This document shows positions 1 to 64,000 of a stretch of 64,000 bases of DNA, piece after piece. A program made the position numbers and the translations under genes. The notes under the pieces are model-generated. The model made no database searches. It saw nothing but the letters and a program-made list of their open reading frames with translations, and was not told the origin of the DNA. The stretch's first letter is position 1. Each line of letters starts with the position of its first letter. Source of the stretch: Iamia majanohamensis. Lineage in GTDB: Bacteria; Actinomycetota; Acidimicrobiia; Acidimicrobiales; Iamiaceae. The stretch is from assembly GCF_028532485.1 (NCBI RefSeq), contig NZ_CP116942.1, forward strand, positions 1,178,001 to 1,242,000, read 5' to 3'.

Positions 1-137
1 GTGGCACTCAGGTGGTCCCGCAGGGCGGCGGCCTGGGCCCGACCCAGGGGGGTCAGCCCACCGCACCCCACCGGACCGGCGATGGGCCCGTGGAAACCGG
101 CATGGGCGTCGCCGTGGCGAACGAGGACCAGTCGCAT
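1..137 (-). CDS. Histidine phosphatase family protein, C-terminus cut by window edge
   Basis: From ATG at 137, 45 codons run leftward off the window. The protein begins MRLVLVRHGDAHAG: the RHG signature at residues 7-9 carries the phospho-accepting histidine of the phosphoglycerate mutase-like family. The following LTPLGRAQAAAL stretch is the usual second block of this family. A GGAGAG lies about 11 bases upstream. Only the N-terminal fifth or so is visible, so substrate cannot be judged; SixA-like or generic histidine phosphatase are both possible. It is transcribed in the same direction as the regulator gene at 193-876, 55 bases downstream of that gene, and could share its transcript. Confidence 0.78.
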   Translation of the reverse strand, partial: MRLVLVRHGDAHAGFHGPIAGPVGCGGLTPLGRAQAAALRDHLSA

Positions 138-192
138 CAGCTCGGCTCTCCGACGAGGGCGGGCGTACGTGCCTCACCTGTGTCGCGGCGCA

Positions 193-876
193 TCACCCGA
201 AGCCGGAGCCGGCCTCGCGGTCCGGCCGGAACCCGTGGTCGATGCCCCACAGCGCGGCCTGCGTGCGGCTGCCGACGTTGATCTTCCGGTACAGCTTCCG
301 GGTGTGGGTCTTGATCGAGTTGCTGCTCAGGTAGAGCGCCTCGGCGATGGCGGCCGTCGAGAGCCCCTGGGTGATGAGGGCCAGCACCTCGCTCTCGCGC
401 TCGGTGAGGCCGAAGTCGCGGCCCGGCCAGCGCTTCCCGGCCTCGGCCCGCTCGTCGGCCTGGGTGGCCCCCCGGCCGAGCTCGTGGGTGGCGACGACCC
501 GCTCGCCGTCGTTGATCTTGACCAGCGAGCGGGCCAGGGCGTCCCCGGTGAGGCCCTTGGAGAGGAACCCCGAGGCCCCTGCGGCCAGGCTCGCCTCGAT
601 CTGGGTGGGGTCGTTGCCCCAGGTGTAGAGGGCGACGCGGTCCACCAGGGGGTGCTCGCGGACCTCCCGCACGCGGTCCTCGAAGCCTGTGAGGGCGAAG
701 CACTCGAGGAGGGCCACGTCGGTGTGCTCGAGCGGGGTGCCGTGGTCGTTGCGCTCGACGATGCGCACCCGGTCGGCGTGCGGGGCCAGCAGCGCCGCGG
801 TGCCCTGCACCACGATCTCGTAGTCGTCGATGACGACGACCCGGACGGCGTCGCCATGGCCGTTCGCGGTGCTCAT
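193..876 (-). CDS. LuxR-family response-regulator-like protein with Glu at the phosphoacceptor site
   Basis: 227 residues from ATG 876 (MSTANGHGD); an in-frame extension to 939 exists but looks non-coding. The N-terminal half is receiver-like (VRVVVIDDYEIV near residue 10, a conserved-type lysine in FLSKGL). At the position where receivers carry the phosphorylated Asp this protein reads DVALLECFA, so Glu replaces Asp. The C-terminal quarter is a LuxR/NarL HTH: LTERESEVLALITQGLSTAAIAEALYL, then SIKTHTRKLYRK. No histidine kinase is nearby. A Glu there can mimic the phosphorylated state, so this may be a constitutively active or kinase-independent DNA-binding protein (inference). The HTH closely resembles those at 16580 and 32412. 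The stretch 877-1078 upstream holds no gene I can support. Confidence 0.85.
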   Translation of the reverse strand: MSTANGHGDAVRVVVIDDYEIVVQGTAALLAPHADRVRIVERNDHGTPLEHTDVALLECFALTGFEDRVREVREHPLVDRVALYTWGNDPTQIEASLAAGASGFLSKGLTGDALARSLVKINDGERVVATHELGRGATQADERAEAGKRWPGRDFGLTERESEVLALITQGLSTAAIAEALYLSSNSIKTHTRKLYRKINVGSRTQAALWGIDHGFRPDREAGSGFG

Positions 877-1078
877 CGTGGGTGGCCTGGGTTCATCGGT
901 GCCTTCCGCCGGGTGGGGGGTGGGGCGGCACCCGCCCACTGCGCACCGAGCGGTGCAGAGGAGGTGAGGGCTGGGGGTGACGGGTTGTGCGCCCTCGCCG
1001 GGTGCACATCGGCCCTAGCCCGCGCCGCGGGGTGCGAAACGCATGCCGCCCGGGTCGCGCCGATCTCGCCCGGACGGG

Positions 1079-2059
1079 TCACCCCTGCTCACCGGCGCCG
1101 GCCCGGGCCGCGACCAGCGCGTCCTCGGCCCGGGCGAGCTCGGCGCGCGCCGCCTCGGCCTCCTCGGCGGTCGCCTCCAGCCGGCGCTGGGCCTCCTCCA
1201 CCTCGGCGGCGCACGCCTCCACCCGCGCCTCCGCGGCGGCGAGGGCGTCGGCCGCCGCGTCGCGGGCGGCGGTCGCCTCGGCCACCGCCGCCTGGTGCGC
1301 AGCGCGCTCCCGGGCCTCCCGCTCCCGGGCCTCCTCCCGTTCCCGGGCCTCCTGCTCCTGGGCCTCCCGCTCGGCGGCCCGGCGCGCCGCGGTGGTGCGG
1401 TCGGCGGCGGAGGACCGGCTGGCGTCGTCGGTGGCCGCGTCGCCGGTGGCTGCGTCGTCGGTGGCCGCCTCGTCGGAGGAGCGTCGACGGCGCGGCGTCG
1501 GGCGACGTGCGGGGCCCCGGCGGGGCGCGGGCGACGGGGTCTCGCCGGCCGGCTCCACGACGGGGGCGGGGGAGATCCCGCCCTCGGTGTCGGGGGCGGG
1601 CAGGGCGAGCAGGCGCCCCTCCCCCCAGGCCTGGCGGGAGCCGGGGTCGGCCAGCACCTGGCGGGCCGCCAGGGCCACCTCGGCCGACCCACCGGCCGCC
1701 TCCGCCACCTCGTCGAGAGCGGTCCGCAGCGCGCCCATGGCGGCGCGCACCCGGCCTCCCCGGCCTGCTTGGGCCTCCTCCAGGTCGATGGCGGCGGTCG
1801 AGGCCTGCGCCACCAGGTCGGGATCGGCCCGGCCGATGTCGACCAGCTGCCACACGATCCGGAGCGGCTTGCGCACCCCGGCCAGTGCCGCGGCCTCCTC
1901 CCGGCGCCCCTCGACGCGGAGCGCCCGGGCCCGCTCCGTGCGGGTGGCAACGAAGGCCTCCGGCCCGGCCGCCACCAAGGCGACGACTTCCTCGTCGGGC
2001 GGGTCCACCACGGAGTCAGCCTGCCAGGCGGGCACCCGGAGGGGCCGTTTGACCCTCAC
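1079..2059 (-). CDS. Coiled-coil protein of unknown function (common actinobacterial family)
   Basis: 326 residues from GTG 2059. Residues about 25-150 match a pattern common in actinobacterial unnamed proteins: a PEAFVATRTERARALR block, a GRREEAAALAGVRKP block, then helical repeats that scan like a bundle. A Pro/Arg/Ser-rich linker (about 165-215, with repeated DDAATDDAAT) leads to a strongly Ala/Glu/Arg heptad-type coiled coil (about 225-320). No membrane segment and no catalytic motif. The start is uncertain: GTG 2059 has no spaced Shine-Dalgarno, and GTG 2038 is an alternative. The gene is divergent from the MgtC gene, only 23 bases between starts. Function unknown. Confidence 0.72.
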   Translation of the reverse strand: MRVKRPLRVPAWQADSVVDPPDEEVVALVAAGPEAFVATRTERARALRVEGRREEAAALAGVRKPLRIVWQLVDIGRADPDLVAQASTAAIDLEEAQAGRGGRVRAAMGALRTALDEVAEAAGGSAEVALAARQVLADPGSRQAWGEGRLLALPAPDTEGGISPAPVVEPAGETPSPAPRRGPARRPTPRRRRSSDEAATDDAATGDAATDDASRSSAADRTTAARRAAEREAQEQEAREREEAREREARERAAHQAAVAEATAARDAAADALAAAEARVEACAAEVEEAQRRLEATAEEAEAARAELARAEDALVAARAGAGEQG

Positions 2060-2082
2060 CCCTTCGGGGGAGCGGCGGCGGC

Positions 2083-2766
2083 ATGGAGTGGTCGCTCGGC
2101 TGGGACATCGTCGGGCGCATGGCCGTGGCCATGGCCCTCGGTGCCCTGATCGGCCTGGAGCGCGAGGTGCGCGACCACCCCGCCGGGCTGCGCACCCATG
2201 CCGCGGTGGCCCTCGGCGCCGCCGTCTTCGGCGTGATCTCCACCGTCGGCTTCTCCGAGATCGCCGCTCCCCGGTCCGAGACCAACCTCCAGGCCGACGT
2301 GACCCGGGTGGCGTCCCAGGTGGTCGTGGGCATCGGCTTCCTCGGGGCCGGCCTGATCTTCCGCCGGGGCGGCGCCATCAGGAACCTCACCACCGCGGCC
2401 TCACTGTGGGTGACCGCCGCCGTCGGCCTGGCCTCGGGGGTCGGCGATCCCGGCGTGGCCGTGGTCGGGACCCTCCTCATGGTCGGCATCCTGGCCGCCC
2501 TGCGCGGTCCGCAGCGCTGGTTGCTCGACCGCACCGGCCGGGCGCGGGGTCGCCTGCAGATCACCGTCGCCGAGGACGGGGTGCCGTCCGACCTGCGGGC
2601 CGCGGTCGAGGCCGAGGACGTCCGCGTCGACCGGTGGCGCACGGAGAAGCACGACGGGCGGGTGGTGGTCGAGGCCCGGGTGTCGGCCCGCACCGCAGCC
2701 CGGCTCGACGAGGGCATCGGGGCGGTGGCCACCGCCCCCGCGGTCCACGACCTGCGCCTCCGCTGA
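2083..2766 (+). CDS. MgtC/SapB family membrane protein
   Basis: 227 residues from ATG 2083 with GGGGGAG about 8 bases upstream. The N-terminal 130 residues form four or so membrane helices and include the family landmarks GALIGLEREV and AGLRTHAAVALGAA, followed by VVVGIGFLGAGLIF and a TTAASLWVTAAVGLASG block. The remaining 80 residues are a soluble ACT-like tail. MgtC proteins are inner-membrane proteins linked to Mg limitation and acid or intracellular survival; the exact role of most actinobacterial members is unknown. Followed 21 bases later (54 to the chosen ATG) by a HAD hydrolase gene on the same strand. Confidence 0.9.
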   Translation: MEWSLGWDIVGRMAVAMALGALIGLEREVRDHPAGLRTHAAVALGAAVFGVISTVGFSEIAAPRSETNLQADVTRVASQVVVGIGFLGAGLIFRRGGAIRNLTTAASLWVTAAVGLASGVGDPGVAVVGTLLMVGILAALRGPQRWLLDRTGRARGRLQITVAEDGVPSDLRAAVEAEDVRVDRWRTEKHDGRVVVEARVSARTAARLDEGIGAVATAPAVHDLRLR

Positions 2767-2820
2767 ACGGCGCCGCACGCCCCACTTGTGTCGCAGGGGT
2801 GGTGCGAGGCAGTGCGAGCC

Positions 2821-3492
2821 ATGCCCTCCTCCCCGTCCGTGGCCGTCCTCCTCGACGTCGACGGCTCGCTCATCGACAGCAACTGGCTCCACACCCTGGC
2901 CTGGCACCGCGCCCTCCGCCGTCACGACCACGAGGTGGCGATGTACCGCATCCACCCGCTGATCGGGATGGGCGGGGACCGCCTGGTGCAGGAGCTGGTG
3001 GGCCACGGGGTCGACGGCGCCGGCGACACCCACCAGGAGGAGTACGACGCGCTGGCCGGCGACGTGTGCGTGCTGCCCGGGGCACGGGACCTCGTGCGCG
3101 CCATCCGCGACGCCGGGGCCCAGCCGGTGCTGGCCACCTCGTCGCGGCCCGAGGCCCTGGCCCCGGCCCGGGAGCTGCTCGACGTGGAGGAGCACCTGGG
3201 CGACGTCACCGACTCGGGTGACGTCGAGGACCCGAAGCCCTCCCCCGACATCTTCGCCACCGCCCTGGAGCGGGCGGGCGTCCCGCCCGAGCGGGCCGTG
3301 GCCGTGGGCGACACCGGGTGGGACATGCAGTCCGCCCGGGCCGCCGGGGTGCCCGCCATCGGCCTGCTCACCGGCGGGTGGCGGGGCCCCGAGCTGGTGG
3401 CCGAGGGGGCGGCGGAGATCTACGAGGACGCCGCCTCGCTGACCGAGGACCTCGCCCTCAGCATCATCGGGCGGGCCCTCGAGCGGGCCTGA
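2821..3492 (+). CDS. HAD-family hydrolase, phosphoglycolate phosphatase/beta-PGM-like
   Basis: 223 residues from ATG 2821 (MPSSPSVAVLL); an upstream GTG at 2788 would add 11 residues. Motif I is DVDGSLID near residue 10, motif II ATSSRPEA, motif III the lysine in DPKPSPDIF, motif IV GDTGWDMQSA, all in the expected order with a helical cap between I and II. These place it in HAD subfamily IA, acting on a small phosphorylated metabolite in the cytoplasm; the substrate cannot be told from sequence. Same strand as the MgtC gene just upstream, probably co-transcribed. Convergent with the small acidic protein gene at 3607-3825; the 114-base gap shows no strong hairpin. Confidence 0.88.
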   Translation: MPSSPSVAVLLDVDGSLIDSNWLHTLAWHRALRRHDHEVAMYRIHPLIGMGGDRLVQELVGHGVDGAGDTHQEEYDALAGDVCVLPGARDLVRAIRDAGAQPVLATSSRPEALAPARELLDVEEHLGDVTDSGDVEDPKPSPDIFATALERAGVPPERAVAVGDTGWDMQSARAAGVPAIGLLTGGWRGPELVAEGAAEIYEDAASLTEDLALSIIGRALERA

Positions 3493-3606
3493 CGGCGGAG
3501 GGAGGCCCAAGACCCGGGACCTTCCGCTCGGGCCCGCCTGCACGTCGGCGGACGGTGCCGCCCGGTGCGGGCGGCGGGCCGGCTGCCACCGACCCGCCGC
3601 CACCGG

Positions 3607-3825
3607 TCAGGAGGGCCCGCCGTCCTCGGCGTCGTCGGGCCGGGGGTAGCCGAGCTCGTGGGTCTCCTTGCCGTCGGCCTCCTCCTCGAAGCGGGCCTCA
3701 GCCTCCTCCTCGGAGTCGCTCTCGGCGGCGACCCTCTCGGCCACCTCCTCGTCACGGGCCACGTCCTGGCCGAACCAGTCGTCGACGGTGCTGTTCTCGG
3801 GCTCGCGGACCTCGCCGTCGGGCAT
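3607..3825 (-). CDS. Small highly acidic protein of unknown function
   Basis: 72 residues from ATG 3825, preceded by a clear AAGGAG 7 bases upstream. The sequence is dominated by Glu and Asp, with a central ESDSEEEAEARFEEEAD segment and only a few basic residues; no membrane helix and no recognisable domain. Composition is that of an intrinsically disordered acidic protein. Divergent from the envelope/stress cluster starting at 4016, with which it may share the intervening regulatory region. Not annotated to any family I recognise. Confidence 0.65.
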   Translation of the reverse strand: MPDGEVREPENSTVDDWFGQDVARDEEVAERVAAESDSEEEAEARFEEEADGKETHELGYPRPDDAEDGGPS

Positions 3826-3930
3826 GGGGATCTCCTTCGTCGGTGGAGGACGGGACCTTCCCGGCGGGCCCAGGAGGAAACAGGGCGTGGGGAACGGGCG
3901 GGCACGGGGTGGGGGGCCGGGGCCCGCTCG

Positions 3931-3950
3931 TCCCCCATCCGGGTGGTTGC
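3931..3950 (+). promoter_or_regulatory. Shared 20-base upstream motif, copy 1
   Basis: TCCCCCATCCGGGTGGTTGC, 65 bases before the ATG at 4016. The same 20 bases with 2 differences occur at 12136-12155 upstream of the lipoprotein gene at 12257. It may be a promoter element or activator site for an envelope/stress regulon; the role is inferred from position only. Confidence 0.4.
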
Positions 3951-4015
3951 CGTGTGGCGAGGGCGGGACGGGACAGGGACGGTCGACCGCGCCGCACGGC
4001 CACGAGGGAGACGTC

Positions 4016-4750
4016 ATGAGCCAGTCCACGACAGACCAGTCCCGGGGCACCGGGGAGCAGGCTGCCCAGCAGGGGAAGGAGGTGGCCTCGACCGCCGTCG
4101 ACCAGGCCCGCGGGGTCGCGGGCACGGCGTCGGAGCAGCTGTCCACCGTCAGCGGCGAGGCGGTCGACCAGGCCCGCACCGTCCTCGACGGGGCCACGAC
4201 CGAGCTGAGGGACCAGCTGCAGCAGCGGCTCGGCGACCTGGCGGGGACGGCGCGGGGGACGTCCGAGGAGCTGCGAGCCCTCTGCGAGGGTCGACCCGAA
4301 GACGCGGGACGCACGCGCGACCTGGCCGAGCGGGCCAGCCGGCAGCTGGGCCACATGGCCGACCGGGCCGACGAGCTCGGTGTCGAGGGCGTGGTCGAGG
4401 AGGTCGGCAGCTTCGCCCGACGCCGCCCCGTCGTCTTCCTGGCGGGCGCAGCCGCGGCGGGCGTGCTGGTGGGCCGCCTGGCCCGGGCGGGCCAGCAGGC
4501 CCGCTCCGAGGGCGGGGACGGACCGTCGTCGGGCGATGCCCGGCCGCCCGTGCCATCAGCCGCGGGGTCCCCGAGAGAGGTCGGCGCGGACGGCGGAGCC
4601 GGTGCCACGACCGACCCGTGGCCGACGGAGGTCCCGCTGGGCACGACCCCGCCGCCCGCCGACGGTCCCGCCCTCACCCCGCCTGGCGTCGGTCCCGAGG
4701 GCGGGCCCGGCGGGGCGCCGGGGTCGGCGGCCGGCTGGCAGGGGCGCTGA
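4016..4750 (+). CDS. Long helical repeat protein with one central membrane segment, unknown function
   Basis: 244 residues from ATG 4016 with GAGGGAG 6 bases upstream. Residues 1-130 are a Gln/Ala/Asp-rich amphipathic helix region with repeated VDQARGVAG / VDQARTVLDG motifs of the apolipoprotein/LEA type. A hydrophobic segment RRRPVVFLAGAAAAGVLVGRLAR near residue 145 follows the pattern seen in actinobacterial proteins encoded beside DUF1469 and DUF3618 genes. The tail is Pro/Gly-rich and probably disordered. Its TGA overlaps the next ATG (TGATG), so it heads a translationally coupled three-gene operon. Confidence 0.8.
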   Translation: MSQSTTDQSRGTGEQAAQQGKEVASTAVDQARGVAGTASEQLSTVSGEAVDQARTVLDGATTELRDQLQQRLGDLAGTARGTSEELRALCEGRPEDAGRTRDLAERASRQLGHMADRADELGVEGVVEEVGSFARRRPVVFLAGAAAAGVLVGRLARAGQQARSEGGDGPSSGDARPPVPSAAGSPREVGADGGAGATTDPWPTEVPLGTTPPPADGPALTPPGVGPEGGPGGAPGSAAGWQGR

Positions 4751-5151
4751 TGACCGACCAGCAACCACTCCGCCCCGAGCGCTCCCTCGGTGAGCTGCTC
4801 GGCGAGATGAGCGAGGAGCTCTCGACCCTCTTCCGCCAGGAGGTCGAGCTGGCCCGGGAGGAGCTGAAGGAGGAGGGCCGGAAGGTGGGCCGCGCCGGGT
4901 CCCGCTTCGGCGGCGCAGCCGTCGCCGCCCTCTACGCCGGCTTCGGCCTGGTGCTCACCCTCGGCTACCTGCTCGCCACCTTCCTGCCCGAGTGGGTGGG
5001 CTTCCTGGTGGTGACCCTGGTCCTGGGAGCGGTCGCCGCCGTGCTGGGGCTGCGGGGCAAGAAGGAGGCGCAGGCCATCCAGCCCGCGCCGGAGCAGACC
5101 ATCGAGACACTCAAGGAGGATGCGCAATGGCTGAGCGAACGACGGAGCTGA
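4750..5151 (+). CDS. Phage holin family (DUF1469) membrane protein
   Basis: 133 residues from ATG 4750, overlapping the previous stop. N-terminal 45 residues are charged and helical (ELLGEMSEELSTLFRQEVELAREELKEE), then two membrane helices separated by a short turn (AALYAGFGLVLTLGYLLATFLP and GFLVVTLVLGAVAAVLGL). This is the layout of the putative actinobacteriophage holin III family (Phage_holin_3_6). Despite the name, members are widespread chromosomal envelope proteins; nothing phage-like surrounds it. Its 3' end overlaps the DUF3618 gene by 25 bases. Confidence 0.88.
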   Translation: MTDQQPLRPERSLGELLGEMSEELSTLFRQEVELAREELKEEGRKVGRAGSRFGGAAVAALYAGFGLVLTLGYLLATFLPEWVGFLVVTLVLGAVAAVLGLRGKKEAQAIQPAPEQTIETLKEDAQWLSERRS

Positions 5152-5732
5152 GGCACGAGATCGAGGACACCCGACAGCGGATGACCGGGACGGTCGACGC
5201 GATCGGGGACCGGGTCAGCCCGGGCCGGGTCGCCGAACGGCGGTGGGCCCGGGTCCGACAGAGCACCAGCCGGGCGAGGGAGAGGGTGATGGGATCCTCC
5301 GGGACCTCCCAGAGCTCGGCCTCGTCGGGTCTCGCCGGAGCGGCGTCCTCGGCGTCGGACGCCGCCTCCTCGGTGAGGGACGGCGTGGCCCAGGCCCCGG
5401 ACCGCATCGAGCAGGGCACCCGCGGCAACCCGCTCGCCGCCGGCGCCGTGGCCTTCGGGCTGGGGGTGCTGGTCGGGTCGCTGGCGCCTGCGACCAAGGA
5501 GGAGGCCGAGCTGGCCGACCAGGCCCTCGAACCCCTCCAGGCCGAGGCCAAGGCCATCGGCCAGCAGGTGGCGGAGTCGGCCAAGGACGATGCCCAGCAG
5601 GCGGTGGAGGCCACCAAGGCGGCGGCGACCGAGGCCGCCGGCCAGGTCGCCGACGAGGCCCAGGACGGGGCCCAGCGGGTAGGTGACCACGCCCAGCAAG
5701 CCCGGGACGAGATCGGCTCCGGACCGTCGTGA
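5127..5732 (+). CDS. DUF3618 domain membrane protein
   Basis: 201 residues from ATG 5127 with a near-ideal AAGGAGGA 7 bases upstream inside the preceding gene. The N-terminus TTELRHEIEDTRQRMTGTVDAIGDRVSPGRV is the DUF3618 signature. A single membrane helix (LAAGAVAFGLGVLVGSLAP, about residue 110) is followed by an Ala/Glu/Gln/Lys-rich helical tail with LEA-like repeats (ATKAAATEAAGQVADEAQ). DUF3618 and DUF1469 genes are commonly adjacent in actinobacteria; function is unknown, presumably membrane-associated stress protection. Last gene of the operon, followed by two strong hairpins. Confidence 0.87.
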   Translation: MAERTTELRHEIEDTRQRMTGTVDAIGDRVSPGRVAERRWARVRQSTSRARERVMGSSGTSQSSASSGLAGAASSASDAASSVRDGVAQAPDRIEQGTRGNPLAAGAVAFGLGVLVGSLAPATKEEAELADQALEPLQAEAKAIGQQVAESAKDDAQQAVEATKAAATEAAGQVADEAQDGAQRVGDHAQQARDEIGSGPS

Positions 5733-5735
5733 TCC

Positions 5736-5808
5736 GGTGGGCGGGCCCGCACGCCCGCCCACCCCGTCCCTGAGCGCCCCGGCCCGCACCCCCTCGGGTG
5801 CGGGCCGG
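5736..5808. terminator. Double hairpin, bidirectional terminator between convergent genes
   Basis: Two perfect inverted repeats in tandem. The first pairs 5736-5746 with 5753-5763 (11-bp stem, 6-base loop). The second pairs 5779-5791 with 5796-5808 (13-bp stem, 4-base loop). They sit between the convergent genes ending at 5732 and 5878. No U-tract follows, as usual in very GC-rich actinobacteria. Confidence 0.8.
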
Positions 5809-5877
5809 AGTCGCGTCGCGACGCACGGAGCCGGGACCCGGGTCCCGGCGACAGCGTCCCGAGCGGGCGACCGGGGG

Positions 5878-6657
5878 TCAGGTGGGGCGCACGTGCAGCA
5901 GCTGCACCGACAGGTGCCCGTCGCCCAGCAGCCGCCCGATGCGCTCCTCGTTGTCGGTGGCCACGGCCCAGCGTCGGTCGTGGCGGTGGTGCTCCGCCAC
6001 CCACTGCTCGACGCGGTCGGCCCGGGCGTCCCAGTCCTCCGGCGGGTCCGGGAGGTCGGCGACGCCCTGGCGAGCGACCACGGCGAGGCCGGCGCCCTCA
6101 AGGGCGCGGTCGAGCTCCTCGGCGGACGGCGGGACCAGGTCGGCCGGTGCCCCGAGCAGGTCGTCGGTCTCCTGCACGAGGACGAGGAGGCCGGCGTCGC
6201 CGTCGGGTCGCAGGACCCGCCGCAGCTCCCGCAGCAGGGCCTCGTGGGCCTCGGTGGTCGACAGCACGCCGAGGCACCAGGCCGCGGCGACGGCGCCCGA
6301 GGGGAGGGGGAGCCGGTCACCGCCGCCGACCACCGTCGGCAGGCCGAACATCCGGCGGGCGGCCCGGCAGGCCCCGGCCATGGGCTCCACCAGCACCGGC
6401 GTGGCCCCGGTGTGCTCGGCCGCGTAGGCGGCCGCGCCGCCGGCCCCGCCCCCGCAGTCGAGGACGGTGGTACCGGGCCCGAGGCGGCAGCGGTCGGCCA
6501 GCCAGTCGAGGGCCGCGGGGCTGCCGCTGCCCCGGCAGGCGGCCGGGAGGGCGTGGTCGGCACCCAGCGCGGCCACCGCGTCCGCCGTCCACCCGGCCAT
6601 GACGTCGAACTCGGCCTCCGCCTCGGCGTCGGCGTCGGGGCCGGTCTCCTCGCTCAT
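5878..6657 (-). CDS. Class I SAM-dependent methyltransferase
   Basis: 259 residues from ATG 6657. Motif I of the Rossmann fold is VLDCGGGAGGAAAYAA (near residue 64), motif II ends in VLVEPMAG, and a post-I block LPLPSGAVAAAWCLGVL is followed by LLRELRRVLRPDG, typical of the methyltransferase 11/25 families. The C-terminal part is a helical cap. The start overlaps the MTHFR-like gene stop by ATGA, so it is the last gene of a four-gene coupled operon. A link to the one-carbon protein next door is attractive but the acceptor substrate is unknown. Confidence 0.85.
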   Translation of the reverse strand: MSEETGPDADAEAEAEFDVMAGWTADAVAALGADHALPAACRGSGSPAALDWLADRCRLGPGTTVLDCGGGAGGAAAYAAEHTGATPVLVEPMAGACRAARRMFGLPTVVGGGDRLPLPSGAVAAAWCLGVLSTTEAHEALLRELRRVLRPDGDAGLLVLVQETDDLLGAPADLVPPSAEELDRALEGAGLAVVARQGVADLPDPPEDWDARADRVEQWVAEHHRHDRRWAVATDNEERIGRLLGDGHLSVQLLHVRPT

Positions 6658-7703
6658 CGGAGGCGGTCCCGGAGCTCGCGCCCCACCGTGGCCTTGACCC
6701 GGGCTGCGGCCAGCTCGCCCTCGGCCGAGCCCAGGCCCGAGATGTTGACGCCTGCGACGCCGTCGACCTCCAGCAGGGCGACGGCCTCGTCGACCGCGGC
6801 CTCGACGCCGGCGGTGAGGGGGTCGTCCGCGCCGAGGACGGCGGCCACCGCGTCGGGGTCGAGGTGCAGGCCGGGGAAGCGGGCCAGCACGTCGGCCGAC
6901 CGGGCGTCGGTGTAGACGGCGACGGCGGCCACGAGCGGGAGGGTGACGCCGGCGTCGCGGGCGGCGGCGGCGAAGGCCCGCACGCCCTCGACCGACCCCA
7001 CGTGGTTCAGCACCGCGATGCGGGCCCCGGCCGCCTGCTTCTCGCGCAGGCGCGCCGGCCGGATGGCCCGGGGCGGGGCGTCGGGGCTCTCGGGCACCAC
7101 CGGCGTGAGCCCGGCGGCGGCGGCCAGGCCGGCCAGGCGGGTGCCGTCGAGGTCGAACACCTGGGTCACCTCCGGGCGGATGCCGGGGGCCCGGGCGTCG
7201 CCGGTGACGCACAGCACCGCCTCCACGTCGCTGGTGGCCAGGCCGCCCAGCTCCTGCTCGAGGACCACGCGATTGCGGTCCCGGCAGCTGAGGGTGACGA
7301 TCGGGCGGCCCCCGGCGCCGGCCACCACCGCGGCCATGAGGGTCGGGGGCAGGTCGGGGCGGTGCTGGTGCTCGCCCACGAGCACGGCGTCGCAGGACTC
7401 GGCCAGCACCTCGGTGGTCTCCACCAGCAGGGCGCGGTCGAACGGGCGCGACGGCAGGTCGGTGACCACCACGGGCCCCGACGTCGCCCGGGCGAGGAGC
7501 CCGCTCGCCGGCGTCGGGGCCGGAGGGGGGCCGAGGGCGGTGGGCCAGGGCAGCGGCGCGGCGTCGGCGGTGAACGGGCAGGGGTGGGGGGCGACCTCGC
7601 AGGTCAGGTCGTCGCGCACGCCCCCGCACGGCCCGTAGACCATGCGCTTCGGGCAGCCCGGGCGCGGGGCCCGGTCGACGTCGGGCTCGTCCAAGGCGGT
7701 CAC
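6654..7703 (-). CDS. Methylenetetrahydrofolate reductase-like protein with N-terminal MTHFR_C Cys motif
   Basis: 349 residues from GTG 7703. Residues about 15-40 hold CPKRMVYGPCGGVRDDLTCEV, the cysteine motif of the MTHFR_C/MetV-type zinc domain, here at the N-terminus. From about residue 65 a TIM-barrel MetF-like region follows: PFDRALLVETTEVL, VTLSCRDRNRVVLEQELGGL and a VLCVTGDARAP block, matching the substrate/FAD-binding region of MetF. It should act on 5,10-methylenetetrahydrofolate or a related one-carbon reaction in the cytoplasm. GTGA overlap with the hydrolase gene upstream and ATGA overlap with the methyltransferase downstream. True MetF or a MetF-like protein cannot be settled here. 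Confidence 0.8.
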   Translation of the reverse strand: MTALDEPDVDRAPRPGCPKRMVYGPCGGVRDDLTCEVAPHPCPFTADAAPLPWPTALGPPPAPTPASGLLARATSGPVVVTDLPSRPFDRALLVETTEVLAESCDAVLVGEHQHRPDLPPTLMAAVVAGAGGRPIVTLSCRDRNRVVLEQELGGLATSDVEAVLCVTGDARAPGIRPEVTQVFDLDGTRLAGLAAAAGLTPVVPESPDAPPRAIRPARLREKQAAGARIAVLNHVGSVEGVRAFAAAARDAGVTLPLVAAVAVYTDARSADVLARFPGLHLDPDAVAAVLGADDPLTAGVEAAVDEAVALLEVDGVAGVNISGLGSAEGELAAARVKATVGRELRDRLR

Positions 7704-8305
7704 GCCTCCTCCTCCAGGGCGTCGGCCACGATGCGCCAGACGTCGGGGTCGATCCCCATGCTGAAGTGGGTGCTGCCCACCTCCAGGTTGGTGGTGGCCG
7801 GGTCCCGGTCGATGGCCCGGCCGGGCGGCACCACCCGGTCGATCGGGCTGTGCACCGCGGTGACCGGGACGCTGAGCGGGGCGGGGTCGCGACGACCGAA
7901 GATGGGGGCGCCCAGGGTGATCACCCGTCCCACCTCGGCCGGCGCCTGGCGGGCCACCTCGCGCGCCAGGTAGCCCCCGAGGCTCTGGCCCACCAGGTCG
8001 ACCGGGGTGGCGGCGGAGGTGGCCAGGTCGCGCACGGCGGCGAGGGCGAGGGGGAGGAGCTCGTCGACCCGGCCGTGGTTGGGCCCCAGCCCCCAGCCCC
8101 GGACGCGGTGGCCCCGGCTCCGGAGGTAGAGGCGCAGGGGGAGGGTGCTGATGTCGTCGGTGCTGCGGCCGGGGAGGACCACCACGGTGCGGGTCCGGCC
8201 CCGACGGTGGAGCAGGAGGCCCGGCAGGTGCCACAGCAGGCGCGGCACCTGGACCAGGCCGGCCACCTCGCCGGGTGGTCGGGCCGGGGCGGGGGGAGCG
8301 CTCAC
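7700..8305 (-). CDS. Alpha/beta hydrolase (lipase/esterase-like)
   Basis: 201 residues from GTG 8305, whose codon overlaps the upstream stop (GTGA). The nucleophile elbow is LVGQSLGGYLA (Ser near residue 98), the acid is likely the Asp in HSPIDRVVPP, and the histidine is in STHFSM near the C-terminus, in canonical order. The protein is short for the family but complete. No signal peptide is evident. Third-from-last in the operon 9174 to 5878. Substrate unknown. Confidence 0.82.
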   Translation of the reverse strand: MSAPPAPARPPGEVAGLVQVPRLLWHLPGLLLHRRGRTRTVVVLPGRSTDDISTLPLRLYLRSRGHRVRGWGLGPNHGRVDELLPLALAAVRDLATSAATPVDLVGQSLGGYLAREVARQAPAEVGRVITLGAPIFGRRDPAPLSVPVTAVHSPIDRVVPPGRAIDRDPATTNLEVGSTHFSMGIDPDVWRIVADALEEEA

Positions 8306-9174
8306 GACGGCGGTCCGTGCCCGTCGGAGGCGAGCAGGGCGGCCCGCAGGTCCCGGTCGGGCAGGTCCTCGTCCTCGGCCATGGCCCGGCCCAGCTCGGC
8401 CACGGCTCGGAGCACGAGGTCCAGGCGAGGGTCGGGCGGCTGGCCCTCGGACCGGCGTCTCTCGGCCAGGACCTCGAGCGCCTCCCACGTGGCGACCGTG
8501 CGCACCGCCAGCGACAGCGACTCCTCCACCGCGTGGTAGTAGCGCAGCACCGGGTGGGTCAGGTGCTGCTCGGTCACCAGCGCCATGGTGGACCGGGCGG
8601 CCACCAGCTCGTCGACGAGCAGCTCCTCGTGGGCGAGCATCTCCTCCGGCGTCCGGCCCAGCTGGCGGAGGGCCCGGGCCAGGTGCCGGCGCTCGGTCGC
8701 GGCGCTCACCACGGGCACGAGGTAGCTCACGCCCAGGGTGATCATGGCCAGGCCCATGAACGACGCCAGCACCGCCACCAGCCGCCACCCGTCGCTGCCG
8801 GGGCGGACGTCGCCGAGGCCGAGGGTGAAGAGGTTGAACCCGGCGAAGTAGACCCGCGCCGCCAGAGAGGCGGAGGCGCCGGTCTCGGCCTCGACCACCG
8901 CCTCGCCGTCCGACGCAGCGATGAGGGACCACCCGACCCACAGGCCGGTGGCCCAGAGGGCCGGGGCCGCCACCAGCATGGCGATGCCCACGACCGACAG
9001 GCGGCGGTGCGACGGCCACCGGTGGTGGAGGCCGAGGGCGGCGCGCCACACGACCGACGTGAGCCGGGGGACGAGCGACCCCGAGGTGCGGCCCGTGGCC
9101 AGGATCGTCGCCATCTGGTCCAGGGTGACGACCACCAGGACGGCGATGCCGGCGAGGATCAGCAGGTAGGTCAC
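8302..9174 (-). CDS. Potassium-channel-like two-helix membrane protein
   Basis: 290 residues from GTG/ATG-type start at 9174. An N-terminal helix (YLLILAGIAVLVVVTLDQM) is followed by a helix at about 62-85, a pore-loop-like segment FNLFTLGLGDVRPGSDG (about 110-125) and a further helix (VAVLASFMGLAMITLGVSYLVP). TLGLGD resembles the TVGYGD selectivity filter of K+ channels but with Leu for the Tyr. The rest (about 160-290) is a cytoplasmic helical region. It is first in the four-gene operon. I infer an Ion_trans_2-type channel; the altered filter leaves selectivity open. Confidence 0.72.
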   Translation of the reverse strand: MTYLLILAGIAVLVVVTLDQMATILATGRTSGSLVPRLTSVVWRAALGLHHRWPSHRRLSVVGIAMLVAAPALWATGLWVGWSLIAASDGEAVVEAETGASASLAARVYFAGFNLFTLGLGDVRPGSDGWRLVAVLASFMGLAMITLGVSYLVPVVSAATERRHLARALRQLGRTPEEMLAHEELLVDELVAARSTMALVTEQHLTHPVLRYYHAVEESLSLAVRTVATWEALEVLAERRRSEGQPPDPRLDLVLRAVAELGRAMAEDEDLPDRDLRAALLASDGHGPPS

Positions 9175-9248
9175 GCCGTCGGGCCGCCGGGTGGACGGCG
9201 CGGTGCGGCCCGGCGTGTGGGATCGGCGTCGACGGGCAGGGCCCGGCG

Positions 9249-9773
9249 GTGAGCGGAGACCGGACCCCGGGGACCACCGACGACGGGCGGTGGGTCGTGG
9301 TCGACGGACGCCGGTGGCGGGCGACCGACCCGTCGATCCCCGAGGCCTTCCGTCGGGAGCTGGTGGAGGAGCTCATGTCCGCCCGCCGGGCCGTCGGCGC
9401 CGCCCGGCGCGCCGACGACGGGGCCGCCGAGGCGGAGGCCCGGGCCCGGGTGCAGGATGCCAAGGTGGCCTTGGGCGAGCGAGGCCGGGCCTGGTGGGAG
9501 GAGCCGACCGAGGACGAGGCCGCGAGCCGCCTGCGTGCCGCCGTGCTGGCCCTCGCCCGCAACCGTGGGGAGGGGTCCACCATCTGCCCCTCCGACGCGG
9601 CGCGCGCCGTGGGCGGGGAGGGCTGGCGCTCCTCGATGGACGCAGCCCGCACCGCGGTGCGCACCCTCGCCTCCGAGGGTGAGGTGGTGGTGCTCCAGGG
9701 TGGAGAGGTCATCGACGCCGCTGGGCGGTGGCGGGGACCGGTGCGGGTCCGGATCGTGGCCGAGGGCGGCTGA
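9249..9773 (+). CDS. DUF3253 domain protein
   Basis: 174 residues from GTG 9249. The C-terminal 85 residues match DUF3253: LRAAVLALARNRGEGSTICPSDAARAVGGEGWRSSMDAARTAVRTLASEGEVVVLQGG, which reads as a winged-helix-like fold. The N-terminal half has a short beta region (WVVVDGRRWR) and a helical stretch rich in Ala/Arg/Glu, resembling the small proteins with which DUF3253 is often fused. Divergent from the channel gene at 9174 and convergent with the small membrane protein at 9792. Function unknown. Confidence 0.75.
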   Translation: MSGDRTPGTTDDGRWVVVDGRRWRATDPSIPEAFRRELVEELMSARRAVGAARRADDGAAEAEARARVQDAKVALGERGRAWWEEPTEDEAASRLRAAVLALARNRGEGSTICPSDAARAVGGEGWRSSMDAARTAVRTLASEGEVVVLQGGEVIDAAGRWRGPVRVRIVAEGG

Positions 9774-9791
9774 GGTGGTCACGCCCGGGGC

Positions 9792-10028
9792 TCAGTCGCG
9801 CCCGGGACCGGGAGGGACGTCACCCTCGTCGAGGTGGGCGGGGCCGACGGGGTCGTCGGCGTCGGGACCGGCGGGCCGGTCGGCGGTGTCGTAGAAGCGC
9901 TCCGAGGTGGTGTCGGCCTGTCCGTCGTCGTGGGACGCGGCGTCCTCCGGGTGCTGCACCCGGCGGGCGAGGAGGGCGGCGCCCGCCACGACGACGAGGA
10001 CCACGAGGACCCCGATGGCGATGGACAC
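9792..10028 (-). CDS. Small single-pass membrane protein
   Basis: 78 residues from GTG 10028. One N-terminal membrane helix (SIAIGVLVVLVVVAGAALLARRV) followed by a 55-residue acidic Asp/Pro-rich tail. Its start lies directly after the YihY-family stop codon (10030), with GGGAGGG upstream, so the two genes are almost certainly one transcript. No family recognised. Confidence 0.7.
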   Translation of the reverse strand: MSIAIGVLVVLVVVAGAALLARRVQHPEDAASHDDGQADTTSERFYDTADRPAGPDADDPVGPAHLDEGDVPPGPGRD

Positions 10029-10029
10029 C

Positions 10030-11058
10030 TCAGCCCTCCCCGTCGGTCGAGCGGCCCAGGGTGTCGGCCACCTCGGCGTCCCTGGTGCCCATGGGGCGGG
10101 GCGCCCCCTGGGTGGTGTCGGCGCGCGTCTGGTGCTCGGCCTCGGCGTTGATCTCGGCGCCGATGATCACCGTGGCGGCCGAGATCATCAGCCACAGCAT
10201 GAGCACCACCACGGCCCCGAGGGAGCCGTAGGTCTCGCCGTAGGAGCCGAAGTTCGAGGTGTAGATCGAGAAGGCGATCGAGGCGACCAGCCACAGCACC
10301 ACGGCGACGAGGGTGCCCGGGGCGGTCCAGGTCCAGCGGGGCTCGTCGCGGTCGGGGCCGTAGCGGTACAGGACGGCGAGGCCGACCACCAGCCCGGCCC
10401 CGAGCAAGGGCCAGCGCAGCAGCGACACCGCGACCTGGGCGGACGACCCCAGGGCGGTGTCCTCGAGGAGGCTGGGGACCACGGTGATGACCCCGACGGC
10501 GGCCACGACGAACACGATGGCGCCGAGGGTGAGGAGCAGCGCAGTGCCCCGCAGGGCGACGAAGCCCCGGGTCTCCTCCTCGTCGTAGGCCTCGTTGATG
10601 GCCGTCATGAGGTGCTTCATGCCCCCCGACGCCGACCAGAGGGCGAGGACGACGCCGATCGCCAGGCCGAGGCCGAGACCGCCGGAGGACTGCTCGGTGA
10701 CCGACGTGAGCTGCTCGCCCACGAGGTCGCGGACCTCGGTGGGTGCGGCCGACAGCGCATCGTCGATCTGCGTGCTCACCTCGGCGGGGTCGGCCACCAG
10801 CCCGTAGATGGACACCAGCGCCAGCAGGGCCGGGACCAGGGCGAGGAGGGCGAAGAAGGCGACCCCCGCCGCCATGAGGGCCACGTTGTCGGACTTCGCC
10901 TCCTTGGCGGTGCGGACGGCGATGTCCTTCCACCCTCGGGCGGGCACCTCCTGGGGGGCGTCGGCGTCGCGGCCACGATCGCCCTCCTCGGCGGAGCCGT
11001 GGCGGTCGGTCGTCGGGGCCTCGTGGTCGGCATCGGCGCGGGTGGGGGGAGGTGTCAT
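10030..11058 (-). CDS. YihY/virulence factor BrkB family membrane protein
   Basis: 342 residues from ATG 11058, AAGGAG 6 bases upstream. A charged 45-residue N-terminus precedes the conserved block AKSDNVALMAAGVAFFALLALVPALLALVSIYGL. Six or so membrane helices follow, with ALWSASGGMKHLMTAINEAYDEEETR and the late motif NFGSYGETYGSLGAVVVLMLWLMISA, both diagnostic of YihY/BrkB. The family is often called ribonuclease BN in old annotation, wrongly for these membrane proteins. Role in the envelope is unknown. Upstream of the small protein at 9792-10028. Confidence 0.92.
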   Translation of the reverse strand: MTPPPTRADADHEAPTTDRHGSAEEGDRGRDADAPQEVPARGWKDIAVRTAKEAKSDNVALMAAGVAFFALLALVPALLALVSIYGLVADPAEVSTQIDDALSAAPTEVRDLVGEQLTSVTEQSSGGLGLGLAIGVVLALWSASGGMKHLMTAINEAYDEEETRGFVALRGTALLLTLGAIVFVVAAVGVITVVPSLLEDTALGSSAQVAVSLLRWPLLGAGLVVGLAVLYRYGPDRDEPRWTWTAPGTLVAVVLWLVASIAFSIYTSNFGSYGETYGSLGAVVVLMLWLMISAATVIIGAEINAEAEHQTRADTTQGAPRPMGTRDAEVADTLGRSTDGEG

Positions 11059-11196
11059 CCCTGCTCCTTCTCTTCGTCGGTGTCCCTCACCGGGACGAGG
11101 CCGTCCAAACCCAGAGTGGGGTGCGACGGCCATGGGCGGTGCCGACCCGACCAGGCTGGAGGTCCTGCGACGGGTCGGCACCGGAGGGGCGGGCGG

Positions 11197-11979
11197 TCAG
11201 CGGCGCCGGTTCGAGGCGCCGCCTGGACCGTCGGCCGCGGACCGGGCCTGGTCGGCGCGCTGGTGGGCCCGCTCCTGGACCCGACCCTTGGCCCCCTGGG
11301 CCTGCTCGCGGACCCGGGGCTTCTCCTCGTCGTAGCGCTCGAGCGCGCTCTCCCACCGGGCCCGCATGGGAGCGATGCCGCCGCCTCCCACGGCGACGAT
11401 GGCGATGCCCGCGAGGGCGGCCACCAGGCCCATGAAGAGCACGTTCACGATGTCTTCAGCGATCTGCAGCTGGTCCAGGGCGGCGAAGGCCCCCACGGTC
11501 AGGATGGCGACCGAGGCGATCAGCGCGAGCGTGCGTCCGTACTCGAGCCCGCCGAGCGAGGCCTCGATGACCTCCTTGGCTGCGGCCGCGATGGCGGCGG
11601 CGACCACGATGATGAGGATGGCGGCGATGACCTTGGGCAGGTAGGCGATGACGCCCTCGATGAGGTCGCTGACGGGGTTGGAGCCGAAGACGCCGAACGC
11701 CAGCTGCAGCACGATCAGGAAGAGGGCGTAGAAGGTGACCTTGCCGATGAGGTCGCTGGCGTCGTACCTCGAGCTGCTGAGCGCACGCCCGACCCCGCCC
11801 TTCTGGACGGCACGGTCGAAGCCGACCCGTTCCAGGGCCTTGTCGGCGATCTTGGCGATGGCCTTGGCGACGATGTAGCCGAGCACCAGGACGACCAGGA
11901 ACCCGAGCAGCTTGGGCACGAAGCTGGCCACGTCGGACCAGGCGTCCTCGATGCCGGATGAGAACTCGATGGCGAGCAC
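11197..11979 (-). CDS. Mechanosensitive-channel-like conserved TM helix protein
   Basis: 260 residues from GTG 11979, chosen because GGAGG lies 8 bases upstream. Four to five membrane helices: LLGFLVVLVLGYIVAKAIAKIADKALERVGFD, the DLIGKVTFYALFLIVLQLAFGVFG block, YLPKVIAAILIIVVAAAIAAAAKEV and two more. This is the conserved TM-helix repeat arrangement of CmpX/MscS-related proteins without the soluble MscS beta domain. The C-terminal 45 residues are charged and helical. Probably an inner-membrane small-conductance channel or envelope stress protein (inference). Faces the lipoprotein gene at 12257 across a 277-base divergent region. Confidence 0.8.
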   Translation of the reverse strand: MLAIEFSSGIEDAWSDVASFVPKLLGFLVVLVLGYIVAKAIAKIADKALERVGFDRAVQKGGVGRALSSSRYDASDLIGKVTFYALFLIVLQLAFGVFGSNPVSDLIEGVIAYLPKVIAAILIIVVAAAIAAAAKEVIEASLGGLEYGRTLALIASVAILTVGAFAALDQLQIAEDIVNVLFMGLVAALAGIAIVAVGGGGIAPMRARWESALERYDEEKPRVREQAQGAKGRVQERAHQRADQARSAADGPGGASNRRR

Positions 11980-12046
11980 GGTGTGCGCCTCCGTTGAGGG
12001 TGGGGGACCACCGCTGCTACCCGTCGGGCCGGACCGCATCGGGTGC

Positions 12047-12082
12047 TCCCCCGGCCGGGGGACCCGTGTTCACCCGATCGGG
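12047..12082. promoter_or_regulatory. Palindromes in the divergent region before the lipoprotein gene
   Basis: A perfect 16-base palindrome TCCCCCGGCCGGGGGA (12047-12062) is followed ten bases later by the palindrome CCCGATCGGG (12073-12082). They lie between the divergent genes starting at 11979 and 12257. Possible operators; no known regulator consensus is matched. Confidence 0.35.
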
Positions 12083-12135
12083 GGGTGGCGACGCGGGATC
12101 CCGGCGGACCCGATCGGCGCATCGGGCGCCTTCCA

Positions 12136-12155
12136 TCCCCCATGCGGGTGGTTGG
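12136..12155 (+). promoter_or_regulatory. Shared 20-base upstream motif, copy 2
   Basis: TCCCCCATGCGGGTGGTTGG, 18 of 20 bases identical to 3931-3950, located 101 bases before the lipoprotein ATG. See the copy at 3931. Confidence 0.4.
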
Positions 12156-12256
12156 GGCCGCGTCGAGTTTGCGGGGCCTCGTGGGGCGGGAGTCCCTCGC
12201 CGCTCCGCCGATCGGTGGGGCCGACGGCTGCGGTCGTCGACACCACAGGAGGTCCC

Positions 12257-12526
12257 ATGGACACCCGCATCCGCAGGATGGTCGCCGTCGGCGCCATCGC
12301 CGCCTTGTCCCTGTCCGGCGCCGCGTGCTCCGACGACGGCGAGAACAACGACGACGACCGCGAGGTCGAGGTCACCGAGACCGAGGAGGCCACGGAAACC
12401 GAGACCAACACCGAGGAGGAGACCGAGACCGAGGAGCCCACGGCCACGGAGACGGAGACCGAGACCGAGGACGTCGAGACCGAGACCGAGGACGTCACCG
12501 AGACCGAGACCGAGACCGAGGGCTGA
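12257..12526 (+). CDS. Acidic Thr/Glu-repeat lipoprotein
   Basis: 89 residues from ATG 12257 with AGGAGG 6 bases upstream. A basic n-region and hydrophobic core lead to the lipobox LSGAAC (Cys about residue 23), so a lipid-anchored surface protein. The mature part is nearly all Glu, Thr and Asp in TETE-type repeats (EVTETEEATETETN and similar), with no fold expected; it would be a strongly negative, disordered tether or cation-binding surface. The repeat codons (gag acc) create a spurious reading frame that runs into the next gene. Confidence 0.75.
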   Translation: MDTRIRRMVAVGAIAALSLSGAACSDDGENNDDDREVEVTETEEATETETNTEEETETEEPTATETETETEDVETETEDVTETETETEG

Positions 12527-12597
12527 CCTCACGCCTCGCTCCGCGGTCCCCCGAGGGCCTCTCAGGGGCGAGCCCCACCCAACGGCGCCGTCGGTGG

Positions 12598-13905
12598 GTG
12601 GGGCTCGCCCTCCTCGCGCTGGTCCTGGTCGCCGCAGCCGGGCTGCGCTCGGTGCGCCTCGACCAGCCCGACCGCCTGACGTTCGACGAGAGGCACTACG
12701 TCACCGACGCCCGCGAGATCCGGGACCGCGGCGTGGAGGTCGACCGTCCGGCCCACCCGCCGGGCGGCAAGCTGGCGATCGTCGCGTCCATGGCGATCGT
12801 CGGGGACCGCCCCCTCGGGTGGCGCCTCCCGGCGCTGCTCGGTGGCCTGGCGGCGGTGGCAGCCACCTTCGCCCTGGCCCGCCGGCTGGCACTGCCTCTG
12901 TGGGCGTCCCTGCTCGCAGCAGGGCTGGTGGCTGCGGACGGCGTGGCGGTGACCATGAGCCGCATCGGCATGCTCGATGGCATCCAGGCCGGGTTGGTGG
13001 CGGCGGGCGCGCTGACCAGCGTCCTCGACCGGCAATCGTCGCGGCGGCGGTGGCGGTGGGTCACCGGGGCCCTGCTCGGCGCAGCCGTCGCGGTGAAGTG
13101 GTCGAGCGCGCCGGTCCTGGTCGTCGCCGTGGGGGTGGCCCTGCTGAGCGACACCGCAGGGCGGGTCGGTGACAGGCGAGCGTGGACCTCGGCGGTGAAG
13201 GCCTCGGTCGCGCCGCTGGTCCTGGTGCCCGCAGCCGTGTACCTGCTCAGCTACGGAGCCTGGTTCGCCAACGTGGATGCCTCCGAGACGGGGCGCGAGC
13301 GGTGCCCTGGCGGCAGCTGCACCATCGTCGACGCGGCCTCGGGGTGGGCCTTCGAGCAGTGGGACATGTGGGACCTCCAGTCTCGGCTGGAGACGAGCCA
13401 CCCCGGTCGCTCCCGCCCCGGCGCGTGGCTCACGGTGACCCACCCGGTCCTCACCTATGCCTCCTCGTGCCCGCCCGACGCCCGTGCGGCGGCGTGCGAC
13501 GTCCCCCCGGGTCGCACGGCCCGGACGCTGACGATCGGCAACCCCGCCCTCTGGTGGCCGTCCTTGCTGGCCGGGGTCTACCTCGCCGTGAAGGTCGTCG
13601 TCCGGCGGGACGCAGGCTCCCTCCTGATCCTCGCCTACGGGGCCGCCCTCATCGGGCCTTGGGCCCTCACCGCCAACCCCGGCTTCGCCTTCTACCTCGC
13701 CCCCGCCGTCCCCTTCGCCGCCTTGGCGGTCGCGTCGATGGTCGGCGACCTGAGCCGGTGGCGCCCCTGGGTGGGTGCCCCGATCGCCGTCGCGGTGGGC
13801 GGGGCTGCGATCGTGTGCGCGACGTGGCTCTACCCGCTGTGGACGGGCGTCCCGCTCACCGACTCCGGCCTCGACGCCCGGCTCTGGCTCGACGGCTGGC
13901 GCTGA
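12598..13905 (+). CDS. GT39/PMT-type membrane glycosyltransferase
   Basis: 435 residues from GTG 12598, the first usual start codon after the lipoprotein gene; no Shine-Dalgarno is visible, so the start may differ. After helix 1 comes LTFDERHYVTDAREI, the acidic first-loop motif of protein O-mannosyltransferases (the DE pair binds the lipid-linked sugar), then VDRPAHPPGGKLAI. About ten membrane helices follow. It should transfer a sugar from a polyprenyl phosphate to protein or glycan at the outer face of the membrane. The 3' end overlaps the convergent YfhO-like gene by 76 bases. Confidence 0.82.
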   Translation: MGLALLALVLVAAAGLRSVRLDQPDRLTFDERHYVTDAREIRDRGVEVDRPAHPPGGKLAIVASMAIVGDRPLGWRLPALLGGLAAVAATFALARRLALPLWASLLAAGLVAADGVAVTMSRIGMLDGIQAGLVAAGALTSVLDRQSSRRRWRWVTGALLGAAVAVKWSSAPVLVVAVGVALLSDTAGRVGDRRAWTSAVKASVAPLVLVPAAVYLLSYGAWFANVDASETGRERCPGGSCTIVDAASGWAFEQWDMWDLQSRLETSHPGRSRPGAWLTVTHPVLTYASSCPPDARAAACDVPPGRTARTLTIGNPALWWPSLLAGVYLAVKVVVRRDAGSLLILAYGAALIGPWALTANPGFAFYLAPAVPFAALAVASMVGDLSRWRPWVGAPIAVAVGGAAIVCATWLYPLWTGVPLTDSGLDARLWLDGWR

Positions 13906-16091
13906 CGTCGTCGCCCGTCGACGAGCAGGCCGAGCAGGAGGGACGCTGCGGTGGCCGCCGAGATCCAGGTCCCGAGGCGCAGACCCGGCGGTCGGTAGGT
14001 GAGGGTGACCACCGAGCGTCCGGCCGGGACCGGGATCCCCTGGACCACGCCGTCGGCGCGGACGACGGGGGCGGGCTCGCCGTCCACGGTGGCGGACCAG
14101 CCCCGGCTCCAGGCCTCGCTGATCACGAGCAGCGCCGGCCTCTCGGCGGTGACCGTGACGTCGGCCGACGACCCGTTGCGTCGCACCGTGCCGGCCCGAC
14201 CGGCGGGCCCGGACGTGCCCCGATCGGGGCACGTCCGGCACGCGCCCTCGACGACCGCCTCTGCGTGCGGGTCGAGATGGTCACGACCGGTCGCGGCGCG
14301 GACGGCTTCGGCCCGGGACACCTGCCGGGTCCGCCCGACCAGGAAGGCCTCCGGGAGAGCGGGCGCTCTCACCGTGCGCTCGACGCGACCATCTGCCGGT
14401 CGGGCCACGACGGTGACCCGCAGCAGGTCGAGCAGGTGGCTCGACGACCCCAGCAGGGCGTCCGGGTCCTCGACCCGGCCCAGGTAGTCGGTACCGGTGA
14501 CCTCGAGGTACGCGGCCGGCGCCAGGGGGTCCATCCCCGTGACCGAGGACGCCCCGGACGCCGAGGCGACCCGGGGGGAGTGGGGCAGGGCGGCGAGGGG
14601 GTCCCCGGCCCACAGGTAGCGGTCCACACCCCCGTCGGCGTCGGGGACGCGTCCCCACGGAGGCTCGGCCTCGCCGGCGAGGAGCGCCGACGCCTCTGAC
14701 GGGGTGGGGCTGGCGCTGCGCCACCGGTACCACCACCCGAAGCCCCCGACGGCGTCGATGCTCACGGCGAGCACCAACAGGAGGACGAGTCCTCGCCGGA
14801 GGGGCCACCGGCCGAGCGCCCACAACAGGGTGACGCCGACGAGCGCGGCTCCGGCCGGGAGCCCGACCGCCCACAGGAGCTGGCGCCCGTCGACCCGGTC
14901 CGGAGCCAGTGCGGGCAGGAACGCCGCGACGGCGGCGATGGCGAGGACGCCGAGCACCCACCGCCGCAGGTGGCGGGGCGGGCCCCACATCCGGACTCGT
15001 GCCACCCCGACCCCGGCGAGCCCGGACACGGCGAGCTGGACACCGATCGTGTAGCGGGCCCACGACCGCATCTGGCCCAACCCGGGCACGGCGTGGACCA
15101 CGGATCCGGCTGGGGTGCTGTCCCCGAGGGCCACCAGGGCGGACCCTGCCGCGACCACGAGCAGGGCGACCAGCCTGCGGTCCCGGCGCACGGCGGGCAG
15201 GGCCACGAGTGCTGCCACCAGGGCGGCCCCACCGACGTAGGCCGAGAGCTCGGTGAGGGTCCAGGGTCCGGCGTAGGACGAGGGGACGGGGCCCTCGGGC
15301 CGGGCGTTGCCGTACAGGAACGGGAAGACCGTCACGAGCAGGCTCTGGGGGTCGTGGGAGTAGGCCGTGGCCTGGTCGAGGCTGAGCCGGGAGCGGTCGC
15401 TGTCGCCGAGGGCCGCGACCACCGGCACGAGCTGGACGGCAGCCAACCCGAGTCCCCCGGCCACCATCGTCGCCACCCGGGCACCGGCAGCGGGGAGGGC
15501 CCGAGCGGGGACGGCCACGACGGTGTAGGCGAGGGTGGCGACCAGGATGTAGGCGAGCATCTGACCGTGGCCGGAGAGGCCGGCCAACCCGACCACGACG
15601 GCGCCGCCCGCCACCCGGCGGACGTCGAGACGTTCGATGAGGCGATCGGCGGACCACAGGGCCCACGGCAGCCACGCCGTCGTCGCCACGATCGACACGT
15701 GCCCCAGATGGGCGAACTGGAACCCGCACAGCGCGAACGCGCACCCTGACACCGCGGCGGCCGCGGCGTCGCCGGTGAGCCGGCGCACCAGCGCTGCCGT
15801 GCCGGCGCCGGCGACGGCCAAGGCGGTCACGAGGGCGAGGTCGTGGGCCGTGGTCGTCGGGAGAAGGAGGTGGAGCAGCATCGCCGGGTGCAACGCAGCG
15901 CCTTGGTGGATGCCGAGGAGCGGGGACCCGGCGAAGCTCCCGGCGTCCCAGGTGGGCAGGGCGCCGTGGCGCCACCCGTCGGCGACGCTCTGCTCGAGCG
16001 GCAAGTAGTAGGTGTGCCCGTCCCCTGGCGCGATGAGGCGGCGACCGACCAGAGCGTCGAGGAAGACGACGAAGGGCACCAACACGGGCAC
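13830..16091 (-). CDS. YfhO-like polytopic membrane glycosyltransferase
   Basis: 753 residues from GTG 16091. About twelve membrane helices in residues 1-440 and a C-terminal ectodomain of about 280 residues with a final helix, the YfhO architecture. Landmarks: ALPTWDAGSFAGSPLLG, CGFQFAHLGHVSIVATTAWLPWALW, a GHGQM motif, and the late ISEAWSRGWSATVDGEPAPV block. YfhO-type proteins modify teichoic acids or other surface polymers using lipid-linked sugars. Helix 1 is short from GTG 16091; the frame stays open upstream without ATG/GTG/TTG, so the real start is uncertain. Convergent overlap of 76 bases with the PMT gene. Confidence 0.83.
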   Translation of the reverse strand: MPVLVPFVVFLDALVGRRLIAPGDGHTYYLPLEQSVADGWRHGALPTWDAGSFAGSPLLGIHQGAALHPAMLLHLLLPTTTAHDLALVTALAVAGAGTAALVRRLTGDAAAAAVSGCAFALCGFQFAHLGHVSIVATTAWLPWALWSADRLIERLDVRRVAGGAVVVGLAGLSGHGQMLAYILVATLAYTVVAVPARALPAAGARVATMVAGGLGLAAVQLVPVVAALGDSDRSRLSLDQATAYSHDPQSLLVTVFPFLYGNARPEGPVPSSYAGPWTLTELSAYVGGAALVAALVALPAVRRDRRLVALLVVAAGSALVALGDSTPAGSVVHAVPGLGQMRSWARYTIGVQLAVSGLAGVGVARVRMWGPPRHLRRWVLGVLAIAAVAAFLPALAPDRVDGRQLLWAVGLPAGAALVGVTLLWALGRWPLRRGLVLLLVLAVSIDAVGGFGWWYRWRSASPTPSEASALLAGEAEPPWGRVPDADGGVDRYLWAGDPLAALPHSPRVASASGASSVTGMDPLAPAAYLEVTGTDYLGRVEDPDALLGSSSHLLDLLRVTVVARPADGRVERTVRAPALPEAFLVGRTRQVSRAEAVRAATGRDHLDPHAEAVVEGACRTCPDRGTSGPAGRAGTVRRNGSSADVTVTAERPALLVISEAWSRGWSATVDGEPAPVVRADGVVQGIPVPAGRSVVTLTYRPPGLRLGTWISAATAASLLLGLLVDGRRRQRQPSSQSRASRPESVSGTPVHSG

Positions 16092-16159
16092 GACGAGCCA
16101 GGCCCTCCGCCACCATCGCGTGGCGCCGGAGGCTCGGGCGTCGGTGGCGGGTGCGGGAC

Positions 16160-16333
16160 TCAGAGGGCGTCGAGGACGATGCCGACCCAGACCGCCAGGG
16201 TGACGAGCAGCAGGACGATCGGCACCGCCCAGCCGGACGCCCCCGACGACCGCCTCGCCGAGGCGCGCGGACGACGGTGTCGACCACCCCGTCGCATCGC
16301 GACGGAGGGGGGCCAGGTGTCAGCGCTGGTCAT
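16160..16333 (-). CDS. Small C-tail-anchored membrane protein
   Basis: 57 residues from ATG 16333 (MTSADTWPPS), with GAGG about 9 bases upstream inside the overlapping small frame. Residues 10-35 are very Arg-rich; the C-terminus is one hydrophobic helix (GWAVPIVLLLVTLAVWVGIVLDAL). ATG 16363 is an alternative start. It directly precedes the YfhO-like gene (69 bases between stop and GTG 16091) and could be a partner subunit; no family recognised. Confidence 0.5.
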   Translation of the reverse strand: MTSADTWPPSVAMRRGGRHRRPRASARRSSGASGWAVPIVLLLVTLAVWVGIVLDAL

Positions 16334-16427
16334 CGCCGTCGACCTCGATCTGCCTGCCGTCATGGTCGATGTCGGTGGCGCCGATCCAGCGTTTCCAGGT
16401 GCGGGGGTGATCGGTGGCTGTGCTCAT
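16320..16427 (-). CDS. Possible 35-residue small protein
   Basis: ATG 16427 with GAGGAG 9 bases upstream opens a 35-codon frame: MSTATDHPRTWKRWIGATDI, then a DHDGRQIEVDGDDQR tail. It overlaps the start of the next small gene (ATG 16333) as in a coupled operon. The good ribosome site and the overlap support translation; there is no family match and it could be a leader frame. Confidence 0.4.
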   Translation of the reverse strand: MSTATDHPRTWKRWIGATDIDHDGRQIEVDGDDQR

Positions 16428-16579
16428 GGGGGTGCTCCTCGGTCCGGGCTGCGCCTGCGCTGCCCCGCGGCGCGATCGCTAGACGCCGGGCGGTCCGGAT
16501 CACCCGACAGGGGGACGGCCGACCCCCCGTGAAGTCCGGGGTCGACCCGCCGGTCGCCGGAGTGCGCAAGACTCCCGCC

Positions 16580-17287
16580 ATGGAGGAGGACGACGATCCG
16601 CCGGTCAGATCCGTCGCTCTCGGGGCCAAGCTGCCCATCGCCGTGGCGGTGGTCAACGACTACGAGCTCATCTGCGACGGCGTCGCCGGGTTGCTGGGCC
16701 GGTTCCCGGACAAGGCAGCGGTCGTTGAGCGGGTCATCGTCGGCGAGCCCGTCGACCACCCGCCCATCGACGTCGCCCTCTACGACACCTACGGACGGGT
16801 GGGGATCGCCGAGGAGGCCCTGCGCAAGCTGCGGCGGCACCGCGACATCCTCCACACGGCCATGTTCACCATGGAGCCCGCCCCCGAGCTGGTGGCGGAG
16901 GCGCAGCGCGCCGGAGCCTCTGGCGTGATCGCCAAGTCGCTGCCGGCCGAGGCCATCGTCGACGCGCTGGTGCGCGTGGCCGCGGGGGAGGTGGTCATCG
17001 CCACCGGCGCATCGACCGAGCCCGCGCTCGACGAGCTGGACTGGCCGGGCAAGGACGACGGTCTGACCGAGCGCGAGAGCGCGGTGCTCGTCCTCGCGTC
17101 CGAGGGACTCACCAACGCCGAGATCGGCGAGGCGCTCTACCTCGGGCGGGAGACGGTGAAGACCCACCTCAGCCGGGCCTTCGCCAAGCTGGGCGTGCGC
17201 AACCGGGCGGCTGCGGTCCGCTACGTCTTCGGCACCGGCGCCTTCGCCCGGTTCCGTCCGGCCGAGGAGGACCTCGAGGGCTCCTGA
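16580..17287 (+). CDS. LuxR-family response regulator
   Basis: 235 residues from ATG 16580. Receiver-like half: PIAVAVVNDYELI at about residue 20, DVALYDTYGRVG carrying a candidate phosphoacceptor Asp, and GVIAKSLPAEA with the conserved lysine. C-terminal LuxR HTH: LTERESAVLVLASEGLTNAEIGEALYLGRETVKTHLSRAFAKLGV. No sensor kinase gene adjoins it. A short inverted repeat (16521-16526 with 16538-16543) lies upstream. Its architecture parallels the regulator at 193-876, but this one keeps the Asp. Targets unknown; the adjacent surface-polymer genes are one possibility. Confidence 0.87.
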   Translation: MEEDDDPPVRSVALGAKLPIAVAVVNDYELICDGVAGLLGRFPDKAAVVERVIVGEPVDHPPIDVALYDTYGRVGIAEEALRKLRRHRDILHTAMFTMEPAPELVAEAQRAGASGVIAKSLPAEAIVDALVRVAAGEVVIATGASTEPALDELDWPGKDDGLTERESAVLVLASEGLTNAEIGEALYLGRETVKTHLSRAFAKLGVRNRAAAVRYVFGTGAFARFRPAEEDLEGS

Positions 17288-17407
17288 GGCTGCGCGGCCC
17301 CAGGTGCCGACGCCGACGGTCTCTCGGTGCGGGTGCGGGTGCGGCGGTCGGTCCCGGTACCGTCGTCGACTGCGTCGAGGGCCGGCGCGCGAGGAGAGAG
17401 GGCAGGC

Positions 17408-18247
17408 ATGGCGCGTCGCCGCGACCGGGGCGGGAGCAGGGACGTCGAGCACGCCGGGCGGGTGACCCACTCCGGCTGCCCGGTGCGGGGCGACGATCGC
17501 CCCTGCCTCCCGCTCAACCGCGTGACCCGCTGGCCCGTGGCCGGCGGTCGGGTCACCGACCACTGCACGTGCAGCTGCGGTCGGCGCTTCCCCACGAGCC
17601 ACCCCGACGCGGCCGAGCACCTGGTCGATCCGGTGGAGCCGGGTGGGGCCGTCGCCGTGGCCCCCGGGGTCAGCGCGACGTGGTCGATCGACGAGGTCCG
17701 CCCCTTCGACGCCGAGGACGATCGCGCCGCCACCGGGGTGGTGCCGGTCGAGACCGAGGTCCTGCACCGGCCCACCTCCCTGGTGGGGGAGGTGACCCGC
17801 GACGTGAAGGCCCTGGCCAAGCACATGGTCAAGGTCATGCACCGCGCTCCGGGGGTCGGCCTGGCCGCCAACCAGGTCGGGGCGCCCCTGCGGATGTTCG
17901 TGCAGGTCCACAAGCGGGCCCTGCCCGAGACCCTGGTCGACCCCGAGGTCCGGGCCACGGAGGGCACCTGGACCTACCCGGAGGGCTGCCTCTCGCTGCA
18001 GGTGGAGGAGACCGATGCCCGCCTCGTGCGGCCCCGTCGCATCCAGGTCCGGGCCCGCACCCTCCACGGTGACGTGGTGGAGGCCACCCTCGACGAGGTG
18101 GTGGCCCGCATCGCCCAGCACGAGATCGACCACCTCGACGGCATCGAGTACGTCCAGCGCCTCACCGGCGAGGACGGGGAGAGGGTCTACGAGGTGATGG
18201 CGGCCGACGGCATCGACACCTCCTGGCTGCCCCCCACCCCCTACTGA
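17408..18247 (+). CDS. def: Peptide deformylase with Cys-rich N-terminal extension
   Basis: 279 residues from ATG 17408, with a GGAGAGAGGG purine run upstream. All three deformylase motifs are intact: GVGLAANQVG (149-158), EGCLS (192-196) and QHEIDHLDG (237-245), giving Cys194, His238 and His242 as metal ligands and Glu239 as catalyst. It removes formyl groups from nascent proteins. The first 110 residues are extra compared with ordinary PDFs and contain Cys24, Cys33 and a CTCSC cluster at 53-57, resembling a small metal-binding domain. Single gene, followed by the LigD cluster. Confidence 0.92.
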   Translation: MARRRDRGGSRDVEHAGRVTHSGCPVRGDDRPCLPLNRVTRWPVAGGRVTDHCTCSCGRRFPTSHPDAAEHLVDPVEPGGAVAVAPGVSATWSIDEVRPFDAEDDRAATGVVPVETEVLHRPTSLVGEVTRDVKALAKHMVKVMHRAPGVGLAANQVGAPLRMFVQVHKRALPETLVDPEVRATEGTWTYPEGCLSLQVEETDARLVRPRRIQVRARTLHGDVVEATLDEVVARIAQHEIDHLDGIEYVQRLTGEDGERVYEVMAADGIDTSWLPPTPY

Positions 18248-18359
18248 CCAGCCCGGCGGTGGTTGCCGACGCCGCCATCGGGAAGAGCGACCTCGTGGCC
18301 CACCACGCCCCGCTCGCCCCGACCCGAGCCGGTCCGGGGCCCGGCGTCGAGACGTCCCG

Positions 18360-18980
18360 ATGAGCCCGCGCCTCGACCGCTACCGCGCCAAGCGCGACTT
18401 CGGCAGGACCGACGAGCCCGAGGGCGTGGAGGTGCCGTCGTCCGACGGTCCGCCCCGCTACGCCTTCCAGCACCACGACGCATCGAGCGAGCACTACGAC
18501 CTGCGCCTCGAGTCCGACGGCGTGCTCCTCTCGTGGGCGGTGCCCAAGGGGCCGTCCACCGACCCGCGCGAGAAGCGGTTGGCCGTCCGCACCGAGGACC
18601 ACCCCGTCGACTACCTCGACTTCGAGGGCACCATCCCCTCCGGCGAGTACGGCGGGGGATCGGTCATCGTGTGGGACGTGGGCACCTGGGAGAACCTCAC
18701 GACCGACGACGACGGCGAGCCCGTCGCGGTGGCCGACGCGGTCGACGGCGGGCACCTGCGCCTCCGCATCGAAGGCGAGAAGCTGGTGGGCGACTGGACC
18801 CTGCAGCGCTTCCGTCCCGAGGAGGACCAGTGGCTCCTGATCAAGGGCACCCAGGAGGGCGCCGACGCCCGTCGCAACCCGACGTCGACCCAGCCGGGGT
18901 CGGTGCTCACCGGCGTCACCGTCGACGAGGTGGCCGAGGCCCTGGAGGCCACCGGCGAGGACCCCGAGGAGGAGGCGTGA
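18360..18980 (+). CDS. LigD 3'-phosphoesterase domain protein (stand-alone)
   Basis: 206 residues from ATG 18360. Contains the LigD phosphoesterase (PE) signatures AFQHHDASSEHYDLRLE, SWAVPKGPS, VDYLDFEGTIPSGEYGGG and DWTLQRFR, with His and Asp/Arg residues of the active site in place. In non-homologous end joining PE trims 3'-phosphate and ribonucleoside ends. In mycobacteria it is fused to polymerase and ligase; here it is a separate protein. Overlaps the ligase gene by GTGA. A GGTT-N15-GGGAAG promoter-like pair lies at 18261-18285. Confidence 0.9.
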   Translation: MSPRLDRYRAKRDFGRTDEPEGVEVPSSDGPPRYAFQHHDASSEHYDLRLESDGVLLSWAVPKGPSTDPREKRLAVRTEDHPVDYLDFEGTIPSGEYGGGSVIVWDVGTWENLTTDDDGEPVAVADAVDGGHLRLRIEGEKLVGDWTLQRFRPEEDQWLLIKGTQEGADARRNPTSTQPGSVLTGVTVDEVAEALEATGEDPEEEA

Positions 18981-19933
18981 GCCGCCCCCGGTTCCGCTCG
19001 CCCATGCTCGCCACGCTGGTCGACGAGGTGGTGACAGGTGACGGGTGGGTCTTCGAGCGCAAGCTCGACGGCATCCGCCTGGTCGTCGTGCGCGACGGCG
19101 AACGGGTGCGGCTGCTCACGCGCAACCAGCTCGACCGCACCGCTCGGTACCCGGAGCTGGAGGAGGCCCTGGCCGCCCAGCCCTGTGACCGGTTCGTCGC
19201 CGACGCCGAGGTCGTCGCCTTCGACGGGGCCACCACCAGCTTCTCCCGCCTCCAGCAGCGCTCGGGCCTCGCCGGGACGGAGGCCCTCGACAGCGGGGTG
19301 GCCGTCCGGCTCTACCTGTTCGACCTCATGCACCTCGACGGCGAGGACCTCGTCGACCGTCCGCTGCGGGAGCGCAAGGCCCTGCTCCGCGACGCGCTCG
19401 ACTTCGAGGACCCGCTCCGCTTCTGCGCCCACCGCAACGCCGACGGTGCCGCCTACCTGGACGAGGCCTGCCGGAAGGGCTGGGAGGGGCTGATCGCCAA
19501 GCGGGCCGACAGCCGCTACCGCACGGGGAGGGGCCGGGAGTGGCTGAAGCTGAAGTGCGTGGCCCGCCAGGAGGTGGTGATCGGCGGCTGGACCGACCCC
19601 AAGGGCAGCCGGAACGGGCTGGGCGCCCTGCTCGTCGGCTACCACGACGACGAGGGCGCCCTCCGCTACGCCGGCCGGGTGGGCACCGGCTTCGACGACA
19701 CCCTGCTCCAGGAGCTGTCGGACCAGCTCGGGCGGCGGGCCCGGTCGACCTCACCGTTCGCCGCCGCTCCCGATGGCTCCGACGTCCACTGGGCCACCCC
19801 CGACCTCGTGTGCGAGGTCGGCTTCACCGAGTGGACCCGCGGCGGTCGCCTGCGTCACCCCCGGTTCCTCGGCCTGCGCGAGGACAAGGACCCGGCCGAC
19901 GTGGTGCGCGAGGTGCCGAGGAGCGCCCCGTGA
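18977..19933 (+). CDS. ATP-dependent DNA ligase, LigD ligase domain (stand-alone)
   Basis: 318 residues from GTG 18977. Motif I FERKLDGIRLVVV supplies the adenylated lysine. FVADAEVVAFDG is motif III-like, LYLFDLMHLDGEDL motif IIIa, KGWEGLIAKRADSRYRTGRGREWLKLKC motifs IV-V. The C-terminal OB fold contains VGGW-like VIGGWTDPKGSRNGLGALLVGYHD. It seals the ends processed by the flanking PE and Pol proteins. Middle gene of the three-gene NHEJ operon, with 4-base overlaps at both ends. No Ku gene is in the window. Confidence 0.92.
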   Translation: MSRPRFRSPMLATLVDEVVTGDGWVFERKLDGIRLVVVRDGERVRLLTRNQLDRTARYPELEEALAAQPCDRFVADAEVVAFDGATTSFSRLQQRSGLAGTEALDSGVAVRLYLFDLMHLDGEDLVDRPLRERKALLRDALDFEDPLRFCAHRNADGAAYLDEACRKGWEGLIAKRADSRYRTGRGREWLKLKCVARQEVVIGGWTDPKGSRNGLGALLVGYHDDEGALRYAGRVGTGFDDTLLQELSDQLGRRARSTSPFAAAPDGSDVHWATPDLVCEVGFTEWTRGGRLRHPRFLGLREDKDPADVVREVPRSAP

Positions 19934-20829
19934 GCGGGCGGGCGGTGGGGGACCGCACGATCGACGTCTCCAACCTCGACAAGGTCTTCTTCCCCGAGGG
20001 CGAGGTGACCAAGGGCGACGTGCTCGACCACTACGAGCGGGTGGCCGAGGTAATGCTGCCCCACGTCGGGGGCCGGCCCCTCGTGCTCCAGCGGTTCCCC
20101 GACGGCATCGAGGGCCAGGGGTTCTTCCAGAAGAACACCCCCAGCCACACGCCCGACTGGATCGACCGGGTGGAACTGCGCACCGCCGAGGGCGGGACCA
20201 CCACCTACTCCGTGGTGGACGATGCCGCGGGCCTGGTCTTCCTGGCCAACCAGGGCACCGTCGTGTTCCACACCCTGCTCTCCGCGGCCGCCGCGCCCGA
20301 CCGGCCCGTCGAGGTGGTCTTCGACCTGGACCCGGCCGACGACGACCTCGACCCCGTCCGCTCGGCCGCGCGCGAGCTGCGCGCGGTGCTCGACGACCTC
20401 GGGCTCGCACCGCGCGTGAAGTCGTCGGGCTCCCGGGGCCTGCACCTGGTGGTCGACGTGGTCGACGACGAGCCGGACTTCGACCTCACGCGGTCCTTCG
20501 CCCGGCGGGTGGCCGAGGTGGTCAGCGACCGGGGACCCTTCACCACCGAGGTGCGCAAGGCGAAGCGCGAGGGGCAGCTGTTCCTCGACGTCCTGCGCAA
20601 CGGCCCCGCCAGCCACGTGGCCGCCCCCTACTCGCTGCGGCCCCTCCCGGAGGCGCCGGTGGCCGCCCCCCTGGACTGGGACGAGGCCCTCTCCGCCTCG
20701 TTCCACCCCCGGCGCATCACCATCGCCAACGTGGGCCGACGGCTCGGCCAGAAGGACGACCCCTGGGCCGACCTCACCCCGCCCGCCACCACGGTGACCG
20801 ACGCCCTCGATGCCCTGACCGACGGTTGA
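19930..20829 (+). CDS. LigD polymerase/primase domain (stand-alone)
   Basis: 299 residues from GTG 19930. Matches the LigD Pol domain: LDKVFFPEGEVTKGDVLDHYERVAEVMLPHV, VVFDLDPADDD with the metal-binding Asp pair, KSSGSRGLHLVVDV, and KAKREGQLFLDVLRNGPASHVAAPYSLRPLP. It should add nucleotides, preferentially rNTPs, during end joining. GTGA overlap with the ligase. Together with the PE and Lig genes it forms a complete but split LigD. The operon ends in a strong hairpin. Confidence 0.92.
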   Translation: MSGRAVGDRTIDVSNLDKVFFPEGEVTKGDVLDHYERVAEVMLPHVGGRPLVLQRFPDGIEGQGFFQKNTPSHTPDWIDRVELRTAEGGTTTYSVVDDAAGLVFLANQGTVVFHTLLSAAAAPDRPVEVVFDLDPADDDLDPVRSAARELRAVLDDLGLAPRVKSSGSRGLHLVVDVVDDEPDFDLTRSFARRVAEVVSDRGPFTTEVRKAKREGQLFLDVLRNGPASHVAAPYSLRPLPEAPVAAPLDWDEALSASFHPRRITIANVGRRLGQKDDPWADLTPPATTVTDALDALTDG

Positions 20830-20843
20830 GCTCCGGACCTCGG

Positions 20844-20875
20844 ACGGGACCACGCCACCTGTGGCGTGGTCCCGT
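20844..20875. terminator. Strong bidirectional terminator hairpin
   Basis: A perfect 15-bp inverted repeat, 20844-20858 with 20861-20875, core GACCACGCCAC/GTGGCGTGGTC, separated by two bases (in practice a loop of about six). It lies between the convergent LigD-Pol and PEBP genes and can serve both. Confidence 0.85.
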
Positions 20876-20898
20876 ACGGGGCTCAGGCTGGGGTCGGG

Positions 20899-21366
20899 CT
20901 ACCCGTCGGCGCGGAAGGTGCCGACGGTGCGGGCCTGCTCGACGATGTGGCCGTCGATGGCGTCGAGCACCTGGCGGCGGGTGAGGCCGTCGCCCTCGAC
21001 GGGGGCGTCCACCGCGAAGAGGTGGAAGAAGTAGTGGTGGTCGCCGTGGTCGGGCGGGGGCGCAGGACCCATGTAGCCGGGCTCGCCGGTCTCGTTGAGG
21101 TGGGCGGTGAAGCCCTCCTCGGCGCCGACGGGCAGGCCGTCCGAGGACGGGTCGATGCCCGTGGCGACCCAGTGGGTGAAGCCCTCGACCAGCGGCGCGT
21201 CGGGGTCATGGACCACCAGCACCAGCTCCACCGCCCCCTCGGGCACGCCGCTCCAGGCCAGCTCGGGCGAGGTGTCGTCGCCGGCGTTGCTGTGCGTCGC
21301 CGGGATGGGCTGGCCCGGCCCGAAGGCCGGGGCCTCGATGGCCAGGTCGCCGTGGTTGAGCTCCAT
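20899..21366 (-). CDS. YbhB/YbcL family Raf kinase inhibitor-like (PEBP) protein
   Basis: 155 residues from ATG 21366 with GAGGAG 8 bases upstream. Signature blocks: PATHSNAGDDTSPELAWSGVPEGAVELVLVVHDPDAP, THWVATGI, and GYMGPAPPPDHGDHHYFFHLFAVD, i.e. the anion-binding DPDAP and GPxPPxxxHxYxF motifs of bacterial PEBP proteins. Cytoplasmic, no signal peptide. Function of bacterial members is poorly known. Monocistronic between the LigD operon and the divergent oxidoreductase. Confidence 0.92.
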   Translation of the reverse strand: MELNHGDLAIEAPAFGPGQPIPATHSNAGDDTSPELAWSGVPEGAVELVLVVHDPDAPLVEGFTHWVATGIDPSSDGLPVGAEEGFTAHLNETGEPGYMGPAPPPDHGDHHYFFHLFAVDAPVEGDGLTRRQVLDAIDGHIVEQARTVGTFRADG

Positions 21367-21503
21367 GGGGTCTCCTCGGGTCGTTCGGTGGGGCCGATCC
21401 CGGCCCCGATGCCGTCTCCCCGGTGAGACGGATCGGCAAACGGGTGGTGGCCGGTCGGGCCCGCGCCCCCCGGGTACCGGTCCACCGCTACGGTGCGCCC
21501 TCG

Positions 21504-22757
21504 GTGAGGCCACACGGACCCTTCCGCGCCGACTGGTGGCGCAGCCCGCTGCGGGGCCCGTGGTTCACCTCGGTGATGGGCTCGGTGCTGCTGGTGGGGA
21601 TGCCCCTGCTGCTGCTGACCGGCCTGCTCTCCTACGTGGCCTACAACCCCGGCCTGGGCGAGAACGACCTCACCCCCGGGTCGGGGATCACCGGGGTCTT
21701 CGCCGCCTGGCCCACTAGCCCGTCGTGGCTGTACCGGCTCAACCAGGGCACCCACGTCACCGTCGGGATCATCCTCGTCCCCGTCGTGCTGGCCAAGCTG
21801 TGGTCGGTCATGCCCAAGCTGTTCACCTGGCCGCCGGTGCGCTCCGCGGCGCAGGGCCTCGAGCGCCTGAGCGTGGCCCTGCTGGTCGGGAGCGTGGTGT
21901 TCGAGATCGTGACCGGTCTCCTGAACATCCAGTACTGGTACGTGTTCCCGTCGTCGTTCTACGCCGCCCACCTCTACGGGGCCTACGTGTTCGCGGGGGC
22001 GTTCGTGGTCCACGTGGGGCTGAAGCTGGCCACCATGCGCCGGTCCCTGCGCGAGCGCCCGGTCCGGCCCGAGCTCTCCCGAGGGCTCGACGACTTCACC
22101 CAGGACCCGCCCGACGACACCGGCCTGGTGGCCCCCGCGCCCCAGGAGCCGACCATCTCCCGGCGGGGCGCCCTGGGCCTCGTCGGGTCGGGGTCCGCCC
22201 TGCTGCTGGTCCTGTCCGCAGGCCAGAACCTGGGCGGGTGGGTGCGCGACGTCGCCCTCCTCTCGCCCCGGGGCCGCCCCACCTCCGGCGGGCCCAACGC
22301 CTTCCCCGTCAACAAGACGGCGGAGGGTCGGGGGATCACCCCCGAGCAGATCGGCCCCGACTGGCGCCTCACCCTGCGGGGGGCCGGGGACGAGCAGACC
22401 TTCAGCCGCGAGGACCTGCTGGCCCTGCCCCAGCACGAGGCCGCCCTGGCCATCGCCTGCGTGGAGGGGTGGTCGACGGGCGTGCAGGCCTGGTCGGGCG
22501 TGCGGCTGCGCGACCTGGCCGCCCTGGCCGGCGCCCCGGACGCCTCGTCGGTGTTCGTGGAGTCCGTCGAGACCTCGACCTTCGGGACCACCACGCTGCG
22601 CGGCAACCAGGTGGCCGACGGCGACGCCCTCCTCGCCCTCGGCGTGAACGGCGTCGACCTCTCCGACGACCACGGCTACCCCGCCCGGGTCGTCGTCCCG
22701 GCCAACCCGGGCGTTCACAACACCAAGTGGGTCAGCCGCCTGACCTTCGAGGCCTGA
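21504..22757 (+). CDS. Cytochrome b561-like/molybdopterin-dependent oxidoreductase fusion
   Basis: 417 residues from GTG 21504. I prefer this start because a -10-like TACGGT (21489-21494) lies just upstream, implying a leaderless message; GTG 21423 would extend it in frame by 27 residues. The N-terminal 190 residues hold about four to five membrane helices with His residues at GTHVTVGIILV and AAHLYGAYVFAGAFVVHVG, suited to heme b. The C-terminal half is a sulfite-oxidase-type Mo domain with the Mo-ligand Cys in IACVEGWSTGVQAWSG and the DHGYPARVVVPANPGVHNTKWV tail. It should couple an extracytoplasmic oxidoreductase to membrane electron transfer. TGATG-coupled to the next gene. Confidence 0.87.
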   Translation: MRPHGPFRADWWRSPLRGPWFTSVMGSVLLVGMPLLLLTGLLSYVAYNPGLGENDLTPGSGITGVFAAWPTSPSWLYRLNQGTHVTVGIILVPVVLAKLWSVMPKLFTWPPVRSAAQGLERLSVALLVGSVVFEIVTGLLNIQYWYVFPSSFYAAHLYGAYVFAGAFVVHVGLKLATMRRSLRERPVRPELSRGLDDFTQDPPDDTGLVAPAPQEPTISRRGALGLVGSGSALLLVLSAGQNLGGWVRDVALLSPRGRPTSGGPNAFPVNKTAEGRGITPEQIGPDWRLTLRGAGDEQTFSREDLLALPQHEAALAIACVEGWSTGVQAWSGVRLRDLAALAGAPDASSVFVESVETSTFGTTTLRGNQVADGDALLALGVNGVDLSDDHGYPARVVVPANPGVHNTKWVSRLTFEA

Positions 22758-23218
22758 TGCTGCGCCGGCTGCGCCAGTGGTACGGGGCCGGCCCCCTGCA
22801 CCTGCTGGCCCTGCTCGCCTCCTTCGCCCTGGCCGGCTACGCCGCCGTGCAGCTGGTGCCCGACGAGCCCCGCAAGGTCATCGTCTGGTTCGTCGCCGCC
22901 GTGGTCCTCCACGACCTGGTGCTCTTCCCGCTCTACGCCCTGGCCGACCGGTCCCTGGTCGACGTGGTCCGCCACCGCGGCCCCGTCTCCGAGCCCCGGC
23001 GGCTGGCGCTCAACCACATCCGGTTCCCGGTGCTCCTGAGCGGGCTGCTCCTCCTGGTCTGGGCCCCGCTGATCCTCGGTCTCACCGACGGCTACGAGGA
23101 CGCCACCGGGATGACCACCGACGTCTACATGGGCCGGTGGCTGGGCGTGACCGCCGCCCTCTTCCTTGCCTCGGCCGCCGTCTACGCCGTGCGGCTCCGA
23201 CGCCACCGAGCCGGCTGA
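22757..23218 (+). CDS. Four-helix membrane protein coupled to the Mo oxidoreductase
   Basis: 153 residues from ATG 22757, overlapping the upstream stop by one base. Four membrane helices: LHLLALLASFALAGYAAVQLV, VIVWFVAAVVLHDLVLFPLYAL, FPVLLSGLLLLVWAPLILGL and LGVTAALFLASAAVYAV. His residues near helices 1 and 2 (LHLLAL, VVLHDLV) could face a heme, so it may be an additional electron-transfer subunit, but no named family is recognised. Its context makes a function with the oxidoreductase likely. Confidence 0.78.
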   Translation: MLRRLRQWYGAGPLHLLALLASFALAGYAAVQLVPDEPRKVIVWFVAAVVLHDLVLFPLYALADRSLVDVVRHRGPVSEPRRLALNHIRFPVLLSGLLLLVWAPLILGLTDGYEDATGMTTDVYMGRWLGVTAALFLASAAVYAVRLRRHRAG

Positions 23219-23284
23219 CGACGGGCGCTAGCCGAGGGCCTCCTCGACCTGTGTAGGGCGCGCGCACGCGGGTAGCCGGCACCC

Positions 23285-23494
23285 ATGGCAGACGACAGCA
23301 TCAGCAACAAGGTCAAGGGCACGGCGAAGGAGGTCGCAGGCCAGGTCACCGGCCAGGACGACCTCGAGCGCGAGGGCCGGGCCCAGCAGGAGAAGTCCCG
23401 GGAGTCGGAGAAGGCCGAGGCCAAGGAGGCCGAGGCCGCCGAGCACCGGAAGAAGGCCCAGGGCCACGCCGGCGAGGAGAAGTCCGAGCAGTAG
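23285..23494 (+). CDS. CsbD family stress protein
   Basis: 69 residues from ATG 23285. SNKVKGTAKEVAGQVTGQDDLEREGRAQQ is the CsbD signature; the C-terminal half is Glu/Lys/Ala-rich and helical. CsbD proteins are small hydrophilic sigma-B-type stress proteins of unclear mechanism. Upstream GTGT-N15-GGGTAG (23251-23275) resembles a sigma-B/F promoter placed very close to the start codon. Followed by two hairpins before the next gene. Confidence 0.9.
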   Translation: MADDSISNKVKGTAKEVAGQVTGQDDLEREGRAQQEKSRESEKAEAKEAEAAEHRKKAQGHAGEEKSEQ

Positions 23495-23498
23495 CCCG

Positions 23499-23562
23499 CC
23501 CGGGTCGGCCCGACCCGGGACCCAGCCGCGTCCGGGCCCTCCGTGCAACGGCGCACGGGGGG
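23499..23562. terminator. Tandem hairpins after the CsbD gene
   Basis: First hairpin: 23499-23507 pairs perfectly with 23511-23519 (9-bp stem, 3-base loop). Second: 23537-23546 with 23553-23562, including the six-base CCGTGC/GCACGG core. Likely terminator between the two small stress genes. Confidence 0.65.
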
Positions 23563-23602
23563 CTCCGGAGCGGGCAGCACCCGCACGAGACAGGAGAGCA
23601 CC

Positions 23603-23863
23603 GTGCCCGGCGAGGACGACCACGGCCCGAGCGTCAAGGACGACGAGCAGTACGAGGCCCTGCGCGAGCAGGGCGCCAGCAAGGAGAAGGCGGCCCGCAT
23701 CGCCAACAGCGACCGGTCGAGGACGGGCGAGCGAGGTGGGTCCTCGCCGGCCTACGAGGACTGGACCAAGGACGACCTCGAGCAGCGGGCGCGCGAGCTC
23801 GACGTCGAGGGCCGCTCGGACATGACCAAGGACGAGCTGATCGAGGCCCTGCGCGACCGCTGA
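23603..23863 (+). CDS. Small Rho termination factor N-terminal-like protein (DUF7218-like)
   Basis: 86 residues from GTG 23603 with AGGAG 8 bases upstream. The N-terminal half (VKDDEQYEALREQGASKEKAARIANSD) matches a small conserved motif common in actinobacterial plasmid and chromosomal stress proteins. The C-terminal 40 residues (YEDWTKDDLEQRARELDVEGRSDMTKDELIEALRDR) form a SAP/Rho-N type helix-extension-helix that usually contacts nucleic acid. Convergent with the sulfotransferase gene, only 6 bases apart. Confidence 0.8.
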   Translation: MPGEDDHGPSVKDDEQYEALREQGASKEKAARIANSDRSRTGERGGSSPAYEDWTKDDLEQRARELDVEGRSDMTKDELIEALRDR

Positions 23864-23869
23864 GCAGGG

Positions 23870-24640
23870 TCAGGGCGACGCGGCCGGGACGGCGCAGGTC
23901 GCGCACCCGCCGGTCGCAGCCGTCCACCGGGCCACCACCTCGGTGGTCCACCGGTCGCGCTGCATCGTGAGCGTCGGCCGCGGCGGCGGACCGGCGACCT
24001 CCCGACCCAGCAGTCCGGCGGCGGTGGCCACCGCCGCAGCGTGGTCGGCGGCCACGTCCTCGTAGACCAGCGTCGCGGTCGGGACGGTCGGCAGCTCGGC
24101 CAGCAGCGCCCGCCAGCTCTCCTCGGCCGCGTGCTGGGCCCGGTGGGCCGCGGTGATCCCGTCCAGGTCGAGGGTCGGGGGCCGGGGGTTGCGACCTCCT
24201 GGGGACCGGGACCACGTGCCCGTGGATCGGGCCCGAACCCACGACACGGCAGCGGCGACCTTGTCCCGACGGGTCACGAGCAGGGCATGGGGCCGCGGGA
24301 ACAGGGAGAGGACCTCGGCGCGGCTCTGACGGGCGCCCCACCTCCGCAGCTCGTCCAGGTGCTCCCACATGATCTTGGTGGCGAACGTGCCGTCGGGCGA
24401 GGTGCCGTTGCGGAGGGCGGCGCGGAGGTAGGCGCCGGGGTCGACGTCGGGCTCCGGCGTACCCCACGCCTCGGCGCAGGCCGCCAGCGACGCCGGCGCG
24501 AAGGGCTCCTTGGGGTAGCCCAGGACGTCGGTGCCGGTGAGCAGCTCGCAGAGCAGCGTGCTGCCGGTCCGGGGCGCGGCGCAGAGCACGAGGGACCGGG
24601 ACGGCGGGTAGGTGGTGCCGGCCCGTCGGAGCTCAGGCAT
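23870..24640 (-). CDS. Stf0-type sulfotransferase
   Basis: 256 residues from ATG 24640. The 5'-phosphosulfate loop is LCAAPRTGSTLLCELL near residue 20; YPKEPF and TFATKIMWEHLDEL blocks follow; HALLVTRRDKVAAAVSW is the 3'-phosphate loop; the LVYEDVAADH segment is also typical of Stf0 trehalose sulfotransferases. It would move sulfate from PAPS to a glycan or glycolipid. Last gene of a five-gene operon of glycosyltransferases, overlapping the preceding gene by 8 bases. Strong candidate for sulfating the product of those enzymes. Confidence 0.88.
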   Translation of the reverse strand: MPELRRAGTTYPPSRSLVLCAAPRTGSTLLCELLTGTDVLGYPKEPFAPASLAACAEAWGTPEPDVDPGAYLRAALRNGTSPDGTFATKIMWEHLDELRRWGARQSRAEVLSLFPRPHALLVTRRDKVAAAVSWVRARSTGTWSRSPGGRNPRPPTLDLDGITAAHRAQHAAEESWRALLAELPTVPTATLVYEDVAADHAAAVATAAGLLGREVAGPPPRPTLTMQRDRWTTEVVARWTAATGGCATCAVPAASP

Positions 24641-25637
24641 CGACGAGGCCGTGGTAGAGGTCGGCGTGGGCTGCGGCGATGGACCGCCGGGCCCGGCGGC
24701 GGCCGACCCGGTCGACCCGGGGGCGGGGCGCGTCGGCCCAGTCCCGGAGCTGGGCCACCACGTCGTCGAGGGCCCGGGGGTCACCGAGGTCGGCGGCGAC
24801 GATCGAGGGGTGCTGGGCGGGGATGCAGGTGCCCGTCGGGGCGATGACCCGGGTGCCCACGTCCAGGCACGCCTCGGCCCACCCGGAGTGGGTCCCGTAG
24901 CGGTAGCCGAGGACCGCCACGTCGAGCGCCCGGATGCGGGCGGCGAAGGCGGCGTCGTCCACGAAGCCCTCCCACCGGACGCGCACGGAGGGGAGGTCGG
25001 CGACCTCGTCGAGGGTCCGGGCCAGCCGAGGCCGCCGGTCGCGCAGGCGGGGGTAGGCCGAGACCTGCAGGCGGACGCGCGGGTCGCGGCCCACGCGGTC
25101 GGCCAGCCCCCGCACCAGGGTCGTCCCCAGGATCGAGGGCCGGCCGTCCTTCAGGTGCAGCCCGACCCGGAGCCTGCGGTCGGGCCGGGGGGGCGGGTCG
25201 GCCGGGGGCAGGACGTGGGGGTGGGCGATGACCTGGGGCCGGCGCCCCCACCGCCGCTCGACGATGTCGGCGGCCCGGTCGGTCAGCGTCGTGAGGGCGT
25301 CGGCCTCCTGCACGAGGAAGGCGACCTGGTCGAGGTGGTGGCGCTGGTCCTCGACGTGGGGGTTCCAGATGTCGTGGACGGTGTGGACGAGCGGCCGTCC
25401 CCGGTCGCAGAGGGCCTGCCGCCAGGCGACGAGCGCGTCGGGGCCGACCTCGCCGAAGCCGAAGTGGGTGTGGAAGCAGGCGAAGTCCGCGGCGTGGGCC
25501 TCGACCCAGGCCGGCGCCATCATGTCGGCGGCCCGGTAGGTCGGGTCCGGAGGGGCCAGGCGTGCCACCCCGTCGCCGGGGACGCCGATGTGGCGGGTGT
25601 ACACGTGCCGTGCCGGGACCGAGGCGACCGTCAGCAC
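24633..25637 (-). CDS. Glycosyltransferase, family 1/4-like
   Basis: 334 residues from GTG 25637. N-terminal Rossmann-like part with HTVHDIWNPHVEDQRHHLD and a WGRRPQVIAHPHVLPP hinge; C-terminal part RRLRVGLHLKDGRPSI, VRWEGFVDDAAFAARIRALDVAVLGYRYGTHSGWAEACLDVGTRVIAPTGTCI, which is the nucleotide-sugar binding half of GT-B enzymes (acidic EAC in place of the classic EX7E). Cytoplasmic. It overlaps the upstream gene by 7 bases and the sulfotransferase by 8. Confidence 0.78.
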   Translation of the reverse strand: MLTVASVPARHVYTRHIGVPGDGVARLAPPDPTYRAADMMAPAWVEAHAADFACFHTHFGFGEVGPDALVAWRQALCDRGRPLVHTVHDIWNPHVEDQRHHLDQVAFLVQEADALTTLTDRAADIVERRWGRRPQVIAHPHVLPPADPPPRPDRRLRVGLHLKDGRPSILGTTLVRGLADRVGRDPRVRLQVSAYPRLRDRRPRLARTLDEVADLPSVRVRWEGFVDDAAFAARIRALDVAVLGYRYGTHSGWAEACLDVGTRVIAPTGTCIPAQHPSIVAADLGDPRALDDVVAQLRDWADAPRPRVDRVGRRRARRSIAAAHADLYHGLVDA

Positions 25638-26707
25638 GGCACCAGTCCCTCCTCCGGCTGTCGGCCGTCGGGTCGCGTGGGCGCGATGGCGAGCCGCCGC
25701 AGGTGCGCGGCCAGCCCGGGGGCGCCGTCGGCACCCAGGACCGCATGGAGCGGGGGTGCGGCCGACGCCGCCTCCAGCACCCCCGGCCAGATCTCCGGCG
25801 CCGGCCACCCGTCGAGGACCGTCGCCGCGCCGGCCCGGCGGAGGGCCTCGGCCTTGTGGCGCTGCTCGTCGTGGGGGCGGTCCTGGGGGAGGGCCACGAG
25901 GCGGCCGCCGCCCGCGGCCACCGCGGCCAACAGTCCGTCGCCGCACGGTCCCACCACCACGTCGGCCCGGCGCACGTGGGCGGGGAGGTCGGTGACCCAG
26001 CCGCGGTGGTCGACGGCCGAGGGCCTCCCGTCGGGGGCGGGCGGGCCGACGAAGGCCCAGTCCCAGCCGGGGGTCGCCCGGGCCGCGGCGTCGAGCGCCG
26101 CCGCCGACGGGCCGGGGGACCCCTCGCCCCAGGCCACGAGCACCTCGGGTCGGGGAGGGCGCCCCCGCGGGGTGCCGCCGGGCGTCGTCGGGGGGTGGAC
26201 GACGCCGGCGTGGAAGGTGCGGGCGACCAGCGCGGGCGGCGTGGTCGGCTGCTCGAGGGCCGCCGGGAACGGGGCGACCACCGAGCAGGCGACGTCGAAC
26301 GCGAGGCGGTGGGCCGGGTCGCCGCGGTCGCCGTGCAGGCGGACGGCGACGACCGGCACGCCCATGAGGCGCACGGTGAGCAGGACCTCGGTCGACACGT
26401 CGACGACGACCAGGTCCGGTCGCTCGCGCTCGACCCAGGCCACGAGGGCGCGGACCCGGGGCCCGGCCACGTCGAGGCCGAGCGGGACGTGGTGGAGGCG
26501 TCCTCCTGCGGTGCGGTCGCGGGCCGGGCCAGGGCCCTCGTCGCCCGGGAGCGGGTGCGCCGTGGTGCGGGGACCGGCCAGGTCGGCGACCGACGGGTGG
26601 GTGCTGGCCACCGTGCAGTCGACGTCGCCGAGGTGGGCGCAGATCGCGGCGACCCGGTCGAGGTGGCCCCGGCCCACGTGGTGGGCGTAGAAGCCGATGG
26701 TGGTCAC
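25631..26707 (-). CDS. GT-B glycosyltransferase, MurG/GT28-like
   Basis: 358 residues from GTG 26707. Starts TTIGFYAHHVGRGHLDRVAAI, the glycine-rich donor/acceptor loop seen in MurG/GT28-like proteins, and ends with VGPCGDGLLAAVAAGGGRLVALPQDRPHDEQRHKAEALRRAGAA, the equivalent of the GG-x-T/S and P-x-x-x-DQ block of that fold. Length and domain order fit a complete two-domain GT-B enzyme. GTGA overlap with the upstream glycosyltransferase. Donor sugar unknown. Confidence 0.8.
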   Translation of the reverse strand: MTTIGFYAHHVGRGHLDRVAAICAHLGDVDCTVASTHPSVADLAGPRTTAHPLPGDEGPGPARDRTAGGRLHHVPLGLDVAGPRVRALVAWVERERPDLVVVDVSTEVLLTVRLMGVPVVAVRLHGDRGDPAHRLAFDVACSVVAPFPAALEQPTTPPALVARTFHAGVVHPPTTPGGTPRGRPPRPEVLVAWGEGSPGPSAAALDAAARATPGWDWAFVGPPAPDGRPSAVDHRGWVTDLPAHVRRADVVVGPCGDGLLAAVAAGGGRLVALPQDRPHDEQRHKAEALRRAGAATVLDGWPAPEIWPGVLEAASAAPPLHAVLGADGAPGLAAHLRRLAIAPTRPDGRQPEEGLVPC

Positions 26708-27750
26708 GAGGCCTGCGCCGCGAGGGTGCGGTCGTAGGCGGCGACCATGCGATCGAGGCCGAACCGGGCCTCGGCCACGCGCCGGCAGGTGACGGCGTCG
26801 AGGGCGGCCGCCTCCGGCAGCGCGCGGGCGAGGGCGGCGACGTCGCCCTCGGGCACCAGGCGGCCCACCTCCTCGTCGACCAGCTCGGGGAGTGCACCCG
26901 CGGCGAAGCCCGCCACCGGCGTCCCGCACGCGAGGGACTCGGCCACGACGAGGCCGAAGGGCTCGGGCCAGGTGGGTGTCACCAGGCTGACCTCGGCACT
27001 GGCCACCAGCTCGGCGCACGCCTCTTGCCCGAGGTGGCCGTGGTACCGGACGGCCGGGCCGAGCGAGGGCCGGATCACCTCCTCGAAGTAGGTGGGGTCG
27101 TGGACGGGGCCGGCCAGGTCGATGGTCGTGCCGCACCGGCGAGCGGCGGCGATGGCGAGGTGCGGGGCCTTCTCGGTCACGATCCGCCCCGTCCACACCG
27201 CGCCGGACCGGCGGCCTCCGTGGGGCCGCCAGGTGGCGCAGTCGACGCCGTTGGGGATGACCTCCACCGGCTGGGCGACGTCCCAGCGAGCGGCGTTGCT
27301 GCGGCTGACCGAGACGAGGTGGCCCACCTCGGATCCGCCCAGGGCGAGGGCGGACTCCAACCAGGGGGTGGGCGGGGTGTGCAGCGTGGAGACCAGAGGC
27401 GCCCGCAGGATCGGGGCCGACGCCAGCGGCAGGTAGTGGGCGCTGTTGTTGTGGATCACGTCGAAGTCATCCTGGCGTGCGAGGTCCCTGACCACCTGGA
27501 GGTAGCCGTGGTGGTCGGCGACCACCTGGTCGGGCAGCATCGACAGGTCCTGCCGGGCCGCGGCCGAGGGCCGCCAGGAGGCCGGGACGGGCCGGGCCCG
27601 GCAGCCCGGCGGGGCCTCGGGGCCGAACAGCGTCACCTCGTGGCCCCGGGCGCGCAGGCCGGCGGCCAGGTGCCAGGAGTGGGCCTCGAGCCCGCCGGCG
27701 AACGGCGGGCCCGCGGAGAACCGCACGCTGGCGATCATCGCCACCCTCAC
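26704..27750 (-). CDS. Glycosyltransferase family 4
   Basis: 348 residues from GTG 27750. Opens MIASVRFSAGPPFAGGLEAHSWHLAAGLRARGHEVTLFGP, the classical GT4 N-terminal loop. VSVSRSNAARWDVAQPVEVIPNGVDCATW is the hinge; GAVWTGRIVTEKAPHLAIAAARR and TWPEPFGLVVAESLACGTPVAGFAAGALPELV give the nucleotide-sugar site with the EX7E glutamates. GTGA overlaps at both ends. A retaining enzyme building a surface or capsular glycan or glycolipid is likely. Confidence 0.92.
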   Translation of the reverse strand: MRVAMIASVRFSAGPPFAGGLEAHSWHLAAGLRARGHEVTLFGPEAPPGCRARPVPASWRPSAAARQDLSMLPDQVVADHHGYLQVVRDLARQDDFDVIHNNSAHYLPLASAPILRAPLVSTLHTPPTPWLESALALGGSEVGHLVSVSRSNAARWDVAQPVEVIPNGVDCATWRPHGGRRSGAVWTGRIVTEKAPHLAIAAARRCGTTIDLAGPVHDPTYFEEVIRPSLGPAVRYHGHLGQEACAELVASAEVSLVTPTWPEPFGLVVAESLACGTPVAGFAAGALPELVDEEVGRLVPEGDVAALARALPEAAALDAVTCRRVAEARFGLDRMVAAYDRTLAAQAS

Positions 27751-28655
27751 GACGCCGCCACCCGGCCCGACGGCCTCGTCCGGGCCAGGAAGGGGGCGGC
27801 GAGGGTGCGCCGGCACGCCTCCACCTCGGCGGGGGAAGGGGTGCGCAGCACGGAGCAGCGGTCGGAGCCCGGCTCCCAGTCGACGAGGCCCATGGCCGCG
27901 AAGGCGGCCAGCCAGCCCTCCATGGGCCACCGGCCCCACGTCTCGTGGTAGCGGGTCGCGTTGGCCACCGTGGCCCGGATCTGCTGGACGGGCGGGTCGA
28001 ACCAGTCGTGGTGCTGGTGGAACACGGTGGCCCCGCCCACCAGCGCGACGGGGAGGCCGGCCGCATCGGCCCGGGTGGACAGGTCCGTGTCCTCGCCGGC
28101 GTAGCCGGTGAAGCGCTCGTCGAACCCGCCGAGGCGGACGAAGGTCGAGCGCCGCAGCACCATGCACAGCCCCCACACCAGTTCGGCCCGGCCGCCGAGG
28201 GCCACGCCGCTGGCGGGCACGGGGTCGCGGTCGGGGTGCGGCGCCGAGCGCCGGAGGAGCTCGGCCTCGTCGTCGGTGGCCTCGGCCCCCGGGGCCAGGT
28301 AGCGGACCTCGCCCGTCGCCAGGGCGTCGTGGGCGGCGAGGGCGGAGGTCATGGCGCCGACGAAGCCCGAGGACGGGATGGTGTCGGCGTCGCAGAAGGC
28401 CAGCACCTCCCCCCTCGCCACCTCGGCGCCGTGGTTGCGCGCGGTGGCGTAGGGGATGGTCCCCTGCGTGCCGGGCACGGTGGTGGTCCGCACGTCCACC
28501 TCCGGGTGCCGGGCGGCGACCTCGGAGGGGTCCTCGCTCCCTCCCGCCCGCACCACCACGACCTCGCAGGGGCCGCCCCGCTGGCGGGCGCACCCGGCGA
28601 GCAGGCGGTCCAGCATGGCGTTGCGGTCGCGCACCAGGGTGACGATGCTCAGCAC
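27747..28655 (-). CDS. Glycosyltransferase family 2
   Basis: 302 residues from GTG 28655 (MLSIVTLVRDRNAML). GT-A fold landmarks: CEVVVVRAGGSEDPSEV, TIPYATARNHGAEVARGEVLAFCDADTIPSSGFV with the DAD metal-binding motif, and WGLCMVLRRSTFVRLGGFDERFTGYAGEDTDLSTRADAAG, the acceptor/ED motif of galactosyltransferase-type GT2 proteins. First gene of the five-gene operon. Its start is 17 bases from the start of a divergent sulfotransferase gene, with overlapping ribosome sites. Confidence 0.92.
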   Translation of the reverse strand: MLSIVTLVRDRNAMLDRLLAGCARQRGGPCEVVVVRAGGSEDPSEVAARHPEVDVRTTTVPGTQGTIPYATARNHGAEVARGEVLAFCDADTIPSSGFVGAMTSALAAHDALATGEVRYLAPGAEATDDEAELLRRSAPHPDRDPVPASGVALGGRAELVWGLCMVLRRSTFVRLGGFDERFTGYAGEDTDLSTRADAAGLPVALVGGATVFHQHHDWFDPPVQQIRATVANATRYHETWGRWPMEGWLAAFAAMGLVDWEPGSDRCSVLRTPSPAEVEACRRTLAAPFLARTRPSGRVAAS

Positions 28656-28672
28656 GGGAAGGGGCCTCCCTC

Positions 28673-29428
28673 GTGAGACCCTCCGACGTGATCGTGACCG
28701 GCGCCCCGCGCAGCGGGACCTCGCTCGTGGCCGGGCTGTTCGTGGCCGCCGGGCACCACCCGGGGGTCCGGATGATCCCGGCCACGCCCTCCAACCCGGC
28801 AGGCTTCCACGAGGACCTGGACGTCAACGCGGCCAACGACGACCTGCTCGACGAGGTGGCCGACGAGCCGTGGGGGGAGGCAGAGCGGCCGCCCCGCAGC
28901 CTGCGGTGGGTGGGGGCCTTCGCCCGACCGGTGACGCCGGCGGCGGGGGAGGGTCGCGCCCTCGGCGCCCTGGTCCCGCCGTCGCCGTTCGTGCTCAAGG
29001 ACCCGCGCTTCGCCTACACGCTGCCGGCCTGGCGCCCGGTGCTGCCGCCGGTGCGGGTGGTGGTCGTGGTCCGCCACCCCTCCGAGGTCGTCGCCAGCCT
29101 GGCCTCGATGGCCGAGCGCGAACCCGAGACCTTCGCCGGGTTCCTCCCGCGCGAGGCGCACGTGCTCGCCATGTGGGAGGCGGTGCATCGCGCCGTGCTG
29201 TCGTGGGCCGACGAGGACACGCTCTTCGTCGGCCACGAGGACGTGCTCGGGGACCGGGGTCGTGCCCGCCTCGCCCAGGCCACCGGGGCCGCGCTGGAGG
29301 GCGGGGTACGCCCCGAGCTGCACCGCGAGCGGGTCCGGTCCGGGCTGCCGCGGTCCACCGAGGACCTGCTGGCCGAGCTGGAGCGGAGGTGCGGGGCACC
29401 GCCGCCGACGGAGGGGACGGACAGGTGA
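28673..29428 (+). CDS. Sulfotransferase family protein
   Basis: 251 residues from GTG 28673, with GGAAGGGG upstream. 5'-phosphosulfate loop VTGAPRSGTSLVAGLF (residues 8-23); FVLKDPRFAYTLPAW; 3'-phosphate loop VRVVVVVRHPSEVVASLASM; then LFVGHEDVLGDR. It belongs to the PAPS-dependent sulfotransferase_3 type, different from the Stf0 enzyme at 23870. Divergent from the glycosyltransferase operon and clearly part of the same functional locus: two sulfotransferases bracket four glycosyltransferases. Confidence 0.87.
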   Translation: MRPSDVIVTGAPRSGTSLVAGLFVAAGHHPGVRMIPATPSNPAGFHEDLDVNAANDDLLDEVADEPWGEAERPPRSLRWVGAFARPVTPAAGEGRALGALVPPSPFVLKDPRFAYTLPAWRPVLPPVRVVVVVRHPSEVVASLASMAEREPETFAGFLPREAHVLAMWEAVHRAVLSWADEDTLFVGHEDVLGDRGRARLAQATGAALEGGVRPELHRERVRSGLPRSTEDLLAELERRCGAPPPTEGTDR

Positions 29429-29578
29429 CGGGGTCGACACCGGCGGTCCCTATCCCGTCTCCTCGCCGCTAGACCCGGCCGCGAGGGTTTCACCCGCACA
29501 GGCGACGCCCGCGCCGGCTCCTGCCGTTTCGCCGAGGGCGGGACCGGGGAGCACCCGACCCCCGACCAGGAGCGTCTC

Positions 29579-30130
29579 GTGCCCCGTCCCGGCCCCGACC
29601 CGCGACCGACACCCCCGTCCTCGGACCCCCTCGGACCCATCCCCGAGGCCAACCGCCCGGGCCACCACCCGCCCGTGGAGCAGGACAAGCCGCGTCGCCC
29701 GCCGCCCCGCCCCCGGGGGTCGATCCCCCGGACCACGCACCTCCCCTTCCGGTTCGACTACCCCCTGGCCGCGGCCGGGGCGCCCTTCGGCGTGCTGCCC
29801 CGCACCACCGACGTCGTGGTGGGCGAGACCGCCCTCACCGTGCGCTTCGGCCCCTGGAGGCTGGAGACGGATCTGGCCAACATCAGCGGCGTCGAGGTGA
29901 CGGGTCCCTACCAGGCCCTCAAGGTGGCCGGGCCGCCCCACCTCTCCTTCACCGACCGAGGGGTCACCTTCGCCACCACCACGCAGGGGGGGATCTGCGT
30001 GCACTTCCACCGACCCGTCCCCGCCATCGACCCGCTCGGCCTGCTGCGCCACCCGGGCGCCACGATCACCGTCGCCGACCCCGACGACGCCGCGGCGGAG
30101 CTGGAGGCGGCCGTCCGCCGGGCGACCTAG
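29579..30130 (+). CDS. Conserved actinobacterial protein of unknown function
   Basis: 183 residues from GTG 29579 with AGGAG upstream. The first 50 residues are Pro/Arg-rich and disordered. From residue 52 the sequence is a compact beta-rich domain: TTHLPFRFDYPLAAAGAPFGVLPRTTDVVVGETALTVRFGPWRLETDLANISGVEVTGPY, then VTFATTTQGGICVHFHRPVPAIDPLGLLRHPGATITVADP. I know this pattern from unnamed actinobacterial proteins; it reads like a PH-type fold. No catalytic motif. Four bases separate it from the epimerase-PncC fusion gene, suggesting one transcript. Bases 29429-29578 upstream show nothing else I can support. Confidence 0.72.
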   Translation: MPRPGPDPRPTPPSSDPLGPIPEANRPGHHPPVEQDKPRRPPPRPRGSIPRTTHLPFRFDYPLAAAGAPFGVLPRTTDVVVGETALTVRFGPWRLETDLANISGVEVTGPYQALKVAGPPHLSFTDRGVTFATTTQGGICVHFHRPVPAIDPLGLLRHPGATITVADPDDAAAELEAAVRRAT

Positions 30131-30134
30131 CGGC

Positions 30135-31637
30135 ATGGCCCTGCCGCACCAGACCCCGGGCCGGGTGGTCGTCGTCACCGGCGCCACCGGCAACCTCGGC
30201 TCGCGCCTGGTCGACGTCCTGGCCGGGGACCCTCGGGTGGCCGAGGTGCGGGGCGTGGCTCGCCGCCCGCCCGACGACGAGCCGCGCCCGCAGGTGCGGT
30301 GGCACGCGGTCGACATCACCACCGACGACCTGGACCCGATCGTCGACGGGGCCGACGTGGTGGTCCACCTGGCGTGGCGGATCCAGCCCTCCTGGGACCT
30401 GGACGCCATGTGGCGCACGAACGTCGGTGGCTCTGCCGCGGTCTTCGCCGCCGTGCGGCGACAGGGCGTCGCCGCCCTCGTCCACGCCTCGTCGGTGGGT
30501 GCCTACGCGCCGGGTCCGAAGGGCCCACGGGTGGACGAGTCCTGGCCCCTCGGCGGCATCGAGGGCCACCCCTACTCGGAGCAGAAGGCCGGTGTGGAGG
30601 CGATGCTCGACGAGCTCGAGGCCGACCGGCCCGGACTCCGGGTGGTCCGCATGCGCCCGGCCCTGATGGTCGCCGCCGGTGCGGGCCTCGAGCTCCGCCG
30701 CTACTTCCTCCCCGGCATCGCGGAGCGGGGCGCACCCCTCCACCCCTGGATGGCTCGGCTCCTGCCGACCCGGCTGCAGCTGGTCCACACCGACGACGCA
30801 GCCGTCGCCTTCGCCGAGGCGGCCCTGGGCGAGGCGTCAGGACCCTTCAACCTGGCGGCCGAGGACCCGGTCGGGGCCGGCTCGTGGCCCGGGCTGGAGC
30901 GCGTCCTGCGCCCCCTGGCCGCGGTGACCTGGCGTCGGCGGCTCCAGCCGGTGGACCCGGGCTGGGTCGGGCTGGCCTTCCGCTCGCCCCTCCTCGACAC
31001 CACCCGCGCCCGGGAGGAGCTGGGCTGGGCGCCGCGCCACTCGGGGGCCGAGGCCCTCGAGCAGGTCCTGGCGGGCATCCGCGCCACCGACGACGCCCCC
31101 ACCGCCGCCCTGCGGGGCGAGGTGGAGGAGGACGACGGTGACCTCGACGGGCGCATCGCCGCCCTGGCCGAGGAGCTGGCCGGTGAGCTGCGGCGCCGGG
31201 ACCTCACGCTGGCGGTGGCGGAGTCGCTCACCGGCGGCCTGCTGGCCAGCCGCCTGGCCCGCGCGGGAGGGGCGAGCGACTGGTTCCGCGGCGGGGTGGC
31301 GGCCTACGCCACCGAGGTCAAGCACGACGTGCTGGGCGTGCGAGCCGGAGGGGTCGTGCGGGCCGAGGCCGTCTCCGACATGGCGACGGGCGCGGCCCGG
31401 CTCCTGGGTGCCGACGTCGGGCTGGCCGTCTCGGGGGTGGGTGGCCCGGACCCGCAGGAGGGCCGTCCCCCGGGGACCGTCTGGGTCGGGGCGGTGGCGG
31501 GCGAGTGGTCCGGCACGACGCTCCACCACCTGGCGGGGACGCCCGAGGAGATCTGCCTGCAGACCTGCGTGGTCGCGCTGGAGGACGGCCTGGCCCTCGT
31601 GCGCGGCGACGGGCAGGGGGCACCGCTGGCGGACTGA
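30135..31637 (+). CDS. NAD-dependent epimerase/dehydratase fused to PncC (CinA C-terminal) domain
   Basis: 500 residues from ATG 30135, no internal stop. Residues 1-330 are an extended SDR: VTGATGNLGSRLVDVL (NAD loop near 14-29), VHASSVGAYAP and the YSEQK catalytic pair near 146-150. After an acidic linker (about 325-337) residues 340-490 are a complete CinA_C/PncC nicotinamide-nucleotide amidase: LAVAESLTGGLLASRLARAGGASDWFRGGVAAYATEVKHDVLGV and VSGVGGPDPQEGRPPGTVWVGAV. PncC deamidates NMN for NAD salvage. The two domains are normally separate proteins; the junction has no frameshift sign. Each half looks active. Confidence 0.88.
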   Translation: MALPHQTPGRVVVVTGATGNLGSRLVDVLAGDPRVAEVRGVARRPPDDEPRPQVRWHAVDITTDDLDPIVDGADVVVHLAWRIQPSWDLDAMWRTNVGGSAAVFAAVRRQGVAALVHASSVGAYAPGPKGPRVDESWPLGGIEGHPYSEQKAGVEAMLDELEADRPGLRVVRMRPALMVAAGAGLELRRYFLPGIAERGAPLHPWMARLLPTRLQLVHTDDAAVAFAEAALGEASGPFNLAAEDPVGAGSWPGLERVLRPLAAVTWRRRLQPVDPGWVGLAFRSPLLDTTRAREELGWAPRHSGAEALEQVLAGIRATDDAPTAALRGEVEEDDGDLDGRIAALAEELAGELRRRDLTLAVAESLTGGLLASRLARAGGASDWFRGGVAAYATEVKHDVLGVRAGGVVRAEAVSDMATGAARLLGADVGLAVSGVGGPDPQEGRPPGTVWVGAVAGEWSGTTLHHLAGTPEEICLQTCVVALEDGLALVRGDGQGAPLAD

Positions 31638-31689
31638 GCGCCGAGGATGCGCCGAGCGGAGACGGCGTCGTCGAGAGGTGGGCCGGGGC

Positions 31690-32232
31690 TCAGCCCGGCC
31701 GCACCCGGTCGAGGACGCCGGAGGCGATGGCGGCCGGACGCTGCTGCTCGCCCAGCTGGGCGTCGGCGACGATGACCCCGGCCAGGACGAGGGGTGTGAC
31801 CCACTGGACCCGTCGCAGGCGCCGCTGCCGCCGGGCCACCTCGGGCGGCGTGTCGCCCGACGGCTCCGTCGCCCCTGCGGCGCGGACCTTGCGGCGCAGG
31901 CCTCGGCCGAGGAGCCCGGCGTAGGCGGTGCTGGCCACGGCGACGCCGGTGAGGATGGTCTTCAGGCCGGCCGTGCGCCCCACCCCCGACTGGGCGACCA
32001 CCCGGCCGGTGTTGTCGGCGAACAGGACGGCCCCGGCGGCGACGTGCGTGCCCATGGCCAGGGTCTGGACCGGCATCCACCGGTGCCAGCCGATGGTCGC
32101 CAGGCGCACCCGCTCGGTGGGGTCCTCGGCCTGGGCCGCGGCGCCGTTGAGGCCGACCGCGCCCATCAGCGAGCCGCCGAACCAGGCGGCCAGGCCGAGG
32201 TCGTTGAGCGAGCGGGTGAGGGGGCTGGTCAT
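31690..32232 (-). CDS. Four-helix membrane protein of unknown function
   Basis: 180 residues from ATG 32232 with GGAGG 8 bases upstream. Membrane segments: LGLAAWFGGSLMGAVGLNGAAA, MPVQTLAMGTHVAAGAVLF, TILTGVAVASTAYAGLLG and VQWVTPLVLAGVIVADAQLG. AAWFGGSLMG near the N-terminus recalls other small actinobacterial membrane proteins without a known role. Charged loop of 25 residues between the last two helices. Convergent with the fusion gene (52 bases) and divergent from the LuxR-type gene. Confidence 0.72.
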   Translation of the reverse strand: MTSPLTRSLNDLGLAAWFGGSLMGAVGLNGAAAQAEDPTERVRLATIGWHRWMPVQTLAMGTHVAAGAVLFADNTGRVVAQSGVGRTAGLKTILTGVAVASTAYAGLLGRGLRRKVRAAGATEPSGDTPPEVARRQRRLRRVQWVTPLVLAGVIVADAQLGEQQRPAAIASGVLDRVRPG

Positions 32233-32306
32233 CGTGGGACCTCCGTCGGGGGGGTGGACGGATGGCCCTGCCCGGACGGTCGGAGGCGAACCGGTCGCGA
32301 CGGTCG

Positions 32307-32343
32307 TTCACCCGAGCGGCAGAGAAGCACCCCTTCGGGTGAA
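32307..32343. promoter_or_regulatory. Inverted repeat upstream of LuxR-type gene
   Basis: TTCACCCGA (32307-32315) and its exact complement TCGGGTGAA (32335-32343), centres 28 bases apart, lie in the divergent region between genes starting at 32232 and 32412. The spacing suits a dimeric regulator contacting the same face of DNA, possibly the neighbouring LuxR-type protein itself (inference). Confidence 0.45.
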
Positions 32344-32411
32344 GAATTGACCGAGCCGGCCGGGCAGTGTCTCTCGAACGACGCGACCGGCGCCGACCAG
32401 GCAGGGAAGGG

Positions 32412-32783
32412 ATGCACACACACGACGACTGCGAGGCGTGCCGCCGCCTGGAGGCCCGCTGCGCACGGCTCGAGCAGGAGCTGGCCGAGGCCCGTCGGGC
32501 CCTCGCACGCGCCGAGCGACCCGTCCCCGGGGTGGACCCCGGGGACCTGCCCACGCTGACCTCGCGCGAGGTCGAGGTCCTCGACCTGATCGCCCAGGGC
32601 CTCTCCACCGACCAGATCGGGGCCGAGCTCTACCTGAGCCGCAACTCGGTGAAGACCCACACCCGCAAGCTGTACCGGAAGCTCGGCGTGTCGAGCCGCA
32701 CGGAGGCCGCGATCTGGGCCCTCAACCGCTCCCGTCCCGAGGGTCGGGAGCGGCCGGCGGGCGAGGAGGAAGGGCGACCCTGA
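32412..32783 (+). CDS. Short LuxR-type HTH regulator without receiver domain
   Basis: 123 residues from ATG 32412, GGAAGG upstream. N-terminus MHTHDDCEACRRLEARCARLEQELAEARRALARAE has a CEAC pair and a coiled coil in place of a sensor domain. The HTH follows: LTSREVEVLDLIAQGLSTDQIGAELYLSRNSVKTHTRKLYRKLGVSSRTEAAIWALN, closely like the HTH at 193-876. Dimerisation through the coiled coil is likely; CxxC plus nearby His could bind a metal or sense redox (inference). Its 3' end overlaps the convergent shikimate kinase gene by 62 bases. Confidence 0.82.
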   Translation: MHTHDDCEACRRLEARCARLEQELAEARRALARAERPVPGVDPGDLPTLTSREVEVLDLIAQGLSTDQIGAELYLSRNSVKTHTRKLYRKLGVSSRTEAAIWALNRSRPEGRERPAGEEEGRP

Positions 32784-33336
32784 GCGGCTCGCCCCCACCG
32801 GTGAGCGCCCGTCGCACGGCGTCCTCCACCTGCTCCGGGGTGCGGGCGTCCACCTCGACCACGTGGTCGGCGAGGGCGAGGTAGGTCCCGTCGCGCTCGT
32901 CGAGGAGGTGGGTCAGCGCGGTGGCGGGGTCGTCGCCCAGCAGCGGACGGTGGTCGTCGCCGTCACCCACCCGGGCCGCGAGCGTGCCCGCCGTCGCCCG
33001 GAGGTAGACGGTGGTGACGTCGTCACGGGCGACGGCGGAGGCCATGTCGTCGTCGACGGCGACGCCTCCGGGCACCGCCAGCACCACCGGGTCGGTCGCG
33101 ACGAGAGCGTCGAGGACCGCCTGTCGCTCCTGCGGGCGGTAGGCGTCCTCGCCCCCCGCCTCCCACAGCTCGCGCACGGTGCGCCCGGTGGCCGCCTCGA
33201 TCGCGTCGTCGGTGTCGACGAACGGCCGTCCCCAGCGCCCGGCGAGGGCGCGGCCCACGGTCGACTTGCCGACCGCCATCATCCCGATGAGCGCGACGTG
33301 TCCCCCGGGCGGGGAGGGGCTGGGGCGGGCCGGCAT
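32722..33336 (-). CDS. Shikimate kinase family protein
   Basis: 204 residues from ATG 33336. Walker A GMMAVGKSTVGRALA, DTDDAIEAATGRTVRELWEAGGEDAYRPQERQAVLDAL (shikimate-binding Asp and Arg), and LAVPGGVAVDD in place of the usual GGG loop, then YLRATAGTLAARVGDGDDHRPLLGDDP with the lid arginine. Overall a normal-length SK with some divergence. It phosphorylates shikimate in aromatic amino-acid synthesis, or a similar small substrate. No aro neighbours here; it lies 17 bases after the acyl-CoA dehydrogenase gene. A gluconate-kinase-like role cannot be excluded. Confidence 0.75.
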   Translation of the reverse strand: MPARPSPSPPGGHVALIGMMAVGKSTVGRALAGRWGRPFVDTDDAIEAATGRTVRELWEAGGEDAYRPQERQAVLDALVATDPVVLAVPGGVAVDDDMASAVARDDVTTVYLRATAGTLAARVGDGDDHRPLLGDDPATALTHLLDERDGTYLALADHVVEVDARTPEQVEDAVRRALTGGGEPLRVALPPRPPAAPDPRDGSG

Positions 33337-33353
33337 CTGGGCGCGAGCGGCGC

Positions 33354-35057
33354 TCAGAGCGGGAGGATCTCGTAGCGGTAGCCGCCGGCGGCGATGGCGT
33401 CGCGCGCGATGGCGTGCTGGCGCTCGTCGTCGGGGTGGTGGAGGTGGTCGAGGTTCCGGTCGACCCGGCGGGCGGCGCGGGTGCAGAAGGTCTCGGCCAC
33501 GTAGCGGTCGGCCGAGGACAGCTCGGGCCCCCGCTCCTGGATGACCCCGGACATGCGGGAGAGGGTGGCCGTCTGGGCCACGATGTCCATGGCCGCCTCG
33601 GCCAGCCGCTTCTGCGAGCGCTGGGCCGTCTTTATGCCCTCGCCGTGGTGGCGGAGCTCGCCCTCGGCCGCGTCGCGCAGGTGGGCCACCTGGTCGGTGA
33701 GCGGGTCGGCCAGCGCACGCAGGGAGTCGTCGACCTCGAGCCGGTCGGGGCGCACCTGGCGGTCGACCTTGTCGAGGACGTAGCCGGCCACGGTGCCCAG
33801 GCTGCCCAGGGGTCGGGTGAGGTCGAGGTCGGCCATCCCCTCGATCTGGGATGCCAGGGGCTTGAGGCCGGTGAGGGCGATGAACGCCCGCATGACGTCG
33901 TTCGCGCCCTCGAAGATCGGGAAGATGCGGATGTCGCGCAGGATCTTCTCGAAGGGCTCGTCGCGCATGTAGGCCCGGCCGCCGCCGAGCTGGAAGACCC
34001 GGTTGGCCGCGTACCAGAGGAACTCGGTGCCGGCGACCTTCGCCATGGCCGACTCGATGGCGTAGTCCTCGACCCCCTGGTCGACCATCCCGGTCGTGAG
34101 GTAGCAGAGCGACTCGAGGCCGTAGAGGTACGACACCATCCAGCCCAGCTTCTCCTGGACCAGCTCGAAGTCGGCCAGGGGCAGGCCGAACTGGTGGCGC
34201 TCGGTGACGTGGTCGACGGCCAGGCCGAGGAGGTGCTTCACCGCGCCGACCGAGCCGGTGCCGAGCGAGAGCCGTCCGTTGTTCAGCACGTTCACGGCCA
34301 CCTCGAAGCCCCGCCCCGGCTCGCCGAGCACGTTCTCGGGGGCCACCCGCACGTCCTTGTAGGTGAGGCGGCGGAGGTCGTTGGCCCGCAGGCCCATGGT
34401 GTCGTGGCGCTCGCCCACCTCGAGGCCCTCCATGCCGCCGTCGAGGATGAGGGCGACGTGGCCCTCCTCGCAGCGGGCGAAGGTGACGATGACGTCCTTG
34501 GACCCGTTGCCGATGTAGTGCTTGTGGCCGTTCAGCACCCACGACCCGTCGGACTGGCGCTCGGCCCACGAGTCGAGGTGGTAGGCGTCGGAGCCGGCGC
34601 CCGGCTCGGTGAGGGCGAAGGCGGCCAGCTTCCGGCCCGCAGCCAGGTCCGGGAGGTAGCGCTCCTTCTGCTCGTCGGTGCCGTAGAGGTGGATGCCCTT
34701 GGTGCCGATGGACTGGTGCACGCCGAGGACCACCGAGAGGGTGGCGTCGACGTGGCCGATCTCCTCGAACACCCGGCAGTAGCCGGTCTGGGAGAGGCCG
34801 GCGCCGCCGTAGGCGGGATCGATGTAGAGGCCCATCAGGCCGGCCTCGCCCAGGTCGTGGAGCAGGTCGTCACCGACCCAGCGGTCGGCCTCGGCCTGGG
34901 CCGGGTCGTAGTCGGCGGTGACCTCGCGCAGGGTGGCCACGAGCGCCTTGACCCGCTCGACCTCGGCCGCGTCGGGCGTGGGGAACGGCGTGACCATGTC
35001 GCCCTCGAGGCGACCGGTGAACAGGGAGGCGGCGAAGGAGGGGGACGGCATGGTCAT
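33354..35057 (-). CDS. Acyl-CoA dehydrogenase (ACAD9/VLCAD-like)
   Basis: 567 residues from ATG 35057, GGGAAGG upstream. The N-terminus PSFAASLFTGRLEGDMVTPFP is the lead-in typical of the long actinobacterial ACAD group. Core motifs: VLGVHQSIGTKGIHLYGTDEQKERYLPDLAAG, AFALTEPGAGSDAYHLDS (FAD and substrate site), NLGE-like VAPENVLGEPGRGFEVAVNVLNNGRLSLG, and IFEGANDVMRAFIAL, which carries the catalytic-type Glu. The extra C-terminal 150 residues match the VLCAD/ACAD9 class. Role: first step of fatty-acid beta-oxidation, FAD-dependent. Shares its transcript with the shikimate kinase gene. Confidence 0.92.
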   Translation of the reverse strand: MTMPSPSFAASLFTGRLEGDMVTPFPTPDAAEVERVKALVATLREVTADYDPAQAEADRWVGDDLLHDLGEAGLMGLYIDPAYGGAGLSQTGYCRVFEEIGHVDATLSVVLGVHQSIGTKGIHLYGTDEQKERYLPDLAAGRKLAAFALTEPGAGSDAYHLDSWAERQSDGSWVLNGHKHYIGNGSKDVIVTFARCEEGHVALILDGGMEGLEVGERHDTMGLRANDLRRLTYKDVRVAPENVLGEPGRGFEVAVNVLNNGRLSLGTGSVGAVKHLLGLAVDHVTERHQFGLPLADFELVQEKLGWMVSYLYGLESLCYLTTGMVDQGVEDYAIESAMAKVAGTEFLWYAANRVFQLGGGRAYMRDEPFEKILRDIRIFPIFEGANDVMRAFIALTGLKPLASQIEGMADLDLTRPLGSLGTVAGYVLDKVDRQVRPDRLEVDDSLRALADPLTDQVAHLRDAAEGELRHHGEGIKTAQRSQKRLAEAAMDIVAQTATLSRMSGVIQERGPELSSADRYVAETFCTRAARRVDRNLDHLHHPDDERQHAIARDAIAAGGYRYEILPL

Positions 35058-35157
35058 CGACCTTCCCACGCCGACGCAGGTCACGCAGGTGCTGGACCCC
35101 GCCCCCGGTGCGGGGCCGGCCGCGTGACCGCTCCCTCGGTGGCCGACGGGGGCCGGG

Positions 35158-36090
35158 TCACGACGCCGCCCCGACCCGGCTGCGGAGGCGGGCGGTGCAG
35201 CTCGCCAGCCACCTGCTGACCTGCATCTGGCTGACGCCGTAGCGGCCGCCGATCTCGCGCTGGCTCATCTCCTCGACGTAGTAGAGGTGCAGCAGGTCCC
35301 GCTCCCGGCCCGACAGGTGGTCCACAGCGTCGCGGAGGTCCATCCGGTCGGCCGCGGCCTCCACGTCGGCGTCGGGCCCGCCGAGCGACTCCACCCGGGC
35401 CGGGCTGCCGTCGGGCCCGGCCTGGTCGAGGGAGCGGGTGGCCCGGTCGTGGATGGCGGCGTCGGCCCGGCGGACGGCGTCCTCGGGGGCGCCGACGGCC
35501 TCGGCCACCTCGGCGCGGGTCGGTGTCCGGCCGTGCGTCGCGGTCAGGCGCTCCTCGGCGTCGCGCAGGGCGCCCGCCAGGTCGTGCACCGACCGGGGGG
35601 CACGGATGCTCCAGCCCCGGTCCCGGTAGTGGCGCTTGATGGCGCCGCTGATGGTCGGCCGAGCGAAGGCCGGGAACGGGAGCGCACGCTCGACCTCGAA
35701 GCGCCGGAGCGAGGCGACCAGGGCTTCGAGGGCGACCTGCTGGATGTCCTCGAGCGGGTCGCCGCTGCGAGCCATGTGGTGGGCGAGCGAGGCGGCGTAG
35801 GGCTGGTACTCGTCGACCAGGGCGGCGAGCACGGCGTCGTCGCCGGTCCGCTGGAGCTGGGCGTGCAGCACCCAGGTGTCGAGGTCCACGCCGGGGAGCA
35901 CGGTGCCGTCGTCGCGGCGGGCCTCCCGCGGGACGGTGGCGCGCGCCAGGCGGAGATCGCGGCGGGAGGGGGCGGGGCTGCGCCGGCGGGCCACGGCCCG
36001 ACCCGGGCGGATCGTGCCCTGAGAGGCGCGACCGTCGGGATCGATGGTGCGACCGCGGTCGGACCGGGCACGAGCCACGAGGGGGGACAT
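35158..36090 (-). CDS. RNA polymerase sigma factor, sigma-B/F/G type (group 3)
   Basis: 310 residues from ATG 36090, GAAGGA 7 bases upstream. A basic 65-residue N-terminus precedes region 2 (VDEYQPYAASLAHHMARSGDPLEDIQQVALEALVASLRRFEVERALPFPAFARPTISGAIKRHYRDRGWSIRAPR), region 3 (HGRTPTRAEVAEAVGAPEDAVRRA) and region 4 (LSGRERDLLHLYYVEEMSQREIGGRYGVSQMQVSRWLASCTARL). This order and the RDRGWSIRAPR end of region 2 mark the SigB/SigF general-stress and sporulation class. No anti-sigma or anti-anti-sigma gene adjoins it. It may drive the many small stress genes in this window (inference). Bases 36091-36237 upstream hold no gene. Confidence 0.9.
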   Translation of the reverse strand: MSPLVARARSDRGRTIDPDGRASQGTIRPGRAVARRRSPAPSRRDLRLARATVPREARRDDGTVLPGVDLDTWVLHAQLQRTGDDAVLAALVDEYQPYAASLAHHMARSGDPLEDIQQVALEALVASLRRFEVERALPFPAFARPTISGAIKRHYRDRGWSIRAPRSVHDLAGALRDAEERLTATHGRTPTRAEVAEAVGAPEDAVRRADAAIHDRATRSLDQAGPDGSPARVESLGGPDADVEAAADRMDLRDAVDHLSGRERDLLHLYYVEEMSQREIGGRYGVSQMQVSRWLASCTARLRSRVGAAS

Positions 36091-36237
36091 GGATCCTTCT
36101 TCCTCCCGACCGGGCGATGTCCGTCGGGGTGGAGTGGGGTGACCCTCGTGGTTTGAACGTCGATGTCCACCGAACCACAGACGGTGGGGTCGCACAAGGG
36201 TGGCGGAAGACCACCCCGACGGGTGGAGGGCGACGGG

Positions 36238-37224
36238 CTAGTCGACGTCGGTGATGCCCGGGCCGGAACCGGTCGATGCCGCGACCAGGGCCCCGCCTCG
36301 CAGCACGGTCACCGGCCCGTCCTCGCTCACGACGATGACCGTGGCCCCGGGGTCGTCGTAGCTGTAGCGCCGACCCGAGGTGTGGCGCATGCCGCGGTAG
36401 CCGAGGACGCCCGTCTCGGCCTCGGTCGAGGGCACCAGCCGCACACCGATCTCCCGCAGCGTGCCGTCGGCCTGGAAGAGGGTGGCGCCGTCGATCTGGG
36501 CCAGGACGTGGCGGAGCGGGGCCAGGTCCGGCGGGTGGGTGATCCGCAGGGCGGGCGGCGTGGGGAGGCGGCGCTCGAAGGTGCGGGGCAGGTCGTGGTC
36601 GGGGCCGTGCACGAGGATGGCGCCGATGCCCCGGCTGCCCAGGTCGTGCACCGCGAACTCGAGCAGCCGGGCCAGCACGCCCCGGTCGTCGGAGGCCACC
36701 CCCTCGCCGATGGCGTCGATCCAGGTCGACACCATGGGCTCGTGGTGCCACCCGAGCCCGTCGTAGCGGTAGACCCCCGCCGGGCCCACCACCCGCACCG
36801 TGCCCGACGGGTGGCGCTGCACGATGACGGCGCCGAGGGCCCCGGCCAGCACGACGAGGTCGCGCTCGGAGCCGGCCGGTCGGTCGAAGACGACGCCCTC
36901 GGCCCGCTCGGCATCCCAGCGCAGCAGCCAGCTCGAGAGGCCGTCGGCGTAGGCCCGGGCCGCCGTCGGGTCGCCGGGGATGGGCCGCCGCTCGATCGAT
37001 AGCTCGGTGACCTCCTCCCAGGCCCACGCAGCCGTGCGGGGCGCGACGAGGGCGCCGTAGCTCGGCACCCGCCTCTCGTGCACGGGGGGCCGGAGGGCGT
37101 AGTCGAGCTCCTCGACGGCGAGGTCGTGCCAGGCCTCCGAGCCGTCGAGCACGAGGCCCTGCTCGGACAGCTCCTCGACCAGCCGTCGCCGTCGAGCGGC
37201 GGTGAGGGGGACCGGCGGGACCAC
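36238..37224 (-). CDS. DisA_N (diadenylate cyclase-type) domain protein
   Basis: 328 residues from GTG 37224, nearly leaderless behind a TAGCCT -10-like hexamer. Residues 1-225 form an uncharacterised region with a PAGSERDLVVLAGALGAVIVQRHPSGTVRVVG beta segment. The C-terminal 100 residues match the DisA_N fold: IDGATLFQADGTLREIGVRL (DGA at 245-247) and GYRGMRHTSGRRYSYDDPGATVIVVSEDGPVTVLRGG (RHT at 280-282, where classical enzymes have RHR). It should make or bind c-di-AMP; no DisA helical or DNA-binding domains are present. Activity is uncertain because of the Arg-to-Thr change. Confidence 0.75.
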   Translation of the reverse strand: MVPPVPLTAARRRRLVEELSEQGLVLDGSEAWHDLAVEELDYALRPPVHERRVPSYGALVAPRTAAWAWEEVTELSIERRPIPGDPTAARAYADGLSSWLLRWDAERAEGVVFDRPAGSERDLVVLAGALGAVIVQRHPSGTVRVVGPAGVYRYDGLGWHHEPMVSTWIDAIGEGVASDDRGVLARLLEFAVHDLGSRGIGAILVHGPDHDLPRTFERRLPTPPALRITHPPDLAPLRHVLAQIDGATLFQADGTLREIGVRLVPSTEAETGVLGYRGMRHTSGRRYSYDDPGATVIVVSEDGPVTVLRGGALVAASTGSGPGITDVD

Positions 37225-37319
37225 CCGGGCAGGCTACGGCCGTCGGTCCGAGGAGCGCACCCGGCCGCCCCGGGTCGCGGGCCGGCCGCCGCGCCTCCGT
37301 GCCGGTGCGGCTCGGTCCG

Positions 37320-38078
37320 TCAGGGGACCTCCGGCTCGGCCGCGGTCCCCGTGCTGCTGTGGCGGTCCACGACCTCCGCCGCGACCTCCCGGAGCTTGAC
37401 GTTCGTCCGTTGGGAGGCCCGCCGCAGGACGTCGAAGGCCTGGTCGTCGTCCAGGTCGCTCTCGGCCATGATGATGCCCTTCGCCGTGGCGATCACGTCC
37501 CGGGTGCGCAGGGCGGTGCGCAGGTCGTCGACCTGTCCAGCGCTCTCCATGGCGACGGCCGCGTGGGCGGCGAACACGGCCCCGACGTGGACGTCGTCCT
37601 CACCGAAGCTCCCCGGGGAGCCGGCGTAGAGGTTGAGGGCGCCCAGGGTGTCCTCACCGATGAACAGGCGGAACGAGAGGATGCTGCGGACGCCCGTCTC
37701 CTCCTCGGCCCGACGGACGAACGACGGCCAGCGGTCCTCGTCCCGGATGTCGTCGGACCGGAACACCTGGTGCTCGCGGATGGCGCTCAGGCAGGGCCCC
37801 TCTCCGGTCTCGTACTGGAGCCGGTCGACGCGCTCGGGCACCTCGTCGCTGCTCCCTGCGGTGCGGACAACCCCTGCCGACACCAGGGTGATGCCGCAGT
37901 GCTCGGCGCCGTCGATGGTCTGCACCGCGAGGGTGCTGATGCGGGAGAGCACCGCCGGCAGGTCGTCCTCGGCGACGAGGGACCGCGCCACCTGGGCGAA
38001 GGCATCGGCCAGGCCGCTGGGGTCGCTGGCCGGGTCGGTGCGGTCCTGGGCGCCGGTGTCGTCCACTTCTGCCAGCAT
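37320..38078 (-). CDS. GAF-ANTAR domain regulator
   Basis: 252 residues from ATG 38078 (MLAEVDDTG); GTG 38090 is an alternative. GAF-like sensor region 20-185: STLAVQTIDGAEHCGITLVSAG, GEGPCLSAIREHQVFRSDDIRDEDRWPSF, SILSFRLFIGEDTLGALNLYAG. C-terminal ANTAR RNA-binding domain: LRTALRTRDVIATAKGIIMAESDLDDDQAFDVLRRASQRTNVKLREVAAEVV, with the usual AxGxxM core. ANTAR proteins bind paired hairpins in mRNA leaders to prevent termination. Divergent from the truncated sigma gene at 38302. Ligand unknown. Confidence 0.9.
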   Translation of the reverse strand: MLAEVDDTGAQDRTDPASDPSGLADAFAQVARSLVAEDDLPAVLSRISTLAVQTIDGAEHCGITLVSAGVVRTAGSSDEVPERVDRLQYETGEGPCLSAIREHQVFRSDDIRDEDRWPSFVRRAEEETGVRSILSFRLFIGEDTLGALNLYAGSPGSFGEDDVHVGAVFAAHAAVAMESAGQVDDLRTALRTRDVIATAKGIIMAESDLDDDQAFDVLRRASQRTNVKLREVAAEVVDRHSSTGTAAEPEVP

Positions 38079-38163
38079 GACAGGTCCCACGCGAGCCCGT
38101 GCCGGGCAGTGACGGGTCGCGAGCCGACGCGACTCGAGGCCGAACCGACGCGCGGAGGCGCCA

Positions 38164-38175
38164 CCGGTGCACCGG
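38164..38175. promoter_or_regulatory. Palindrome in the GAF-ANTAR/sigma divergent region
   Basis: CCGGTGCACCGG is a perfect 12-base palindrome between genes starting at 38078 and 38302. Its core GGTGCACC recurs at 39462-39469 within the box before the heme operon. A hairpin CTCCC-gac-GGGAG lies at 38233-38245. Possible operator; regulator unknown. Confidence 0.3.
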
Positions 38176-38301
38176 CGACGCCCTCGCTGGCCCGCCGGCC
38201 GTGGTCTCGATCCGGTGGGTTGGTCCGGGACTCTCCCGACGGGAGCCGCCGAAACGAGCTCCGGGGTGGTTCATCCTGCGGCGCACGGGCAGACAGGGGC
38301 C

Positions 38302-38637
38302 ATGGCATCGCACGGGGTGGCGCGGGTCCGTTGCGAGGAGCGGGGGGTCGACGAGCTCCTGGCCGCCGTGGGCCGGGGGGACCAGGAGGCCCTGGCCGCC
38401 CTCTACGACGTGCTGTCACCGTCCGTCTTCGCCGCCCTGGCCCGGGTGACCGGAGACCACCGGCGGGCGGAGGAGGCCACCGCCGCCGTGTTCGTCGAGG
38501 TCTGGCGCCGTGCTCCGCACTTCGCACGCGGCGAGGGCACGGCGCGGGCATGGATCACCGCCCTGGCCCGCCGCCACCTGGTCGACGTCGCTCAGGCCGG
38601 CGACGGGTCGGCCACCAGGCGGGCGCTCAGCTCGTAG
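38302..38637 (+). CDS. ECF-type sigma factor fragment: region 2 only
   Basis: 111 residues from ATG 38302. VDELLAAVGRGDQEALAALYDVLSPSVFAALARVTGDHRRAEEATAAVFVEVWRRAPHFARGEGTARAWITALARRHLVDV is a full sigma-70 region 2 of the SigK-like ECF group. The frame stops after RRALSS with no region 4, whose HTH recognises the -35 element. The 3' 46 bases overlap the convergent heme oxygenase gene, so the missing part was not simply missed downstream. Either a decayed gene or a deliberately short factor. Upstream GGTT-N15-GGGCAG (38268-38292) could be its promoter. Confidence 0.7.
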   Translation: MASHGVARVRCEERGVDELLAAVGRGDQEALAALYDVLSPSVFAALARVTGDHRRAEEATAAVFVEVWRRAPHFARGEGTARAWITALARRHLVDVAQAGDGSATRRALSS

Positions 38638-39233
38638 GCCACGCGGACCTCGGCGAGGACCGCCGCCTGCTCGTCGTCGTCCCACGGGGCGGCGTCGAGG
38701 GCGGCCCGGTAGGCGTCCTTGACCTCGACGGGGTCGATCCCGACGAAGGTGTAGAAGCCCAGCTCGAGCTCGGGGTGGGCCCGGGCCAGGGCCCGGCCGA
38801 TGTGCTGGCCACCGGAGAGGTCGCCCAGGTACCGGGTGTAGTGGTGGGCGACGAAGCCGGCGGGCCAGCCACGGGTGGCCTCGATCCGTGCCGCGTACCC
38901 GAGGGCCGCCGGGCCCGCAGCCGGCGTCCCCTCCGGACCCCGCAGGCGGGCGAGGTCGGCCTCCAGCACGGCGGTGCGGGCCAGGCCCTCGACGAGGAAC
39001 GGCGCCACCACCGGGTCGGCGGCCAGGTCGTCGGCGACCTCCTCGAGGGCGCGGTACACGGGGAGGTGCTGGGCCAGGACCCACGCCAGGCCGGCACGGT
39101 CGATGCGGCCGGTGACGAGGGCGCGCATGGTCGCCGAGGTCTCGGCCGAGCCGTGGTCGCCCCGGGTCCCCTCCCGGAGCCGGGCGGCGAAGCCTGCCGG
39201 GGCGGTGTCGCGGGCGGTGGTGGTGCTCGTCAT
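38592..39233 (-). CDS. Heme oxygenase (biliverdin-producing)
   Basis: 213 residues from ATG 39233, GGGAG upstream. HO-1-type all-helical protein: REGTRGDHGSAETSATMRALVTGRI contains the proximal heme-ligand His, VLAQHLPVYRALEEVADDL follows, and TRYLGDLSGGQHIGRALAR is the diagnostic distal helix motif with its flexible glycines. It cleaves heme to biliverdin, CO and iron in the cytoplasm. It faces the heme-uptake operon starting at 39457 across a 223-base region, so import and degradation are controlled from one intergenic segment. Confidence 0.93.
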   Translation of the reverse strand: MTSTTTARDTAPAGFAARLREGTRGDHGSAETSATMRALVTGRIDRAGLAWVLAQHLPVYRALEEVADDLAADPVVAPFLVEGLARTAVLEADLARLRGPEGTPAAGPAALGYAARIEATRGWPAGFVAHHYTRYLGDLSGGQHIGRALARAHPELELGFYTFVGIDPVEVKDAYRAALDAAPWDDDEQAAVLAEVRVAYELSARLVADPSPA

Positions 39234-39456
39234 GGGTCTCCCGGGCGGGCTCGTCGGTGCAGGTGCAGCCGCCGCCAGTGTGGCGGTCGACCGGGCCGAG
39301 AGCAAGGCTGATGACGACATGGTGTCGCGACCACACGACCTCGCGTCGCCAGGGCATGACATCTGGTCGTGAACAAGACGGTCTCAGGCAGGACTCCCCT
39401 GCACATCGGGTCGTCGGGTTGCGCTGAGGCAGGGTGGCGCGCGAGCCTTCTCTGCA

Positions 39457-40854
39457 ATGAAAGGTGCACCTAACAGCCGGTGGGTGGTCCGCAAGGGGGC
39501 CAGGATGGCGGCCCTCGTCACGCTCGTCCTCGTCGCCCTCGCCATGCCCGCTCGAGGCGCGGCGGCAGCCCCCACCGCCCCCCTCGCGGCCCAGGTCCGT
39601 GCCGGCGGCAGCGTCTCCGCCGACGGCCTCACCGTGACCGACGGCCAGCGCACCCTGCGCGCCAGCCAGGTCCTCGACCTCGCACCCGGCGGCCAACAGG
39701 TGGCGGTGGCCGGCAGCGGCTACGACACGAGCAAGGGCATCTACGTCGCCCTCTGCCTGGTGACCCCCGGCGACCAGCCGCCCTCGCCCTGCGGCGGCGG
39801 CATCGACATCGACGGCACCAGCGGCGCCTCGGCCTGGATCTCGTCCAACCCGCCGTCCTACGGGGTGGGCCTGGCCTCCCCCTACGGCGCCGGCGGCACG
39901 TTCTCGACCACGGTGGCGGTGTCGCCCGTCCTGAGCGGGGGCTTCGACTGCCGCCAGGTCCAGTGCGCCATCGTCACGCGCAACGACCACGTCCGCACCG
40001 CCGACCGCGGCCAGGACCTGCTCCTGCCCGTGCGCTTCGGCACCGGTGCCGCGGCACCGGCACCGACGCCTGCGCCCGAGGCCCCCGCCCCGACCGCGCC
40101 GGCCCCCACCACGGCCCCGCCGACCACCGCGCCGCCCACCACCCTCGCCCCGCCTCCCGCGCCGACCACCACGGCCCCGGCCCCCGCCCCCGAGGCGACG
40201 CTGTCGGACGACGGGCGCACCGCGAGCGAGGGCGGCCGGAGCCTCACCGTGTCGCAGGTCGACGGCCTGGCCCCCGACGGCGACGTGGTCACCGTGGAGG
40301 CCGAGGGCTTCGACGAGGGCCGCGGCGTGCTCGTCTCGGTCTGTCGCGTGGCGGAGGCCCCGACCGAGGCGCCCGGCCCCTGCCTGGCGGGGGCCACCCC
40401 CGGCTCGTCGGCCTGGATCTCCTCGGACCCACCGGCCTACGCCGCCGACCTGGTCGAGCCCTACGACGACGGCGGCTTCTCGGTCGAGCTCGACGTGGCC
40501 GCGGTGATCGACGCCGACACCGACTGCCGCGAGGTCGAGTGCGCCGTGGTGGTGCGCCGGGACGACACCGAAGCGGACGACCGCACCCTCGACCTGGCCG
40601 TGCCCGTCGCCTTCGCCGCGGAGGAGGAGGCCCCGGCGACCACCACCACCGCCCCGGCGACCACCACCACCGCCCCGGCGACCGACGACGTGGTCGCCAC
40701 CGCGGATGCGGGCTCCGGCTCGGGCGGCGGACCGCTGCCCTGGGCCCTCGGGGCGGTGGGGCTGCTGGCGGCCGTGGGGGCGACGCTGCTCGTCCTCCGG
40801 GCCCGCCACCGGGGGGACGTCCCTCCCGGCACCCCCGCGGCGGAGGGGGCATGA
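39457..40854 (+). CDS. Surface protein with two neocarzinostatin-like domains and C-terminal TM anchor
   Basis: 465 residues from ATG 39457; ATG 39505 (AAGGGGG upstream) is an alternative but loses the basic n-region of the signal peptide. Mature protein: two copies of a roughly 150-residue beta-rich domain, recognisable by TLRASQVLDLAPGGQQVAVAGSGYD, GIYVALCLV, SAWISSNPP, a DCRQVQC pair and a closing QDLLLPVRF, repeated as LTVSQVDGLAPDGDVVTVEAEGFD and so on. A Thr/Ala/Pro linker (TTTTAPATTTTAPAT) and a final helix with basic tail follow. Fold resembles neocarzinostatin. Cell-surface heme capture is inferred from the HmuTUV neighbours. Confidence 0.75.
   Translation: MKGAPNSRWVVRKGARMAALVTLVLVALAMPARGAAAAPTAPLAAQVRAGGSVSADGLTVTDGQRTLRASQVLDLAPGGQQVAVAGSGYDTSKGIYVALCLVTPGDQPPSPCGGGIDIDGTSGASAWISSNPPSYGVGLASPYGAGGTFSTTVAVSPVLSGGFDCRQVQCAIVTRNDHVRTADRGQDLLLPVRFGTGAAAPAPTPAPEAPAPTAPAPTTAPPTTAPPTTLAPPPAPTTTAPAPAPEATLSDDGRTASEGGRSLTVSQVDGLAPDGDVVTVEAEGFDEGRGVLVSVCRVAEAPTEAPGPCLAGATPGSSAWISSDPPAYAADLVEPYDDGGFSVELDVAAVIDADTDCREVECAVVVRRDDTEADDRTLDLAVPVAFAAEEEAPATTTTAPATTTTAPATDDVVATADAGSGSGGGPLPWALGAVGLLAAVGATLLVLRARHRGDVPPGTPAAEGA
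39460..39473. promoter_or_regulatory. AGGTGCACCT palindrome, possible iron-regulator box
   Basis: AAAGGTGCACCTAA, an imperfect 14-base palindrome with a perfect 10-base core, is an AT-richer island at the very start of the heme operon. Its AGGT/ACCTAA half-sites resemble DtxR/IdeR boxes, though it is shorter than the 19-base consensus. It lies just inside the 5' end of the frame from ATG 39457 or about 31 bases before ATG 39505. Inference from position and shape. Confidence 0.4.
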
Positions 40855-41849
40855 CGCGCCGGGGGCGGGCGGCGGTCGTCGCCGCCACCCTGCTGCTCAC
40901 CCTCGTGGCCTGCGGAGGGGGCGGGCCGCAGGCCACCGAGGCCGCCCCGGGGCCGGGCGAGCGGGCCGAGGACCGGTCCGTGGAGGCCGTGGTCGCGGAG
41001 GCCACCCCGCAGCTGCCGACCGAGGTGACCTCGGCCGACGGGCGCACGGTCCGGGTCGACGACGTGAGCCGCATCGTCTCGCTCTGGGGCAACATCACCG
41101 AGACCGTCTACGGCCTCGGCCTGGGCGACGCCGTCGTGGGCCGCGACGTCGCGTCCACCTTCACCGAGGCCGAGGAGGTCCCGGTGGTCACCCGGGGCCA
41201 CGACGTGTCGGCCGAGTCGGTGCTCTCGCTGCGCCCCACGGTGGTGCTCGTCGACCCCACCATCGGCCCGCCGGAGGCCATCGACCAGATCCGCAACGCC
41301 GGCGTCCCGGTGGTCGTGGTCGACGAGGTCACCACCCTCGACGGCATCGGCGGCCGCATCCGCCAGATCGCCGAGGCCCTGGGCGTGGTCGAGGCGGGGG
41401 AGGCCCTGGCCGACGAGGCCGACGCCGAGATCGCCGCCGTGCAGGCCGACATCCCCGCCGAGGCCGACACCCCCCGCGTTGCGTTCCTCTACATGCGGGG
41501 CTCGGCCGGCGTCTACCTCATCGCCGGGCCCGGCTCGGGCGCCGACTCCATGATCGAGGCCGCCGGCGGCGAGGACGCCGGCACCGCCATCGGCCTCGAC
41601 CGACCCTTCACGCCCATCACCAGCGAGGCCCTCACCGAGGCCGCGCCCGACGTGATCCTCATGACGACGACGGGCCTGGAGTCCGTCGGCGGCCTCGACG
41701 GCCTCCTCGAGATCCCCGGCATCGCCCAGACCCCCGCCGGGCGCGACCGGCGGGTCGTCACCGTCGAGGACGGCCTGCTCTACAGCTTCGGCGGCCGCAC
41801 CGCCCGCGCCCTCGAGCTGATCATCGACCAGCTCCACACCCCCTCGTGA
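40851..41849 (+). CDS. hmuT: Hemin ABC transporter substrate-binding lipoprotein (HmuT-like)
   Basis: 332 residues from ATG 40851, ATGA overlap with the previous gene. Lipobox LTLVAC (Cys21). The mature protein is a class III periplasmic-binding fold: RIVSLWGNITETVYGLGLGDAVVGRD, VSAESVLSLRPTVVLVDPTIGPPEAIDQIRNAGVPVVVV, RVAFLYMRGSAGVYLIAGPGSGADSMIEAAGGEDAGTAIG and a final LYSFGGRTARALELIIDQLH. Length and motifs match the HmuT/heme group rather than vitamin B12 proteins. It delivers heme to the HmuUV importer encoded at 45751-47714. Confidence 0.88.
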   Translation: MTRRGRAAVVAATLLLTLVACGGGGPQATEAAPGPGERAEDRSVEAVVAEATPQLPTEVTSADGRTVRVDDVSRIVSLWGNITETVYGLGLGDAVVGRDVASTFTEAEEVPVVTRGHDVSAESVLSLRPTVVLVDPTIGPPEAIDQIRNAGVPVVVVDEVTTLDGIGGRIRQIAEALGVVEAGEALADEADAEIAAVQADIPAEADTPRVAFLYMRGSAGVYLIAGPGSGADSMIEAAGGEDAGTAIGLDRPFTPITSEALTEAAPDVILMTTTGLESVGGLDGLLEIPGIAQTPAGRDRRVVTVEDGLLYSFGGRTARALELIIDQLHTPS

Positions 41850-41872
41850 CCCCCGTGCCCCCGGAGGCCCCC

Positions 41873-43981
41873 ATGCGCCACCCCGCTCCTCGTCGTCGTC
41901 CGGCCGCCGCCCGGCGCACGCTCGTCGCCCTGGCCGCCGGCGTGCTGGCCGTCCTGGTGGTGGCGGCCACCCCGGTCCCCGGCGCGGCCGACCCCGCGCC
42001 CGACGGTCGGGCCCCGGCCCAGGCCCGGGCCACGACCGGGGTGGGCCCCGGTGGCCAGACGCTCACGGTCGACCCGGTGACGGGCCTCGACCCGGCGGGC
42101 GCCGAGCTCACCGTCACCGGCGAGGGCTTCGACGCGGCCGCCGGGTTCGACGTGGCCACCGACGGCCTCTACGTCGCCCTCTGCGTCGACAACGGCGTGG
42201 GCCAGACCCCCACCCCGTGCGTCGGCGGCGTCGACCTCACCGGGTCGGGCTCGGCCTCGCGCTGGGTCACCAACAACCCGATCGCCGGCGTGCCCGCCGC
42301 CGCGGTCACGCCCATGGCGGCCGACGGGTCCTTCTCCACCACGATCACGGTCACCGCGGCGGACCGGTTCGTCGACTGCACGACCCTGCCCGCGGGCAAG
42401 CAGTGCAAGGTCTTCACCCGTCTCGACCACCGCGCCAGCGGCGACCGCAGCCAGGACGTGCGCGTGCCCGTCTCCTTCGGCATCCCGGCCCCGAACGGCC
42501 CGGCCCTGGTCGTGACCCCGTCGTCGGGCCTCGACCCCGCCGGCACCGACCTCACCGTCACCGGCACCGGCTTCCCCACCGAGGCCCCCGGGGCCTACGT
42601 CGCCTTCGGGCCCGTGCCCGAGGACGGCACCGACGCCACCCGCTACGGCGTCGTCACCTTCGTCCCCTCGTCGGCCATCGGCCCGGACGGGTCCTTCACC
42701 GCCACGCTCCCGGACGTGGCTGCGGCCTACACCGACGGCGGCGGCACCGCCCGGGACTTCTCCGACGGCGGCGGCCACGTGTCCACCTTCCGCGCCCACG
42801 GCGTCCCCGACCCCGACGGGCGCTGGTCGGCCTCGGTGCCGGTGGCCTTCGCCGGCGCCGCCGTGCCCGCCACGACGACGACCCTGGCGGCCAGCGCCGG
42901 CTCCGTCGCCGTCGGCGCCCCGGTCGTGCTCACCGCCACGGTGACCACCGCGGCCGGGCCGGTCACCGCCGGGACGGTCGACGTGCGCTCCGGCACCACA
43001 CTCCTCGGCACCGCGGAGCTGGACGCCCGGGGCCGGGCGACGGTGCGCACCTCGTTCCCGACGCCAGGGGCCCGCACCCTGACCGCTGCCTTCCGGGGCT
43101 CCGCCGTCGCCGGGCCGAGCAGCTCGGCCCCCGTGGGCCTCACCGTCACCGCAGCCACGCCGCCGCCGCCAGCGGACGACCCGGCGCCGACCCCCGTCGC
43201 CACCGCCCCGAGCGGCTCGCGCACCGGCACCGGGCCTGCGGGCCAGACGTTGACGGTCACCCCGGTCGACGACCTCGACCCGGCGGGCACCGAGGTGGAG
43301 GTCACCGGCGAGGGCTACGACGCCGCCGCCGGCTTCGACCTGGCCACCGGGGGCATGTACGTCGCCCTGTGCGTCGACAAGGGCCCCGCCGTGGCGCCCA
43401 GCCCCTGCGTGGGCGGCGTCGACACCGAGGGCAGCTCCGGTGCCTCCCGGTGGGTGACCAACGACCCCTACGAGGGCGTGCCCGACGACGCCGTCGTGCC
43501 GGTCGCCCCCGACGGGTCGTTCCGGACCACGCTGACCCTGGAGGCCAGCGACGAGTACGTCGACTGCACCGCCCTGCCGGCCGGGGAGCGCTGCGTCGTC
43601 GCCACGCGGGTGGACCACCGGGCCAGCGCCGACCGCAGCCAGGACGTCAAGGTGCCGGTGTGCTTCGCCGGCGAGCAGGCGTGCACCACCGACCCGGTGG
43701 CCCCCGGTGACCCCGACGCCGCCCCCGCCTTCACCGGCTTCGGCCTCGACGACGCCGCCGCCGGCTCCGGCGTCGGCGGCCTGCCCCTCGGCGGCGGCTC
43801 GCTCGGGTCGTCCGGCCTCGGCCCCTCCGGCGGCCTGCCCCTGGCCTCCACCGGCGGGGGCGTCGAGCCCCTGCCCTACGGCATCGCCCTGGTCGCCGGG
43901 GGCCTCGCCCTCCTGGTCCTGGGCCGACGCCTCCACCGCTCCCGCGCCCGCCCCGTCGCCGTGCCGGTGGGCCGGCCCTGA
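41873..43981 (+). CDS. LAxTG-anchored surface protein with neocarzinostatin-like and Ig-like domains
   Basis: 702 residues from ATG 41873 (GGAGG 5 bases upstream; GTG 41846 overlaps the hmuT stop as an alternative). Signal peptide, then a neocarzinostatin-like domain (GLYVALCVDNGVGQTPTPC, DCTTLPAGKQCKVFTRLDHRASGDRSQDVRVPVSF), a related beta domain (about 205-325), a bacterial Ig-like domain (VLTATVTTAAGPVTAGTVDVRSGTTLL) and a second neocarzinostatin-like domain. The C-terminus has LPLASTGG, hydrophobic stretch and RRLHRSRARP: a LAxTG class E sortase signal. Likely wall-bound heme or hemoprotein receptor, from context. Confidence 0.8.
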   Translation: MRHPAPRRRPAAARRTLVALAAGVLAVLVVAATPVPGAADPAPDGRAPAQARATTGVGPGGQTLTVDPVTGLDPAGAELTVTGEGFDAAAGFDVATDGLYVALCVDNGVGQTPTPCVGGVDLTGSGSASRWVTNNPIAGVPAAAVTPMAADGSFSTTITVTAADRFVDCTTLPAGKQCKVFTRLDHRASGDRSQDVRVPVSFGIPAPNGPALVVTPSSGLDPAGTDLTVTGTGFPTEAPGAYVAFGPVPEDGTDATRYGVVTFVPSSAIGPDGSFTATLPDVAAAYTDGGGTARDFSDGGGHVSTFRAHGVPDPDGRWSASVPVAFAGAAVPATTTTLAASAGSVAVGAPVVLTATVTTAAGPVTAGTVDVRSGTTLLGTAELDARGRATVRTSFPTPGARTLTAAFRGSAVAGPSSSAPVGLTVTAATPPPPADDPAPTPVATAPSGSRTGTGPAGQTLTVTPVDDLDPAGTEVEVTGEGYDAAAGFDLATGGMYVALCVDKGPAVAPSPCVGGVDTEGSSGASRWVTNDPYEGVPDDAVVPVAPDGSFRTTLTLEASDEYVDCTALPAGERCVVATRVDHRASADRSQDVKVPVCFAGEQACTTDPVAPGDPDAAPAFTGFGLDDAAAGSGVGGLPLGGGSLGSSGLGPSGGLPLASTGGGVEPLPYGIALVAGGLALLVLGRRLHRSRARPVAVPVGRP

Positions 43982-44037
43982 GCCCGGCCCCCGCCGTCCC
44001 CATCCCCCACCTGTCCCACCCCATCCCGAGGAGTCCC

Positions 44038-45633
44038 ATGACCACCCACCCGCCCGAGGGCCACCGGCCCGCCCCGCACCACCACCGGGCCCGGCGCCCG
44101 CTGACGGCGCTGCTCGCCGCCGTGCTCGCCCTGGTCACCATGGTCGCCATCACCACGTCCGGGCCCTCCCCGGTCGCCGCCGCCGAGGGCACCGGCACCG
44201 GGCCCGGCGGACAGACGCTGACCGTCTCGGAGGTCGACGGCCTCGACCCCGAGGGCTCCACCGTCACCGTCACCGGCGCCGGCTTCACCGAGGCGGCCGG
44301 CTTCGACAACGACGAGGACGGGATCTACCTGTCCTTCTGCGTCGACAACGGCCCGGGCCAGACCCCGACGCCCTGCCTCGGCGGCGTGGACATGACCGGC
44401 CAGACCCACACCTCGCGCTGGATCACCAACAACGGCATCCCGGGCCAGCCCGCCCTCACCGTGCCCATGGGGTCCGACGGCACCTTCACCACGACCCTGA
44501 CCGTGATCGCCCAGGACGACAACACGGACTGCCTCGACCTGCCCGACGGCAAGGAGTGCAAGATCTTCACCCGGGCCGACCACCGGGCCAGCGGCGACCG
44601 CAGCCAGGACGTGCGCGTGCCGGTCACCTTCGGGGCGCAGGGCGGCACCGTCACCCTCGACCGCAGCACCGGGCTCGACGCCGCCGGCGACTCGGTCGTG
44701 GTGAGCGGCACCGGCTTCCCCACCGACAGCCCCGGCCTCTACGTCGTGTTCGGGCCCGTCCCCGAGGGCAACCAGACCGCGGCGCCGTTCAGCCCTGCGG
44801 CCTACGTCCGCTCGTCGTCCATCGCCTCCGACGGCAGCTGGCAGATCACCCTCCCGGGCATCAAGGCCCGCTACACGACCCGTGACGGCACGAGCTACGA
44901 CTTCCTCGAGGGCGGCGGCCACATCTCCACCTTCCGGGCCCAGGGCCAGCCCGACCCCGACGGCCTGTGGGCCACCAGCACGCCGGTCTCCTTCGACGTC
45001 CGCACCGCGGACGAGTCCTACGTGACCGCGGCGATGACCGACTTCCTCGGGGCGAAGCCCACGGCCGAGCAGGTCGACGCCGGCGTGGTCGTGCTCCAGA
45101 GCAAGGGCCGCAAGGGCTTCCTGGCCGAGCTGTCGACCTCCGACGAGTGGCTGACCGCCCTGGTCGACGGCCTCTACGAGGACACGCTGGGCCGCGAGGG
45201 CGACGAGGGCGGCGTGGCCTTCTGGGTCGACGAGCTGCGCTCGGGCCGCCGCTCGGTGGCCACCGTGGCCGCGCAGTTCTACTCGTCCGGTGAGTACTTC
45301 AACGGCATCGGCGGGGGCACCGTGGAGACCTGGATCGACGACCTGTACGAGAAGATCCTGCTCCGCCCGGCCGACGCCGGCGGACGGGCCTACTGGGTCG
45401 CCGAGGTGGAGGCCAAGGGCCGCGGCAACGTGGCCCGGCGCTTCTACCAGTCGGGCGAGTCGGCCCGCACCCGGGTCGACGCCCTGTACCAGTCCCTGCT
45501 CGGCCGTCCGGCCGACCAGGGCGGCCTCGACTTCTGGGGCCCCCGGGTGGTCGCCTCCGGCGACCTGACCCTGGCCGTCTCGCTCGCCGCCGGTGGCGAG
45601 TACGTGCAGAAGTCCGCCCTGCGGTTCCCCTGA
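44038..45633 (+). CDS. Secreted neocarzinostatin-like/DUF4214 repeat protein
   Basis: 531 residues from ATG 44038, GAGGAG 6 bases upstream. Signal peptide with His/Arg-rich n-region; one neocarzinostatin-like domain (GIYLSFCVDNGPGQTPTPC, DCLDLPDGKECKIFTRADHRASGDRSQDV), one related domain (VVSGTGFPTDSPGLYVVFGPVPEG), then about 190 residues of DUF4214-type helical repeats, seen as DTLGREGDEGGVAFWVDEL, KILLRPADAGGRAYWVAEV and SLLGRPADQGGLDFWGPRV. DUF4214 units occur in S-layer and adhesion proteins. No membrane anchor, so probably released or S-layer associated. Followed by a strong terminator. Confidence 0.82.
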   Translation: MTTHPPEGHRPAPHHHRARRPLTALLAAVLALVTMVAITTSGPSPVAAAEGTGTGPGGQTLTVSEVDGLDPEGSTVTVTGAGFTEAAGFDNDEDGIYLSFCVDNGPGQTPTPCLGGVDMTGQTHTSRWITNNGIPGQPALTVPMGSDGTFTTTLTVIAQDDNTDCLDLPDGKECKIFTRADHRASGDRSQDVRVPVTFGAQGGTVTLDRSTGLDAAGDSVVVSGTGFPTDSPGLYVVFGPVPEGNQTAAPFSPAAYVRSSSIASDGSWQITLPGIKARYTTRDGTSYDFLEGGGHISTFRAQGQPDPDGLWATSTPVSFDVRTADESYVTAAMTDFLGAKPTAEQVDAGVVVLQSKGRKGFLAELSTSDEWLTALVDGLYEDTLGREGDEGGVAFWVDELRSGRRSVATVAAQFYSSGEYFNGIGGGTVETWIDDLYEKILLRPADAGGRAYWVAEVEAKGRGNVARRFYQSGESARTRVDALYQSLLGRPADQGGLDFWGPRVVASGDLTLAVSLAAGGEYVQKSALRFP

Positions 45634-45694
45634 GGCCGTGACCGCCTCGGTCCGTCCCCGCCGTCGGTGACCGTCACCGGTCCCGGCACCGCGT

Positions 45695-45723
45695 CGAGGG
45701 GCCCCCGCCACGGGGGCCCCTCG
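45695..45723. terminator. Perfect hairpin between the DUF4214 protein and HmuU genes
   Basis: 45695-45707 pairs perfectly with 45711-45723 (13-bp GC stem, 3-base loop). It lies within the open extension of the permease frame, and is the main reason to start that gene downstream at 45751. Confidence 0.78.
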
Positions 45724-45750
45724 GCCGCGCCCCGAGACGGGCGGGAGCGG

Positions 45751-46896
45751 GTGCCCGCGGGGGGAGCAGCCGCGGCGGACACCCAGGTCGCGCCGGCGGA
45801 CCCCGTCGGGGGCGGGGCCCCGACGTCGGTCGTCGACGACGCCCCCCTCGCCACCGAGCCCACCAGCTGGGTCCGCTCCGGGCTCCTCATCGTGGCCCTG
45901 GGCGCCGCCCTCGCCGCCCTCACCGTGGTCGCCGGGGCGTCGGGCGCCTTCCGGGTCCCGCCCGCCGAGGTGGTGGGCTCGGTGCTGCACCGCCTCGGGC
46001 TGCCCCTCGGCCCCACCCCCGACGCCCTGGGCGAGGAGGTCCTCTGGCAGATCCGCTTCCCGCGGGTGGCCCTCACCGTGCTCGTCGGCGGGGCGCTGGG
46101 CTGCGCCGGGGCCCTCATGCAGGGCACCTTCAGCAACCCCCTGGCCGAGCCCGGCATCGTCGGCGTGTCGTCCGGTGCCGCCCTCGGGGCGGTGGTCGTG
46201 ATCGTCACCGGGCTGGCCCCGTTCGGCACGTGGAGCATCACCGGGGCCGCGTTCGTCGGCGGGGTCGTCACCGTGTTCGCGGTGTACGTGGCCTCCCGCC
46301 ACGACGGGCGCACCGAGGTCATCACCATGGTGCTCACCGGGATCGCCCTCAACGCCCTCACCGGGGCCGTGCTGGGCCTGCTCACCTACTACTCCGACGA
46401 CGCCCAGCTGCGGAGCATCACCTTCTGGACCCTCGGCAGCATGGCCCAGGCCACCTGGCCCAAGGTCGCGGTGGTGGCCCCGCTGGCGATCGCCGGCGTC
46501 GTCGCCGCCCCCGTCTTCGCCCGCCGCCTCGACCTCTTCGCCCTGGGCGACGGCCCCGCCCGCCACCTCGGGGTGGACGTGGAGCGGACCCGGCGGCGCG
46601 TGCTCCTGCTCGTCGCCGTGCTCACCGCGTCGGCCGTCGCCGTGTCGGGGCAGATCCTCTTCGTCGGCCTGGTGGTGCCGCACCTGGTGCGCATGGTGGC
46701 CGGCCCCGGCCACCGCCTCCTGGTCCCGGGCTCCACATTGGCCGGCGCCACCATCCTCGTCGGCGCCGACCTGGCCGCCCGCACCATGGCCGCGCCGGCC
46801 GAGATCCCCCTCGGCGTGCTCACCGCCCTGGTGGGCAGCCCCTTCTTCTTCTGGCAGCTGCGGCGCATGCGGTCGCGGCAGGGCGGGTGGGCGTGA
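45751..46896 (+). CDS. hmuU: FecCD-family hemin ABC transporter permease (HmuU-like)
   Basis: 381 residues from GTG 45751, chosen because GGGAG lies just upstream and a terminator occupies 45695-45723; the frame is open back to GTG 45667. About ten helices with FecCD landmarks: WQIRFPRVALTVLVGGALGCAGALMQGTFSNPLAEPGIVGVSSGAALG, GALLGLLTYY-like VLGLLTYYSDDAQLRSITFWTLGSM, LRHLGVDVERTRRRVLLLVAVLTASAVAVSGQILFVGLVVPHLVRM, and PAEIPLGVLTALVGSPFFFWQL. Homodimeric channel of the importer. GTGA overlap with hmuV. Confidence 0.9.
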   Translation: MPAGGAAAADTQVAPADPVGGGAPTSVVDDAPLATEPTSWVRSGLLIVALGAALAALTVVAGASGAFRVPPAEVVGSVLHRLGLPLGPTPDALGEEVLWQIRFPRVALTVLVGGALGCAGALMQGTFSNPLAEPGIVGVSSGAALGAVVVIVTGLAPFGTWSITGAAFVGGVVTVFAVYVASRHDGRTEVITMVLTGIALNALTGAVLGLLTYYSDDAQLRSITFWTLGSMAQATWPKVAVVAPLAIAGVVAAPVFARRLDLFALGDGPARHLGVDVERTRRRVLLLVAVLTASAVAVSGQILFVGLVVPHLVRMVAGPGHRLLVPGSTLAGATILVGADLAARTMAAPAEIPLGVLTALVGSPFFFWQLRRMRSRQGGWA

Positions 46897-47714
46897 GGGC
46901 CCTGCGCCCCGGTCGCCGGGCCCCGGAGCCCCACCTGCGGCTCGGGCCCGACGCCCTCGTGGCCGCCGACGTGGAGGTGACCCTCGGCGGCGCGCCGGTG
47001 CTGCGGGGCGTCGACGTGCGGGCCGGGGCGGGGGAGGTGGTGGCCCTCGTGGGTCCCAACGGCGCCGGCAAGTCGACGCTGCTCGGTGCCCTCGCCGGCG
47101 ACCTCGCCCCCTCGGCCGGCACCGTCGCCATCGGCGGCCGCCCGGTGGACGGGTGGGACGGCCTGGAGCTGGCCCGCACCCGGGCCGTCCTGCCCCAGCA
47201 GGCCACGGTGACCTTCCCCTTCTCGGTGCGGGAGGTGGTGGAGATGGGCCGGGCCCCGTGGGTCGCGCACGACGGCGACCCCGACGGCGCGGCCGTCGTC
47301 GACGCCGCCCTGCGGGCCACCGAGGTGGGCCACCTGGCGACCCGTCGGGTGCCGTCGCTGTCGGGGGGTGAGCGGGCCCGGGTGGCCATGGCCCGGGTCC
47401 TCGCCCAGCAGACCCCCGTGGTGCTCCTCGACGAGCCCACCGCCGCCCTCGACCTCCACCACCAGGAGCTGGTGCTCGACCTGGCCCGCCGGCGGGCGGG
47501 TGCCGGCGTCGCCGTGGTGGTCGTGCTCCACGACCTCGGGCTGGCCGCGGCCCACGCCGACCGGGTGGTGGTGCTCCGCGACGGGCTGGTGGTGGCCGAC
47601 GGGCCGCCCGCGGCCGTGCTCGACGCCGCCCTGCTCAGCGACGTCTACCAGCACGCCCTCGAGGTCGTCGCCCACCCCCGCACCGGCGCCCCGTTGGTGC
47701 TGCCCGTGCGTTGA
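46893..47714 (+). CDS. hmuV: Hemin ABC transporter ATP-binding protein (HmuV-like)
   Basis: 273 residues from GTG 46893. Walker A LVGPNGAGKSTLL, Q-loop in AVLPQQATVTFPFSVREVVEMGR, signature LSGGERARVAMARVLAQ, Walker B VVLLDEPTAALD and switch His in VVLHDLGLA. The LPQ...FPFSVREVV wording is typical of HmuV rather than FhuC or BtuD. Energises heme import with HmuU. Last gene of the operon; a TGCGACA/TGTCGCA hairpin (47725-47740) separates it from the convergent TetR gene. Confidence 0.92.
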   Translation: MRALRPGRRAPEPHLRLGPDALVAADVEVTLGGAPVLRGVDVRAGAGEVVALVGPNGAGKSTLLGALAGDLAPSAGTVAIGGRPVDGWDGLELARTRAVLPQQATVTFPFSVREVVEMGRAPWVAHDGDPDGAAVVDAALRATEVGHLATRRVPSLSGGERARVAMARVLAQQTPVVLLDEPTAALDLHHQELVLDLARRRAGAGVAVVVVLHDLGLAAAHADRVVVLRDGLVVADGPPAAVLDAALLSDVYQHALEVVAHPRTGAPLVLPVR

Positions 47715-47724
47715 GGGGCACGGC

Positions 47725-47740
47725 TGCGACAGGTGTCGCA
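47725..47740. terminator. Short hairpin between convergent hmuV and TetR genes
   Basis: TGCGACA (47725-47731) pairs with TGTCGCA (47734-47740), 7-bp stem. Position between convergent stops at 47714 and 47750 suggests a bidirectional terminator; the stem is short. Confidence 0.45.
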
Positions 47741-47749
47741 TCGGCGGGG

Positions 47750-48385
47750 TCAGCGGCGTCGGGGGATGCGGCGGGCGCTGCCGTCGGAGAGGAGCCGGAC
47801 GTCGAGGGCCCGCAGGACGAACCCCTCGGTGCGGGCCACGACCACGTCGAGGTCGGCACCGTCGGCGGCGAGGGCGCTGCCCCGCCCGATGCACGCGTTG
47901 ATCATCGACGCCGTGGTGGCCACGTCGTCCGAGGCCATGTACCGGTCGGCGACCCCGCGCCCGAGGATGTCGAGGAGCACGGCGTCGACCGCGGCCACGT
48001 GGTCGAGGACCCGGGCGAAGGCCTCCTGGGGGAGGAGGTGGCGGAGGGCCGGGCCCGGCGGCAGGTGGTGGCGGGCGAAGTAGGCGACCTGGTGGCGCAG
48101 GTAGGTCTGCAGCTGGCCCACGGGGTCGTCGACCTGGGCCAGGGCCTCCCGGAGCTGGGCGAGGTAGCGGTCGGTCTCCCGGCTCGCGTAGGCGACCAGC
48201 AGCGTCTCCTTGTCGGGGACGTAGTTGTAGATCGCGGTGCGGGCCAGCCCGGCCGCGGCGGCCACGTCGGCCAGGCTCACCGCGTCGTAGCCCCGCTCGT
48301 CCATGAGGCGGGCCAGGGCGTCGAAGATGCGTTCCCGGGTGACGTCGCGGTGGGTCTCCAGCGAGCCGCCGATCACCCGGGGCAC
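47750..48385 (-). CDS. TetR/AcrR family regulator
   Basis: 211 residues from GTG 48385. N-terminal HTH: TRERIFDALARLMDERGYDAVSLADVAAAAGLARTAIYNYVPDKETLLVAYASRETDRYL, the standard TetR signature. C-terminal helical ligand domain with HQVAYFARHHLPPGPALRHLLPQEAFARVLDHVAAVDAVL. Encoded at the end of the heme locus, convergent with hmuV, so local control of heme uptake by heme or another ligand is plausible but not shown; no operator could be assigned. Confidence 0.9.
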   Translation of the reverse strand: MPRVIGGSLETHRDVTRERIFDALARLMDERGYDAVSLADVAAAAGLARTAIYNYVPDKETLLVAYASRETDRYLAQLREALAQVDDPVGQLQTYLRHQVAYFARHHLPPGPALRHLLPQEAFARVLDHVAAVDAVLLDILGRGVADRYMASDDVATTASMINACIGRGSALAADGADLDVVVARTEGFVLRALDVRLLSDGSARRIPRRR

Positions 48386-48419
48386 AGCGTCCCCCGGGGC
48401 TCGGCTGCGGCGCCGCCCA

Positions 48420-48734
48420 TCAGTGCTCGGCGACCGGGAGGCCGAGGGCCTCGGACGCCTCGGTGTGCATGCGCACCACCTCGGCCCGGACCTGGGCCCG
48501 CTCGGTGATCGGCCCCGACCAGGGGACCACCACGGGGACGGGGGCCCCGTCGACGGTCGCCTCCAGCTCCAGGCCCTCGGGGCCCATCCCGGTCATCACC
48601 GCGGCGGTGGTCCCGGGCTGGCCGCCCAGCCCCCGACAGATGGTGACGTTGTCCTCGGCGTGGTCGTCGTTCATGTGCCGGGCCACGGCGGTCACGACCT
48701 CGGGCGAGAACGGGCTGGGGGCGGGGTCGGGCAT
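48420..48734 (-). CDS. DUF2470 domain protein
   Basis: 104 residues from ATG 48734. FSPEVVTAVARHMNDDHAEDNVTICRGL and MGPEGLELEATVDGAPVPVVVPW, then ERAQVRAEVVRMHTEA: this is DUF2470, otherwise found as the C-terminal domain of HugZ-like heme-utilisation and pyridoxamine-oxidase-fold proteins. Here it is free-standing beside the heme-uptake genes, supporting a role in heme handling. Upstream of the TetR gene by 34 bases on the same strand. Bases 48735-48916 contain no supported feature. Confidence 0.85.
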   Translation of the reverse strand: MPDPAPSPFSPEVVTAVARHMNDDHAEDNVTICRGLGGQPGTTAAVMTGMGPEGLELEATVDGAPVPVVVPWSGPITERAQVRAEVVRMHTEASEALGLPVAEH

Positions 48735-48916
48735 CGGGGGCCTCTCGGCGTCGGGGTGCCGAGCAGGATACGGCGACCGCCCGATGGCGGCGGGTCGGAG
48801 CGGTGGGCCGGCGGGTGGGACGCGGCCCGGGCGCGCCCGACCGCCCGCACCCCGCCGGGTGGTGCTGGTCCCGGGCGGGGTGGGGGCGGTGTGGGTGGGC
48901 GGGGTGTCGCCCGGTG

Positions 48917-50560
48917 TCAGCCGGCGCCGGTGAGGGCGTCGACGGTGGCGTTGCCGGTGGACCCGCTCGTCGGGTCGCTGGTGGCATCGCCGCTGTCGCC
49001 GCTGCCGGTGTGGGAGCCGCTCGTGGCGGATCCGTTGCCGGCGTCGCCGGTGTCGCCGCCGTTGGTGTGACCACCGGTGGTGCTGCTCCCGCTGGTGGAG
49101 CCGGAGTCGGCGGTCGGGCTGGCGGTGACGTCACCGGAGCTGCCCTCGTTGTGGGAGTCGCCGGAGGTGGCGTCGGGGTCGACGCCGGCGTCGCCGGTCG
49201 GCCCGGAGTCGCCGGTGGCGCCGGTGGCGCCGCTGGTGGCGGTGGTGTCACCGGTGACGTCGCCACCCTCGTCGGTCCCCTCGTCGACGTCGCCCTGACC
49301 GGGCTGGTCGTCGGTGGGCTCGACGGTGGCGGTGCCGCTGTCGCCGGAGTCCCCGGTGTCACCCGAGGTGCCGGAGGTGGCGGTGCCGTCGGCGGTGGAG
49401 TCGCCGGTGTCGCCGGAGCCGACGTCGCCGGAGGTGGCGTCGACGGTGTTGCCGGCGTCGCTGGTGGCGTCCCCGGTGTCACCACCGGTCACGGTGCCGG
49501 TGGTGTCCGAGTCGCCGGAGTCGCCCCCGGTCCCGGTGCCGGTGGTGTCGCTGGTGGCGTCCCCGGTCGGGCCGGAGTCGGCGGTGCCGGTGGCGTCGCC
49601 GGTGTCGCCGGTGGCGGCCAGGGCCTCGAGCATCTGCTCGACCTGGTCGTCGGTGGCGTCACCCTCGTCGTCGCCGGTGTCACCGGGGACGGTGCCCTCG
49701 GTGGCGGCATCGGTGGCGGCGTCGCCGCTGTCACCGGTGGCCGGGTCCGAGGTGGCGTCCCCGGAGTCTCCGGAGCTGGTGCCGGACAGGGCGTTGCCCT
49801 CCCCGTCGCCGGCGTCGCCGGTGTCGCCACCGCCGACGCCTCCGATGGTGCTCGAGTCGCCCGAGGTGGCATCGCTGCTGGCCTCGGGATCCGCGGTCAC
49901 GTCACCGGAGCTGCCCTCGTTGTGGGAGTCGCCGGAGGTGGCGTCGGACTCGACGCCGGCGTCGCCGGTGGCCCCGGAGTCGCCGGAGTCGCCGGTGTCG
50001 CCGCTCTGGGCGGTGGCGTCGCCGGTGCAGTCCCCGAACAGGGCCACGCAGGGGGCGACGGTCATGGCGTCGCCGGAGTCCCCGGAGTCGCCGGTGTCGC
50101 CGGAATCCCCGGAGGTGGCGGTGCCGTCGGCGGTGGCGTCGCCGGTGTCTCCGGAGCCGACGTCACCGGAGGTCCCGGTCACGTCGTTGCCGGCCGACGA
50201 CGACGAGTCCCCGGTGTCGCCACCGGTCACCGTGCCCTCGGTGCTCGAGCCACCGGAGTCGCCTCCGGTGCCCTCGCCGGTGGTCGACGACCCGGCGTCG
50301 CCGGTGCCGCCGGAGGTGGCGTCACCGTTCGCGTCGCCGGTGTCGCCGGACTGCGCGGTGCCCGAGAGCTCCTGGAGCAGCGACGACATGCCGCCGTCGT
50401 CGAGGGAGCCGGGCTCCACGATCGACGCCGACGAGGACGTCGGCAGCGATGAGGTGGTGGTGTCGGTGGGTGCCGCTCCGGCCATCCCGGTCCCGAGCAG
50501 CAGACCGGCTGCGCCCAGGGCCGCGGTGGCAGCGGCCTTCTTGGTGGTGGTCCATCGCAT
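48917..50560 (-). CDS. Secreted Gly/Asp/Ser/Thr-rich repeat protein
   Basis: 547 residues from ATG 50560, AAGGAG about 10 bases upstream. Signal peptide (KKAAATAALGAAGLLLGTGMAGAAP). Nearly the whole mature protein is built from GDTGD, SGDSGD and GDATSD-like units with few other residues; one short patch APCVALFGDC carries the only two Cys, and a DDQVEQMLEALAA helix sits mid-protein. The block DATSGDSHNEGSSGDVTA occurs twice, and larger segments around it are duplicated. The Asp spacing suggests calcium or other cation binding. No cell-wall signal. No family recognised. Its gene follows that of another low-complexity secreted protein. Confidence 0.75.
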   Translation of the reverse strand: MRWTTTKKAAATAALGAAGLLLGTGMAGAAPTDTTTSSLPTSSSASIVEPGSLDDGGMSSLLQELSGTAQSGDTGDANGDATSGGTGDAGSSTTGEGTGGDSGGSSTEGTVTGGDTGDSSSSAGNDVTGTSGDVGSGDTGDATADGTATSGDSGDTGDSGDSGDAMTVAPCVALFGDCTGDATAQSGDTGDSGDSGATGDAGVESDATSGDSHNEGSSGDVTADPEASSDATSGDSSTIGGVGGGDTGDAGDGEGNALSGTSSGDSGDATSDPATGDSGDAATDAATEGTVPGDTGDDEGDATDDQVEQMLEALAATGDTGDATGTADSGPTGDATSDTTGTGTGGDSGDSDTTGTVTGGDTGDATSDAGNTVDATSGDVGSGDTGDSTADGTATSGTSGDTGDSGDSGTATVEPTDDQPGQGDVDEGTDEGGDVTGDTTATSGATGATGDSGPTGDAGVDPDATSGDSHNEGSSGDVTASPTADSGSTSGSSTTGGHTNGGDTGDAGNGSATSGSHTGSGDSGDATSDPTSGSTGNATVDALTGAG

Positions 50561-50690
50561 GATGGTGTGTCTCCTTGGGTTCGGTCTCGTGTGGTCCCGG
50601 CCACCCCTCATCGGGAGGCGGCGGCCGGTGGACCGACCCGGGTGCGCACGACAGGCGCCCCGGGCGATCCGGGTGGGGCTCTCGGGCCCT

Positions 50691-52172
50691 CTACCCGGGT
50701 GAGACCGGAGGTTCGTCGACGCCCCCGAAGACCGGGAGGGCGACCTCGGCGACCGCCCGCGACGTCCCCGGCCAGCCAGCACCAGCCGGCGGCGGGAGCA
50801 CCGCGAGCGGCGTCGAGGACGACGCCGTCGACGAGGACGAGGGAGCGCCTGCACCCGGCCCGGGCACGGGGCCCGGGAGGGGAGCAGGCAGGGAGAGGGG
50901 GCCGCCGGGGGCGGAGCCCTCAGGGCGTACCGCCGCGGGCGGGGCGCTCGTCGCGCCCTCGGCCGAGAGGCGGGGGGTGGAGGTCGTCGTCGGGGCGATC
51001 GCGTCGGCGGGGGGCGTGGGCCGGCTCCCCGTCCGGACGGGGACGGCGGCAGGCGGCGCGTCCAGGGCGGCGGCGCCGACCCCCGGGGCCCGGCGAGCAT
51101 CGACGGCGCCGCCCGTCGCCGTCGGCCCTCCGTCCACCGGGGGGCGGAGGGCGTCGACGGTGGGGGCGAGGGCGGTGCCCACGGGGGTGACGGTCGCGGC
51201 CAGGCGGGCTGCGGGCGTCGTCAGGGGGGTGGCCGCCTCGACCAGTGGCGCGGTCACCGGTGCGGTCGCGTCGAGGAGGCGAGCGGTGAGTGGGGCGGTG
51301 GCCTCGACCAGTGGCGTGGTCACCGGGGTGGTGGCCTCGAGGACGCTGGTGGTGAGCGGGGCGGTGGCCTCGAGGACGCCGGTCGTGAGCGGGGCGGTGG
51401 CTTCGACGACCGGGGTGGTGACGGGGGCGAGGGCCTCGACCGCAGGTGTGGTGACCGTGGCGGTGGACCCGACGACCGGGGCGACCGCGGAGGCCGCGGC
51501 CTCGACCAGGGGGGCGGCACCGCGGGCGGCCGCTCCGACGGGCGCCGGCTCGGGCTCGGTGCCGTCCTCGGCGTCGGTGGGGGCCTCGGCGTCGGTGGGG
51601 GCCTCGGCGTCGGTGGTCGCCTCGGCGTCGGGTGAGGGCGCACCGGCGACCGGGGCCACGACGTCCCCGGCGGCATCCGCTGCGGCGCGGACCGCGGCGT
51701 CGGCCGGGGTGGCGGGTGCACCGTCGGCCACCGGCGCCTGGGGGCCGGCAGCGGGCTCGACTCGCGCCCCCTCGACGTCGGCGGTCGGCGGGGCCGGGTC
51801 CTGGTCCTCGGTGGAGGTGTCGTCGGGCCCGGCCTGGGCGCCGACGGGGGCGGGGGCCTCGGCCGGCTCGCCGGTCGGGGCGGGTGCCTCCGGGGCGACG
51901 GGATCGGTCGGGGCGGGGCCCCCGGGTGCGTCCGGCGCGACCAGCTCGGAGACGGGCTCGGCCAGGTCGCCGACGGCCTCCGCGACGGGGCCGTCGGCGG
52001 GCGCCGGCGTCGTCGGCAGAGGGCTCGAGGGCCCGCCGGTGGGTGCCTCCTGGGCGCCGGCCGGCGCGCCCTGCTGGAGCAGGAGGAGGACCAGCGCCAG
52101 GCCCAGCCCGCCGACGGCCGCCAGCACGGCACGGCCCCAGCGGGGCAGCACGGGCGAGGCGGAGGACGACAT
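50691..52172 (-). CDS. Secreted Pro/Ala/Thr-rich repeat protein
   Basis: 493 residues from ATG 52172 (MSSSASPVLP), which gives a good signal peptide: VLPRWGRAVLAAVGGLGLALVLLLLQQGAPAGAQ. The mature chain is low complexity, with DAEAPTDAEAPTDAE and a central array of about 11-residue units of the form VLEATAPLTT (around residues 235-315). The C-terminus is Pro/Ser-rich. No domain or anchor. It resembles stalk or mucin-like wall proteins. Same strand as the next repeat protein, 130 bases apart. Function unknown. Confidence 0.68.
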   Translation of the reverse strand: MSSSASPVLPRWGRAVLAAVGGLGLALVLLLLQQGAPAGAQEAPTGGPSSPLPTTPAPADGPVAEAVGDLAEPVSELVAPDAPGGPAPTDPVAPEAPAPTGEPAEAPAPVGAQAGPDDTSTEDQDPAPPTADVEGARVEPAAGPQAPVADGAPATPADAAVRAAADAAGDVVAPVAGAPSPDAEATTDAEAPTDAEAPTDAEDGTEPEPAPVGAAARGAAPLVEAAASAVAPVVGSTATVTTPAVEALAPVTTPVVEATAPLTTGVLEATAPLTTSVLEATTPVTTPLVEATAPLTARLLDATAPVTAPLVEAATPLTTPAARLAATVTPVGTALAPTVDALRPPVDGGPTATGGAVDARRAPGVGAAALDAPPAAVPVRTGSRPTPPADAIAPTTTSTPRLSAEGATSAPPAAVRPEGSAPGGPLSLPAPLPGPVPGPGAGAPSSSSTASSSTPLAVLPPPAGAGWPGTSRAVAEVALPVFGGVDEPPVSPG

Positions 52173-52381
52173 CGGCTCGGGTCTGCCCGAGGCGACGGGA
52201 CAGAACCTCCCCAATGCTGGGGGCCGTCCCGCCGGGCCGGTCCGCAGCACCCGTGCCCAGGGTGGACCGACACGGGACACGGGTCGACGGTCGACGAGGC
52301 GAGGTCGCCCCGCACCCTCCGTGAACCCTCGACCGGCACTCGACGCCGTCCTCCCTACCCTGGTCCGATGGACGTGAGGCC

Positions 52382-53659
52382 GTGGTGACGCTCCCGCCCC
52401 CCACCGATCCCGAGGCGGTGCTCGACCTGGTCCGCCCCGGGACCGACCTGATCGTGCCCCTCGCCAACGGCGAGCCCACCGCGGTGCTCGACGCCCTGGA
52501 GGCGGCGGCCGACCAGCTGCACCAGGTGCGGGTCCACCAGATGCACGCCCTCCACGACCGGCCCTACCTGCACGGCGCCTTCGGCGACCGCCTGCGCCAC
52601 GTGTCCTACTTCCTCTCCCACATCACCCGGCCCGCCTACTGGGAGGGCACCGTCGACCTGGTGCCCAACCACTTCTCCGAGGTGCCCCTGCTGCTCGAGC
52701 AGTGCACCACCGCCCCGGTGGTGCTGGCCGCGGCGTCCGAGCCCGACCGCCACGGCTACTTCAGCCTCGGCACCAACGCCGACTACGTGGCCCGCCTGGT
52801 CGGGCGGGTGCCGTTCTTCCTCGAGGCCACGCCCCACATGCCCCGCACCCACGGGGCCAACACCGTCCACCACTCCCAGGTGGCCGGGTGGTGCCGGTCG
52901 GACCGGCCCCTCGTGGAGGTGCCCCGGGCCGACCCCAGCGCCCGCGACCGGACGATCGCCGGCCTGGTGGCCGAGCGCATCCCCGACGGGGCCACCATCC
53001 AGGTCGGCATCGGCGGGATCAGCGCCGCGGTGCTCGACGCCCTGCGGGACCACCGCGACCTCGGCATCCACACCGAGCTGCTCCACGATGGCATGGTCGA
53101 CCTGGTCGAGGCGGGGGTGGTCACCGGCGTCGAGAAGGAGGTGCGCCGCAACCGGGTGGTGACCACCTTCTGCCTGGGGACCCGTCGGCTCTACGACTGG
53201 CTCGACGACAACGCCGTGGTGGAGGTGCTCGGCGTCGACTTCGTCAACGACCCCCGGGTCATCGCCCGCATGAGCGGCTTCGCCTCGGTGAACTCCACCA
53301 CCGAGGTCGACCTCATGGGCCAGTGCGCCTCGGAGACGATCGGCGGCCGCTACTGGTCGTCGTCGGGCGGCCAGGCCGACTTCGCCCGGGGGGCCATGTA
53401 CGCCGAGGGCGGCCAGGCGTTCATCGTGACCCGGGCGACCACGAGCTCGGGTCGCTCCCGCATCGTCCCGACCCTGTCGCCGGGCTCGGTGGTCACGACG
53501 CTCAAGAACACGGTCGACAACGTCGTCACCGAGCACGGCGTGGCCGAGCTGCGGGGCCGTCCCCTGGCCGAGCGGGCCCGGGCCCTCATCGCCATCGCCG
53601 ACCCGGCCGTGCGCGACGACCTCACCCGCGCCGCCCGGGACCAGCACCTCCTCCGCTGA
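52382..53659 (+). CDS. Acetyl-CoA hydrolase/CoA-transferase family protein (4-hydroxybutyrate CoA-transferase-like)
   Basis: 425 residues from GTG 52382; a TACCCT -10-like hexamer lies at 52356-52361. Family I CoA-transferase features: RPGTDLIVPLANGEPTAVLDAL, GYFSLGTNADY, IPDGATIQVGIGGISAAVLDAL, LLHDGMVDLVEAGVVTG, and ASVNSTTEVDLMGQCASETIGG, where the Glu of STTEVD is the likely catalytic residue that forms the CoA thioester. GGQADFARGAMYAEGGQAFI and TLKNTVDNVVTEHGVAELRG complete the second half. It moves CoA between short acyl groups, e.g. from acetyl-CoA to hydroxybutyrate. Confidence 0.9.
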   Translation: MVTLPPPTDPEAVLDLVRPGTDLIVPLANGEPTAVLDALEAAADQLHQVRVHQMHALHDRPYLHGAFGDRLRHVSYFLSHITRPAYWEGTVDLVPNHFSEVPLLLEQCTTAPVVLAAASEPDRHGYFSLGTNADYVARLVGRVPFFLEATPHMPRTHGANTVHHSQVAGWCRSDRPLVEVPRADPSARDRTIAGLVAERIPDGATIQVGIGGISAAVLDALRDHRDLGIHTELLHDGMVDLVEAGVVTGVEKEVRRNRVVTTFCLGTRRLYDWLDDNAVVEVLGVDFVNDPRVIARMSGFASVNSTTEVDLMGQCASETIGGRYWSSSGGQADFARGAMYAEGGQAFIVTRATTSSGRSRIVPTLSPGSVVTTLKNTVDNVVTEHGVAELRGRPLAERARALIAIADPAVRDDLTRAARDQHLLR

Positions 53660-53701
53660 CGGCGTCCCCCGCCCCACCCGGACCGGTGCGGGATCGGGCC
53701 G

Positions 53702-53797
53702 CCAGGGCCACCCGATCCTGCGCCAGTACGCCGCAGGTGGGACGTGGCGCGCGATGGGGTTGCCCAGGGCCACCAGATCCCGCGCCAGTACGCAGCA
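53702..53797. repeat. Tandem pair of 34-bp repeats, 62-bp period
   Basis: Two copies, 53702-53735 and 53764-53797, identical at 31 of 34 positions (core GCGCCAGTACGC). Copy 1 forms part of an inverted repeat GGATCGGG (53691-53698)/CCCGATCC (53711-53718). They fill the gap between the convergent genes ending at 53659 and 53869. Confidence 0.8.
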
Positions 53798-53868
53798 CCC
53801 GTGATGCGGCAGGCGCCCGGTGCCGGATCCCGTCGTGCCCGGCGTGCCGGCAACGCAGAGGGTGGGCC

Positions 53869-54690
53869 TCAGATGGTGTAGGCGAGGTTGTCGACGACGG
53901 CCTGGGCCAGGTCGCGGTCGCCCTCCAGGGTGATGCGGTTCGACACCGCGGCCAGCTCGACCCGGCCGCCGATGAGTCGGCTGAGGGTGTGGACGTCGAG
54001 GCGGACCGTGGCCGTGGCCGGGCCGTCGAGCTCGTCGACCACGGCCGCCCGCCCGTCGACCTGCACGTGGATGCGCCGGTCGACCTCGCCCTCGACGGCG
54101 ATGGTCACCGACGACCCGTCGGGGGCGCCCGCCTTCTTGCCCACCACGTAGCCGAGCGACGACGCGACCTCGTCCAGGCTCAGGTTCACGGCCGGTCCCC
54201 AGGTGTGGCCGGGGCGGGCGGTGGCGTCGCGGATGTCCTGCTCGTGCATCCAGCAGTCGAAGACCCGGATGCGCATGAAGCGGCCGTAGGAGTCCTTGCC
54301 CGCGGGGGTGAACCCCTCGGCGTCCCACGCCTCGTGGTCCATGGTGCGCAGCTCGTCGAGGCGACGGGCGGTGATGTCGCGGAAGCGGGCCAGCACGTCG
54401 GCCGGGGCCTCCTCGGCCAGGGCTGCGACCCACACCTCGTTGAAGCCGCCGATGTCGTTGCGGACGTGGTCCCGGGCCGAGAGGTCCTCCTCGGTGGCGG
54501 GGGCGTCGACGCCGGCCAGCATCGACTCGGTGCCGATGATGTGGGCCACGTTGGCCTTCACGTCCCAGCCCGGGCACGGGCTCTCGGCCTTCCACTCCTC
54601 GTCCATCAGCGAGCCGAGGAGGTCGTCGAGGGCGGAGACCTCCTCGGCCAGGGCGTCGATCACCGGGGTGCGGGGCAGCAGGGTGGTCAC
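53869..54690 (-). CDS. Maleylpyruvate isomerase family mycothiol-dependent enzyme
   Basis: 273 residues from GTG 54690, AAGGAG 8 bases upstream. DinB/MDMPI fold: MDEEWKAESPCPGWDVKANVAHIIGTESMLAG provides the first metal His, and RVFDCWMHEQDIRDATARPGH the later His/Glu/His set; C-terminal region GSSVTIAVEGEVDRRIHVQVDG and TLSRLIGGRVELAAVSNRITLEGD is the usual sterol-carrier-like tail. These enzymes use mycothiol, the actinobacterial thiol, as cofactor. Ten bases after the DsbA-like gene on the same strand. Confidence 0.9.
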   Translation of the reverse strand: MTTLLPRTPVIDALAEEVSALDDLLGSLMDEEWKAESPCPGWDVKANVAHIIGTESMLAGVDAPATEEDLSARDHVRNDIGGFNEVWVAALAEEAPADVLARFRDITARRLDELRTMDHEAWDAEGFTPAGKDSYGRFMRIRVFDCWMHEQDIRDATARPGHTWGPAVNLSLDEVASSLGYVVGKKAGAPDGSSVTIAVEGEVDRRIHVQVDGRAAVVDELDGPATATVRLDVHTLSRLIGGRVELAAVSNRITLEGDRDLAQAVVDNLAYTI

Positions 54691-54700
54691 GGGGGCTCCT

Positions 54701-55375
54701 TCAGGGGGTGTCGTTCTGGATGGTGACCCAGTCACGGGCCTCGAGGTAGGGCCGGAAGCGCTCGCCGATGAGGGCCACGTCGGCCGGCTGCTTGGGGCGC
54801 TGCAGCTCGTAGAGGTGGGGGAACTCCCGCCAGCCGCACACCAGGTCCCACAGCCGCACCGCGGCGTCGCCGGTGGGCGGGTCGACGACGACGGGGCCGA
54901 AGAACGTCTGGCCGTCGTCGAAGCGGAGGATGGGCACGCCCCACCCGGCCGCGGCCACGACGGCGTCGTGCTCGGCCCGCACCTCGTCGGTGGTGGTGGG
55001 GTCGGCGATGGCCTCGTCGACCAGGTCGGGGTCCTGGCCCATCTCCTCCAGCAGGGCCCGGGCCACCTCGGGGCGGTGGGGCTTGCGCCCGTGCACGTGG
55101 AGGGCGGCGCCGGCCCGGGCGTACCACTCGTCGAGCAGGGCCGGGTCGTCGCGGCGGAGGCGGGCCCCGACCCGCATCATCGACCAGCCGTAGGACCACT
55201 CCCGCTCCCACGGGTGCTTCTTGCCCTCGACCCGGTTGACCTCCTCCAGCGAGAAGAAGCGCCAGCGCACCTCCAGGCCGGTGCGGTCCCGCACCTCCCG
55301 GATCCAGAGCGAGGTCTGGTAGGCGTACGGGCACATGATGTCGAAGTGGAAGTCGACGGCGGCGGGTCGGTCCAC
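54701..55375 (-). CDS. DsbA-family thioredoxin-fold protein (mycothiol-dependent nitroreductase-like)
   Basis: 224 residues from GTG 55375. [52 protein letters not shown] is the DsbA/Rv2466c-like N-terminal; the active site reads CPYA, with one Cys instead of Cxx[25 protein letters not shown] contains the cis-Pro. Single-Cys members act as thiol transferases or isomerases, and Rv2466c is mycothiol-dependent; pairing with a mycothiol enzyme gene supports this. No signal peptide, cytoplasmic. Confidence 0.85.
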
Positions 55376-55470
55376 GGGGGCCTCCTGACCTGAGACGTCC
55401 CGAGTCTGGCACCCCCGGCGTCCGACCCCACCGGGGCGGACCCGCCCCTCCGCGGCGCAGGGGCCCGTCG

Positions 55471-55574
55471 CGGCACGCGATCACGACGAGTCCCGGTGCC
55501 GGGCGCGTGCCACTCGCCGGCTGGCCCCGTACCGGCACGCGAACGCGACGGGATGCGGTGCCGGACGCGTGCCA
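55471..55574. repeat. Tandem pair of 42-bp palindromic units, 62-bp period
   Basis: Copies 55471-55512 and 55533-55574 match at 35 of 42 positions. Each carries arms GGCACGCG and CGCGTGCC that can pair, with an inner GGTGCCGG. They lie between the divergent genes starting at 55375 and 55645, so they are not simple terminators. Confidence 0.8.
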
Positions 55575-55644
55575 CCTCGGGAAAGAGACGCCCGTCGGTC
55601 GGTGCGGAGGCGCAGGGACCAGGGCCGTGGCAGGGTGACCGGTC

Positions 55645-56763
55645 GTGACCGACGCCCTGCTCGACGCCGCCCGTGACCTGTTCCCCGCCCTCGACGAGAT
55701 CGGCGCCGCGGTGCCGCCGGGGGAGGCGCTGCCGCGCAAGGCCATGGACCTGCTCGCCGACGCCGGGCTGGTGGGCCCCATGGTCCCCGAGGAGGTCGGC
55801 GGCCTCGGCCTCGACGTGCTCGCCACCCTCGACCTCTACGAGGAGGTGGCCCGGGCCGACGGCTCGGTCGGCTGGTGCTACTTCGCCTCCGACCTGACCG
55901 CGGCCTACTTCGGCGCCTACCTGCCCGACAGCGGGGCGGAGCGGGTCTTCGCCGAGGGGGTACCGACCATGGCCGGCCAGTTCGCGCCCAACGGCACGGC
56001 CCGGGCCGAGGGCGACGAGCTCGTCCTCGACGGGGACTACCGGTTCGGCAGCGGCCTGGCCCACGCCACCTGGGCGGGGGCCGGGGTCATGGCCACGCCG
56101 GAGGACGGCGGCGACCCGGACTACCTGTTCGCCTGCTTCCCGGCCGACGAGGTGGACGTGCAGGGCGGCTGGGACGTCATGGGCCTCCAGGCCACGGCCA
56201 GCTACGACTACGCCGTCCGCGACGTGCGGGTGCCGACCGACCAGAGCTTCGACTTCTTCGTCCCCACGGTCCACCGGGGTCGGGACCTCCACCGCCTCGG
56301 CGTGATCCCCCTCACCGCGGCGGGCCACGCCGGCTGGGCCCTCGGCGTCACCCGCCGGGTGCTCGACGAGCTGGAGGGCCTGGCCGCGTCCACCACCCGC
56401 ATGGGGGCGCCGTCGTCGCTGGCCGAGTCCGACCGGGCCTTGGTCGAGATCGGCGAGCTGGAGGGGCGGTGGCACGCGGGCCGGGCCTTCGTCCGGGAGG
56501 CGGCCGCGGCGGCGGAGGCCGAGGCCCGCGACCACGGTGCCGCCGGCGTGCGGGCCCAGACCCTGCTGCGGGAGGCGGCCCGCCACGTCAACCAGGGCGG
56601 GGCCGACATCGCCCGCCAGGCCTACCTGCTGGCCGGCACCACCGCCCTGCGCGACGGCCCCATCCAGCGCGGCTTCCGCGACCTCCACGCCGGGGCCCAG
56701 CACTTCTTCGCCAGCCCCTCGGTGGCCGCCGACCTGGCCCGGGTCGTCCTCGCCGAGGCCTGA
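55645..56763 (+). CDS. Acyl-CoA dehydrogenase-fold flavin monooxygenase (HsaA-like)
   Basis: 372 residues from GTG 55645. ACAD-type N-terminal helices (ALPRKAMDLLADAGLVGPMVPEEVGGLGLDVLATLDLYEEVARADGSVGWCYFAS), beta domain (GDELVLDGDYRFGSGLAHATWAGAGVM, VQGGWDVMGLQATASYDYAVRDVRVPTDQSFDF) and C-terminal helices ending GPIQRGFRDLHAGAQHFFASP. The SVGWCY and RGFRDLHAGAQHF wordings are those of group D flavin hydroxylases such as HsaA, not of true acyl-CoA dehydrogenases, whose catalytic Glu is absent. A reductase partner would be needed; the one at 59173 is a distant candidate. Confidence 0.82.
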   Translation: MTDALLDAARDLFPALDEIGAAVPPGEALPRKAMDLLADAGLVGPMVPEEVGGLGLDVLATLDLYEEVARADGSVGWCYFASDLTAAYFGAYLPDSGAERVFAEGVPTMAGQFAPNGTARAEGDELVLDGDYRFGSGLAHATWAGAGVMATPEDGGDPDYLFACFPADEVDVQGGWDVMGLQATASYDYAVRDVRVPTDQSFDFFVPTVHRGRDLHRLGVIPLTAAGHAGWALGVTRRVLDELEGLAASTTRMGAPSSLAESDRALVEIGELEGRWHAGRAFVREAAAAAEAEARDHGAAGVRAQTLLREAARHVNQGGADIARQAYLLAGTTALRDGPIQRGFRDLHAGAQHFFASPSVAADLARVVLAEA

Positions 56764-56772
56764 CCCACCGTT

Positions 56773-56896
56773 CTGGTCTCGGCTCAGGCCCTAGAGGGCG
56801 CATCTCCAGACCAGAAGGGGTGTCGGCCCGGCCTCGGCCCGTCCTGGTCTCGGATCGGGCCCCGGAGGGCGCATCTCCAGACCAGAAGGGGTGTCG
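56773..56896. repeat. Tandem pair of 53-bp palindromic units, 71-bp period
   Basis: Copies 56773-56825 and 56844-56896 agree at 49 of 53 positions. Each is bounded by TCTGGTCT-type and AGACCAGAA arms about 28 bases apart, so each can fold back. They lie between two genes on the + strand. Confidence 0.85.
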
Positions 56897-57014
56897 ACGA
56901 TCCGCGGCCAGGAGGGTGCTCCGGGCGGGTGGCGGTCCCGCAGCGGTGCGGGTGCCGGGGTGCGCCGGCGCCGCCTACGGTCGGGGTCCCCGCCCGCCGC
57001 CCCCGGAGGCCGCG

Positions 57015-58622
57015 ATGACCGACACCCCCCGCTCCGTCGACCTGCTGGTGGTGGGGGCCGGGTTCGCCGGGCTCTACATGCTCCACCGGGCGCGGGGCCA
57101 GGGCCTCGACACCGTGGTGGTGGAGGCGGCCGAGGGCGTGGGCGGCACGTGGTGGTGGAACCGCTACCCCGGGGCTCGCTGCGACGTGGAGAGCGTCGAG
57201 TACTCCTACTCCTTCGACGAGGACCTCCAGCAGGAGTGGGAGTGGTCCGAGCGCTACGCCCCCCAGCCCGAGATCCTCCGCTACCTCGAGCACGTGGCCG
57301 ACCGCTTCGACCTCCGCCGCGACATCGTCCTCGGCACCCGGGTCACCGCGGCCGGCTGGGACGACGCCGCCGGCCGCTGGCGGATCACCACCGACGCCGC
57401 CGACGGCCCCGCCTACGACGCCCGCTGCATGGTCATGGCCACCGGCTGCCTGTCGATGCCCATGACCCCCGACATCCCTGGCGCCGAGGACTTCGCCGGC
57501 ACCACCCTGCACACCGGACGGTGGCCGGCCGAGGGCGTCGACGTCACCGGGCAGCGGGTGGGCGTGATCGGCACCGGGTCCTCGGGCGTCCAGTCCGTGC
57601 CCGTCCTGGCCCGCGACGCGGCCGAGCTCACCGTCTTCCAGCGCACGCCCGCCTACACGGTGCCGGCCCACAACGGCCCCCTCGACCCCGACGAGGTGGC
57701 TGCGATCAAGGCCGGATACCCCGAGCTGCGCGAGGCGAACCGGCAGATGGGCACCGCCTTCGGGGCCCGCTTCCCCCCGAACGACGGCTCCGCCCTGGCC
57801 GTCGACGAGGAGGAGCGGACCGAGGTCTACGAGCGCCGGTGGGCCGCCGGCGGCCTGCCCTTCCTCGCTGCGTTCAACGACCTGCTGGTCGACCCCGCGG
57901 CCAACGAGACGGCGGCCGACTTCGTGCGGGGCAAGGTCCGCTCCATCGTCGACGACCCCGAGGTGGCCGAGCGCCTGAGCCCCCGGCAGGTCATCGGGTG
58001 CAAGCGGATGTGCGTCGACACCGGCTACCTCGCCACCTTCAACCGGGCGAACGTGCACCTGGTCGACGTGGCCGAGACGCCGATCGAGGCCGTCACCCCC
58101 GAGGGCGTGCGCACCACTGAGGGCACCACCGAGCTCGACGTCCTCGTCTTCGCCACCGGCTTCGACGCCATGACCGGCGCCCTGGCCCGCATCGCCATCA
58201 CCGGGCGGGACGGCCGGCGCCTCGCCGACGAGTGGGAGGCCGGGCCCCACACCTACCTGGGGCTGGCCATGGAGGGCTTCCCCAACCTGTTCACCGTCAC
58301 CGGACCGGGCAGCCCCTCGGTGCTCACCAACATGGTCGTCTCCATCGAGCACCACGTGGAGTGGATCGGCGACCTGCTGGCCCACGCCGAGGAGGTGGGC
58401 GCCGAGCGCATCGAAGCCGACCACGGGGCCCAGGAGGGCTGGGTGGAGTACGTCAACGCGGTGGCCGGCATCACCCTGTTCCCCACGTGCAGCTCCTGGT
58501 ACCTGGGAGCCAACGTGCCCGGCAAGCCCCGGGTGTTCATGCCCCTGCCCGGGTTCCCGGCCTACGCCGAGCACTGCGCCCACGTGGCCGCGAACGGCTA
58601 CGAGGGCTTCACCCTCACCTGA
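57015..58622 (+). CDS. Flavin-binding Baeyer-Villiger monooxygenase
   Basis: 535 residues from ATG 57015, GGAGG 6 bases upstream. FAD loop VVGAGFAGLYMLHRA, then GGTWWWNRYPGARCDVESVEYSYSFDEDLQQEWEWSERYAPQPEILRYLEHVADRFDLR, as in cyclohexanone monooxygenase. The BVMO fingerprint FxGxxxHxxxW is present as FAGTTLHTGRW. NADPH loop VIGTGSSGVQSVPVLA, and late GPGSPSVLTNMVVSIEHHVEWI. It oxidises ketones to esters or lactones with NADPH and O2. Tandem with the HsaA-like gene, separated by the palindromic repeat pair. Confidence 0.95.
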   Translation: MTDTPRSVDLLVVGAGFAGLYMLHRARGQGLDTVVVEAAEGVGGTWWWNRYPGARCDVESVEYSYSFDEDLQQEWEWSERYAPQPEILRYLEHVADRFDLRRDIVLGTRVTAAGWDDAAGRWRITTDAADGPAYDARCMVMATGCLSMPMTPDIPGAEDFAGTTLHTGRWPAEGVDVTGQRVGVIGTGSSGVQSVPVLARDAAELTVFQRTPAYTVPAHNGPLDPDEVAAIKAGYPELREANRQMGTAFGARFPPNDGSALAVDEEERTEVYERRWAAGGLPFLAAFNDLLVDPAANETAADFVRGKVRSIVDDPEVAERLSPRQVIGCKRMCVDTGYLATFNRANVHLVDVAETPIEAVTPEGVRTTEGTTELDVLVFATGFDAMTGALARIAITGRDGRRLADEWEAGPHTYLGLAMEGFPNLFTVTGPGSPSVLTNMVVSIEHHVEWIGDLLAHAEEVGAERIEADHGAQEGWVEYVNAVAGITLFPTCSSWYLGANVPGKPRVFMPLPGFPAYAEHCAHVAANGYEGFTLT

Positions 58623-58665
58623 GCGCCCGGCCGATCAGGTGCCGGCGTGCCCGATGCCGCCGGGC

Positions 58666-59106
58666 TCAGGCCGCCAGGGCCTGCAGGAGCATCACCGCGA
58701 GGAGGACCCCTCGCCCGGACCACGCCACCGTGCGGACCCAGTTGGTCGCCACCAGCCCGGCCCCGACCTCGGGGCCGGGAGCGTCGAGCATCCGGCGGTG
58801 CCGCGGCACCAAGAGGGCGACGGTGGCGCCCAGGGCCACGGCCAGCAGCACCGCCGCCACCCAGGGCAGCACGGGCGCGACGCCCTCGGGCGCGGCGGCC
58901 AGCAGCACGAGGGTGGTGACGCCCTCGACCGCCATCGGCGGCCCGACCACGAACGAGGTGAGGGTCTGGTGGCGGGCCCCGACCTCCGCCGACCGGTCGG
59001 CGCCGATCGTCCCGAGCAGCGGGTAGTGCACCACCTGCACGAACCAGATGACCCCCACCATCGTCCAGGTCGCCGTCGCGCCCAGCACCAGCACCACGTC
59101 GTCCAC
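58666..59106 (-). CDS. Four-helix membrane protein, DUF1772-like
   Basis: 146 residues from GTG 59106. Membrane segments VVLVLGATATWTMVGVIWFVQVVHYPLLG, FVVGPPMAVEGVTTLVLLAA, VLPWVAAVLLAVALGATVALLV and VAWSGRGVLLAVMLLQALAA. WFVQVVHYPLL and NWVRTVAWSGRGVL are recurrent in unnamed bacterial integral membrane proteins of this size. No function assigned. Convergent with the BVMO gene, 43 bases apart. Confidence 0.78.
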   Translation of the reverse strand: MDDVVLVLGATATWTMVGVIWFVQVVHYPLLGTIGADRSAEVGARHQTLTSFVVGPPMAVEGVTTLVLLAAAPEGVAPVLPWVAAVLLAVALGATVALLVPRHRRMLDAPGPEVGAGLVATNWVRTVAWSGRGVLLAVMLLQALAA

Positions 59107-59172
59107 GGCGGGAACCTAGGCCCGGCCGTCGCCGGCGGCCGGCTCCGAGCGACCGGCAGCCCGGGTCGGCGA

Positions 59173-59856
59173 CTAGGCCGTGGGGCCGAAGGCCTCGGTG
59201 CGGATGGCCCCGGGGGGGCAGCCGAGGCGGTCGAGCAGGTCGACCACGTGGGCCACGAAGTCCTTCGGGCCGCACACGTAGGCGGTGGCGCCGGGGATGA
59301 GGGCGTCGCGCAGGTCCTCCACCCGCAGGCGCCCGGCCTCCCGCTGGATCGAGGACCCGGCGCGGGTGCAGACCACCGAGACCTCGGGGCCCACCATCTC
59401 GTCGCGGTAGGGGAGGTCGGCGGCGGTCCGGACCGACGCCACCAGCCGCACCAGCCCGGGTTGGCAGCTCTCCCGGGCCAGGCGGAGCATCGAGACCAGC
59501 GGCACCAGGCCCGTGCCGCCCCCCACCAGCAGGGCCGGGGTGCGACACCCCCAGGTGAACGAGCCCCGGGGGCCGTCGACCTCGATGACGTCGCCGGGGC
59601 GGGTGCGGTCGTGGAGGGCGCCGGAGACCCGGCCGCCCGCCAGGCGCTCGACGGTGATGTCGATCGTCCGGGCCCGGCCCGGCGGGCTGGCCACGGAGTA
59701 GGAGCGCCGGGCGCCGACCGACGGCAGGCGCACCTTCACGTGCTGGCCGGCCTCGTGGCCCAGCGGGGCGCCGAGGTCGAGGCGGAAGGTGGAGATGCTC
59801 GGCGTCTCGCGCCGCACCGAGACCAGGGTGGCCCGGTGGGTGGTGCGCTCCGCCAT
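59173..59856 (-). CDS. FAD/NAD-binding ferredoxin reductase-like oxidoreductase
   Basis: 227 residues from ATG 59856. FNR fold: GQHVKVRLPSVGARRSYSVASPPGRA contains the RSYS FAD motif; GDVIEVDGPRGSFTW; NAD loop LLVGGGTGLVPLVSMLRLA; and the terminal AYVCGPKDFVAHVVDLL. No 2Fe-2S domain, so it is the bare reductase module. It could pass electrons from NAD(P)H to an oxygenase partner such as the HsaA-like enzyme, though it is not adjacent. Divergent from the GlxA-type gene across a large hairpin. Confidence 0.9.
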   Translation of the reverse strand: MAERTTHRATLVSVRRETPSISTFRLDLGAPLGHEAGQHVKVRLPSVGARRSYSVASPPGRARTIDITVERLAGGRVSGALHDRTRPGDVIEVDGPRGSFTWGCRTPALLVGGGTGLVPLVSMLRLARESCQPGLVRLVASVRTAADLPYRDEMVGPEVSVVCTRAGSSIQREAGRLRVEDLRDALIPGATAYVCGPKDFVAHVVDLLDRLGCPPGAIRTEAFGPTA

Positions 59857-59904
59857 CGACCCTGTGTACCAGCACGACCCGCCCGCCGGTCACCCCCACC
59901 CCGG

Positions 59905-59956
59905 CGAACCAGCGACCAGACGCGTGGTCCGGGCGACGCGTCTGGTCTCTGGTTCG
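59905..59956. repeat. Long intergenic inverted repeat
   Basis: 21-base arms at 59905-59925 and 59936-59956 pair at 20 of 21 positions, 10-base loop; core ACGCGTCTGGTC. It shares the 9-mer TCTGGTCTC with the repeat at 56772. Located between divergent starts at 59856 and 60026, so it may regulate one or both genes. Confidence 0.8.
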
Positions 59957-60025
59957 AGCGAGAGTGGCAGGGATCGTCACAGGGTTGTCCTTGCCGCCAC
60001 CGCCTGCGAGGGCGACGATGGCGCC

Positions 60026-61015
60026 GTGGACGCACGTCGCACCGTCGTGCTGGTGGCCTACGACGGCTTCCAGCTGCTCGACCTGGCCGGGCCGTCCGAC
60101 GTGCTGGCCACCGCCACCACGCTGCTCGGCGGCCACGACGGCTACCGCCTGGTGGTGGCCACCCCCGGTGGGGCGACCGTCGCCAGCACCAGCGGGGTGC
60201 GCACGGCGGCCGACGTGGCCCTGGCCGACGCGCCCGCCGGCCCGGTGCACACCGCACTGGTCGTGGGCGGCGCCGGGTCCCGCCCGGCGGCCGCCGACCC
60301 CGCCCTGCTCGCCCAGGTCCGCGCCCTGTCGGCCGCGGCCGAGCGCACCGCGTCGGTCTGCACCGGTGCCCTCGTGCTGGCTGCGGCCGGGCTCCTCGAC
60401 GGCTACCGGGCCACCACCCACTGGGCCTGGTGCGACCACCTGGCCCGCACCCCGGGGGTGGACGTCGAGCCCGACCGCATCCACGTCCACGACCGCGACC
60501 GGTGGACCTCGGCCGGCGTGACCGCGGGGATCGACCTGGCCCTGGCCCTGGTCGAGGCCGACCACGGGCCCGACCTGGCCCACGAGGTGGCCCGGTGGCT
60601 CGTCGTCTTCGCCCGCCGGCCCGGGGGCCAGGCCCAGTTCAGCGCCCAGCTGCGGGGCCAGGACGCCCACGACCCACGCCTCCGCGACCTCCTGCGCTGG
60701 CTGCCCGACCACCTCGACGGCGACCTGGCCGTGGCCCGCCTGGCCGCCCGCGCCGGCATGAGCCCCCGCACCTTCGCCCGTGCCTTCCGGGCCCAGGTCG
60801 GGACCACGCCAGCGGCCCACGTGGAGGCCCTCCGCGTGGAGGCGGCGCGGCGACTGCTGGAGACCACCGACCTCACCGTCGCCGCCGTGGCCCGCGCCGT
60901 GGGCCTGGGCCGGCCCGAGACGCTCCACCGAGCCTTCTCCCGCCGGGTCGGCACCACGCCGGACCGGTACCGGCAGCACCACGCCCACCCCACCACCACA
61001 GGAGCCACGCCGTGA
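60026..61015 (+). CDS. GlxA family transcriptional regulator (DJ-1/PfpI + AraC HTH)
   Basis: 329 residues from GTG 60026. Residues 1-190: DJ-1/PfpI-like domain with VVLVAYDGFQLLDLAGPSDVLA and SVCTGALVLAAAGLLDGYRATTHW. Residues 215-315: AraC/XylS double HTH, LAVARLAARAGMSPRTFARAFRAQVGTTPAAHVEALRVEAARRLLETTDLTVAAVARAVGLGRPETLHRAFSRRVGTTPDRYRQ. These regulators usually control a neighbouring gene; the coupled DJ-1 protein gene (GTGA overlap) is the obvious partner. Ligand unknown. Confidence 0.92.
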   Translation: MDARRTVVLVAYDGFQLLDLAGPSDVLATATTLLGGHDGYRLVVATPGGATVASTSGVRTAADVALADAPAGPVHTALVVGGAGSRPAAADPALLAQVRALSAAAERTASVCTGALVLAAAGLLDGYRATTHWAWCDHLARTPGVDVEPDRIHVHDRDRWTSAGVTAGIDLALALVEADHGPDLAHEVARWLVVFARRPGGQAQFSAQLRGQDAHDPRLRDLLRWLPDHLDGDLAVARLAARAGMSPRTFARAFRAQVGTTPAAHVEALRVEAARRLLETTDLTVAAVARAVGLGRPETLHRAFSRRVGTTPDRYRQHHAHPTTTGATP

Positions 61016-61662
61016 AGATCGCCCTGCCCGTCTACCCGGGCCTCACCGTCCTCGACCTCATCGGTCCCTTCCAGGTCCTCAGCCAGCTGCCGAGCGAGGA
61101 GGTCGTGCTGGTCACGTCCGAGCCCGGCATCGTGGCCGACGACACCGGGCTGGTGCGCCTCGAGGTCACCACCGCCCTGGCCGACGTGCCCGCCCCCGAC
61201 GGGGTGGTCGTCCCCGGCGGGTTCGGCACCCGCCGCCTGCTGCGCGACGGCGACCCGCTGGTCGACTGGCTGGCCGCGGTCCACCCGACCACCACCTTCA
61301 CCGCCAGCGTGTGCACCGGCGCCCTGCTCCTCGGCCAGGCCGGGATCCTCGACGGCCTGGAGGCCACCACCCACTGGAGCGCCTACGACACCCTCGCCTC
61401 CCTCGGGGCCACGCCCACGGCCGAGCGGGTGGTGCGCCGGGGGAAGGTGTGGACCGCGGCCGGGGTGTCGGCCGGGATCGACCTGGCCCTCGCCCTGGTG
61501 GCCGACCTCCACGACGACGACGTGGCCCGGGCCGTCCAGCTGGGGATCGAGTACGACCCCCAGCCGCCGTTCGACGCCGGGTCGCCCTCCAAGGTCGACC
61601 CCGACCTGCTCGCCTTCGTGCGGGCCGTGTCGGCCGAGCGCGAGGCCGCCGCCCTGGCCTGA
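61012..61662 (+). CDS. DJ-1/PfpI family protein (isonitrile hydratase-like)
   Basis: 216 residues from GTG 61012. KIALPVYPGLTVLDLIGPFQVLSQLP, GVVVPGGFGTRRLL, and the nucleophile elbow TASVCTGALLLGQAGILDGLEATTHWSAYDTL, with Cys as nucleophile; VWTAAGVSAGIDLALALVADLHDDDVARAVQLGIEYDPQPPFDAGSP follows the pattern of cyclohexyl-isocyanide hydratases. It may hydrate isonitriles or act as a related hydrolase or glyoxalase-like enzyme. Encoded with, and probably controlled by, the GlxA-type regulator. Confidence 0.88.
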   Translation: MKIALPVYPGLTVLDLIGPFQVLSQLPSEEVVLVTSEPGIVADDTGLVRLEVTTALADVPAPDGVVVPGGFGTRRLLRDGDPLVDWLAAVHPTTTFTASVCTGALLLGQAGILDGLEATTHWSAYDTLASLGATPTAERVVRRGKVWTAAGVSAGIDLALALVADLHDDDVARAVQLGIEYDPQPPFDAGSPSKVDPDLLAFVRAVSAEREAAALA

Positions 61663-61672
61663 ACCCCCCATC

Positions 61673-61795
61673 CCTGCGACGCCCGTCAGCGGTCGTGCTG
61701 GTCGAGCGTCGCAGGTTCGGGGGGTGGCGGTCGGCCGGTCGTTCCTGCGACGTCCGTCAGCGGTCGTGCTGGTCGAGCGTCGCAGGTTCGGGGGG
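61673..61795. repeat. Tandem pair of 52-bp palindromic units, 71-bp period
   Basis: Copies 61673-61724 and 61744-61795 are identical at 51 of 52 positions. Each begins CCTGCGACG and contains the complement CGTCGCAGG, giving a roughly 9-bp stem. They occupy the gap between the convergent genes ending at 61662 and 61862. Confidence 0.88.
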
Positions 61796-61861
61796 CGGGG
61801 GGATGGCGTTCGGACCGTCGACGTCGACGTCGGTGTCGGGCCGTCGGCGTCGGGGCCCGGG

Positions 61862-62845
61862 TCAGCCGTGCTGCCAGACCCGCTGGCGGAGGGTGCGGGT
61901 GCCCTCCAGGGCGACGGCGTCGAGGCGGGCCCGCTCGTCGCCGGTGAGCGACCACCCCAGGGCGCCCGCGTTCTGGGCCGCCTGGTCGGCGTCCTTGGCC
62001 CCCGGGATGGGCACGGTGCCGTGCTCGATGAGCCAGCGCAGGGCCACCTGGGCGGGCGTGCGGTCGTGGGCCTCGGCCACCTCGCGCTGGACGGCGACCA
62101 CGCGCTCCACCTCCTCCATGGGGTGGGTCGAGAACGTGCGGCTGCCGGGCGGGGGCGCGGCGGACGAGTACTTGCCGGTGAGGCGACCCTGGCCGAGCGG
62201 CGAGTAGGCGAGGGGCACCACGCCGAGCCGGCGGCAGGCGTCGAGGAGCCCGACGGTGTCGGGGCGGCGCCGCAGCAGCGAGACCTCGACCTGGTTCGAG
62301 GCCAGCGCCACGCCCTGGCGACCGAGGGCGACGTGGATCCGCTCCATCTCCCGCACCGAGTAGTTCGACACGCCGACGGCCTGGGTCAGGCCCTCGTCCA
62401 CCACGGCGGCCAGGGCCTCGGCCAGCGCGCCCTGGGAGCGCAGGCTCACCGGCCCGTGGAGCTGGTAGAGGTCCACGCGCTCGACGCCCAGGCGGTCGAT
62501 GGAGGCGCGCAGGGCGTCGCGCAGCGCGGTGCGCACGCCCAGCTTGTGGGGCAGCGGCATGAACTTGGTGGCCAGCACCAGGCCGTCCCGGCGGGAGGGG
62601 TCGGCCGCCAGCAGCCGGCCGATGATGCGCTCGCTCTCCCCACCGCCGTAGACCTCGGCCGTGTCGACCAGGGCCACCCCGGCGTCGAGGGTGGCCGTCC
62701 AGGCCTCGGCGATGCGGTCCTCGGTGAGGTCGGTGTCGTAGCCCCCCATCCCCCAGGTGGCGCGGTCGCCCCAGGCCCAGGTGCCGAGGCCGAGCGGGGC
62801 CACCGAGGTGGGGCAGCCCGGGAAGGTGACGCCGTGGTCGGTCAT
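61862..62845 (-). CDS. Aldo/keto reductase
   Basis: 327 residues from ATG 62845. (Alpha/beta)8 barrel with the full tetrad: Asp and Tyr in VDTAEVYGGGESERIIGRLL, Lys in LATKFMPLP, His in DLYQLHGP. SNYSVREMERIHVAL, SNQVEVSLLRRRP, PLAYSPLGQGRLTGKY and VPIPGAKDADQAAQNAGALGW fit the AKR11/12-type group with an NADPH-binding end. Reduces an aldehyde or ketone; substrate unknown. Convergent with the DJ-1 gene. Confidence 0.93.
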   Translation of the reverse strand: MTDHGVTFPGCPTSVAPLGLGTWAWGDRATWGMGGYDTDLTEDRIAEAWTATLDAGVALVDTAEVYGGGESERIIGRLLAADPSRRDGLVLATKFMPLPHKLGVRTALRDALRASIDRLGVERVDLYQLHGPVSLRSQGALAEALAAVVDEGLTQAVGVSNYSVREMERIHVALGRQGVALASNQVEVSLLRRRPDTVGLLDACRRLGVVPLAYSPLGQGRLTGKYSSAAPPPGSRTFSTHPMEEVERVVAVQREVAEAHDRTPAQVALRWLIEHGTVPIPGAKDADQAAQNAGALGWSLTGDERARLDAVALEGTRTLRQRVWQHG

Positions 62846-62940
62846 CGGTGGGGGAGGGGTGTCGGCACGGCGGTCGACCCTACCGAGGCGGGCCGCCGGC
62901 TCCGGGCCGGCGGCTCCGGTCCGGCCGGGACCGGGGTGGG

Positions 62941-63426
62941 TCAGCGGCAGTCCCGGCAGAGGCCGGTGATGGTGAGCCGGTGCGGGGCGGCGGCGAAGCC
63001 GTAGCGGGCGTCGAGCACCTCGGCCAGGGGCCCGACCACGTCGGCGGCGGCCTCCTCCACCCGGCCGCAGCGGGTGCAGACCAGGTGGTGGTGGGCGTGG
63101 TCGACGAGGTGGAACACGGCCGGGCCGGGGCCGAGGTCGACCCGCGCCACGACGTCGAGCTCCTCGAGGGCCTCGAGGGTCCGGTACACCGTCGACAGGT
63201 GCACGTCGGGGTGCTCGGCCTGCACCGCGGCGGCCACGTCCTCGGCCGTCACGTGGTGGTCGTCGCCGGCGTGGAGGGTCGTGACCACGGCCCGGCGGGC
63301 GGTGGTGATGCGTCCGCCCGCACCCCGCAGGAGCTCGAGGGTGGTGGCGATGCGCTCGGCCACCTCCTCGTCGGTGTGGGCGTGGGCGTGGCCTCGGGGG
63401 TGGGCCGGGGCGGGGTCGACGGACAT
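62941..63426 (-). CDS. Fur family metalloregulator
   Basis: 161 residues from ATG 63426. A His-rich N-terminus (HPRGHAHAHTDEE) is followed by the winged helix LELLRGAGGRITTARRAVVTTLHAGDDHHVTAEDVAAAVQAEHPDVHLSTVYRTLEALEELDVV. The dimer/metal domain includes VFHLVDHAHHHLVCTRCGRVEE and a terminal LCRDCR, so both CxxC pairs of the structural zinc site are present. Fur, Zur or Nur cannot be told apart by eye, but the divergent cbiM gene favours Ni/Co control. The palindrome at 63523-63539 is its likely target. Confidence 0.9.
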   Translation of the reverse strand: MSVDPAPAHPRGHAHAHTDEEVAERIATTLELLRGAGGRITTARRAVVTTLHAGDDHHVTAEDVAAAVQAEHPDVHLSTVYRTLEALEELDVVARVDLGPGPAVFHLVDHAHHHLVCTRCGRVEEAAADVVGPLAEVLDARYGFAAAPHRLTITGLCRDCR

Positions 63427-63490
63427 GGCCCACCCATGGTGCCGCACGCCGCCGGCGGGTGCGCCCGGGCCGGGCGGTGACCTCCGCCAT

Positions 63491-63504
63491 CCCCAACCTT
63501 GGGG
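63491..63504. promoter_or_regulatory. CCCCAA-cc-TTGGGG palindrome
   Basis: Perfect 6-base arms with a 2-base centre, between the divergent Fur-family and cbiM genes. It could be a second operator or part of the fur promoter. Confidence 0.35.
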
Positions 63505-63516
63505 GGTGCGAAGCCC

Positions 63517-63545
63517 TGGCAGCTGCGAACCACTTGCAGTACGGT
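63517..63545 (+). promoter_or_regulatory. cbiM promoter with palindromic operator in the spacer
   Basis: -35-like TGGCAG (63517-63522), -10 TACGGT (63540-63545), exact 17-base spacer. The spacer itself is the imperfect palindrome CTGCGAACCACTTGCAG (63523-63539). Seven bases separate the -10 from ATG 63553, so the message should be leaderless. A Fur-type dimer here would block polymerase directly. Confidence 0.6.
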
Positions 63546-63552
63546 GCCGCGC

Positions 63553-64000
63553 ATGCACGCCCCCGACGGCTTCATCGACGCCCCGACCTCGATCGCCATG
63601 GGTGCGCTGGCCGCCGGCGGCGTGGGCCTGGCCCTGAGGAAGGCCGGGGCCGACCTCGACGAGAAGCGGGTGCCCCTCGCCGGGCTGGTGTCGGCCTTCA
63701 TCTTCGCGGTGCAGATGCTGAACTTCCCCGTGGCCGGCGGCACCAGCGGGCACCTCATGGGAGGAGTCCTGGCCGCGGTGCTGCTGGGGCCGTGGGTCGG
63801 GTCGTTGTGCGTCACCGTCGTCGTCGTGGTGCAGGCCCTCCTCTTCGCCGACGGCGGCCTCACCGCCCTCGGCTTCAACGTCGTGAACATGGCCCTCGTC
63901 ACCGCCCTCGGCGGCTACCTCGTCTTCGTGGGGCTGCGCAAGGTCCTCCCGAAGACCAAGGGCGGCGTGGTCGTGGCCTCGGGCGTCGCGGCGGGCATCA
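63553..64000 (+). CDS. cbiM: Energy-coupling factor cobalt/nickel transporter CbiM, 3' end cut by window
   Basis: 149 full codons visible from ATG 63553. MHAPDGFID is the conserved CbiM/NikM N-terminus whose Met-His binds the Co/Ni ion. Membrane segments and the motifs FIFAVQMLNFPVAGGTSGHLMGGVLAAVLLGPW, LLFADGGLTALGFNVVNMALV follow, all standard for the S component of ECF-type Co2+/Ni2+ importers. The remaining part and any cbiN/Q/O genes lie beyond the window. Divergent from the Fur-family gene. Confidence 0.93.
   Translation, partial: MHAPDGFIDAPTSIAMGALAAGGVGLALRKAGADLDEKRVPLAGLVSAFIFAVQMLNFPVAGGTSGHLMGGVLAAVLLGPWVGSLCVTVVVVVQALLFADGGLTALGFNVVNMALVTALGGYLVFVGLRKVLPKTKGGVVVASGVAAGI

Follow-up and report, generated by a model that had tools for sequence, protein, structure and literature searches.

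What do three secreted proteins do among the genes of a heme importer? The question is raised by positions 38592-48734 of the window (the whole stretch of 64,000 nucleotides of Iamia majanohamensis DNA that was analysed, from a single-contig genome of 4.58 Mb), where the proteins SP1, SP2 and SP3 have one domain in common. This secreted domain is predicted to take the neocarzinostatin fold and probably serves as a surface module for the binding and relay of heme, comparable to CR and NEAT domains but with a different fold; that it binds heme is an inference, without binding data. An earlier note on this DNA had proposed that the domain captures heme or hemoproteins and passes heme from wall to membrane to HmuT, and that interpretation was supported overall.

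Gene content and secreted proteins of the island

The heme oxygenase gene (minus strand) is followed by SP1, HmuT, SP2, SP3, HmuU and HmuV on the plus strand, then by TetR and DUF2470 on the minus strand. All nine genes were confirmed at the positions first assigned to them, and heme oxygenase, HmuT, HmuU, HmuV, TetR and DUF2470 had Pfam or NCBIfam matches above cut-offs (Table 1). From SP1 to HmuV, neighbouring genes overlap by 4 nt, as the 3' end of SP1 does with the start of HmuT, or stand 23 to 56 nt apart. The actual start of the heme oxygenase probably lies downstream of the start listed. The DUF2470 protein resembles HugZ heme oxygenase weakly (E 8.9e-5), and the TetR regulator adjoins the domain in several relatives too. 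The stretch is a heme-uptake island, and it is more than a chance grouping, since the gene set recurs across the phylum. A palindrome was seen at 47725-47740.

Table 1. Genes, domain copies and motif of the island, in window positions.
Feature	Position	Strand	Details
Heme oxygenase	38592..39362	-	PF01126 123.7 bits, cut-off 23, E 1.2e-35, residues 58-251
SP1, secreted	39457..40854	+	two domains, C-terminal hydrophobic segment, no sortase motif
Domain copy SP1a	39616..40041	+	Tyr codon 39742-39744, His codon 39988-39990
Domain copy SP1b	40204..40617	+	Tyr and His both replaced
HmuT, heme-binding lipoprotein	40851..41849	+	PF01497 128.5 bits, cut-off 27.5; His117, Tyr214, Arg216
SP2, secreted	41873..43981	+	two full and one short domain, Big_3_5, LASTG sorting signal
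Domain copy SP2a	42029..42481	+	Tyr and His present
Short (type II) domain SP2b	42497..42856	+	AlphaFold2 pLDDT 93.1, best neocarzinostatin-family Z 12.9
Domain copy SP2c	43217..43672	+	Tyr and His present
SP2 LASTG sortase-type motif	43841..43855	+	
SP3, secreted	44038..45633	+	one full and one short domain, three DUF4214, no C-terminal anchor seen
Domain copy SP3a	44185..44634	+	Tyr and His present
Short (type II) domain SP3b	44641..44997	+	Gln at His position
HmuU permease	45667..46896	+	PF01032 FecCD 310 bits, cut-off 26.5, E 1.9e-92
HmuV ATPase	46893..47714	+	NF010068 'heme ABC transporter ATP-binding protein' (NCBIfam) 311.2 bits, cut-off 261
TetR-type regulator	47750..48385	-	PF00440 (TetR_N) above cut-off
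Stand-alone DUF2470 protein	48420..48734	-	PF10615 above cut-off, E 3.1e-18

The window HmuT matched Corynebacterium glutamicum HmuT (5az3; phmmer E 7.6e-60). The residues named for the heme site of the latter, His141, Tyr240 and Arg242 (PMC4926363, available in part), aligned to His117, Tyr214 and Arg216 of the window protein, respectively. Since HmuT retains these residues and HmuV matches the heme ATPase equivalog NF010068, the importer next to the secreted proteins is, as judged from these comparisons, very probably one for heme. It shares the conserved heme-site residues of HmuT with Corynebacterium HmuTUV and differs from it in having other proteins as surface partners.

Five full copies of the common domain (about 140-150 residues) and two short copies (about 120 residues; SP2b and SP3b, both without cysteines) were found. 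SP2a was 38-68% identical to the other four full copies. A Tyr in a YVALC-type motif and a His in an RxDH motif were both present in four of the five full copies; SP1b had neither, and its counterparts in two relatives (G001 and G003) have likewise lost both. This inventory fits the 'four copies plus relatives' counted at first reading. The copies themselves gave no match above any cut-off in Pfam or NCBIfam.

The window holds one secreted protein of each of three C-terminal kinds, with a hydrophobic segment (SP1), LASTG plus a hydrophobic segment (SP2) or neither (SP3). Six sortase (PF04203) matches were found in the genome. Across 179 domain ORFs in other genomes (best 80 of 116 loci), 65 had sortase-like ends, 30 a hydrophobic segment only and 81 neither, and 3 were cut. 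The C-terminal kinds fit a relay from wall to membrane, but do not prove it.

Predicted fold and conserved residues

The AlphaFold2 model of SP1a, built from an alignment of 99 copies, had a mean pLDDT of 94.4 and a pTM of 0.90. Foldseek against the PDB returned macromomycin as the sole match at E <=0.001, and with VIA-align 2 the first ten rows were all of the neocarzinostatin family (1nco: Z 12.7, rmsd 1.9, 104 aligned), the next row standing at Z 7.6. The family also ranked first for the model of the short type. CR domain structures were absent among the fold matches listed, which is no evidence either way. The profile of the 99 copies found the neocarzinostatin family in the PDB at E 1e-5 to 0.05 and, as its top match, ThiX (7qhm chain M; E 1e-17 over the whole domain); a narrower alignment used as profile matched ThiX only (E 4e-4). 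None of the window copies passed the curated cut-off of PF00960 (25 bits), and 51 of 99 related domains matched this family at E <=0.01 (best 1.6e-6). A neocarzinostatin-type beta sandwich is predicted for the long and the short domain type, and the fold guessed in the earlier note, with structure prediction named as its check, was borne out by the confident model and the profile matches.

With the family PF00960 (neocarzinostatin, macromomycin, C-1027 apoprotein) the new domain shares the predicted fold and cysteines aligned to residues 37, 88 and 93; it differs in its Tyr at 33, its His at 101 and its heme-uptake locus. These positions come from alignment to 2cbt, in which neocarzinostatin residues 33, 37 and 98 stood opposite the Tyr, the YVALC Cys and the RxDH Arg, respectively; the His was assigned to 101 by extension. 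For a steroid-binding neocarzinostatin variant, the available part of PMC3754942 gives engineered positions 33, 37, 47, 52, 78 and 98, a Trp33 parallel to the steroid rings and an involvement of loop 100-101 in steroid binding. By this argument from alignment, the conserved Tyr and His would stand at positions of the ligand cleft.

Conservation was counted in 261 full copies from 96 sources (the window, 15 loci from relatives and 80 named loci, the best 80 of 116). Both residues were present in 228 copies, only the Tyr in 21, only the His in 2 and neither in 10; after thinning at 70% identity, the 92 remaining copies gave 69, 12, 2 and 9, respectively. The search pattern for the named loci partly demanded DH, and copies other than the seed were therefore counted separately (both residues in 117/137). 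By eye, 12 of the 21 Tyr-only copies had the His displaced by one residue (AHG or AHA), and in type II copies it was displaced by one residue or replaced. Tyr was kept more strictly (95%) than His (88%), which we liken to CR domains, where the axial Tyr is constant and the helper may be His or Tyr (PMC12494546, of which only part was available).

As a control, 20 PF00960 matches above cut-off were taken from 13 of 396 genomes, with the window's own genome supplying two. The Tyr was present in 8, a His within 8 residues past the last cysteine in 3 (L204, L209, L211), and both in 1; this last domain (L211) has an HtaA domain in the same open frame, and an HtaA domain adjoins that of L209. HmuT was found in none of the 16 regions around control matches, one of which (L228) holds HmuU/HmuV-like genes. 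Since 8 control domains have the Tyr, its presence by itself was ruled out as a sign of heme binding. The pair of Tyr and His distinguishes the heme-locus copies from ordinary neocarzinostatin-family domains.

Repeats of the Ig-like kind often act as spacers in wall proteins. A reading of the domain as no more than a passive surface spacer or adhesion repeat travelling with the locus would fit this, as well as the lack of key residues in SP1b; given the strong conservation of one Tyr and one His, their joint presence in only one control domain, and the single full copy in 141 of the 179 ORFs, we regard it as very improbable.

Co-occurrence with heme genes and iron boxes

For the phylum, 396 evenly sampled genomes were searched at E 1e-8 for the domain and E 1e-30 for HmuT. 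At most 10 and 5 candidates were scored per genome, respectively, so that absences are less sure than presences. The domain was found in 13 genomes, HmuT in 32 and both in 12. HmuT was thus present in 12/13 genomes with the domain vs. 20/383 without it (Fisher P = 1.1e-13; 1.2e-12 when the own genome was left out). In 10 of the 12 the two lay <=10 kb apart on one contig, the exceptions being G426 and G647; one genome (G635) had the domain without HmuT at threshold. The importer can do without the domain, as 20 of the 32 HmuT genomes lack it.

A named collection encoded relatives on 116 stretches, of which the best 80 were kept; among the sources were Streptomyces, Micromonospora, Actinoplanes, Dactylosporangium, Nonomuraea, Actinomadura, Nakamurella, Motilibacter, Crossiella and metagenome bins. 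Together with 8 others these gave 88 loci, one of which (L077) was taken as an HmuT locus without the domain. HmuT was present in 81/87 domain loci and absent from L075, L093, L111, L133, L155 and L156. A lack of co-occurrence with heme transport genes had been named beforehand as grounds for refutation, and in both sets the test was passed. Over the 88 loci, HmuU was counted in 53, HmuV in 57, heme oxygenase in 26, DUF2470 in 15 and TetR in 5. The HmuV count is weak evidence, since some of the ABC ATPases in it are unrelated (29-40% identity). Among the loci, one contig stands twice (as L070 and L086), some are short, and Streptomyces has more than its share. Script-made ORF calls mis-assign some frames in GC-rich DNA and were used only where similarity supported them.

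Nearer to the window, the domain was found in 9 of 41 genomes, its own included. In each of the other eight at least one further gene of the island adjoined the domain, and HmuT did so in four (G001, G003, G019, G021). In the remaining four the domain adjoins TetR and DUF2470 with no HmuT shown; heme oxygenase also adjoins it in two of these (G018, G023), and in the other two (G004, G020) the contig ends there. In G018 (L033), a peptide-type ABC importer was seen next to the heme oxygenase. In a sample of 296 genomes of the class, 16 matched the domain at E 1e-6, in part with incomplete matches. No relative was found in viral contigs scanned with the N-terminal part of SP2, and plasmids searched with one Streptomyces member gave no match.

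Iron boxes were counted as matches with <=1 mismatch to AGGTWAGSCTWACCT, which we take to be the iron box consensus (DtxR/IdeR/DmdR regulon), over 1.39 Mb in the best 80 of 116 loci. Of 86 boxes, 78 fell in the 8% of bases that lie <=700 bp upstream of domain ORFs, a density 108-fold higher there, and they touched 82/179 ORFs and 48/80 loci. Base-shuffled sequence gave about 0.7 boxes. The upstream region of a domain ORF may also serve a divergent hmuT. The 16 control regions (293 kb) had a single box, in the HtaA-linked region L231; at <=2 mismatches boxes were found in L228 and L231 only, both of which hold HtaA. At <=2 mismatches a box was also present in L191 and L192, the loci of the two genomes (G426, G647) in which the domain lies away from HmuT. 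The window itself had no match at up to 3 mismatches, several Acidimicrobiia loci likewise had no iron box, and neither a sigma-70 promoter nor a terminator was found in the window. A sequence block upstream of SP1 is common to two congeners.

Iron boxes cannot separate heme from siderophores, and it has to be weighed whether the domain binds another small ligand that is taken up when iron is scarce, be it a ferric siderophore, a tetrapyrrole other than heme or a thiamine-related molecule. Neocarzinostatin's own ligand is not heme, and the best profile match, ThiX, is genetically tied to thiamine according to the portion of PMC8795186 at hand. The same portion describes ThiX as a lipoprotein of the C. 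glutamicum bcc-aa3 supercomplex with an unresolved soluble domain and an activity that is unknown; it resembles the window copies over the whole domain, with Tyr and DH motif, and differs in being part of a respiratory supercomplex. Against such a ligand stand the adjoining HmuT with its heme-site residues, the heme oxygenase of 26/88 loci and the fusion of the domain to CR-type domains in other genomes, and we give it little credence.

Relation to known hemophores and meaning

Two hemophore types, NEAT and CR, are named for Gram-positive bacteria in what was available of PMC12494546, which places the axial Tyr of the CR domain in a helix. PF04213 (HtaA) gave no match in the window's own genome, the C. 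glutamicum control being positive, and hhalign gave no relation between the domain profile and HtaA domains (probability 0.15%). A divergent HtaA was rejected on these two grounds. The HtaA/CR hemophores of Corynebacterium resemble the new proteins in context (a locus of HmuTUV and heme oxygenase), in being secreted and anchored, and in a conserved Tyr with a His partner. They differ in having no sequence relation and in the position of the Tyr, which is in a helix in CR and in a beta strand in the model of the new domain.

Of the 396 genomes, 18 had HtaA; the 13 with the domain accounted for 10 of these, the own genome (G000), G110 and G476 lacking a match at E 1e-8. In five genomes HtaA above cut-off and the new domain were observed in one open frame (L195, L196, L197, L198, L073), with weaker domain matches in L196 and L197 (best 4e-11 and 3.5e-11). 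L195 has copies with Tyr and His, and the fused copies of L198 and L073, read by eye, are without the His. To judge from coordinates and the lengths of frames, G074 (contig 32) and G426 (contig 7) may hold further fusions. The absence of an HtaA relation by profile, the fusions elsewhere and the iron boxes at domain genes in many other actinobacteria go beyond the earlier note.

These fusions would suit a division of labour in which the domain binds hemoproteins through protein-protein contact and leaves heme to its HmuT or HtaA partners, and the His-less fused copies, SP1b and the type II copies, none with a complete Tyr/His pair, point the same way. Its difficulty is that HtaA was not found at E 1e-8 in the three genomes named above, so that nothing else known would hold surface heme there; the conserved residues, moreover, align to a ligand cleft. 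We consider this unlikely, though not negligible.

Some NEAT domains bind hemoglobin. NEAT domains (Isd systems) are likened to the new domain as surface modules of multi-domain proteins with a proposed relay to an ABC importer, for which PMC12494546 is one source; they are another family, in Bacillota. PF05031 (NEAT) had no match in the own genome, though no control genome gave a match either. The nearest published case found is Actinoplanes missouriensis CwpG, a candidate SrtE-dependent surface protein with a neocarzinostatin-like domain and so similar in kind; it differs in that heme is not mentioned in the main text of PMC13251363, as far as that text was available. Among the papers listed, none linked a neocarzinostatin-like domain to heme uptake; subscription journals were mostly and preprints wholly outside this coverage, so that the domain may have been mentioned before. 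An artificial oxidation catalyst based on neocarzinostatin has reportedly been made, as known from a title only, cited in PMC6288486.

For the surface heme module that we prefer, the following course is inferred. A neocarzinostatin-fold domain, rather than HtaA/CR or NEAT, would do the surface work of heme-iron acquisition, its Tyr/His copies binding ferric heme in the cleft that neocarzinostatin uses for its chromophore. Iron would be bound by the Tyr (position 33), with the His (position 101) helping or acting as second ligand. Heme would move inward by way of SP2 (wall-anchored), SP3 (secreted) and SP1 (membrane-anchored) to the lipoprotein HmuT, a direction that is likewise inferred; HmuT would deliver to HmuUV, and heme oxygenase would then release the iron. 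SP1b and the type II copies may be docking or spacing units. Weighing against the module are the unspecific nature of Tyr alone, the shifted or replaced His of type II copies, the HtaA-fused copies that lack the His, the HmuT genomes without the domain, the domain loci without HmuT or away from it, the lack of an iron box in the window and several related loci, and the place of ThiX in a respiratory supercomplex together with its tie to thiamine.

A wider reading is possible, and is offered only tentatively: the neocarzinostatin fold may be a third Gram-positive module for heme binding and relay, arisen independently of NEAT and CR, with Tyr and His in the chromophore cleft, which replaces HtaA in the window genome or works fused to it elsewhere, and ThiX may carry the same heme-binding domain on the C. 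glutamicum supercomplex. If true, a third hemophore module would stand besides NEAT and CR, ranging from Streptomyces and Actinoplanes to Acidimicrobiia, and many secreted or sortase-anchored proteins without a family name would gain a function. Nature would then have made a hemoprotein scaffold of an antibiotic-carrier fold, and it would become possible to test what the unresolved ThiX domain does in the respiratory supercomplex.

Non-coding elements and the adjoining ORF

The block resembling AAGGNTGGTTAACAG in the congeners is possibly an operator, and a weaker version was found in L080, one of the 80 best named-collection loci. Separately, the heme island is directly adjoined by an ORF that contains GDTGDSGD-type repeats.

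Features located in the window (coordinates without label), in other loci (L numbers) and in the own genome
Feature	Location	Strand	Remarks
Second SP1 domain	40204-40617
Palindrome TGCGACAGGTGTCGCA	47725-47740		Between hmuV end and tetR end
Long repeat ORF	48917-51100	(-)	Low-complexity, secreted-looking
Neocarzinostatin-family protein, L001	own genome 2742704-2742970		Outside island
Neocarzinostatin-family protein, L002	own genome 3504822-3504995		Outside island
AAGGNTGGTTAACAG-like block	L028:5578, L029:7870 (-)		Immediately 5' of SP1 gene, two congeners
Peptide-type ABC importer	L033:5528-10819		SBP_bac_5, two BPD_transp_1, ABC_tran

Importer in a relative lacking a detected HmuT

At L033 the peptide-type importer adjoins heme oxygenase and domain proteins, and HmuT was not found in the genome carrying this locus (G018).

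Relatives and copies of the domain

Of the two further family members in the own genome, L002 is similar in one part to the DUF4214 portion of SP3. On sequence grounds the family also takes in ThiX (PDB 7qhm chain M), in which the Tyr and the DH motif are both retained; ThiX is described as a lipoprotein belonging to the respiratory supercomplex of C. glutamicum, and its soluble domain is unresolved (PMC8795186). Both Tyr and His are gone from the second SP1 domain, and as this loss is common to the window and two relatives (G001, G003), a conserved heme-free role is suggested for that copy.
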